32,583 nt of DNA from Aeriscardovia sp. (GTDB lineage Bacteria > Actinomycetota > Actinomycetes > Actinomycetales > Bifidobacteriaceae). Positions 1-32,583 of this stretch are shown here, one piece after another. Location: positions 1-32,583 of the forward strand of contig JAGBRC010000025.1 in assembly GCA_017632535.1 (NCBI GenBank), written 5' to 3'. The notes below the pieces were generated by a model. It was given only the letters and a program-made list of their open reading frames with translations, ran no database searches and had not been told where the DNA came from. The position numbers and the translations under genes were made by a program. Every line of letters starts with the position of its first letter. The stretch's first letter is position 1.

Positions 1-1326
1 CGGCCTGGAGCCCAGGTTGGCGGCCATAAACAGCGATCCGAAAAAGGCCCACCAGGAATTTATATGGGGCAGGCCCCTCTTCGTCCTTTTCGACATCTCC
101 CAGCACCACAGCCCGAAGAAGGTGAAAAAGATCGAGCAGGTGATGGGGACGGCATAGGTGTTGGCCTGAAAGTCTTCAAAAAAGAGCCCGCAGCCTATGG
201 CCGCAATCCACTCCACCAGAAGGCAGGCTGCGGGGCTGCAGTTTTTGAGGTAGGAAGAGGCGGTCTTGAAAATCAGGAGGGTGAGCGAAAGCACGTCCAG
301 CATCACAAAGACCAGCACCGCATCCGGAGTGGGAAGGCTCCGGCCTCCCGTGAGAAGAGAGAAGGGGACAAAGAAGAGGAGCGCCGGAATTACCCCGAAG
401 TAGCAGTAGTACTTCCCCTTGAAGAAGGCTATATCCCAAAATATAGTCCCCCCTCCCGTAATTTTGCTCCTCGCCGCCTCGTCATACGGATTTTTGAGGG
501 CGGCGAGCTGGGGATTTACGGGAAGATTTAGCCAGGTGTGGCCGTGCAGGAGGGCGCGGGCGAGCTGGTCATAGAGCTCGAAAGGCGCCCCGCCCGCGTC
601 CCCCACGTATATCCGCCGCGCCTCAAAGATGTACCAAATGCCGACGTAAAAGGCCATCAATAGGAGGGTCGAAAGGGCGATGAGGGAAATTTGGAAGGCA
701 GATCTCAAGCTGAGGTCCATTTTGTAGAGAGGAGAGGAGGGGCCGAGGAATACGGCCAGGATCACGACCAGGAGCATGAGCAGGATTCTGAGGGGGCTGG
801 CGTCAAAAGGCACCCTGGGATTGACGACGACTCCATAGAAGGCAAACGGCTTCCCCACATCGGATCTTATCTGTACGAGGATGTGCTTGTAGGATCCGGA
901 GGCGTTTATATAAAGGGAGCTGGGGCAGGAGGGGTTCAAAAGCTGCCAATAGTTGGAAGCGTGGGCGTCGCTGGATCCGGGAAGGAAGCTTTCCACCCGA
1001 AATTCCATCCCCTTTGCATCGGTTGCCCCAGGAGAGCCTATGAGTCTCACGTACTTTATGGGCTGAGAGGAGGAAAGGTCGATTGTAACTTGTGGCGCGG
1101 AGACGTTCCAGCCGTCCGCCCCGGCGTCCTTTTTGGAGTCCATGACGAGGCCTTGAGTATTGGAAGAAGAGAGGACCTCAAAGGAGGGAGAGGCCGAGAG
1201 GGTCTGCCAGAAAGGGAGGTTGAAAAGGAAAAATTCCAGCAGGGCCGAAAGGACTAGGCAAAACAGCAGAAACTTCCATCTGCGCTTCGCAAAAGCTTTC
1301 CACTCGAACAAACCGTCAAAGTCCAT
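1..1326 (-). CDS. Polytopic membrane protein, 3' end beyond window
   Basis: The reading frame starts at ATG 1326 and stays open for 442 codons to the left edge, so the C-terminus is missing. The N-terminus is a short basic cytoplasmic segment (WKAFAKRRWK) followed by a first membrane helix at about residues 17-38. A hydrophilic, probably extracytoplasmic domain of about 130 residues follows. From about residue 180 there are several strong hydrophobic segments (for example ILLMLLVVILAVFLG), typical of multi-pass glycosyltransferase-like or polysaccharide-related membrane proteins. No catalytic motif could be assigned with certainty. The plus-strand frames over this stretch are low-complexity shadows. 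There is no strong Shine-Dalgarno site; an AGG lies 9 bases upstream of the ATG. The gene diverges from the thioredoxin gene across a 208-base gap. Function is unknown; a role in cell-envelope glycan synthesis is only a guess from topology. Confidence 0.72.
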   Translation of the reverse strand, partial: MDFDGLFEWKAFAKRRWKFLLFCLVLSALLEFFLFNLPFWQTLSASPSFEVLSSSNTQGLVMDSKKDAGADGWNVSAPQVTIDLSSSQPIKYVRLIGSPGATDAKGMEFRVESFLPGSSDAHASNYWQLLNPSCPSSLYINASGSYKHILVQIRSDVGKPFAFYGVVVNPRVPFDASPLRILLMLLVVILAVFLGPSSPLYKMDLSLRSAFQISLIALSTLLLMAFYVGIWYIFEARRIYVGDAGGAPFELYDQLARALLHGHTWLNLPVNPQLAALKNPYDEAARSKITGGGTIFWDIAFFKGKYYCYFGVIPALLFFVPFSLLTGGRSLPTPDAVLVFVMLDVLSLTLLIFKTASSYLKNCSPAACLLVEWIAAIGCGLFFEDFQANTYAVPITCSIFFTFFGLWCWEMSKRTKRGLPHINSWWAFFGSLFMAANLGSRP

Positions 1327-1534
1327 GTTTGGGCGCCTGCGCGAAAAAGCTGCACCTTTGCTTTTTTTTGCCTTCAGAGTTGAAATCAAAGCCACGCGTC
1401 CCTCAAAGAAAAGTATCCACTACATTCTACAAGTTTACAGATCTCTCCCCCTCTCCTTCGGCCATAAGGGACGTGGATTAAAATGTATGTAAAACGGCGC
1501 CCTAAAAGGGCCGACAAAGTTGAAAGGAGCAGAA

Positions 1535-1852
1535 ATGGCTACATGCGTTTTCAACAAGGAAGCATTTGACAAAGCCATATCTGAAAACAAGCTGGTCCTC
1601 GTGGACTTCTGGGCTACCTGGTGCCCGCCTTGCCGCGCCTTCGGACCGATCTACGAAAAGGCCTCGGAAGAGCACACCGACATCGTCTTCGGGAAGGTGG
1701 ATGTAGACGACAACCAGGATCTGGCCGCCCAGTTCTCCATCCAGGCCATCCCGACCCTCATGATCGTAAAAGACGGCAAGGTGATCTACCAAAAGGCCGG
1801 AGCCCTCAATGCAGAGCAGCTCGAAGAAAAGATAAAGGAAGCGCTCAAGTAA
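1535..1852 (+). CDS. trxA: Thioredoxin with WCPPC active site
   Basis: This is a 105-residue thioredoxin, the usual length of the family, with no signal peptide, so it is expected in the cytoplasm. It reduces disulfides in client proteins and is itself normally reduced by thioredoxin reductase. Visible hallmarks are the strand VLVDFWATWC with active site WCPPC at about residues 28-32, the buried Asp of VDFWA, the cis-proline loop (IQAIPTLMIVKDGK) and the C-terminal helix. The active site differs from the canonical WCGPC by Pro in place of Gly, a form more common in TlpA/DsbE-like proteins. The start is ATG 1535, preceded by GAAAGGAG at 1522-1529; a TTG 15 bases further upstream overlaps this site and is unlikely. 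The wall-hydrolase gene follows after 24 bases with its own strong ribosome binding site. Confidence 0.93.
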   Translation: MATCVFNKEAFDKAISENKLVLVDFWATWCPPCRAFGPIYEKASEEHTDIVFGKVDVDDNQDLAAQFSIQAIPTLMIVKDGKVIYQKAGALNAEQLEEKIKEALK

Positions 1853-1876
1853 CCTGTCAAACCCGAAAGGAGGACG

Positions 1877-2893
1877 ATGGCGAATCACCGTGGGGGCAAA
1901 GGATCGTTCTTGGGCCCGAAGGCGGCGGCCATCGCCCTTTCCATATTGGCTGCCGTATGCCTTTTGGTGTGGGGAGGGCTGGCCATGGACGGGCTCTACT
2001 CTAGAAACAAAACGGCCGCCTCTTCCCTCATCCCCGCCCCCTCTCAAGCCGAGGAGGATTCCTACTTGACAGACAGGGTGGGCGGGGCCGAACCCGGCAT
2101 GAGCTACATAAAAGTCGTCATCAACGGCCAGTCCAGGTTCGTATTCGGAATGCACTTTACCGATGTAAAGTCCGTACTGCAGCAAGGAAATATCACCCTC
2201 CAGTCGGGAGACACGGTCACTCCCTCCCTGAGCACTGCAGTGAATGAAAACACCGTCATCACTATAGACAATCCCAATTCCCAAGTCACCACTCAAGACA
2301 GCCCCATAGCCTACAACGTAATTACCAAAGACGATCCCTCGATGGAAGTGGGGACCGAAAAGGTCCAGACGGCAGGCAAAAACGGAGTGATGCAGACGAC
2401 CAAGCTTGTCCAGCGCACAGGCTCCAAAGTAGCCTTTTCAAATACCATCGTCTCCTTTGTCAAAACTGCGCCCACAAATGAAGTGATTCTGATTGGCACA
2501 AAGTCTATTTCCGAATCGCCCCAAAGTTCTTCGCAGTCTTCCTCTCCGTCTTCCCAGGGCCAGCAGTCTTCTTCTCCGTCTTCTATCGGCACCACCCAGG
2601 CCGTAGGAACGCCCCAAAAGATAGCCGAGCAAATGCTCGAAGAGCACGGATGGGGAAGCGAGCAATTCACATGCTTGGTAGAGCTGTGGCAAAAGGAATC
2701 GGGATGGGACGTCACAGCTGAGAACCCTTCGGGAGCCTACGGCATCCCGCAAGCCCTTCCCGGATCCAAAATGGGGCCGGGCTGGCAGACGAGCGCCACG
2801 GTGCAGATCTCCTGGGGCCTTGAATACATCGCCACCCGTTATGGCACGCCTTGCGGGGCCTGGGCCCACGAAGTGGCAGACAACTGGTATTAA
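1877..2893 (+). CDS. Secreted DUF348/G5-domain protein with C-terminal transglycosylase-like domain
   Basis: This 338-residue exported protein probably binds and cleaves peptidoglycan outside the membrane. A basic N-terminus and a hydrophobic segment at about residues 13-36 form a signal peptide or anchor. Residues about 75-135 (starting YIKVVINGQ) resemble the ubiquitin-like DUF348 module, and about 140-210 match a G5 domain (EVGTEKVQTAGKNGVMQTTK). A Ser/Gln/Pro-rich linker (about 212-245) leads to an SLT/lysozyme-like domain with WQKESGW, where E274 would be the catalytic acid, and GAYGIPQALPGSKM. Resuscitation-promoting factors and aggregation-promoting-factor proteins share this layout; the C-terminus here is closer to the second. 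The start is ATG 1877 with AAAGGAGG at 1866-1873. A strong terminator follows the stop. It may be cotranscribed with the thioredoxin gene. Confidence 0.85.
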   Translation: MANHRGGKGSFLGPKAAAIALSILAAVCLLVWGGLAMDGLYSRNKTAASSLIPAPSQAEEDSYLTDRVGGAEPGMSYIKVVINGQSRFVFGMHFTDVKSVLQQGNITLQSGDTVTPSLSTAVNENTVITIDNPNSQVTTQDSPIAYNVITKDDPSMEVGTEKVQTAGKNGVMQTTKLVQRTGSKVAFSNTIVSFVKTAPTNEVILIGTKSISESPQSSSQSSSPSSQGQQSSSPSSIGTTQAVGTPQKIAEQMLEEHGWGSEQFTCLVELWQKESGWDVTAENPSGAYGIPQALPGSKMGPGWQTSATVQISWGLEYIATRYGTPCGAWAHEVADNWY

Positions 2894-2901
2894 TCCTCAT
2901 T

Positions 2902-2931
2902 AAAAAAGCGCGGCCGCCCCGCGCTTTTTTT
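2902..2931. terminator. Bidirectional rho-independent terminator
   Basis: The arms GCGCGG and CCGCGC form a GC-rich hairpin bounded by A6 on the left and T7 on the right. It can therefore terminate both the plus-strand hydrolase gene (stop at 2893) and the minus-strand gene whose stop codon (2932-2930) lies at the edge of the T-run. Confidence 0.9.
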
Positions 2932-4411
2932 ATTGCTTTTTTGCCGTAGAGGAGGACTGCCCTTGAGGGGCAGAAGAGGGTGACGAAGAAGAAGAGCTCG
3001 AGGAGGACGTCCCGGAATTTGGACCCTCGAGATTGCCTTTATTGGGGCCGGCCATAGTTTGGTTGTAGGAATTGGCCCCGTTTCCTGCATCGGGAGTAGA
3101 AGTGCTGGAGGAAGATCCCGAAGAGGGAGACTTGGAACCCTGCGCAGAAGAGTTCTCCCCCTCTGTCTGCTGGGCCTGCTGCTTTAAACTCTGAAGTTTT
3201 TGCTGCTCGTACTGCTGCGCGCTGGCCGTGACCTTCTCTATCGCCTCTTGAAGGGCGGTCTGGGCTGAAGTCATCTGAGAAGCGGTAGAGGAAGTGTCCT
3301 GATCTACGCTTTCAGCCTGGGAAAGGGCCTTCTGCAGGGCGGTTATAGTGGCAGGATCTGCCACTGCTCCATTGTTTTGGCTCAAGGCCTGCTTGCCCGA
3401 AGTTATGGCCTGGGCGAGGGAGGTTTTAGCCTTGTTGAGCGCCGCCTCAGCCTGAGAGTTCTTCAGCGCCTGGATGTCGGTCTGGGTCTTGGAAATCAAA
3501 GTATTAATCTGGCTGACGGCCTGGTTCATTGACTGCGCGTTGGAATTGAGGAGCGCAGCCGAGGCAGAAGTGGGGCAAGAAATAGCCACAGGAAGGGTAG
3601 TGTCCACGTCGGACTGAAGGGCGGAGACGAGATCCCCTCCGGCCTGAGAGTAAACCATTGAGTCGAGCTCAGACTGCGCGGTAGCTATCACCTGTTTGGC
3701 GTTGGCGGAGGCGTTGTTTAGCTGGGTCTGGATTTGCTGGCAGGTTTCAAGCGCCCTCTGCCTCCTATTGGTGCTCCACCACCACCATCCCCCGAAACCT
3801 AGGCAGATGAGGACGGCCAAAACGATTATGAGCGCTATCCATCCCCCTTTGCCTTTTTTGCCTTTTTTGCCCTCCTTTTTTTTCTTCTTTGAAGGTTCAT
3901 AGGCGTCCTGGCCATAAATCTGTCCCGCGGGGGTGGAAGGGGGAGGGGTAAAGGCAGCCTGCGTCGTGGCGGGGAAAACTTCGGAAAAATCATAGGTGCC
4001 CGTGCCGGCGTCGTCATACCCGTCGTCTCCGTCATAGTCCACATACCCAAAGTCTTCAGGGGTGGCGCGGCTCTCGGCTTTTCCGTATCCCTCGTCTTCC
4101 TGTCCCACAGGATTTAGGTACATAGTGGTTTCTGCAGGACTTTCAGATTCTGCGGGGCTGGCAGGGGAAATGACCCGGGTCTCTTCCAAATCCTGCGCCC
4201 GCCCCACGGGCCTCATGCTCAGCCTTGTGGGAGCGCTGTCACTTGAAGGGGCGGCCGGGGGCATGACCTGAGTCTCCCCGACAGGTGAGATAACTTGAGT
4301 TTCTTCGTCGTTTCTTGAAGGGAGTGGGACTTTGTCCTTAGCCGGCTGTTTAGGGTCCGGAGGTGTTGGAGGAATGATCTGCGTTTCTTCGTCGTCGCCG
4401 CTGCTTTTCAT
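2930..4411 (-). CDS. Single-pass membrane protein with repeated ETQ(V/I) motifs and Ala/Gln/Ser-rich extracellular region
   Basis: This 493-residue protein belongs to no enzyme family I recognise. The first 190 residues are acidic and proline-rich and carry a repeated motif: EETQIIPP, EETQVISP, GETQVMPP, EETRVISP and a weaker AETTMYLNP. Such ETQ/ETT sites resemble those phosphorylated by actinobacterial PknB-type kinases and read by FHA domains. A lysine run (about 177-191) precedes one membrane helix (about 193-215, ending GGWWWW). The rest is probably extracytoplasmic: helical and rich in Ala, Gln and Ser to about residue 420, then a low-complexity Ser/Gly/Asn tail. Topology is predicted as N-inside. 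The start is ATG 4411 with GGAGG 9 bases upstream. A role in envelope signalling or structure is inferred only from layout. Confidence 0.82.
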   Translation of the reverse strand: MKSSGDDEETQIIPPTPPDPKQPAKDKVPLPSRNDEETQVISPVGETQVMPPAAPSSDSAPTRLSMRPVGRAQDLEETRVISPASPAESESPAETTMYLNPVGQEDEGYGKAESRATPEDFGYVDYDGDDGYDDAGTGTYDFSEVFPATTQAAFTPPPSTPAGQIYGQDAYEPSKKKKKEGKKGKKGKGGWIALIIVLAVLICLGFGGWWWWSTNRRQRALETCQQIQTQLNNASANAKQVIATAQSELDSMVYSQAGGDLVSALQSDVDTTLPVAISCPTSASAALLNSNAQSMNQAVSQINTLISKTQTDIQALKNSQAEAALNKAKTSLAQAITSGKQALSQNNGAVADPATITALQKALSQAESVDQDTSSTASQMTSAQTALQEAIEKVTASAQQYEQQKLQSLKQQAQQTEGENSSAQGSKSPSSGSSSSTSTPDAGNGANSYNQTMAGPNKGNLEGPNSGTSSSSSSSSSPSSAPQGQSSSTAKKQ

Positions 4412-4510
4412 AAATCGGAATCCTCCAAAATTGCTCTATCAGATTGCAACTCAATCAATATGCAAAATAATAGAAAAAAATGACAATTTTGACAAAACCC
4501 CATAAAAAAG

Positions 4511-4584
4511 TGCCCCCGCAGGGACTCGAACCCTGGACACGCGGATTAAGAGTCCGCTGCTCTAGCCAACTGAGCTACGAAGGC
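4511..4584 (-). tRNA. tRNA-Lys (anticodon CTT)
   Basis: Read on the minus strand, the 74 bases fold as a cloverleaf. The acceptor stem is GCCTTCG with CGGGGGC (including T-G pairs), the D arm is GCTC...GAGC-like, and the anticodon stem-loop GCGGACTCTTAATCCGC has CTT in the loop. The T arm is CAGGG TTCGAGT CCCTG and the discriminator base is A. CCA is not encoded. A run of six T follows directly (4502-4508 on the plus strand as A-rich sequence) and may end transcription. Confidence 0.95.
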
Positions 4585-4616
4585 AACAACCCAGATTGTA
4601 GCACAACCTTTTTCTT

Positions 4617-6014
4617 TTATACAACCCTAGGAAGAAACGCCGTAGGCGCCAAGGTGACACGAACATTTGCCACCTTGGATCCGGAGTTTAAAGAAATGTT
4701 TTTCACCGTCACAGTGCGCCTGGAAAACTTTTTAAAGTCGTCATCTGTGAGAGAGGAAGGGGATTTGACCATGTTGAGGATGAAGCCGGATAGGTCCAGC
4801 CCCTCGGCTTTGGCCTGGGCGAGGGCCGAAAGGTAGGAAGCTTTAAAGCCCCGCGTGAAACGCACTCTTCCGGGAGAAACGCCGTAAAAGTTCGAACATA
4901 CGTAGGCAATTCTGGGAAGGAGAGGCAGAGATCCCTTGTACGGCTTTTTTTCCATGGGGCGCCTTTTATCCAGACGGGAAAGGAGGGCCGAGCCCAGGGC
5001 CACAAGCTCTTTTTGCCCATCTTTTGCAGGGTTTAGGGATAAAACCCCGGGGAAGGGTACCTGTCTGTTTTCGCCTTCAAAGACGTTGAGGAGGGGGATG
5101 GGCTCAATCCCAAGGCGGCGCATGCATTTGAGGCCCGCAAGATACCTCCAAGCCAAAGGTCCCTCCATGCTGCTTCTCCTGGCTACAGCCACTGCGGCAC
5201 AGGGCAAAGGGGAATGGCGCTTAGAGGCGGTATCCAAGTACTTTTGCATGCCCATGTCAAAGCCGTATCCCGCTTCCATGAGGACGAAATCATATTCGCA
5301 TAGGGCCAGATCCAGCGCAGAAAGCCCGGGAATGCCCAAAGATACGTTCGCAAAGGGGCCGCAGTACATATACACGGGAGATCCCCGCAGGGTGGAAAGG
5401 AAAGAAATCCGGCATGCGGGCTGAAGGACCGGCCACGCGGATTCCAAGGGAAGGTCTTTTCCCTGTATGAATTTTTCCCCCCGCTTTCCAGCCGTGATGT
5501 CTTTAAGAGACTTTTCCAGCTCGCCCCGGCTGCGGGAAAGCACCCTTATCTGTTCCAATTCCCCCGTAGGGGTTAAAACGAAAGTTTCCTCTATCCCTCC
5601 GGCTTTGACTTTTCTCAGATATTTTGTGGGAACGTCTGAGGTGCGAGAAAGGAGTACCTTTCCCTCTCCCTCGAGCTCCTTTTCGGCAAAGCCCACCAAA
5701 AGATTCTGATAGGCCCCCACCCGGAGCATCTCCCCTTGGAGCCCAAAATCGGCCTCCTCGGCTTCCTTGAGCCCAGAGGCGCCCACCCCGCTAGCTCCCC
5801 CCTTGGCTCCCGCCGCGCTGATCCCCATGCTGGGCTGGCGAAGGACGGCGCAGGCGGAGGCCCCAGCGATCCTAAGGGCATCGAGCAGGGCCAGAGTGCA
5901 GCTGGTCTTCCCTTCCCCCCTGGAAGCGGCAAGGGGGGGCGCGGCTGTAACAAGGACGAGGCGCCCCTTCTTTTTTGGATGCGCCTCAAAGGCGCTCTGG
6001 GTCAAAACGGTCAA
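4617..6014 (-). CDS. Divergent formate-tetrahydrofolate ligase-like protein
   Basis: The 465-residue product aligns by eye with formate-tetrahydrofolate ligase (Fhs), which makes 10-formyl-THF from formate, THF and ATP, but it is shorter than the usual 555-560 residues. Recognisable blocks in order are the P-loop region (TAAPPLAASRGEGKTS, residues 23-38), LRQPSMGISAAGAKGGASG (Fhs: REPS-LGP-FG-KGGAAGG), a block matching HFTGD-FHAIGAAHNLL (here GLQGEMLRVGAYQNLL), CGPFANVSLG (Fhs: GGPFANIAHG), LMEAGYGFDMGMQKY (Fhs: TEAGFGADLGAEKF), and GLDLSGFILNMVKSPSSLTDD (Fhs: MAKTQYSLSDD). The N-terminal YGKYKAK region and parts of the middle are missing, and many substrate-site residues differ. The start is TTG 6014, six bases after GAAAGGGGG. 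Activity may be altered or lost. An open frame with conserved block order argues against recent decay. Confidence 0.75.
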   Translation of the reverse strand: MTVLTQSAFEAHPKKKGRLVLVTAAPPLAASRGEGKTSCTLALLDALRIAGASACAVLRQPSMGISAAGAKGGASGVGASGLKEAEEADFGLQGEMLRVGAYQNLLVGFAEKELEGEGKVLLSRTSDVPTKYLRKVKAGGIEETFVLTPTGELEQIRVLSRSRGELEKSLKDITAGKRGEKFIQGKDLPLESAWPVLQPACRISFLSTLRGSPVYMYCGPFANVSLGIPGLSALDLALCEYDFVLMEAGYGFDMGMQKYLDTASKRHSPLPCAAVAVARRSSMEGPLAWRYLAGLKCMRRLGIEPIPLLNVFEGENRQVPFPGVLSLNPAKDGQKELVALGSALLSRLDKRRPMEKKPYKGSLPLLPRIAYVCSNFYGVSPGRVRFTRGFKASYLSALAQAKAEGLDLSGFILNMVKSPSSLTDDDFKKFSRRTVTVKNISLNSGSKVANVRVTLAPTAFLPRVV

Positions 6015-6035
6015 AACGGCCCCCTTTCAGTTAAA

Positions 6036-6071
6036 AAAATTGCACCGGAAGGATGCTCCCGGTGCAATTTA
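6036..6071. terminator. Hairpin terminator after the dipeptidase gene
   Basis: Perfect 12-base arms (AAATTGCACCGG at 6037-6048 and its complement at 6059-6070) enclose a 10-base loop. The arms end in A/T tracts, so the hairpin can act on minus-strand transcripts leaving the C69 gene just upstream (stop at 6089). It separates that gene from the Fhs-like gene. Confidence 0.85.
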
Positions 6072-6088
6072 AAGCCCTTTAGATGAGT

Positions 6089-7618
6089 TTAGTTGTCGGA
6101 GAGGTAGAAGGAGTTGTTCATCTGCATGCTGGCAGAATAAATGACCTTCTGCAGCAGCGCGTCGGTCTCCTCCTTGATCTGGGCGCAAAGCTTCTCATTG
6201 GCGTCTTCGAGGATCTGGTGGACTTCCTTGTCGTCCATGCCGGCATCCTTCAGGCCCTTGCTTTCGATGAGGGCGTCGGTATCCTTGACGTCCTTGTGCC
6301 CGATGGCGATGGTTTCGAGCTGGTAGTTGCTCAGATCCATCTCCATGGAGCTAAAGTGCGCGTCGGCCATGCAGGCGATGAGCCTGTCTTGCCAGTAGAG
6401 GTAATTGGTGTCAACCTTGGCCCTGGCGCCTTCGATGTAGTCTACGCTCTTGTCGATGTTGGTGTAGATGGGCAGGAGGGTGGCATAGGGAATGGAGCCG
6501 TATGCGACCCACTGGATGGCCCTGTAGCTTTCGCCCGCGTAAGGCCTTATCTGCAGCACCGACAGCTCGCTTGTGCGGTTGATGCCGATCGGCCTGTAGA
6601 GCTTGCGGGAAACCTTGTCCCCCTTGGGCCCGTAGGGATCGTAAATGGTGGACTGGTAGTGCCCCGCCATGCAGTAGTGCACGTCCTCTATGGAAATCTT
6701 CCTCTCGGGGCTCCTGGACCAGGGTATGTCGTCGGACTCGGGAGTGTGGAGGGCCTGGGGGTTGTCCCAATCTTCGTCATAGGGGTTGAGGTACCTCTGC
6801 ATGAACCAGGCCCTGGGAGTGTTGTAGACGTGGTCGAGGTCGGAGCGGGATCCGAACACGTCCCTGGGGTTGAAGTGATCCTGATCCCCGTCGATATTGG
6901 TGTTGAGGTGGTTGTCGCGGATGAACTCGCGCAAATCCTCAGAGCACATGTAGTTCTTCTTGTCGCCCATGGCGTCTATGAGGTCGAACTCGTCGATTCC
7001 AAGCTGGTTGGGCATGGTCACGTAGCAGTCGTCGGGAACCCTCTTGGCAATCCAGTGGTGGCCGCCCACAGTCTCCAGCCACCATATCTCGTCTCCATCG
7101 CAGAAGCCTATGGCGTTGGGCTCATAAGTGCCGTACTTTTTCAGAAGCGAGCCCAGCCTGAGAGCGCCTTCGCGGGCGGTCTTCACGTAAGGAAGGACTA
7201 TGGTGACGAGGTCCTCTTCACCTATGCCTCCGGGAACTTCAGGGACGTATCCGGGCTCGCCGGGCTTGCCTTTGGCGGGCTGAAGGACGATGTAAGGATC
7301 GGCCCCCAGCACCCTGGAGTTGGTGGTAATGGTCTCAGTGGCGGTCATTGCCACGTTGGCAGCGTTGATTCCGGCTTCGCCCCACACGCCGTCCTGCCTG
7401 ACGGAGTCGGGCACGCAGGTGTAGCGGATGGGATCGTCGGGCAGCTCGAGCTCGATGTGGCTGCATACGGACTTGTAGTGCCTGGGCTGATCTGCAGGCT
7501 GGACGACGACAAACTTCTTGACGTTGAACATCCCGTTGGGGGTGTCTTCGTTCCTGGCCATAATTGTGGACCCGTCATAGCTGGCGTTCTTGCCCACGAG
7601 GAGTGTAGTGCATGGCAT
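6089..7618 (-). CDS. pepD: C69 family dipeptidase (Ntn hydrolase)
   Basis: The product is a 509-residue cytosolic peptidase of family C69, which removes or splits dipeptides and short peptides. The N-terminus MPCTTLLVGKNASYDGST fits the family pattern; the Cys at position 3 is the expected N-terminal nucleophile of an Ntn hydrolase after removal of the leading residues. Other family blocks are IMARNEDTPNG, GEAGINAANVAMTATE, GFCDGDEIWWLETVGGHHW and the middle FNPRDVFG. The ATG at 7618 is preferred over the ATG at 7645 because it places Cys3 correctly and is preceded by AAAGAGGAC. Length fits the family (about 470-520). It stands 62 bases downstream of alsD and is closed by the hairpin at 6036-6071. 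Confidence 0.93.
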   Translation of the reverse strand: MPCTTLLVGKNASYDGSTIMARNEDTPNGMFNVKKFVVVQPADQPRHYKSVCSHIELELPDDPIRYTCVPDSVRQDGVWGEAGINAANVAMTATETITTNSRVLGADPYIVLQPAKGKPGEPGYVPEVPGGIGEEDLVTIVLPYVKTAREGALRLGSLLKKYGTYEPNAIGFCDGDEIWWLETVGGHHWIAKRVPDDCYVTMPNQLGIDEFDLIDAMGDKKNYMCSEDLREFIRDNHLNTNIDGDQDHFNPRDVFGSRSDLDHVYNTPRAWFMQRYLNPYDEDWDNPQALHTPESDDIPWSRSPERKISIEDVHYCMAGHYQSTIYDPYGPKGDKVSRKLYRPIGINRTSELSVLQIRPYAGESYRAIQWVAYGSIPYATLLPIYTNIDKSVDYIEGARAKVDTNYLYWQDRLIACMADAHFSSMEMDLSNYQLETIAIGHKDVKDTDALIESKGLKDAGMDDKEVHQILEDANEKLCAQIKEETDALLQKVIYSASMQMNNSFYLSDN

Positions 7619-7621
7619 ATT

Positions 7622-7680
7622 TTTGTCCTCTTTTCTAGAACTCATAAACCATTATCAGCTCTTTTACAAGAGAATAACAG
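7622..7680 (-). promoter_or_regulatory. Possible promoter of the C69 dipeptidase gene
   Basis: The gap between alsD and the dipeptidase holds, on the minus strand, TTGTAA followed after 17 bases by TATGAG, a weak -35/-10 pair. A small inverted repeat (CTCTT-4-AAGAG, 7659-7672) overlaps it. There is no T-run, so it is not a clear terminator. The dipeptidase may also be reached by read-through from alsD. Confidence 0.3.
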
Positions 7681-8400
7681 TTATCTGTGTGTTTTTTCTG
7701 CGTAAGCGATTTGGGAGGAAAGGTCCTCAGGGCATAGGTCGGCTTGGGCAAAAGTCGGGCTCTCTGGGAGGGCGAAAGTGACGCGCGGGCAGAACGCGAT
7801 CTCAACTTTCGCACCCTTGGGAGAGGCCGAAAGGATGTGCCCCCCAAATGACCGGTCGCGGCTTATAAAGTGGAGGTGGAACCCCGCCACCGAGGGCCCT
7901 TCGAAGGCCTTGGGGGTCCAAAAGCCCACGATGTCCCCCGCGGCCCCTTCAAACTCGCATACTTTCTGTTCGTCTACGGCCTCTTTCATGGGTCCCCAGG
8001 GCTTTTCGCGCTTCGAGACAGTGCGGGTCACCACCTTTTCAAACTCTCCCTCGACGTGCACGGCGCAGGGGTAGTTTCGGCCCGGAAGGGAGGAGAGCAC
8101 CTTTTCTTCCATGTCCTCCCCTTCCCGCAGGTCCAAAAAGATCGAGGGGGAAAACTCGGCCACGGCGGCAAAGGGGGATTTTTCCTCTTTTCCGGCCTCT
8201 CTGGCTTTTCCGTCGCTGGTCATCTTGTAGGCCTTGCCTCCCAAAATCGCCATCTCCCCGTCCAGGCCTTCAAATGTCCCCAGCCCCAGGCTGCCTTTTT
8301 CCAAAAGCTCGCCTACGGTCATCTTCCCTTCAAAGTCCCCCGCCAGAAGCGCGCTCATGAGGGAATTTTGAAAGAGCGCGCAAGCAGTCAGTCCTTCCAT
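7681..8400 (-). CDS. alsD: Alpha-acetolactate decarboxylase
   Basis: This 239-residue enzyme (usual length 230-260) converts alpha-acetolactate to acetoin and CO2, the step after AlsS in the acetoin/butanediol pathway; it acts in the cytosol. The zinc ligands are visible as AGFHLHFISRDRSFGGHIL, giving H175, H177 and H188 with the same spacing as the characterised enzyme. The N-terminal FQNSLMSALLAGDFEG and the block SPFAAVAEF are also typical. The start is taken as ATG 8400, which has GGAG seven bases upstream inside the end of alsS; a TTG at 8424 would lengthen the protein but has no clear site. The alsS stop is 4 bases upstream of this ATG, so the two genes are surely cotranscribed and probably translationally coupled. 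Confidence 0.94.
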   Translation of the reverse strand: MEGLTACALFQNSLMSALLAGDFEGKMTVGELLEKGSLGLGTFEGLDGEMAILGGKAYKMTSDGKAREAGKEEKSPFAAVAEFSPSIFLDLREGEDMEEKVLSSLPGRNYPCAVHVEGEFEKVVTRTVSKREKPWGPMKEAVDEQKVCEFEGAAGDIVGFWTPKAFEGPSVAGFHLHFISRDRSFGGHILSASPKGAKVEIAFCPRVTFALPESPTFAQADLCPEDLSSQIAYAEKTHR

Positions 8401-8404
8401 TTCT

Positions 8405-10024
8405 CTACTCCGCAAGATCTGCAATGTTGGAGCTGTAGTTGACGGGGACGTCTATCACCACGGGCCTGTCGGCATCCAAAGACCCCTTCACGAGGTCTTT
8501 GAGCTCGGAAGCGCTGTTTGCGACGTATCCTAAGGCCCCGAAGGACTTTGCGAACTCCGGGATGTCTACTGCCCCGAGGTTCACCCCGCTCCTTCGCCGG
8601 TACTTCATCTCCTCTTGGAAGCCCACCATGTCGTAGCTTCCGTCGTCGAAGACCACGTGCACGAAGCGGGCCCCGATGCGGACGGCCGTCTCGAGCTCGC
8701 AAGCTGAAAACAGGAAGCCTCCGTCTCCGGACACCGACACCACAGGCGATCTCCCCGACGCGCTCGCAGCTATCGCCCAGGGGAGCGCCACCCCCAGGGT
8801 CTGCTGGCCGTTGGAGAAGAAAAGATGTCCGGGAAGATAGGACCTAAAGTGCCTGGCCATGTAAATGTAGACGCTTCCCACGTCAGAAATTACGGTACCG
8901 CTGTCCGGGACGGCCTCCCTAAGGGCCTCGACGGCCAAAATGGGGTCTACCCCGCCAGACTTATTTGGCCGCGGCTTTTCCTTGAGCTCGCCTGCAATTT
9001 TTTTGGCCTCGCTGCAGGCTCCCGGGCGGGGCTTGTAGCCGGAAAGCATCGGGGCCAAGGCGAGCAGGCTCTTTTCTATGTCCCCTATAGCCTCGAGGTT
9101 GGGGGAGTAGTCCTTGTCGACTTGGCAGGGCAGCTCGTCTATGTGCACCAGCTCCCTCTCCCCTTCTCCGGAGTTCCAGAGCTTGGCGTCGTATTCTACG
9201 GGGTCGTAGCCTATGGTGACTACGCAGTCCGACTGCCTGAGAATCTCGTCTCCGGGCTGGTTTCCGAAGATCCCTACCCTGCCCATGTAGAGAGATTCCA
9301 AGTCGTGGCTCACTGCTCCCGAGCCCTGGAAAGTTTCAACCACGGGGATCGGGGCCTGCCTGAGGAGCACGTGCAGGGCTTCGACGGCCGCCTTGGAAGA
9401 TCCCCTGCGCCCCACAAAGAACACGGGAAGCTTGGCCTGTCTTATCTTCTCAGCAGTCTCGTGCAGGGCCTCCTGCGGGGCCTGTGACCTCAAGGGGGGC
9501 ATCAAAAGGGGCATTCCCCCCTCGGCCTCCTGCGACAAGACGTCTTGGCAAAAGACCAAAGATTCAGCTCCGCGGGGGAAAATCAGAGACTGCCTGACGG
9601 CGTTGAACAGGGCCTCTTGGATCTGGGAGGGGTCTATCACCTTCTGCGCCCCCTTGGAGACGGATCTAAGCATCGCCAGGGAGTCGAAGGCCTGGTGGGT
9701 GTGCTTCATCTGCATGTCTCTTGGGACGTCCCCGCAAAGGGCTATTACGGGATCTCCCTCGGTGTTGGCGGTCAAAAGCCCCGTGGCGAGGTTGGATGTT
9801 CCAGGGCCGGAGGTTGCGATGGCCACCCCGGGCGTCCCCGTCATCCTCCCTATGGCCTGGGCCATGAAGGCGGCGTTCTGCTCGTGGCGGCACACCACCG
9901 TCTGGATGGAGGAATCCGCCAGAGCGTCGAAGAGGGCGTCGATTTTGGCTCCGGGGATGCCAAACACCCACTTCACCCCCGCCTTTTCTAGGCTCTTTAC
10001 TACAAGCTCGCTTCCCTTCATCAT
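8405..10024 (-). CDS. alsS: Catabolic acetolactate synthase
   Basis: This 539-residue thiamine-diphosphate enzyme condenses two pyruvates to alpha-acetolactate. The N-terminal domain has FGIPGAKIDALFDAL and the catalytic Glu of CRHEQNAA (E48). The central domain shows the FVGRRGSSKAAVEALHVLL stretch. The C-terminal TPP/Mg motif is GDGGFLFSACELETAVR followed by VFDDGSYDMVGFQ, close to the catabolic AlsS of Bacillus (WNDSTYDM). It lacks the features of an FAD-dependent anabolic IlvB and has no regulatory subunit gene next to it. The start is ATG 10024 or the adjacent ATG 10021. Both lie behind AGGGGAGGG, and the first overlaps the stop of the PEBP gene as ATGA. The direct neighbour alsD confirms an acetoin-forming role, disposing of pyruvate and protons during fermentation. 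Confidence 0.95.
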   Translation of the reverse strand: MMKGSELVVKSLEKAGVKWVFGIPGAKIDALFDALADSSIQTVVCRHEQNAAFMAQAIGRMTGTPGVAIATSGPGTSNLATGLLTANTEGDPVIALCGDVPRDMQMKHTHQAFDSLAMLRSVSKGAQKVIDPSQIQEALFNAVRQSLIFPRGAESLVFCQDVLSQEAEGGMPLLMPPLRSQAPQEALHETAEKIRQAKLPVFFVGRRGSSKAAVEALHVLLRQAPIPVVETFQGSGAVSHDLESLYMGRVGIFGNQPGDEILRQSDCVVTIGYDPVEYDAKLWNSGEGERELVHIDELPCQVDKDYSPNLEAIGDIEKSLLALAPMLSGYKPRPGACSEAKKIAGELKEKPRPNKSGGVDPILAVEALREAVPDSGTVISDVGSVYIYMARHFRSYLPGHLFFSNGQQTLGVALPWAIAASASGRSPVVSVSGDGGFLFSACELETAVRIGARFVHVVFDDGSYDMVGFQEEMKYRRRSGVNLGAVDIPEFAKSFGALGYVANSASELKDLVKGSLDADRPVVIDVPVNYSSNIADLAE

Positions 10025-10575
10025 GCCCTCCCCTTCAACAGGGCGCACGCTTGCGGAACTTTGGAAGTGCTCGAGGCGTCGGGAGCGCTTCCGGATTCGA
10101 CCAGCCTGCAAAGAAGGCCCGAAAGCCAGAACCCTTGGGAAAGGTCGAGCTTCTCGCGGGTAGCCCACACCCTCAAAAGGTAGAAGTGAGCCTTGTCGGG
10201 AGGAGTGGGGCCGATATAGAGAGAGGAGGCGGGGGAGGAGGCCTGGCCCACGAACCGGGAAGCTAGGGAGTTTTTGCCCTGGCAAGATCCGGGGGCCAAA
10301 GACTCCATCTTCCTGCTGAAGTCTTCGGGGATGAGGATCTCTTTTGCCCCCTCGGGAAGCGCGATATTGGCCGCGCACCAGTGGATCCAGGCAAAGCCTG
10401 CCACGGGGATGGAATCGGGATCGGTCAAAGCGATGTGCAGGTAGCGCGACCCTGGCTCTATCCCTTCAACTTTAAAGGGGAAAGAAACCACGGCGTGTCC
10501 GTCTATCTTGTTTTGTTCGGGGGCGTACTTAGAGAAGGCGTCCGGGATCACTTCAAAATCGGTGAGAATACGCAT
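10021..10575 (-). CDS. YbhB/YbcL (PEBP-like) family protein
   Basis: The 184-residue product belongs to the phosphatidylethanolamine-binding/Raf-kinase-inhibitor-like family. Its bacterial members are small cytosolic proteins of unclear ligand. The conserved ligand-site blocks are visible: LTDPDSIPVAGFAWIHW at about residues 50-66 and YIGPTPPDKAHFYLLRVWA at about 119-137. It lacks a signal peptide. The start is ATG 10575, with no good Shine-Dalgarno site; the gene begins 23 bases after the holB stop. Its stop overlaps the alsS start by 4 bases (ATGA), so it is part of the same transcript and likely coupled to alsS. Why a PEBP protein should be linked to acetolactate synthase is not evident. 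Confidence 0.9.
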   Translation of the reverse strand: MRILTDFEVIPDAFSKYAPEQNKIDGHAVVSFPFKVEGIEPGSRYLHIALTDPDSIPVAGFAWIHWCAANIALPEGAKEILIPEDFSRKMESLAPGSCQGKNSLASRFVGQASSPASSLYIGPTPPDKAHFYLLRVWATREKLDLSQGFWLSGLLCRLVESGSAPDASSTSKVPQACALLKGRA

Positions 10576-10598
10576 ATTCTCAGTATCAGTTTATTTTT

Positions 10599-11399
10599 CT
10601 AGAAACGCCACCGGAGCACGAAGGAAGAGAAGAGAGACTCGAAGACGAGCTGGGGGGAGACGTTGGAAGAGATTTTGTCAAAAGACCCTTTCACCTCTTC
10701 GGCAAAGTCCATGAGGCTCCCCCTGGAAAGCGAAAGGGCGAGGCGGGAGGCAGCGCCGCCCGAGGCCTTCTTTCCGTCTTTTTCCCTAACGGCCTCGGAG
10801 AGGGCCGAAAGGAGGGAAGAGAGGAGGGAAAAGCAGAATGCCTTTTTGTCGTCCGCGTCTTTGGTCAGGGCCGCCTCCTCCATGGCCAGCTTCACCGCCC
10901 CAGACATGCTATGGATCTGAAAAAGGCGCGTTAAAAGCTCTTCTGACGCGGCCCCTTCCGCTTCTTCAGAGGCGGATTTTGGACGGATGAAGTAGCAGTG
11001 CGCCCTGGACTTTACTGCCGGAGGGACCCCTAAAAACGAGGGCGAAAACAGGATCCAAGAGCTCCTCTTTGCCGGCTCTTCTAGATCTTTTAGGAGGGCG
11101 TCCTGGGCGGCTTCGGAAAGCGAGGAGACGTTTTCCACTACCGCCGCCCTGCGGGGAAGGAAGGCCGGAGCCTTGCGCATAAGCGCCACCGCCTCCCTGA
11201 CTTGCGCGACCCCGGGGGCGGGGCTCTCTTCTATAAAGAGCACGTCCGGCGAATCTAAGGGCGCAGGGCGCCCTTCCAAAAGGGAAAGGAGGGCCTCTGC
11301 GCACTCCCTCCTAGATTCTTTGTCCCCTCCCGCCACGAGGACGGGGCAGGAAAAGTCCGGAAGCGATCCCAAAAGCTCCCCTACCTTGCACGGCTCCAC
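10599..11399 (-). CDS. holB: DNA polymerase III delta-prime subunit
   Basis: This 266-residue protein is the delta-prime-like stator subunit of the clamp loader, which opens the beta clamp and places it on primed DNA. The P-loop is degenerate (LVAGGDKESRRECA), as is normal for delta-prime. The sensor region is clear: VVENVSSLSEAAQDALLKDLEEPAKRSS is split over residues about 90-115, matching the AQNALLKTLEEP signature of the family. The position of the usual SRC arginine-finger motif reads SRAHC, so this motif is altered. At 266 residues it is shorter than E. coli HolB (334) and many actinobacterial forms. The start is GTG 11399 behind GGAAGTGGG, overlapping the end of tmk by 19 bases. The order topA-tmk-holB is common in this phylum. 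Confidence 0.88.
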   Translation of the reverse strand: MEPCKVGELLGSLPDFSCPVLVAGGDKESRRECAEALLSLLEGRPAPLDSPDVLFIEESPAPGVAQVREAVALMRKAPAFLPRRAAVVENVSSLSEAAQDALLKDLEEPAKRSSWILFSPSFLGVPPAVKSRAHCYFIRPKSASEEAEGAASEELLTRLFQIHSMSGAVKLAMEEAALTKDADDKKAFCFSLLSSLLSALSEAVREKDGKKASGGAASRLALSLSRGSLMDFAEEVKGSFDKISSNVSPQLVFESLFSSFVLRWRF

Positions 11400-12019
11400 T
11401 TTTTTCCCACTTCCTCCTTTATCCTGCTTTCAACCTGCCTTTGAGTGCCGGAGGCGTCCACGATCTTGCGGTTCCCTCCCCGCCGGGCCAGGAGGCGGTA
11501 GAGGCAAAGGACCCTCTTTTGCAAAAGGAGATCGGAATCGAACCCGCTCTGCCTGCCGCGCCTTCGCATCCTTTTGGCGGCCAAAGAAGGGGGGCAAGAA
11601 AGGATCAGGGTGAGGTCGGGGCGAAGGTTGGTGGCAAAGGCGTTCACCCTCTCAACTTTTTTAAGATCCATCCCCCACCCCCCGGCCTGGTAGGCCAGGG
11701 AGGAATCTGTGAAGCGGTCGCAAACTACCCATGCGCCGCCTTCCAGCCTCTTTTCCACTTTTTTTGCGTGCGACGCCCTGTCGGCCGCGAACAAAAGGCA
11801 GGCCCCCTCCTTCGATTCGCACTTCGAAAGGGCCTCCAAAATCAGGGGGCTTTGCGGCTCCCTAGTGGTCTGGGCGAAAATTCCCCTGCTTTTCAGAAAA
11901 GAGGCCAAAAGATCCGCCTGGGTGCTTTTTCCGGTCCCGTCCGCCCCTTCAAGGGCTATGAACTTACCCCTCGTCTTTCTTGCCTTCCCTCTTTTTCTCC
12001 AGCAGCCTGTAGGCCGCAA
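11381..12019 (-). CDS. tmk: Thymidylate kinase
   Basis: The product is a cytosolic dTMP kinase that phosphorylates dTMP to dTDP for DNA synthesis. Motifs are the P-loop GADGTGKST (residues 25-33), the DRFTDSSLAYQAGG block carrying the family DR motif, LTLILSCPP, and an arginine-rich LID segment RMRRRGRQSGFD. No ATG or GTG lies between the upstream part of the frame and the P-loop strand (KFIALEG). The only good start is TTG 12019, six bases after AGGTGG; this gives 212 residues with an 18-residue basic N-terminal extension. That start makes the gene overlap the 3' end of topA by 56 bases. The gene in turn overlaps holB, so the three are one transcript. Confidence 0.92.
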   Translation of the reverse strand: MRPTGCWRKRGKARKTRGKFIALEGADGTGKSTQADLLASFLKSRGIFAQTTREPQSPLILEALSKCESKEGACLLFAADRASHAKKVEKRLEGGAWVVCDRFTDSSLAYQAGGWGMDLKKVERVNAFATNLRPDLTLILSCPPSLAAKRMRRRGRQSGFDSDLLLQKRVLCLYRLLARRGGNRKIVDASGTQRQVESRIKEEVGKKWSRAR

Positions 12020-14507
12020 ACTCGTCCACCTGGGAAATGGCCTCCCCCTTGGGAAGGGAGGCGTTTGTGAGCCCGTCGGTCACATAGGGCCCGAAGGGCC
12101 CGTTTTTCAAAAGCACGGGCCTGCCGGATACGGGGTCCGGCGGGAAGGTTTTGAAGGCCATAGAGGAGAGGGGGGCGGAAGAAGTGAGCAGGGATCTGGC
12201 GCTTTCCAGATCTATGGAGAAGACTTGCTCGTCGGGCATATGCACGCGCTTTAAGACCCTTTTCGCCCCCGATTTGCCCTCTTTGCACAAAGACAGGTAC
12301 GCCCCGTACCTTCCGATATTGGCCAAAACTTCGAAGGAGCTGCCTTTTTCGTCTTTGAACCCTCCCACGAGCCTGGGAAGGGCGAGGAGCCTTTGCGCCT
12401 CTTGCATCGTCAGGCGCAAGGGGTCTTCTCCTTCCGGAATGGAAGCCGTCTTAGATTCTCCGTCAGGCCCCTGGCAGGAGACGTAGTAGCCGAACCGCCC
12501 GTTGCAGACCTCCACTTTTCTTCCGTCTTTTTCTCCCAGGAGCCGCGGGAACATCTGCGCCTTCTCTATGAGGCTGCGGGCGATGGCGGCGGTGAGCTCG
12601 TCTGGGGAAAGGTCTGGCGGGATGGGGGCCGTAGCCTTCCTCTCTTCCCCCTCCCTTTCTTCTACGTACGCTCCGAAGTGGTTCACCCTCACGCTCAGAT
12701 CCTTTCCAAGCTCGACCCTGGAAGAGACTTTGGGGTCGATTCCCTCCGCTTCGCGGGCGAGGGTTTCTAGCCCCTTTCTCCCGTTGGATCCGAAGTAAAA
12801 GTCAGAGAGCCACTTTTTCTCTTCTTGCGCGCCTTTGGCGATCTGGTCTAGCCCCTCCTCCATGTGGGCGGTAAAGCCGTAGTCGACGAGGCTGGCAAAG
12901 TAGTTTTCCATGATCGTAGTGATGATCACGGCGAGCCAAGAGGGGACGAGGGCCCTGCCCCTCTCTTGGGCGTAGCCGCGGTCGAGGATGGTGGAAATAA
13001 TCGCGGCGTAGGTCGAGGGCCTTCCTATGCCCTTAGTCTCCAGCGCCTTCACTAGCGAGGCCTCGGTGTAGCGGGCGGGAGGCTGGGTGGTGTGGATTCC
13101 CTCCTCCACAGAAGAAATCTTGAACGTCTGCCCGGATTTTAAGTCCGGAAGGGCCGAACCCTTCTCTCCTTCTCCAAGGGCGAGAAAGCCCGGATCTTCT
13201 ATAATCTGCGCCCCGGTTTCAAAGACGGCTTCGCCCAGAGGGGTTTTGGCCTTGAAGATCGCCGTAAGCGACCTGCCTTCGGCATCCTTCATCTGGGAGG
13301 CCAGGGTTCTTTCATAAATCAGGCGGTAGAGCTTGTAGTCCACTAGGCTCAGAGAGCCCTTCAGTTCTTCCGGGCTCTTGAAAGAAGATCCCGCCGGCCT
13401 TATGGCCTCGTGGGCCTCCTGGGCCCCGGGGGCGCGCGTCTCGTACTTTTTGGCAGAGGGGGGGAGGGCCTTGGGGTAAAGGCGCCCTATTTCAATCCTG
13501 GCGGCCTTGAGGGCCTCCTGACTGAGATCGGTAGAATCGGTCCTCATGTAGGTGATGAAGCCGTTTTCATACAGGCTCTGGGCTGAGCGCATTATGGTCC
13601 TGCTGGAAAGGCCGAGCCTGTTTCCTGCGGCCTGCTGGAGGGTGGAAGTGGTAAAGGGGGCAGGCGAGGATCTTTTGAAGGACTTTTCTTTGACCTCTGA
13701 AACTTCGATTTGGCAGCCCTCCAAAGCCTTCAGTGCCAGAGCGTCTTCCCTAGACAAGATCTTCAGACCGGCCTTGGCCTCCCCTTTGGAATCGAAGTCC
13801 TTCCCTTGTGCCACGGGAAGGCCGCCTAAAGCGTCCAAGCGGGCCTGAAGGCCGGAAAATGTGATCTTTACGTCTCTCCACTCTCTCTCTTTGAAGGCCG
13901 CTCTCTCCCTCTCCCTTTCCACAATCATCCTCGTGGCGACCGACTGTACCCTCCCTGCGCTGGTTCTGGAGGCCACCTTCCTCCACAAAAGCGGGGAGAG
14001 CTCATAGCCGTAGAGCCGATCCAGGATGCGGCGCGTCTCCTGTGCTTCGACCATGTCGAGGTCGATCTCTCTCGTATTTTTGACGCTCTCCTCAATCGCG
14101 CTCTTGGTGATCTCCTGGAAGACCATGCGTTTGACGGGGATTTTGGGCTTTAAAACCTGGACGAGGTGCCATGCTATGGCCTCCCCTTCCCTGTCTTCGT
14201 CTGTAGCCAGGTACAGCTCGTCTGCACCTTTGAGAAGGGACTTTAGAGAGGAAACGGTGGACTTCTTTTCGGGGTCGGTGATGTAGTAGGGCTTGAAGCC
14301 GTCCTCTATGTCCACTCCAAACTTGCCGTACTTTTTCTTTTCAGAAGCCGGGACTTGGGAAGAGCGGGCCAAGATCCTTATGTGTCCTACGCTGGCCGCC
14401 ACCGTGTAGCCGTTGCCAAGGTAGTTTTGGATTTTTTTGGCCTTGGCGGGCGACTCCACTATGACCAGCTTCGTGCCGCCCTGCTTTTTTTCCTCCGTTT
14501 TACCCAA
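11964..14507 (-). CDS. topA: DNA topoisomerase I
   Basis: This 847-residue type IA topoisomerase relaxes negative supercoils. The Toprim domain opens with LVIVESPAKAKKIQNYLG and contains ATDEDREGEAIAWH. The active-site tyrosine is Y320 in FITYMRTDS, at nearly the same place as in E. coli (Y319). RPSTYAAIISTILDRGY follows. The C-terminus has repeated topoisomerase C-terminal modules (GRFGYYVS, GRYGAYLS, GPFGPYVTDG) in place of four-cysteine zinc fingers, as in other actinobacteria. The start is TTG 14507 with AAAGGAT six bases upstream. This start overlaps the stop of the PAP2 gene by 8 bases. The C-terminal lysine-rich tail is short compared with mycobacterial TopA. Confidence 0.97.
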   Translation of the reverse strand: MGKTEEKKQGGTKLVIVESPAKAKKIQNYLGNGYTVAASVGHIRILARSSQVPASEKKKYGKFGVDIEDGFKPYYITDPEKKSTVSSLKSLLKGADELYLATDEDREGEAIAWHLVQVLKPKIPVKRMVFQEITKSAIEESVKNTREIDLDMVEAQETRRILDRLYGYELSPLLWRKVASRTSAGRVQSVATRMIVERERERAAFKEREWRDVKITFSGLQARLDALGGLPVAQGKDFDSKGEAKAGLKILSREDALALKALEGCQIEVSEVKEKSFKRSSPAPFTTSTLQQAAGNRLGLSSRTIMRSAQSLYENGFITYMRTDSTDLSQEALKAARIEIGRLYPKALPPSAKKYETRAPGAQEAHEAIRPAGSSFKSPEELKGSLSLVDYKLYRLIYERTLASQMKDAEGRSLTAIFKAKTPLGEAVFETGAQIIEDPGFLALGEGEKGSALPDLKSGQTFKISSVEEGIHTTQPPARYTEASLVKALETKGIGRPSTYAAIISTILDRGYAQERGRALVPSWLAVIITTIMENYFASLVDYGFTAHMEEGLDQIAKGAQEEKKWLSDFYFGSNGRKGLETLAREAEGIDPKVSSRVELGKDLSVRVNHFGAYVEEREGEERKATAPIPPDLSPDELTAAIARSLIEKAQMFPRLLGEKDGRKVEVCNGRFGYYVSCQGPDGESKTASIPEGEDPLRLTMQEAQRLLALPRLVGGFKDEKGSSFEVLANIGRYGAYLSLCKEGKSGAKRVLKRVHMPDEQVFSIDLESARSLLTSSAPLSSMAFKTFPPDPVSGRPVLLKNGPFGPYVTDGLTNASLPKGEAISQVDEFAAYRLLEKKREGKKDEG

Positions 14508-15552
14508 TTTTTATCCTTTGCTTCCGTTTTTCTTCCTCTTCCCTGCGGCGCCTCCTCTGGCTCCTGGGCCGGGGCGGGGGCCCTATCAGGCCTACCGGGC
14601 TCAGCGGGCTGGCCGTCAGCTGGCGCATTATCCCGAAAAGGGCGATGCCGAGCATGGCGGTGGAGCTGATGAGGATGCAAGAGGCCAGGCAGGCCGGCCC
14701 CTGTATCCACATGGCGTCAAAGCCTACTCCGGGGGCGAGCTGGAAAACCAGGTAAAACCCATAGGCGATCCCGAATACGGAAAGAATGGTCATGAGGGTG
14801 CACAGAACCTGGAGCCACGGCCGGGAGCGCCTCTTGCCGGGGTCGTCCATGCAAGACTTTCTAGTAAAGGCCATGCTGTAGAGCCCCACGGCCGAGACAA
14901 AGAAAAAGGCCGTCACTACGTCCGAAGGTCTGTGCCACCTCTCCACCACGAGGGATATGCCGAGAATGGAAGCCAAAATCCAATCCCCCGCCGCAATCCA
15001 GGCCCTCGCCGCAGGGCCGGCCCCCATCAGCAGGAGCAGACATGCTATCAGCATGGCCGTAGAATGCCCAGAAGGGGAGGTGTTGACGACCTGGACCCGA
15101 GAGATGAGGTCGGGCCGGTGGGCCAGGTGCTTCCAAAGGGTCGAAGCCGCCCCGGCTGCGATGGCGAAAAGCGCCATCTGCAAAAGGAGCCCGAATTTCT
15201 TTCTGACGGCCGCGCACACGAACCCCGCCAGGCCTATGGCGCAGATGAGCGAAATTATGAAACCTTCAGTGGTAAAGAGGTTCGGAAGGAACATGAGGTA
15301 GGGGGCGCGCTTGGAAAAAAGGGAGTAGAACCCGTTCCACACCACTTGGTCGAACTCCTGGCCGAAAAGCGTGCGCACGGAAAGAAAGTACACCGCAAGG
15401 GAGCAGGCCAGCATCAAAGTCCCCAAGACTGCGCAGAGGACCGTAGAAGAAGATCTCGGCCTAGTAAGGAGGGGGTCCAGCGCGCCGCGTTCCTGGGGGG
15501 CTTTGTGCCCCCCGTCAGTTGCGCCGCCCATTTTCTTCTCTCCCCCCAGCAT
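14500..15552 (-). CDS. PAP2-family membrane phosphatase
   Basis: This is a membrane protein of about 350 residues with about seven hydrophobic segments and the three PAP2 motifs: KHLAHRPDL, SPSGHS and VERWHRPSD (the histidine/aspartate pair of motif 3). Such enzymes dephosphorylate lipid phosphates on the outer face, for example undecaprenyl pyrophosphate or phosphatidic acid; the substrate cannot be read from sequence. The C-terminus is a highly basic Arg/Glu/Lys tail (RSQRRRRREEEEKRKQ). The start is uncertain: ATG 15552 follows AAGGAG, ATG 15531 follows GGGGAG, and ATG 15567 has no site. It overlaps the start of topA by 8 bases, so it probably heads the topA-tmk-holB transcript. Confidence 0.88.
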   Translation of the reverse strand: MLGGEKKMGGATDGGHKAPQERGALDPLLTRPRSSSTVLCAVLGTLMLACSLAVYFLSVRTLFGQEFDQVVWNGFYSLFSKRAPYLMFLPNLFTTEGFIISLICAIGLAGFVCAAVRKKFGLLLQMALFAIAAGAASTLWKHLAHRPDLISRVQVVNTSPSGHSTAMLIACLLLLMGAGPAARAWIAAGDWILASILGISLVVERWHRPSDVVTAFFFVSAVGLYSMAFTRKSCMDDPGKRRSRPWLQVLCTLMTILSVFGIAYGFYLVFQLAPGVGFDAMWIQGPACLASCILISSTAMLGIALFGIMRQLTASPLSPVGLIGPPPRPRSQRRRRREEEEKRKQRIKIG

Positions 15553-15631
15553 CCCGCTCCTTCTCATGGCGGCAAGTGCCCGACCGTAAAACTTGAACCA
15601 CTCGATAATATATCAGATCGGGCAAAAGAGT

Positions 15632-16054
15632 TTAGGAAGAGCGCTTCGCCCCCCGCCCGAAGGGGTACAGGCAGATGGCGTTCCACTCGCTGTTCAGGCT
15701 GACGGGCGTGGAAGCGTTCAGCCCCTCCTTGGAGGCGACATCGGCGACAAATCCCGGGGCGGCCGCGCCTTCAAAGCCGGGCTTGGGGGTCAAAACGCAT
15801 ATCTTCTGCCCGGGCCCCATCCCGGCGGAGGCGTCCAGAAGGCAGTCGCTTAGGGACTCTTCGTCGTCTCCGTCCCTCCACCAAATGCAGGCCGCGTCCG
15901 CGCCGGCTCCGGCCCCCTCTTCGAGGAGGTCTGAGCCTATGCACTCGCAAATGGCATCCCTCAAATCGCCCTCTATATCTTCTCCCCACATGTATTCTTT
16001 GACCGAGATCCCGGGCACAAATCCCAGTTTGTTCAAAATTGAATGGTTGTCCAT
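15632..16054 (-). CDS. DUF3052 family protein
   Basis: This small soluble protein of 140 residues matches DUF3052, a family found essentially only in actinobacteria and of unknown function. Family features are LGFVPGISVKEYMWGEDIE, the acidic DLRDAICECIGSDLLEE, the IWWRDGDDEESLSDCLLDA block, and VLTPKPG followed later by STPVSLNSEWNAICL. There is no signal peptide or membrane segment. The protein is acidic and has four extra Cys residues. The start is ATG 16054 with no well-placed Shine-Dalgarno site (AAAAGG is 14 bases away). It lies 56 bases downstream of the Lon-like gene. Confidence 0.85.
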   Translation of the reverse strand: MDNHSILNKLGFVPGISVKEYMWGEDIEGDLRDAICECIGSDLLEEGAGAGADAACIWWRDGDDEESLSDCLLDASAGMGPGQKICVLTPKPGFEGAAAPGFVADVASKEGLNASTPVSLNSEWNAICLYPFGRGAKRSS

Positions 16055-16110
16055 TCTTACAAAGATACCTTTTCGCCCTCAAATTGCCTCTAGATTTTGC
16101 ATATGGCGAA

Positions 16111-16986
16111 TCAAGCCCGGCAGGCAGGCAGGGAAGAAAGGCGGCCGGAAGAGATGTCCTGCAGGGCCAAAAAGGCTTGCGAAAGCGTGGATACTGGGAC
16201 GACTTTCAGCCCCGCAGGGATTCTGGAAGAAAGGATCTGGGCGCAATTGGCCTCGGGCGCCAAAAAGAAGGCGGCGCCGTCCCTTTTGGCCGCGATCATT
16301 TTGGATGCCACGCCCCCTACTTGCCCCACTTTCCCCGAGCTCGAGATCGTTCCGGTTCCGGCCACGTCCTTTCCTCCCGTAAGATTTGTCCCTTCCGCCT
16401 TCTCTACCAGCCCCAAGGCGAATACTAGACCGGCCGAAGGGCCGCCGATAGGGCCGGATTCTATCTTCGCCTTTGCGGCGGCAGATCCCGGCAGCCCCCG
16501 GGAGTCCAAAAAGGCCTGAGCGGCCGCCTTAGCCGAAGCCTTGGCCCCAGCCATGAGCTTTTCCTGGCTGGCTTCGTCTTGGGAAAGGGAGGAGCCTATG
16601 GGGAAGACGACCTCCCTGGGAAGGACCCTGGAGTCGCGTTCAAAGTAGCCCGCTATAGCCATAAAGGCCGGAACGGTGCTGGAGGGGGAGCCCAGAACGT
16701 TCACGGTGACGATGTCCAGGGAGCCGGAGGGGGAAAAGGAGGATTTTCCCACTCCGCTTATGGCCTCTCCTGCGAAGCTCACCTTCCTGTCCCCGTAGTT
16801 GAGCACGGCCGGGCCCAGCACGTTCATCGTGGGCCCGGGCTTTTCAATCACATAGTTGGTGGGGCAAAACAGCAGGGCCACAATCACTATGGCCACGGCC
16901 CAGTAGGCATGCCTGGCGACTTTGGCAGCGTAGCCTTTGAAAAAGCCCCGGCCCTTCCCTCCGTCTCCCAAATCCATAACTTTCAT
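16111..16986 (-). CDS. Membrane-anchored Lon-like (S16) protease lacking PDZ
   Basis: This 291-residue protein has an N-terminal membrane anchor (about residues 28-42, WAVAIVIVALLFCP) followed by an extracytoplasmic region. It ends in a Lon-type serine-lysine protease domain: GGPSAGLVFALGL with S184, LTGGKDVAGTGTI, and QVGGVASKMIAAKRDGA with K229. S-K spacing is 45, close to Lon. It is homologous to the YlbL/Rv3194c family, which is usually about 340-370 residues with a PDZ domain between anchor and protease. Here the sequence goes from the YFERDSRVLPREVVFPIGS block almost directly to the protease domain, so the PDZ domain is absent. The start is ATG 16986, with GGGAG 11 bases upstream, or ATG 16977. 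The gene diverges from the DUF2342 gene. Confidence 0.87.
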   Translation of the reverse strand: MKVMDLGDGGKGRGFFKGYAAKVARHAYWAVAIVIVALLFCPTNYVIEKPGPTMNVLGPAVLNYGDRKVSFAGEAISGVGKSSFSPSGSLDIVTVNVLGSPSSTVPAFMAIAGYFERDSRVLPREVVFPIGSSLSQDEASQEKLMAGAKASAKAAAQAFLDSRGLPGSAAAKAKIESGPIGGPSAGLVFALGLVEKAEGTNLTGGKDVAGTGTISSSGKVGQVGGVASKMIAAKRDGAAFFLAPEANCAQILSSRIPAGLKVVPVSTLSQAFLALQDISSGRLSSLPACRA

Positions 16987-17061
16987 TAAAGTATGATCTC
17001 CCTACAAAAGAAAACCTACCCATTTCCTATGATTTTGAGATAATACAGAAAAACGAACGGA

Positions 17062-18432
17062 ATGGATTGGAAAAGAAAGAAAGCCATGGATTCTAACGAA
17101 CTTCACAGATGGCTCATTCAGTCTTTCGGAGAGGAAGGCGGGGAAATGGCGTGGAAACAGTTTTCCTCGCTGCCCGAATCTGTGAAAGACGAGCTGCTCT
17201 CGGGCTCCCAGCCCCTCCCGGATCCGGAGGAGATGAGGAAGGTGTTTTCGGCCTTCAGGGCCGCCGGAGGGAGCGGGGGGCAAGGAAGCCTAGGAGCCGT
17301 AAACCGCCCCCTGACAAGCGAAATGGCCCTCAGGACCGCAGACGAGAAGCACTTTAAAAACTCTGTCTCCGCCCTCCAGTTCGATCGGCTTTCGCAGGCC
17401 TTGAGCTCTGCAAACCTCTGGCTGGACTCTGCCACTTCCACCCTCCCCCTTCCCGAAAAGACAAAGGTCCTCACTCCCCGCCAGTGGACGGAAGGGGCGG
17501 TGGGGGCCTGGTGCTCGCTTGTCTCCCCCCTGGCGCAGAAGACTACCGACACCATAGTCTCCTTCTTTAAGCAGCAGGGCGGCCTCGAAGGCCTTACCGG
17601 GATTTTTGCCGGCCCTATCCCGATCCCCCTGCCGGACGGCGTAGCCCCCGATCCCGCAGCGCTCCTTCAAAATGCGGTGAGGACCAATTTCGCCGTGCAG
17701 CTTGGGGAAGCTATAGGGCAAATGAGCTCCCTCACCCTCGCAAGCTTCGACTACGGGATAAGGACCGTCGGAGGGAAGGCCGGAGCCCTCATTCCGGAAA
17801 ACCTCGACACCTTCGCCAAAGAGGCCGAGCTTGCCCAAGAGGAGGTATACGCCTTTTACGCCTTAAGGGAGATGGCGTATGCCAGGCTCTACAACTCCGC
17901 TCCTTGGATAGAGGGGCAGATATCCGCCCTCGTCTACCAGTACTCCCGCGGCTTCGAGCTCGACACTTCCGACGCCGAAGAGAACATCGGCGAAGCCGAT
18001 CTCATGAGCCCGGACGGCATGGCGAGCCTGGTTAATTTCTCTGCCCTTAAGGCCAAAGACTCGGAAGATCAAAAGCGGGCGAGAGAGGAGCTTCAGAGGC
18101 TTTTGACCCTGGTGGAAAGCTGGGTCGACTGCGTGACTTGGAGGGCCGGGAGCGCGTTTATCTCGAGGATTTCAGAGCTCAGGGAAATGATGAGGAGGAG
18201 GAGGGCAGAAGGAGAGATGACGGGAAAGCCCCTCGCCCGCCTCATGGGCCTGGGCCTCGACCCAAAGTACATAAGGGAGCTCTCCGCCAAGTGGGACAAG
18301 CTGAGCGCAGACGTGGAAAAAAGAGACAGCCTCTGGTCCCATCCCCGCCTCCTTTCAGAAGTCGACGGACAAGGGGAAGATGAAGGCGGAAGCGACTGGG
18401 ACTCCGATCTTAACGACCTTCTGAAGGGCTGA
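17062..18432 (+). CDS. DUF2342/zincin-like putative hydrolase
   Basis: This 456-residue cytosolic protein belongs to the actinobacterial DUF2342 family (putative hydrolase, sometimes labelled F420-biosynthesis-associated). Recognisable parts are a C-terminal helical domain with ALREMAYARLYNSAPWIEGQ (about 267-286), where the family has a REAAHxRLF-like metal motif, and LVESWVDCVTWRAG (family: LVEGWVDxV). In this copy the family's histidine is Tyr (Y273), so metal binding may be impaired. The N-terminal third (to about residue 110) is low in recognisable features, and the tail is acidic. The start is ATG 17062 or ATG 17086; neither has a strong site. Its 3' end overlaps uvrD by 23 bases tail to tail. 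The neighbourhood protease/DUF2342/UvrD resembles that of mycobacteria. Confidence 0.85.
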   Translation: MDWKRKKAMDSNELHRWLIQSFGEEGGEMAWKQFSSLPESVKDELLSGSQPLPDPEEMRKVFSAFRAAGGSGGQGSLGAVNRPLTSEMALRTADEKHFKNSVSALQFDRLSQALSSANLWLDSATSTLPLPEKTKVLTPRQWTEGAVGAWCSLVSPLAQKTTDTIVSFFKQQGGLEGLTGIFAGPIPIPLPDGVAPDPAALLQNAVRTNFAVQLGEAIGQMSSLTLASFDYGIRTVGGKAGALIPENLDTFAKEAELAQEEVYAFYALREMAYARLYNSAPWIEGQISALVYQYSRGFELDTSDAEENIGEADLMSPDGMASLVNFSALKAKDSEDQKRAREELQRLLTLVESWVDCVTWRAGSAFISRISELREMMRRRRAEGEMTGKPLARLMGLGLDPKYIRELSAKWDKLSADVEKRDSLWSHPRLLSEVDGQGEDEGGSDWDSDLNDLLKG

Positions 18433-19789
18433 AAGGCAAGAACCTGCTGAGGTTGGAAGGGGAGGGGAGAAAGAGGATGGAAAGCTTCTCTTTTGCCCGC
18501 GTCGCCCCGACGTACAAGATCCTCCTCTCTTCTTCCTCCTCCCCCACCCTCTCTGTGCCTATGAAGAGGACGGCTTGGTCCCATTCGAGCCCCTTGGCGG
18601 CATGGATGGTGGAAAGGGCGATCCTGCCCTCCCCCTCGCAGCCAGGAGGCCCGAAAGGGACCTTTTCTTTCAACAGTTCGGCCGCCAAGGCGTCCAGATC
18701 CCTGCGGGTCCTGGCCAAAATGGCGAAGCTTTTAACAGGGTCTTTGGACTTGGCCAGCTCTACCGCGCCTCGGAGGAGGGATGGAAAATCTTTGAAGCTC
18801 CGCCTTTCTAGCGAGCCGCGCGCCTTGGATCCGGCCCTCAGCCGGGCGTACTTTTCCGCAGACAGCGCCAAAATCCCGTTGGCGCACCTTATGACCTCCC
18901 TGCCGGATCGGTAGTCAAAAGAGAGGGGGATCTCCCGGTAGGGAGCGGGGAAGTCCGCTTTGGCGTGGGAGAGAAACCAGCCGGAAGATCCTGCAAAAGA
19001 GTAGATGGTCTGGGCGGCATCCCCCACCACGCACACGCTCTGCGCCCGGGAGGCCCAAAACTTCAAAATGGCGTGCTCGGCGGGGGAGACGTCCTGGTAC
19101 TCGTCCACCGTTACGCTCTCAAATGCCCCTGAGACCAGCTTTCTGGCCTCACGGGAAGCTTCAAGAATTTTTAAAAGCAGGATGAAAATGTCTCCAAAGT
19201 CTATCGCCCCCGCCTCTTTTTTGGCCTTTTCATAAGCCTGCCAGGCCGCCTTGAACCCGGAAGGGAGGGAGAAAGAAGAGTAGGAGGCGGCCTCTTCGAG
19301 CTCGCTTGGCCCCACCAGGGAGCTTTTCGCCCATTTGAGGGCGCCGAGGTATTCTCCGATCCGTTCTCCGGCTCCGGCCGCCTTTTCAAAGAGGGCGCAA
19401 GATCCGCGCTCGTCTACCAGGTTGGGGAAAGGGGAGAGGGCGAAGAGGGACCAGAGGCGCCGAAGCTGCGCTAGAGCGAGGGAGTGGAAGGTGGAGACTT
19501 TGACTTTCTCGGGCGCAGAGAGGGAAAGAAGGCGCCCCTTCAAAGCGTCTGCGGCCCGCCTGGAAAAGGCTACGGCCAAGGTCCTGGCCGGATCCCACTC
19601 CCCTTTTTCCAGGCCCAGGGCTATGCGGGCGCAAACCGTCGAAGTCTTTCCGCTCCCCGCCCCGGCCTTAAGGCACAGCGTCCCCTCCAGGCACTCCGCC
19701 GCCTCCCTCTGGGCAAAGTCCAGCCTGGAAAGGAGGCCGTCTAGGGCTTTTGCCTCTTTTCCTTCGCGGGGCGGGGCGTTCTTAATCAT
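18410..19789 (-). CDS. Compact UvrD/Rep-type DNA helicase
   Basis: This 459-residue superfamily 1A helicase unwinds DNA 3' to 5' using ATP, in repair or replication restart. All core motifs are visible: Q motif LDFAQREA, Walker A KAGAGSGKT (41-49), TFHSLALAQLRR, Walker B VDEYQDVSP, motif III VVGDAAQTIYSFAG, motif IV LSFDYRSG, motif V LSTIHAAKGLEWD, and motif VI ILYVGATRAKE. It is much shorter than UvrD/PcrA (650-750) and UvrD2, mainly because the 2B subdomain and C-terminal extensions are small or missing. The start is ATG 19789, at MIKNAPP; further upstream the frame runs antisense through the APH-like gene and is a shadow. There is no Shine-Dalgarno site. TACAAT lies 11 bases upstream, so the transcript may be nearly leaderless. 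Confidence 0.9.
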   Translation of the reverse strand: MIKNAPPREGKEAKALDGLLSRLDFAQREAAECLEGTLCLKAGAGSGKTSTVCARIALGLEKGEWDPARTLAVAFSRRAADALKGRLLSLSAPEKVKVSTFHSLALAQLRRLWSLFALSPFPNLVDERGSCALFEKAAGAGERIGEYLGALKWAKSSLVGPSELEEAASYSSFSLPSGFKAAWQAYEKAKKEAGAIDFGDIFILLLKILEASREARKLVSGAFESVTVDEYQDVSPAEHAILKFWASRAQSVCVVGDAAQTIYSFAGSSGWFLSHAKADFPAPYREIPLSFDYRSGREVIRCANGILALSAEKYARLRAGSKARGSLERRSFKDFPSLLRGAVELAKSKDPVKSFAILARTRRDLDALAAELLKEKVPFGPPGCEGEGRIALSTIHAAKGLEWDQAVLFIGTERVGEEEEERRILYVGATRAKEKLSILFLPSPSNLSRFLPFSPSEGR

Positions 19790-19817
19790 TGCAACACCAG
19801 ATTGTATTATTTTTTTT
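19782..19817. promoter_or_regulatory. Divergent promoter pair between uvrD and the APH-like gene
   Basis: Only 28 bases separate the two start codons. The sequence ATTGTATTAT (19801-19810) reads TATTAT (19805-19810) toward the plus strand, 7 bases before GTG 19818, and TACAAT toward the minus strand, 11 bases before ATG 19789. Neither start has a Shine-Dalgarno site, which fits leaderless transcripts. No convincing -35 boxes were found. Confidence 0.5.
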
Positions 19818-21335
19818 GTGACGTATATCGACTTTTTCAAGGCCTGCGCCCTCACGTCGGCCGCGGCCCCCAAGCTGGACATCATGGAGGCCGGGGTTAT
19901 GACGGGGGAGGGGGACGAAAAAATCGGTGTGAACGCCCTCGAAATAAGGACGGCCTCCAACCGCAGGTGCGTGTCGTACCTGTCCAAGACCCAAGCCGGA
20001 ATCTCGGCCCTAAAGGAGCGAGAAAGGGCCGAAGAGGTATTGGAAGGGGGGCTGGATCTCTCCGAGGAAGGGGTGAAAGTGGAAAGGCCCCTCCTAGGCT
20101 CTGCCCAGGAGGGGCTCGAGGGGGAGGGGTACTTCGTCTTGATCTGTTCCTTTTCCCCGGGAGCCCCTTCGCCTCTGAGGGGGCTTTCCGAAGAGGAGTG
20201 CCTCTCATTTGGCAAGGCGGTGGGGGCCGTGCACTCCGAGGGCCCGGAGCCCTTCCAGGCTTTCAAAACGTTTTCCGCCCCCTCTATACGCTTTGAGCTG
20301 AGAGAGTGGGTGGAGAGGCTGAGAAACCGGGGATGCGCCCCCGGCCCCGTTTTGGACGCCTGGGAAGAGCTCGCCGCCACCGACGCCCTCTGGGACTTTT
20401 CCCCCTCCCTCGTGCACGGAGGGTGGAAAGCGGGGGAAGCGAGGTTTGCGGGGGGATCTGTCAGCGCCCTCTTGAAGTGGGAGAGAGCGGAAGTGAGCGA
20501 TCCGGCGAGGGACTTGGAGTGGATGTTCGAAGAGAACCTGGGGCAGAGGCAGACTGACGCCTTCATGCAGGGCTACGGCATGGCCATGGGGGACTCTATG
20601 GATCCCTTCATCCTCCCCAGGGCGAAGCTGTGGAGGCAGATGGAAATGGGCGCGGCCCTCCTGGAAGCGCAAAAAGGCGGACAGGAAGAGAAAGCGAGAG
20701 GGCTTTCCCAAAAGCTCCTGCGCCTGAGCGAGGAGCTAAGGCAGATAGTCCCCAAAAAGCCTGCAGCCCCCCTCCCGGAGGGAGTGGAGCCCCCCGCCGC
20801 CCCGCCGCAGCAAATGCCTTCCCAGGACCCTGAAGTTTCAAGCACCAGAGTCCAGCCCAAAGCCGGGGGCGAAAGCGAAAAGAAAGAGGAAAAGGAGGAA
20901 GAGGAAGCCGAAAAGGAGGGCGCAGGAAAGGCAGAGGAGCCTGCAAAGCGGGATCCCGCCATAAACGCCGCCCTCTGGCAAGTGGCGGTGAGGGCGGCGC
21001 TGGCACAGAGGGAGGGCAGGGATCTTCGAGCGGAGCTGGACGCCCAGAAGGCTGCGGCCGAGGCAGCAGAGGACCCCGAAGAGAAGTCCACGTCGATGTT
21101 CAGCGCGATGAGCTTTGCGGCAGACAAGGAAGCCCCCTCGCTGGGGGCGCCGGTGCGCGTGAAGGAGGGGGGCAGCGCCATGGACGGGGGAGAGGCCCCG
21201 CAAAGGCAAAAGCCCCCTAAAAGCTCCACCGCGCTTTTAGGCTCCCCCTTCGCACCTCAGATCCCTCCCCAAGACGAGCCTTCGGAGAGCACCACTAAAG
21301 TTATAGAAAAAATTGACGGGAATACAAATGAGTGA
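19818..21335 (+). CDS. APH/ChoK-like pseudokinase with acidic C-terminal extension
   Basis: The 505-residue product has an aminoglycoside-phosphotransferase-like fold in its first ~300 residues, with a C-lobe block SLVHGGWKAGEARF (H200) then SALLKWERAEVSDPARDLEW. In active family members these read HGDxxxxN and (D)W-E...GDPA-D. Here the catalytic Asp (G202), the metal Asn and the DW Asp (Lys) are all replaced, so phosphotransfer is unlikely. The C-terminal 200 residues are Pro-, Glu-, Lys- and Ala-rich and probably disordered, with a helical stretch RDPAINAALWQVAVRAALAQ. The start is GTG 19818, just after TATTAT and without a ribosome site. The first residues (FKACALTSAAAPKLD) fit the family N-terminus, whereas the upstream frame is antisense to uvrD. 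DUF3107 and VKOR follow with overlaps. Confidence 0.78.
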   Translation: MTYIDFFKACALTSAAAPKLDIMEAGVMTGEGDEKIGVNALEIRTASNRRCVSYLSKTQAGISALKERERAEEVLEGGLDLSEEGVKVERPLLGSAQEGLEGEGYFVLICSFSPGAPSPLRGLSEEECLSFGKAVGAVHSEGPEPFQAFKTFSAPSIRFELREWVERLRNRGCAPGPVLDAWEELAATDALWDFSPSLVHGGWKAGEARFAGGSVSALLKWERAEVSDPARDLEWMFEENLGQRQTDAFMQGYGMAMGDSMDPFILPRAKLWRQMEMGAALLEAQKGGQEEKARGLSQKLLRLSEELRQIVPKKPAAPLPEGVEPPAAPPQQMPSQDPEVSSTRVQPKAGGESEKKEEKEEEEAEKEGAGKAEEPAKRDPAINAALWQVAVRAALAQREGRDLRAELDAQKAAAEAAEDPEEKSTSMFSAMSFAADKEAPSLGAPVRVKEGGSAMDGGEAPQRQKPPKSSTALLGSPFAPQIPPQDEPSESTTKVIEKIDGNTNE

Positions 21336-21573
21336 AAAAAAGGAAATAATGGTCACAATCGGCCTCAAAGACATCCAGGGGACGGTGGCCATCACTACCC
21401 AGCAAGATGCCAAAGAGGTAATGGAAAAGATTGAAAGGGCGGTAAGCGAAGGAGGGCACTGCCTCATAGAGGGCCAAGACGGCCAAAAGCTCCTGATTTC
21501 CGGGCCCTCAGTGGGCTTTGCGAGGGTGGAGCCGGTGATACACCCCATGATGGGCTACATGCGGACTTCCTGA
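21328..21573 (+). CDS. DUF3107 family protein
   Basis: This small soluble protein of 81 residues (74 if started at ATG 21349) belongs to DUF3107, an actinobacterial family of about 70-76 residues with no known function. The match is the strand pattern VTIGLKDIQGTVAITT followed by a helix (DAKEVMEKIERAVSEG) and LLISGPSVGFARVEP. ATG 21328 overlaps the stop of the preceding gene (ATGAGTGA), while ATG 21349 has the better site (AAGGA) and the family-like N-terminus MVTIGL. It ends with TGATG, sharing one base with the VKOR start, so translation is probably coupled. Confidence 0.88.
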   Translation: MSEKKEIMVTIGLKDIQGTVAITTQQDAKEVMEKIERAVSEGGHCLIEGQDGQKLLISGPSVGFARVEPVIHPMMGYMRTS

Positions 21574-22190
21574 TGGGTTGGAAAGGCAGGTGGAGGCAGG
21601 GGCCCGCGTGGCTGTATTCGGTCATGCTCGCCTCCTCCCTCCTGGCCGAAGTGGTCTCTTTCGCCCTCTCTTCCGACACCCTAAAGATTGCGGCCAATCC
21701 GGCAGTAGAGCTGGGATGCGACATAAACGCCGTTGTCTCCTGTTCTACAGTGGCCAAGAGCTGGCAGGCCGATTTTTTAAATTTCGGCGGCTTTAAAATC
21801 CCGAACTGCTTTTTGGGGATATGCTTTGAAGCGGTATTCGTCACGGTGGCCGTGTTGGGCCTGGCCGGGGCAAAGCTTCCCAAATGGTTTTCTTTTTGTT
21901 CGTGGGCGGGAAACCTTTCGGCCCTGGCCTTTACCTACTGGCTCTTTTCTCAGGAGCTCTATTCTATAAACGCCGTGTGCCCGTGGTGTTTGACCCTGAT
22001 GTTTTCCACCACCGTCCAGTTCATGGCCCAGAGCCACGCCGCGGTGACCGTGCAGGATCTGCCCAAAGGGAGGCTCCAAAAGGCCCTGGCTTCCTACTAC
22101 CGCCCTTCTTTGGACCTGTTTGTGGACGCGGCCTGGATCCTCGTCCTCCTGCTTTTGATCTTCGTAAGGGACGGATCCAGGCTGTTTTAA
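21573..22190 (+). CDS. Vitamin K epoxide reductase (VKOR) family protein
   Basis: This 205-residue integral membrane protein has four to five hydrophobic segments. Bacterial VKOR homologues reoxidise the DsbA-type disulfide-forming enzyme and pass electrons to quinone, replacing DsbB. The four expected cysteines are visible: a loop pair in LGCDINAVVSCSTV (about residues 50-58) and the redox pair CPWC (about 136-139) next to the helix that binds quinone. No partner DsbA or fused thioredoxin domain lies in the window. The start is ATG 21573, overlapping the DUF3107 stop by one base. The stop (22188-22190) is inside a small AT-rich palindrome. Confidence 0.92.
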   Translation: MGWKGRWRQGPAWLYSVMLASSLLAEVVSFALSSDTLKIAANPAVELGCDINAVVSCSTVAKSWQADFLNFGGFKIPNCFLGICFEAVFVTVAVLGLAGAKLPKWFSFCSWAGNLSALAFTYWLFSQELYSINAVCPWCLTLMFSTTVQFMAQSHAAVTVQDLPKGRLQKALASYYRPSLDLFVDAAWILVLLLLIFVRDGSRLF

Positions 22191-22204
22191 AAGCCCTTTA
22201 AAAC
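22184..22204. terminator. AT-rich palindrome between convergent genes
   Basis: GTTTTAAA and TTTAAAAC are perfect 8-base inverted arms around AGCCC. The hairpin includes the VKOR stop and ends two bases before the stop of the convergent TRIC gene. It may be a weak bidirectional terminator, though the stem has little GC. Confidence 0.45.
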
Positions 22205-22205
22205 T

Positions 22206-22973
22206 TTACTTGTGGTGCAAAAGCCCCCGGGAGGACCCGTCCTTCTTTTTCTTGGTCACCCTCTTTGGAGAGTGCAAAGAGAGGGGCTGGCTGCGCTTGA
22301 CGGCCCCCGGCATGGTCCAGTCCAGCTTTACAGACAGCAATCTCAGCGTCACCGTTATCACCACTATCAAGACGTCCAAGAGGACTTCGGTGGTGAAGTT
22401 TATCCAGTTGTAAATGTAGGCCTTGCAGACGAAGACTGTGAGGATGGAGGCCACGATCGCGGGGACGAGGTAGAGGTGCTTGTCCCTTATTATCACGGGG
22501 ACTTCGTTCAGTATGACGTCCCTGCACACCCCTCCCCCGACGCCGGTCACGACGCCTACAAAGATCGCAGTTATGGCCGGCATGTGGTAGGCCAGGCCCT
22601 TGGTGGTCCCGTCTATTGCGAAGAGGGCCAGGGCCAAGGCGTCGAAAATGGTGTTGGTCCAGTACAGCTTTTCAACTTCCGGGTGCAGAAATATTACGCA
22701 CAGCCCCGCCAGGATCGCTATCCCCAGGTACCAGTAGTTAGTGAGGTTGGTGGGCGGGATGCAGCCTATCAACACGTCCCTTATAGTGCCACCGCCGAGG
22801 GCAGTGAACCAGGCGGCGATCATGATGGAGAAAGAATCGAACTGCCTCCTGCAGGCCGCCATGCCCCCTATCATTCCGCAGAAGAAAGTGGCCAGGTACT
22901 CCACAAGAAGGAAGAACCAGTTGCTCTCCAGCGGCATGGGCGTGGAAATAGTTATCTGCGCAGCCAAAAGCAT
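22206..22973 (-). CDS. TRIC/UPF0126 (YicG-like) membrane protein
   Basis: This 255-residue membrane protein has about seven helices arranged as two homologous halves. Each half carries the family signature: ALGGGTIRDVLIG at about residues 58-70 and GVGGGVCRDVILNE at about 143-156. Prokaryotic members are trimeric cation channels, and some of this group have been connected with glycine uptake; the substrate here is unknown. The C-terminus is a basic, Ser/Lys-rich cytoplasmic tail of about 40 residues. The start is ATG 22973, seven bases after GGAGG. It begins 22 bases after the ileS stop, so it is probably read from the ileS promoter. Confidence 0.92.
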   Translation of the reverse strand: MLLAAQITISTPMPLESNWFFLLVEYLATFFCGMIGGMAACRRQFDSFSIMIAAWFTALGGGTIRDVLIGCIPPTNLTNYWYLGIAILAGLCVIFLHPEVEKLYWTNTIFDALALALFAIDGTTKGLAYHMPAITAIFVGVVTGVGGGVCRDVILNEVPVIIRDKHLYLVPAIVASILTVFVCKAYIYNWINFTTEVLLDVLIVVITVTLRLLSVKLDWTMPGAVKRSQPLSLHSPKRVTKKKKDGSSRGLLHHK

Positions 22974-22995
22974 CTTCGAGCCTCCAACAAGGCGC

Positions 22996-25900
22996 CTACG
23001 CCAGCTCCAGGCTTATCTCTAGCTTTTCTCCCAAAGCCAGCTTTGTCTCTACGGCCAAAGTCTCCCTGGAAATTTCGCCTTCAAACTTTTTAAGGGCGCA
23101 AAGCGTATCTTCAGGCGCCTTGGCCGAAAGGCGGATGCGGTCGGTAATCTTGAACCCTGCCTTTTTCCTCTCTTCCTGGACTTCGCGGATGAAGTCTCTG
23201 GCCAGGCCCTCTTCTTCGAGATCTTCGTCTATGGAGCAATCCAGGATCGCAAAACCCCCGTCCGAAAGGGGCTTGGCAAAAGTGGACTCGGGCAAAGAGA
23301 GGGTGGAAGAGAGCGAGTACTCGCCCTCGAAGAGCGAAACCCTTTCCCCGCCGGCGAAAACCGCTACAGATCCCCCCTCTTCTTCCCAGTCTCCGGCCTT
23401 TGCGGCCTTTATGACGGCTTGGACCTTGCCTCCGAGCCTTGGGCCCAGGACCCTGGGGTTCAAAGAGAGCCTCTTTTCGACCTCGAAGCCTTCCGCTTTG
23501 GCCTCGGGAAAGTCCAGGAAGGAGACCTCCTTGACGTCAAGCTCCCTTTCAATCACTCCCTTAAACCTTTCAAGGCCTTCCTTTTTAGTGACTACCGCAA
23601 GCTTTTTAAGGGGCTGGCGGACGCGGATGTTCTGCTCCTTCCTTATGGAAAGGGCGAGAGAGACTATCTCGCGGGCCGCATTCATGTCCCCTTCAAGCTT
23701 GGGGTCGCTCCAAGATGCGAGCGAAGAAGCCTCGGGCCAATCTTCGAGGTGCACAGACTCTCTTGCGGTAAGGGACCTGAAGATCGCGTCGGCCTCAAAG
23801 GGGAGGAGGGGGGCTGCCGCCTTTGAAAAAGTTTCCAGCACCGTGTAGAGGGTGTCGAAAGCGGCCTTGTCCTCTTTCCAGAACCTCTGGCGGCTGTTTC
23901 GTATGTACCAGTTGGTAAGGCAGTCTATAAAGTCTCCAGCGGCCTTGCAGGCGTCGCTTATAGAAAAAGCGCCCAGGGCCTTGTCGATTTCAAGGACGGC
24001 AGAAGAGAGGGAAGAGAGGATGAAACGGTCAAGCTCTGTCAGATTTTCCCCTTCTTTCACCCTTTGCGCCCTGTACCCCTTTTGGCCATCGCAGGCGTTG
24101 GCGTAGAGGGCGAAGAAGGAATAGGCGTTCCAGAAGGGGATGAGGACCTTCCTAGCCGCGTCCTTTATGCCCTGGGAGGTGACTATCAGGTTGCCGCCAC
24201 GGAGGATGGGGGAGCTCATCAAAAACCACCTCAGTGCATCCGAGCCAGATTCGTCGAAGACTTCAGATACGTCCGGGTAGTTTCTCAGGTGCTTGCTCAT
24301 CTTGTTGCCGTCAGATCCCAAAACTATCCCATGGCACACTACGTTTTTGAAGGGGATCTGCCCGAAGAGCGCCTCGGTCATGACGTTTTGCACATAGAAC
24401 CAGCCGCGGGTCTGACCGATGTACTCCACCACAAAATCCGCCGGAAAGCGGGAAGAGAACTCCTCCCTGTTTTCAAACGGGTAGTGCTTTTGGGCAAAAG
24501 AGATGCAGGCCGAATCGAACCAGACGTCCAGGACGTCTTTGACCCTGCGCATTTCGCTCTTGCCAGTGGGGTCGTCGGGGTTTGGGCGCACGAGATCGTC
24601 CACCCAGGGCCTGTGCAGATCCACTTGCCCGGCTTCATTTCTAGGTAGGCGCCCAAAGTCTTTTTCGATCTCTTCCAGAGAACCGTAGACGTCCACTCTG
24701 GGATAGGCGGGATCGGTCGAGACCCAAATGGGGATGGGGGTCCCCCAGTACCGGTTGCGGGTAACCGACCAGTCCCTCGCCCCTTCGAGCCATTTTCCGA
24801 ACTGCCCGTTTTTGACGTTTTCCGGAATCCAGTTGATCTTTTGGTTGCCTTCGAGGAGCTTGTCCTTTATGGCCGTCACTTTCACAAACCAGCTGGAGAC
24901 GGGCTTGTAGATGAGCGGGGATCCGCACCTCCAGCAGTGGGGGTAGGAGTGGACGAAGTCTTTGTCTTCCACCAAAACCGCCCGCCTGTCTTCGGCAATC
25001 CTGGAGAAAGGCCCGGAGGCCGTCTTAAAGTCCCGGATGATTTTGGAGGAGGCTTCAAAAACCCCAAGTCCCAGGTAGTCTTTGACAGGCTCTCTGAACT
25101 TGGCGGAGGGATCGGTGACGTCGAAGGGGAAGATGCCGTGGGCATGGATGGTTTCCATGTCGTCTTCCCCGTAGGGAGCCTGGTGCACTATCCCGGTTCC
25201 GTCTTCCTGAGTGACAAAGTCCGCCGTGTACACCTTCCAGGCGTTGGGGCCGGGAAAATAAGGGGCCGCAGGATCCTGCAAAAAGTCTGTAGGGGGCCAG
25301 TACTCCCACCCCTCCATGTCTTTGCCTTTGACGACCCGCTCTATTTTTGCCTCTCCCAGGGCCTTCGCGTAGGCTGTGAGCCTATTTTTGGCTATCCACA
25401 CACACTTTCCCGCTAGGGGCCCCTTTTGGCACCTCACCTTTGCGTAGTCTATTTCGGGTCCCACGACCATGGCGAGATTGGAAGGGACGGTCCAAGGGGT
25501 CGTGGTCCAAAACAGGAGGTAGTCGGGGGAGTTTTTTAGCTTTACCGCAACTGAGACGGTCCTGTCCTGGCGGGGCCGGTAGACATCCGAATCCATATGG
25601 AGCTCGTGGTTGGAAAGAGGAGTCTCGTCTACAGGGCAGTAGGGCAAAACCCTTTCGCTTTCGTAGATGAGGCCCTTTTTGTAGAGCTCTTTAAAGGCCC
25701 AGATGACCGATTCCATGTAGGGAAGGTCCATGGTCCTTATCCCGCTTTCAAAGCTCACCCACCGGCCCTGCCGGTTTATATATTCTTCCCACTGGGAAGA
25801 GTACTTTAAAACGCTCTCCCTGCACTTCCTGTTGAAGGCGGCCACTCCCATTTTGTCTATGTCGGCCTTCGAAGTGAGGCCCATCTCCCTTTCGGCCTCG

Positions 25901-26211
25901 AGCTCTGCCGGAAGGCCGTGGGTGTCCCAGTTAAAAACCCTTTCGACTCGCTTCCCTTTCATGGTCTGGTAGCGGGGTATTACATCTTTGGCGTATCCGG
26001 TCAAAAGGTGGCCGTAGTGCGGAAGACCGTTGGCGAAGGGAGGGCCGTCGAAGAAGACAAAGTCCTGCGCCCCCTCCCTCTCTTTAAGGCTCCTTTCAAA
26101 GATCTTCCCCTCCCGCCAGTAGGATAGGACTTCCTTTTCCATGGCGGGAAAATCCGGTGTCTTTGGAAGGCCTTTGAATGCCAGAGGATAGAGCGGGCGC
26201 GCGTTTTCCAA
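22996..26211 (-). CDS. ileS: Isoleucyl-tRNA synthetase, type 2
   Basis: This 1071-residue class I synthetase charges tRNA-Ile. The HIGH region is PPFANGLPHYGHLL (HYGH) and the KMSKS region is GNKMSKHLRNYPD, both in the eukaryote-like (type 2) form; type 1 has HIGHA and ends in a zinc domain. The editing (CP1) domain is present (TTPWTVPSNLAM, GTGIVHQAPYGEDD). The anticodon-binding domain follows (LTNWYIRNSRQRFW). Type 2 enzymes are typically insensitive to mupirocin, as known for bifidobacteria. The start is TTG 26211, six bases after AAGGAG; no ATG fits. Upstream, 90 bases separate it from the SRP RNA, with AT-rich TATAGT repeats on the minus strand as possible -10 boxes. No T-box structure was seen there. 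Confidence 0.97.
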   Translation of the reverse strand: MENARPLYPLAFKGLPKTPDFPAMEKEVLSYWREGKIFERSLKEREGAQDFVFFDGPPFANGLPHYGHLLTGYAKDVIPRYQTMKGKRVERVFNWDTHGLPAELEAEREMGLTSKADIDKMGVAAFNRKCRESVLKYSSQWEEYINRQGRWVSFESGIRTMDLPYMESVIWAFKELYKKGLIYESERVLPYCPVDETPLSNHELHMDSDVYRPRQDRTVSVAVKLKNSPDYLLFWTTTPWTVPSNLAMVVGPEIDYAKVRCQKGPLAGKCVWIAKNRLTAYAKALGEAKIERVVKGKDMEGWEYWPPTDFLQDPAAPYFPGPNAWKVYTADFVTQEDGTGIVHQAPYGEDDMETIHAHGIFPFDVTDPSAKFREPVKDYLGLGVFEASSKIIRDFKTASGPFSRIAEDRRAVLVEDKDFVHSYPHCWRCGSPLIYKPVSSWFVKVTAIKDKLLEGNQKINWIPENVKNGQFGKWLEGARDWSVTRNRYWGTPIPIWVSTDPAYPRVDVYGSLEEIEKDFGRLPRNEAGQVDLHRPWVDDLVRPNPDDPTGKSEMRRVKDVLDVWFDSACISFAQKHYPFENREEFSSRFPADFVVEYIGQTRGWFYVQNVMTEALFGQIPFKNVVCHGIVLGSDGNKMSKHLRNYPDVSEVFDESGSDALRWFLMSSPILRGGNLIVTSQGIKDAARKVLIPFWNAYSFFALYANACDGQKGYRAQRVKEGENLTELDRFILSSLSSAVLEIDKALGAFSISDACKAAGDFIDCLTNWYIRNSRQRFWKEDKAAFDTLYTVLETFSKAAAPLLPFEADAIFRSLTARESVHLEDWPEASSLASWSDPKLEGDMNAAREIVSLALSIRKEQNIRVRQPLKKLAVVTKKEGLERFKGVIERELDVKEVSFLDFPEAKAEGFEVEKRLSLNPRVLGPRLGGKVQAVIKAAKAGDWEEEGGSVAVFAGGERVSLFEGEYSLSSTLSLPESTFAKPLSDGGFAILDCSIDEDLEEEGLARDFIREVQEERKKAGFKITDRIRLSAKAPEDTLCALKKFEGEISRETLAVETKLALGEKLEISLELA

Positions 26212-26299
26212 TTCCTTCTCCTTAAATTAAAGATTAAAGGGCGCAAAAGCAGGTGGTTACTATATAAGACTATATAAAAAAGGGGGAAGAGATTATAAA

Positions 26300-26387
26300 A
26301 AAACCTCCGCGCACCTGCCAGGGTCCGCCTGCCCTTGCTGCATTTCTGCCCTGGGGGGGTTCAGCGGGATGGCACCGCGCGGAGGCC
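26300..26387 (-). ncRNA. ffs: Signal recognition particle RNA, small bacterial type
   Basis: On the minus strand this region forms one long hairpin. Terminal arms CCTCCGCGC (26377-26385 read in reverse) and GCGCGGAGG (26304-26312) pair. The apical domain IV reads CCAGGGCAGAAATGCAGCAA, matching the SRP pattern AGG-stem-GNRA-stem-AGCA, with GAAA as the tetraloop. The preceding TGAACCCC is also typical of actinobacterial SRP RNA. A seven-T run (26303-26297) ends the transcript. The RNA binds Ffh to target membrane proteins to the translocon. Confidence 0.92.
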
Positions 26388-26392
26388 CTCTC

Positions 26393-26421
26393 AGTATAGC
26401 AGACATGCCCATGTCTTACAA
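26393..26421 (-). promoter_or_regulatory. Promoter of the SRP RNA gene with palindromic spacer
   Basis: On the minus strand, TTGTAA (26421-26416) and TATACT (26398-26393) are separated by exactly 17 bases, and transcription would start near 26387. The spacer is almost entirely the palindrome AGACATG-CC-CATGTCT (26401-26416). The -35 box read on the other strand is part of TACAAT (26417-26422), a candidate -10 for glf. Confidence 0.7.
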
Positions 26422-26446
26422 TTTTGGTGTAAAGAAAGGGGAAAAA

Positions 26447-27595
26447 GTGAAAAAATACGACCTGCTCATAGTGGGAGCCGGGCTCTTTGGGCTGACTATT
26501 GCCCAGAGGGCGGCAGAAGAGGGGTTCAGCCCCCTGGTTATAGACAAGCGCCCCCATATCGGAGGCAACGCATACTCATACTTTGACAAAGACACGGGGA
26601 TTGAAATCCACAAGTACGGGGCGCACCTTTTCCACACCAAAAATGAAAAGGTATGGGAATATGTGAACCGCTTCTCTTCTTTCACAAATTACCGCCACCA
26701 CGTCTTCACCCTCCACGAGGGCAGGATTTACCCTATGCCGATAAATCTGGGAACGATAAACCAGTATTACTCGGCCGCCATGAGCCCCAAGGAGGCGGAA
26801 GACCTCGTAGAATCTAAAACTGAGGGCGCAGCAAAGGACGCGAAGAACCTTGAAGAGAGGGCGGTGGCCCTAATAGGTCGAGACCTTTACGAAGCCTTCA
26901 TCAGGGACTACACCTACAAACAGTGGCAGACCGACCCAAGGCAACTTCCGGCCTCTATCTTCACCCGCCTCCCCATCCGCTTCAATTACGACAGCACCTA
27001 TTTTTCGGACCCTTACCAGGGTCAGCCCAAAGAGGGATACTGCGCGCTATTTGGAGCGATGATAGAGGATCCCAAGATCGAAGTTCGCTTGGAGTGCGAC
27101 TACTTTGAAGACAAATCCCTTCCCAAAGGACTTCCCACCGTCTACACAGGTCCTTTGGACAGGTACTTTGGCTACCGCTTCGGAATCCTGGGGTGGAGGA
27201 CTATAGACTTCAAAGAAAAGCGGTACGATCTTAAAAGCTTCCAGGGGTGCTCGGTTTTAAATAAGTCCGATCTTTCCGACCCTTCCACAAGATCTATAGA
27301 GTTTAAGGCCTTCAACCCCGAAAGGAAGGAAGTATTCGAGAGCCAGAAGACCGTAGTCTGGGACGAGTACTCTAGGTTTGCCGGGCAGGGAGACGAGCCT
27401 TACTACCCCATAGGTACTGAGGAAGACAAAGAGATTTTGGCCAAATACCTGGATGCCGAAAAGGGAGAAAAGAACGTAATCTTCGGAGGAAGGCTTGGGG
27501 AATACGCCTACTATAACATGGACCAGACCATAGCCTCGGCCCTGGAAACCTTCAAAAAGAAGGTGCTCCCGATGCTTAAAGACGGGAGAAAATAG
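26447..27595 (+). CDS. glf: UDP-galactopyranose mutase
   Basis: This 382-residue flavoenzyme interconverts UDP-galactopyranose and UDP-galactofuranose, the donor for galactan. The N-terminus KKYDLLIVGAGLFGLTIAQ is the FAD-binding Rossmann motif. HIGGNAYSYFDKDTGIEIHKYGAHLFHTKNEKVW is split over residues about 39-72, and YTGPLDRYFGYRFGILGWRT and LGEYAYYNMDQTI are family signatures, including the arginines and tyrosines of the substrate site. The start is taken as GTG 26447, behind AAAGGGG, giving the normal family N-terminus; an ATG at 26411 would add 12 unusual residues. The 3' end overlaps the convergent glycosyltransferase gene by 20 bases. The neighbouring wzm, wzt and glfT genes show that it feeds galactofuran synthesis. 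Confidence 0.96.
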   Translation: MKKYDLLIVGAGLFGLTIAQRAAEEGFSPLVIDKRPHIGGNAYSYFDKDTGIEIHKYGAHLFHTKNEKVWEYVNRFSSFTNYRHHVFTLHEGRIYPMPINLGTINQYYSAAMSPKEAEDLVESKTEGAAKDAKNLEERAVALIGRDLYEAFIRDYTYKQWQTDPRQLPASIFTRLPIRFNYDSTYFSDPYQGQPKEGYCALFGAMIEDPKIEVRLECDYFEDKSLPKGLPTVYTGPLDRYFGYRFGILGWRTIDFKEKRYDLKSFQGCSVLNKSDLSDPSTRSIEFKAFNPERKEVFESQKTVVWDEYSRFAGQGDEPYYPIGTEEDKEILAKYLDAEKGEKNVIFGGRLGEYAYYNMDQTIASALETFKKKVLPMLKDGRK

Positions 27596-29477
27596 CGTCC
27601 CAGCTCTTTAAAGAGCCAAGATCCGCCTCCCTGTAAGCCCGGGAGAGCGGCCTCCAATTTTTCACAAGCTCCCCTGTCAGGCGGATATTTTCAAAGTAGA
27701 GTTTCCTAAAGAGGGGAGCATTTTTCTTTAAAAACCTTGCCTTCCCTTTTCCGTCATACACTTCTGCCGCGGATTGTCCTGCGAGGGAGAGCCAGGAATC
27801 TGTAGAACTTATTTCCTGGATGCCGCCGGATTCTATCGGGAGGGCAGCATTCAAGAGTCCTAGGGCCGCCCTTTTGGCCCTTTGCCACCTTGGAACTCCG
27901 GCGGGGTCTTGGACCTGGTAGGAGGGAAGGGGGAGCTGAGAAGGAGAAAGCAGCGGGGGATCGATAGAATGCCTGAGATCTTCGGCTTCCTTCCTCTTTG
28001 AACCCTGGCTGCACAAGATTGTTTCGGGACCCGAGATCAGATCTTTAATGGCCAGATTTCTCAATGCCATAGATGCATATTCCATGCGGATTCCGAGGTT
28101 GCTCTGATCGCGCAGCGAAGCTTCAAAGACGCCAGAGGGAGAATCTTTGTAGAGGAGGGCCGTAAGGAAGCGGTTGCGCTCGGCAAAGTACTCCACCCAA
28201 CCCCGCGTCTGATCCTTGAGGTGCCAGGCGGGATGCCAAACAGCGGTCCCCGGAAGTGAAATCGAGGGAATACCCGCATTTTTCGCTCTGAGGCCGTATT
28301 CGATGTCGTCAAACTTTATGAAGATGGGAAGCGGCAGACCTATCTTCTCCACGGCTGTGCGGGGAATAGAACAGAGCCACCAGCCGTTGTAATCTTCCCC
28401 GCAGCGCCTGTGGAGGCGCGGGCTTTCTCTGAGAGGGAGGGCGGAAAAGTCGTGGTTGTAGCCAAGATCCAAAGCGGGAGCATACCAGATTTTTTCCCAG
28501 TTTATGACTTCTCCGAAGGTGAAAAGGGAAGAGGGGGAATCTGAGTGCAACATCCCTGCCCCGACTATGACGGGAGAGGAGCAATGCTTTTGAAACTCAT
28601 CAATCCTCTCCAGCGTCTCCCCCTCCGGGAACGCATCGTCATCCATAAGGACGAAGTACTCGTCTTCCCCCTTCATGGCCTCCCGCATGCCCCGGGCAAA
28701 GCCCCCGGCTCCCCCCAGGTTTTTCTGCCTTATGTACTTCAAGCCCGGAAGCGCCCGGGCAGCGGAGGCAAAAGCCGGATCTTTCATGGCTGCAGAAGAA
28801 CCCTGGTCGATGCAGAAAACCTTTTGGACGCTTCCGGCCCTTCCCGCCGCTCCAATCGCCCTGGCAGCCGAGCGGGGGGAATTGAACGTAGCTATGCATG
28901 CGTCCTGCCGGGCCTTTGCAAAGGAGGCCGGAACCTGCCAGGAAGCTCCGTCAAGAATCGAAGCTTCCTCGGCGTGGATGTCCAGCCAGAGGTATCCCCC
29001 TTCCGCCATGCCTCCGATACCAAAAGCCGGAGAAAAGGAGGCATCTCCCTCAAAGGGCTCTCTCCAGAGTCTGGAATCCCTCCCGGCTGCGTCGCTTTTC
29101 CAGACCTCCGACACGCCTTTTCCCGATACGGAAAAAGACAGTTGGACGTACTTTACATCCGTAAATCTTGCCCAGTACCCTGCCGGGAAGGCATTGAAAA
29201 ACGTGCACAGGCTCACGGCATGTGCGGGATTGATTCCTAGCATGCGCCTTCCGCCAACCCAAAAGCCATTGAAAGTAGGCAGGGGAATATGTTGGAAGGC
29301 TCTCCTGGCTCCTGGAGTTGACAGACGGAGGGGGCGCGCTGCCAGAGAAGGGTCAAAGAGCTCCTTTTTCTGTACAGGATGTGTCCAGTCAAGGGCATAG
29401 AGAGGGAGGATGGAGAGATCCGCTCCTCGATCGGATGCAGGAAAAACTATCCTAGCCGCCTCTTCCCACTGCCTCAT
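27576..29477 (-). CDS. glfT: GlfT2-like galactofuranosyltransferase
   Basis: The 633-residue product matches mycobacterial GlfT2 (637 residues), which adds alternating beta-1,5 and beta-1,6 galactofuranose units from UDP-Galf on a lipid-linked acceptor at the inner membrane face. An N-terminal beta-sandwich (FNGFWVGGRR...SFSVSGKG) precedes the GT-A domain. The GT-A domain shows YIRQKNLGGAGGFARG, the metal-binding LMDDDAFPE, NGWWLCSIPR, the catalytic-region FIKFDDIEYGLRAKNAG and WHPAWHLKD. The C-terminal 200 residues are helical. The start is ATG 29477, behind AGGAGAAGAA, and overlaps the wzt stop as ATGA, so the two are coupled. No GlfT1-type initiating transferase is in the window, so it may lie further right or elsewhere. 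Confidence 0.94.
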   Translation of the reverse strand: MRQWEEAARIVFPASDRGADLSILPLYALDWTHPVQKKELFDPSLAARPLRLSTPGARRAFQHIPLPTFNGFWVGGRRMLGINPAHAVSLCTFFNAFPAGYWARFTDVKYVQLSFSVSGKGVSEVWKSDAAGRDSRLWREPFEGDASFSPAFGIGGMAEGGYLWLDIHAEEASILDGASWQVPASFAKARQDACIATFNSPRSAARAIGAAGRAGSVQKVFCIDQGSSAAMKDPAFASAARALPGLKYIRQKNLGGAGGFARGMREAMKGEDEYFVLMDDDAFPEGETLERIDEFQKHCSSPVIVGAGMLHSDSPSSLFTFGEVINWEKIWYAPALDLGYNHDFSALPLRESPRLHRRCGEDYNGWWLCSIPRTAVEKIGLPLPIFIKFDDIEYGLRAKNAGIPSISLPGTAVWHPAWHLKDQTRGWVEYFAERNRFLTALLYKDSPSGVFEASLRDQSNLGIRMEYASMALRNLAIKDLISGPETILCSQGSKRKEAEDLRHSIDPPLLSPSQLPLPSYQVQDPAGVPRWQRAKRAALGLLNAALPIESGGIQEISSTDSWLSLAGQSAAEVYDGKGKARFLKKNAPLFRKLYFENIRLTGELVKNWRPLSRAYREADLGSLKSWDAIFSRL

Positions 29478-31177
29478 TTCTTCTCCTTCTCGGCTTCAGC
29501 TTTAGCCACTATCTCATCGTTTACTCGGTTCAGCTCGTCTATGAGCCTCACTTCCTCTGTGGAACCCGTCATTTCGCTCATCTCTTCTTCCGTGAGTTTG
29601 ACATCGTCCAAGGTGATCTGCGCCACCTTTCCGCTGAGATCCACCCCCGCCAGGCGCCTAAGGACCCCCGGTGCTATCGGCACCACCCTTTCCACGCCTT
29701 CAGCCTTCTGGCGCCTGAGCTTTTCCAGTTTTGTCTCATTTACGATCCGCTGACGTATAGTTTCTATTTCTTCAATTCTTTCCAGTAGTTCAGCCCTTCG
29801 GCGCTCCAGCGGATCTCTTGTGCGTTCCTCTCTCCGCCTGGCCTCGGCCGTGACCTGAGGCATGCCGGGGCGCCACCCGTTCCACTGCAGGGTCTCCACG
29901 TCATCCGACTTGGCGGTTATTACAGTGGCCCTATCGGAAAGAAGGGCGTAATCGGCGTTCCTGGGATCTCGCACGATAAACGAGCAGGCATTATCCCCGG
30001 TGGCCACGCCCACCATTTCGGTAAAGCCGTCGTCTTTGACGGAGGGAATCCTGAGAGAGGTATAAATTGTAAATTCTCCATTGTTGAAGAGGTTCACGGG
30101 AAAACTGAAATACACCGTATTCCTACCGTGCCGAGTCATTCTAAAAGTCTTGGCTCCGCTATCATAAGTTATTCCTCCGCGCCTCACATCGTTTATGGCT
30201 ATGGCGAGGTAGAAGTCAGAGTCCTCGTTGAACTCATACTCCACCCCGAAAACAAACTTTTCGTCGCTTCCTATCAGGGGCTTTGAAACAGCAAAAGTGC
30301 GCAGGACGGGGCACCTCTCGCTCAGGCCTTCCGGCCATACTTTCCCGTTCTCTCTTTTGGCATTGCGGGCGGCAGCCATTTGTCTGTCGGCTTCGAGGTT
30401 CAGGAGGGTATACTCTTCGGCCACGGCATTCTTATCTCCAATAGAGGCGATCTTCCCCTCTTTTATCAACATCGCCCTCGAGCAGTAGCGCTTCACGGCA
30501 TTCATGTCGTGAGTGACCAGGATTACAGTCTTTTCAGGATCTTTTTTTATCTGTGTAAAGTAGTCGTCGCACTTTCTCTGAAAAGACTCGTCCCCCACGG
30601 CCAAAACTTCGTCCAGGACCAAAACGTCAGCCTGGGCCTTCACTGCAACTGAGAAAGCGAGGCGCACCTGCATTCCGGAGGAGTAGTTTTTGAGCTTTTG
30701 ATCCATAAAGTCTTCAAGCTCGGCAAAAGAGACTATGCTGTCGTACATGGCATTCATTTCAGCTTTGGAAAATCCCAGCATGGCTCCGTTAAGGTAGACG
30801 TTTTCCCTGCCTGTCAGCTCCGGATTGAATCCGACGCCCAGCTCGATAAAGGGCACTAGCCTTCCCTTCACCGACACCGATCCCTTATTGGGATAATAAA
30901 TCTGAGAGATGATCTTAAGAAGCGTAGACTTCCCGCCGCCATTTCTCCCAACTATCCCGAAAAACTCCCCTTTATGTACTGAAAAGGTGATGCCTTTGAG
31001 GACGTGCTGCGTCTTGTAGCCACGCACGCCTTTGGTCCAGTTGATTACGGCCTGTTTGAGCCCTGTGGCCTGCTCGGTAGGGAGCTTGAAGTCCTTGTAG
31101 ACATCCTTACAAGTGAGCACGGTGGGGGCATCCATGAATGGGAAGGACTCCTTGGCCCCTTCGGCCTTTTCTTCCAT
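29474..31177 (-). CDS. wzt: ABC transporter ATPase for polysaccharide export, with long C-terminal extension
   Basis: This 567-residue ATPase drives export of a lipid-linked glycan together with Wzm. The nucleotide-binding domain (to about residue 235) has Walker A GRNGGGKST, signature YSSGMQVRLAFSVA, Walker B VLVLDEVLAVGDESF and H-loop VILVTHDM. It is followed by a beta-rich domain at about 260-420 (VLRTFAVSKPLIGSDEKF, NNGEFTIYTSLRI) that resembles the carbohydrate-binding Wzt_C module. A further charged, coiled-coil-like region (RRREERTRDPLERRRAELL and the final 100 residues) comes last. The mycobacterial galactan exporter ATPase is only about 270 residues, so this extension is notable. The start is ATG 31177, seven bases after GGAGG and sharing one base with the wzm stop; a GTG just upstream is too close. 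Confidence 0.93.
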   Translation of the reverse strand: MEEKAEGAKESFPFMDAPTVLTCKDVYKDFKLPTEQATGLKQAVINWTKGVRGYKTQHVLKGITFSVHKGEFFGIVGRNGGGKSTLLKIISQIYYPNKGSVSVKGRLVPFIELGVGFNPELTGRENVYLNGAMLGFSKAEMNAMYDSIVSFAELEDFMDQKLKNYSSGMQVRLAFSVAVKAQADVLVLDEVLAVGDESFQRKCDDYFTQIKKDPEKTVILVTHDMNAVKRYCSRAMLIKEGKIASIGDKNAVAEEYTLLNLEADRQMAAARNAKRENGKVWPEGLSERCPVLRTFAVSKPLIGSDEKFVFGVEYEFNEDSDFYLAIAINDVRRGGITYDSGAKTFRMTRHGRNTVYFSFPVNLFNNGEFTIYTSLRIPSVKDDGFTEMVGVATGDNACSFIVRDPRNADYALLSDRATVITAKSDDVETLQWNGWRPGMPQVTAEARRREERTRDPLERRRAELLERIEEIETIRQRIVNETKLEKLRRQKAEGVERVVPIAPGVLRRLAGVDLSGKVAQITLDDVKLTEEEMSEMTGSTEEVRLIDELNRVNDEIVAKAEAEKEKK

Positions 31178-32049
31178 CACATTACCTCCGCAAACCTCTT
31201 GCTGTTCTTGCTAAATACGAAGATTCCCAGGAAGAACAAAATCAGCATAAGGAGTATGGGGACGGCTTTAACGTACCAGAGGCTATTTGGGAAGAGGTTC
31301 CAAATCGTCTGCTGGGTGGCAGGAGCGATGAGGTTATGCCGAATGTCTTGGATGAACTGGGCAAAGGGGTTCAAGAGCTCCAGTTTTCCCAGCTTCCCTA
31401 CGATTCCACGGCGCCGCAGGACATAGCTTAATGGATACACTATAGGCATCCCATACATTATCACCTGCTGAAGCACGTCCCAAATATGGGCAATATCCCT
31501 GTAATAGGCGTACATCGTCGCCATAATAAGAGTAAGGCCCAAAGTGACGCAATAGAGCTCGATGATGTTTAGGGGGACCAGCACCACCCTCCAGGTGAAG
31601 TCTACCCTATAGGCGAAGGCGAAGATCAAGACGACCCCGAGGTTGATGCCGTAGGTTATCAGAGCTCCCATAGTGGCCGCCACCACGACTATGTAGTTGG
31701 GAAAATGCACTTTTCTGAGCATATCGCCGCGGTCGACGATGGATCTGAGGCCCACATTGGTAGAGTCAGTCACAAATTGCCAAGAGCTTATTCCCAAAAG
31801 CAGCACAACAGGATACGTTCGGGTTCCGTCCGACATCCTTAAAAACTTTGCAAATACCACATACATGACGGCAAACATCATGAGGGGCTCAAGTACCGAC
31901 CAGATGACTCCCAAGAAAGATCCCTGATAGCGGAGCTTGAAGTCCGTATGGACTAAAGCCTTGAGGATTATCCAGTTGCGCCGAATTTTGCTAGTAGAAG
32001 GCTTAATCGCCTTTGCTGCTGCATGCGCTCGTTTCACAGAGCTTATCAT
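31177..32049 (-). CDS. wzm: ABC transporter permease for polysaccharide export
   Basis: This 290-residue ABC-2 type permease has six membrane segments. It forms the channel through which lipid-linked galactan or a similar glycan is moved across the membrane. Family blocks are ALVHTDFKLRYQGSFLGVIWSVLEPLMMFAVMYVV (residues about 25-60), GISSWQFVTDSTNVG, PNYIVVVAA, and the C-terminal MYGMPIVYPLSYV and NPFAQFIQDIR. ATG 32049 is the only early ATG in frame; TTG 32076 lies inside a terminator hairpin. There is no Shine-Dalgarno site before ATG 32049. A TATGAT at 32050-32045 would place a transcription start near 32038, suggesting a leaderless GTG at 32037 as an alternative start. It overlaps wzt by one base. 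Confidence 0.93.
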   Translation of the reverse strand: MISSVKRAHAAAKAIKPSTSKIRRNWIILKALVHTDFKLRYQGSFLGVIWSVLEPLMMFAVMYVVFAKFLRMSDGTRTYPVVLLLGISSWQFVTDSTNVGLRSIVDRGDMLRKVHFPNYIVVVAATMGALITYGINLGVVLIFAFAYRVDFTWRVVLVPLNIIELYCVTLGLTLIMATMYAYYRDIAHIWDVLQQVIMYGMPIVYPLSYVLRRRGIVGKLGKLELLNPFAQFIQDIRHNLIAPATQQTIWNLFPNSLWYVKAVPILLMLILFFLGIFVFSKNSKRFAEVM

Positions 32050-32052
32050 AAC

Positions 32053-32092
32053 AAAAAATAAAAGCGGATCTCCCAATAGTGGGCATCCGCCA
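32053..32092 (-). terminator. Rho-independent terminator upstream of wzm
   Basis: On the minus strand GCGGATGCCC and GGGAGATCCGC pair around a short loop, followed by TTTTATTTTTTG. It would end transcripts of the right-edge gene (stop at 32116). It lies only a few bases before the wzm start codon. Confidence 0.85.
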
Positions 32093-32115
32093 GAACCGTG
32101 CCCTAAGGCTTCGGA

Positions 32116-32583
32116 TCAGTCCCTGAGAGCCTTGAGAGAAAGGGTTATTCCGTCTTCAGGGCCAACCTTAGGTTCCCATCCGAGCTGTTCGAGCTTGCCC
32201 GAGTTGAGGCGCGTCAGGCGAGGAAGCTTGTGGGCCTCTCCTTCGCCCTTGGTGCAGCACTCTTCCTCTTTTCTGCAGCATTCTCCGCTTCCGCCTCCGC
32301 AGCAGGTTCCGTCATCGCACTTGGGAGCGGATCCTCCGCAGCAGGTTCCATCCGAGCAGGCCTTGTCGTTCTGGCCGCACGTGCACGGATCTCCGCCGCA
32401 TCCGCAGGCGCATTTACCGTCTACCTTGGTGCTTCCGCAGCATTCTCCGCTTCCGCCTCCGCAGCAGGTTCCATCATCGCACTTTGGAGCGGATCCTCCG
32501 CAGCAGGTTCCATCCGAGCACTTAGGCCTGCAGCACCCCTCCTTAATTTCCACTCCAGCCTCCTTGGCTACACCTTTCAACAC
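32116..32583 (-). CDS. Nucleotide-sugar epimerase/dehydratase-like C-terminus with cysteine-rich insertion (5' end beyond window)
   Basis: The frame is open at the right edge, so the true start lies outside the window; the first visible codon is an internal Val (GTG). The last 35 residues, LTRLNSGKLEQLGWEPKVGPED and on, match the end of extended short-chain dehydrogenases such as NAD-dependent nucleotide-sugar epimerases and dTDP-glucose dehydratase (RLDxSKLxxLGWxPKxxLEEG). Directly before it lies a stretch of about 90 residues with 25 Cys, with repeats CSDGTCCGGSAPK, CDDGTCCGGGSGECC and CACGCGGDPCTCG. Such spacing is typical of metal-binding, metallothionein-like sequence. Two 84-bp repeats encode most of it. 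The gene is followed by a terminator before wzm. The enzyme class is inferred from the C-terminus only. Confidence 0.72.
   Translation of the reverse strand: MLKGVAKEAGVEIKEGCCRPKCSDGTCCGGSAPKCDDGTCCGGGSGECCGSTKVDGKCACGCGGDPCTCGQNDKACSDGTCCGGSAPKCDDGTCCGGGSGECCRKEEECCTKGEGEAHKLPRLTRLNSGKLEQLGWEPKVGPEDGITLSLKALRD
32275..32358. repeat. 84-bp repeat, copy 1 (cysteine-rich coding)
   Basis: It matches 32437-32520 with two differences in 84 bases by eye (for example G/T in the middle). It encodes, on the minus strand, CSDGTCCGGSAPK plus CDDGTCCGGGSGECC. The copies are 162 bases apart, a multiple of three. Confidence 0.9.
32437..32520. repeat. 84-bp repeat, copy 2 (cysteine-rich coding)
   Basis: This is the second copy of the repeat at 32275-32358, in the same orientation and frame. 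The near identity suggests a recent in-frame duplication or gene conversion. The intervening 78 bases encode GSTKVDGKCACGCGGDPCTC and following residues. Confidence 0.9.

Follow-up and report, generated by a model that had tools for sequence, protein, structure and literature searches.

Here we report that an extended SDR (NAD-dependent epimerase/dehydratase) encoded in a predicted galactofuran operon of Aeriscardovia carries a Cys-rich repeat block in the loop before its C-terminal helix, and that every one of the six genomes of the genus with an assembled operon contains this block. Our preferred reading, held with moderate confidence, is that the block represents a metallothionein-like, metal-thiolate expansion of a loop on a working nucleotide-sugar enzyme, where predicted metal binding would make it a metal or redox buffer and perhaps allow it to gate activity.

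The window, by which we mean the whole stretch of DNA analysed (32,583 nucleotides, about 57% GC), is one contig (C12) of a 620-kb assembly in 34 contigs (G000), and covers the portion of the operon from the SDR gene through glf (Table 1). The minus-strand ORF that holds the block comprises 155 codons and stays open up to the contig end; its GTG “start” is the contig edge only, as the orthologues continue straight across. The 5' half of the gene was sought throughout the same assembly and not found, so that the window alone cannot reveal the Rossmann domain. The contig breaks 42 nt upstream of the insert, at window position 32583, and near-identical repeats may have caused this break. The genus is a strongly reduced gut lineage within the Bifidobacteriaceae; genomes G000–G006 measure 0.6–0.9 Mb at an estimated completeness of up to 99–100%, compared with 1.1–3.0 Mb for most other genomes of the family.

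Table 1. Features of the window discussed in the text, with the basis of each assignment
Feature	Position	Strand	Basis or remark
UDP-galactopyranose mutase (Glf)-like gene	26369..27595	+	sequence
GlfT2-like galactofuranosyltransferase	27576..29477	-	PF17994 and PF19320 in orthologue
wzt-like ABC exporter ATPase	29474..31180	-	PF00005 in orthologue
wzm-like ABC exporter permease (galactan export); immediately follows SDR gene	31177..32076	-	orthologues 76-95% identical, same order
SDR gene, 3' part (extended SDR, NAD-dependent epimerase/dehydratase)	32116..32583	-	truncated by contig end; intact orthologues L003-L007, L011
SDR gene stop codon	32116-32118	-	
SDR C-terminal tail, 36 aa, opening with conserved Arg region (LPRLTRLNxxKLxxLGWxPK)	32119..32226	-	alignment
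Cys-rich insert of 105 aa with 25 Cys; lacks F, Y and W	32227..32541	-	sequence
Repeat copy A', 88 nt	32271..32358	-	97% identical DNA to copy A
Linker with CxCGCxxDPCxC motif (KVDGKCACGCGGDPCTCGQ)	32359..32432	-	common to G004 and G006
Repeat copy A (CSDGTCCGGSAPKCDDGTCCGGGSGECC), 88 nt	32433..32520	-	97% identical DNA to copy A'
SDR core, last 14 residues before insert (VLKGVAKEAGVEIK)	32542..32583	-	aligns with ATVLKGVAKEAGVEIKEG of L011

The initial annotation had described a 25-Cys block of CxDGTCC and GECC repeats ahead of an epimerase/dehydratase ending, and both parts of this description stand: 25 Cys occur within 94 residues (32254-32535) together with both repeat types, and the ORF closes on the tail RLTRLNxxKLxxLGWxPKxGxEDG. 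Cys makes up 1.3% of the residues over the 22 predicted genes of the window, against which such a density has a probability of about 1e-25 by binomial estimate. The next best stop-free stretch of 94 residues, in all six frames of the whole window, contains nine.

Intact copies of the gene are found in five congeneric genomes (418 aa in G004, 442 in G006, 409 in G005, 384 in G003 and 381 in G002), one of which, L011, is carried by a public metagenome-assembled genome of Aeriscardovia sp. from yak reticulum. The Rossmann/SDR domain aligns in all five, and all five bear the Cys-rich insert in frame at one common site. PF01370 matches L011, the one orthologue scanned, with an E-value of 8e-32 and a score of 111 bits (cut-off 20.9). 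Its Gly-rich NAD motif (GATGMVG at residue 31, for GxxGxxG) is intact, as are S153, Y183 and K187 (Ser and YxxxK); K187 and S153 reach at least 90% conservation across the 41 rows of the alignment made for AlphaFold, which includes SDR homologues from viral contigs. The window gene encodes an extended SDR, which, to judge by these motifs, is probably catalytically competent on a nucleotide sugar and would act in the making of a galactofuran-type polysaccharide. Among proteins of solved structure, UDP-glucuronate decarboxylases give the best sequence matches (human UXS1 in the PDB, E 1e-15). None of the 25 best NCBIfam models reaches its cut-off, and the RmlB model TIGR01181, at 59.6 bits against an equivalog cut-off of 365.1, leaves the protein outside that family. 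The Rossmann core, GxxGxxG, S...YxxxK and the C-terminal LGWxP tail are shared with other extended SDRs (PF01370; UXS, RmlB, GalE), whereas the Aeriscardovia protein differs from them in its Cys-rich insert of 44-105 aa in the C-terminal loop and in a new CxxC...C before the catalytic Tyr.

Two circumstances, the contig end just past the insert and the absence of the N-terminal half from G000, could point to an assembly or frame artefact, but its probability is negligible, given that five other genomes contain the same in-frame, stop-free fusion with the same neighbours inside contigs of 15 to 174 kb. The absence of an SDR domain, or a misassembly or frame error, had been named beforehand as grounds for abandoning the fusion. 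The domain is present in five of five intact orthologues (PF01370, alignment, AlphaFold and Foldseek), and an erroneous join is ruled out by these same orthologues, which lie on five independent contigs with conserved flanks and a single insertion site; the genomes of the genus are metagenome assemblies as far as the records show, and the repeat number derived from short reads could still be misjudged.

In the AlphaFold model the core has pLDDT values mostly over 90 (191 residues) and the insert, residues 305-389, values under 50, as would be expected of a metal-folded block modelled in its apo form and equally of plain disorder. Foldseek relates the model to epimerases and dehydratases with a probability of 1.00, the matches being UDP-Glc/GlcA epimerases, UXS and RmlB, most of them at a TM-score to target of 0.67-0.84. 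Structure prediction, proposed at the outset as the means of locating the insertion, places it after the last strand (300-302) and ahead of the C-terminal helix (391-396), in a loop of the substrate-binding domain. The insert lies a few residues before R385 of L011, an Arg that recurs in several family homologues within R-x-x-x-L-(D/N). Judged by GalE and UXS structures, this loop would adjoin the nucleotide part of the substrate.

The gene had been assigned a place beside a galactofuran export operon, and in fact it lies inside one that is syntenic between genomes and combines synthesis with export. Around L011 the order is membrane protein, GT2 glycosyltransferase, GlfT-like gene, SDR, wzm, wzt, GlfT2-like gene and convergent glf, and the predicted locus is, by gene content, a galactofuran synthesis and export operon. 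We take the permease gene to be Wzm and the mutase gene to be Glf from family knowledge; the wzm-like product has no Pfam match at 1e-5. The GlfT-like gene upstream of the SDR (L011:3209-5071) encodes a 620-aa protein, also with no Pfam match at 1e-5, that is about 25-33% identical to the GlfT2-like one and appears to be a divergent galactofuranosyltransferase-like protein. An epimerase-like gene is also located near the mycobacterial galactan locus. There, RfbE and RfbD (Rv3781/Rv3783) flank a sugar transferase gene (PMC7761784). Both loci combine a Wzm/Wzt-type exporter with a sugar (galactofuranosyl) transferase gene, but in Aeriscardovia the SDR sits between the GlfT-like gene and wzm and bears the Cys insert.

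In the sister genus (G016 and G200) a syntenic SDR, 38-40% identical and with the same neighbours in the same order, has no insert, and the insert is therefore a lineage-specific gain. The sister-genus SDRs group with the Cys clade in the tree with full support, and the Cys clade itself stands on a long stem of 1.06 changes per site. Across the same genus split Wzm is 76-79% identical, which indicates that the SDR changed unusually fast on that stem. The G016 SDR (L008/L019) reads DLQATAK in place of xxYxxxK and has seemingly lost the catalytic Tyr, while that of G200 keeps DSYAVAK.

A search for homologues with the same repeat, suggested by the initial annotation, recovered the in-frame insert in the five other genomes of the genus. 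The seventh genome, G001, is uninformative on the presence of the insert, as both the SDR and wzm are missing from its assembly, which is 87% complete. No insert was seen in other SDR homologues among the loci read from 189 family genomes, and a class-wide search (395 genomes) gave weak matches only, at E 0.001 or above and 26-38% identity, several of them with internal stops. When about 85,000 species genomes were scanned with a pattern, an approach that detects close relatives only, L011 was the single match. Plasmids yielded no match to the insert, and viral contigs no insert-bearing relative, although they did contain SDR homologues. Pfam and NCBIfam held nothing of note for the insert, and its sole match in the PDB was a plant lipid-transfer protein, at E 0.13 and by Cys spacing, with no metallothionein. 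Within the genus, a protein search up to E 10 found no other copies of the Cys module, and the DG[ST]CC motif was confined at the DNA level to this gene, bar a single occurrence in G003, on the opposite strand and just downstream of the SDR gene. The G003 assembly also has another N-terminal SDR fragment at a contig end (G003:C27:2-295, L036); it is about 80% identical to the G005 query and begins almost exactly as L003/L011 do, and it probably reflects strain mixture or contamination. No report of such a fusion was found in the open-access literature.

The inserts of the six genomes measure 44, 47, 72, 81, 105 and 105 aa and contain 11 to 25 Cys, at a content that stays within 22.9-25.0%. In G000 and G006, Cys repeat A is followed by the CxCGCxxDPCxC linker and then by copy A'; G004 shares the linker with these two, G005 has it in reduced form, and G002 and G003 lack it. 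Repeat copies are 97% identical at the DNA level within the gene (G000, G006) and about 77% identical between species, which shows that duplication or conversion has repeatedly renewed the repeats without a change in Cys density. This recurrence, together with the more than twofold range in length, is what one would expect if an unconstrained surface loop had grown near-neutrally by repeat slippage and unequal exchange, with functionless Cys. We nevertheless regard such an expansion as unlikely, since Cys density persists at 23-25% in six species, of which those with an intact core are separated by a core dS of 0.4 to over 1.4. Aligned insert Cys are retained at 92-93%, against 54-59% for other residues, and the preference survives when the aligner is made blind to Cys (82% against 69%). 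In G004, 5 of 20 Cys codons are TGT, while the other inserts use TGC only, so codons drift and Cys stays; new Cys have become fixed in the core as well. Core dN/dS values of 0.04-0.09, with the larger dS values near saturation, indicate strong purifying selection on the SDR core; pairwise values for the insert, drawn from few codons in an uncertain alignment, are higher, at about 0.1-0.46.

In composition the insert resembles a metallothionein. It is about 24% Cys, with three to eight CC doublets per insert and CxC motifs in three of six; it is hydrophilic, rich in K, S, G, D and E, and lacks F, Y and W in all six genomes, His being its only aromatic residue. This composition, combined with constant Cys density at free length, is easier to reconcile with a metal-thiolate block than with a fixed fold or a redox switch of two Cys. 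Zinc binding by bacterial metallothioneins is tight and coupled to their folding (PMC10612145). The insert shares with SmtA/BmtA (PF02069) and the Cys-rich eukaryotic proteins their Cys content, CC and CxC motifs, K/S/G/D/E-rich character and want of aromatics, but differs in that it sits within an enzyme of 381-442 aa (five of five intact orthologues) and is no small free polypeptide, in that CC doublets dominate, and in that its metal binding is only predicted. Because of this difference, and because Pfam and the PDB give no sequence match to known metallothionein families, filing it as a member of such a family is not justified; it probably works like one all the same. The variation in Cys number counts against the metallothionein-like reading, as it does not agree with one cluster of fixed stoichiometry; so do the missing sequence match to metallothionein families, the faster evolution of the insert than of the core, and the surroundings of the SDR, where neither a metal-responsive regulator nor a metal gene was noticed. 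In favour of the reading, no PF02069 protein was found in seven genomes of the genus. A comparable arrangement occurs in HspA, a GroES protein of Helicobacter pylori, whose His/Cys-rich C-terminal extension sequesters nickel (PMC4671568). Both are lineage-specific, low-complexity appendages with -Cys-Cys- motifs on housekeeping proteins, one known and the other presumed to bind metal, but the HspA nickel tail is C-terminal on a chaperonin, whereas the Aeriscardovia block is an internal, Cys-only repeat in a sugar-nucleotide enzyme.

We therefore envisage, for the metallothionein-like reading, that the loop joining the last strand to the C-terminal helix, ahead of the conserved Arg, was replaced in this clade by a Cys-rich repeat block, which would fold only around metal ions, as a metal-thiolate cluster of the kind seen in metallothioneins, and would bind ions of the soft or borderline class, for example Zn(II) or Cu(I). 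The block would thereby form a metal or thiol buffer borne by a stable housekeeping enzyme. The activity of the enzyme may in addition depend on metal or redox state, given that the insert is on a loop of the substrate domain and that three new Cys flank the catalytic Tyr. These are C167, C170 and C178 of L011, in the motif CEKC(x7)CPF just before Tyr183; the CxxC...C occurs in five of five intact orthologues, no aligned family homologue has Cys at those columns, and the syntenic sister-genus SDR lacks it.

The same triad bears on two other explanations. Together with the dense CC and CxC pairs of the insert, it could form a switch in which Cys pairs become disulfides under oxidative stress, so that thiol state and not metal gates the SDR, as in thiol-based sensors. 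This seems rather unlikely, because a thiol sensor needs few, fixed Cys, while those of the insert vary in number and spacing at constant density, and because proximity of the two Cys groups cannot be demonstrated where the model gives the pre-Tyr loop low confidence. Alternatively, the triad, adjacent in sequence to the catalytic Tyr, and part of the insert, such as the linker common to G000, G004 and G006, could build at least one zinc site to keep the substrate lid in place, with zinc as a structural cofactor. The patchy occurrence of the linker among the other genomes and the superfluity of most insert Cys for one or two sites make this quite improbable. A bolder form of the metallothionein-like reading, in which a de novo metallothionein in the enzyme loop couples metal or thiol status to galactan synthesis with the core CxxC...C as the receiving site, is offered as a doubtful but conceivable extension.

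If true, the metallothionein-like reading would describe how a metallothionein-like module arose naturally, in one lineage, within a working enzyme, documented by a comparative series of six species with varied insert length and constant Cys density and by a sister-genus orthologue that is syntenic and free of the insert. It allows tests of how small-genome organisms with no recognisable PF02069 metallothionein gain metal buffering, and of whether the synthesis of a cell-surface polysaccharide may be tied to metal or redox state.
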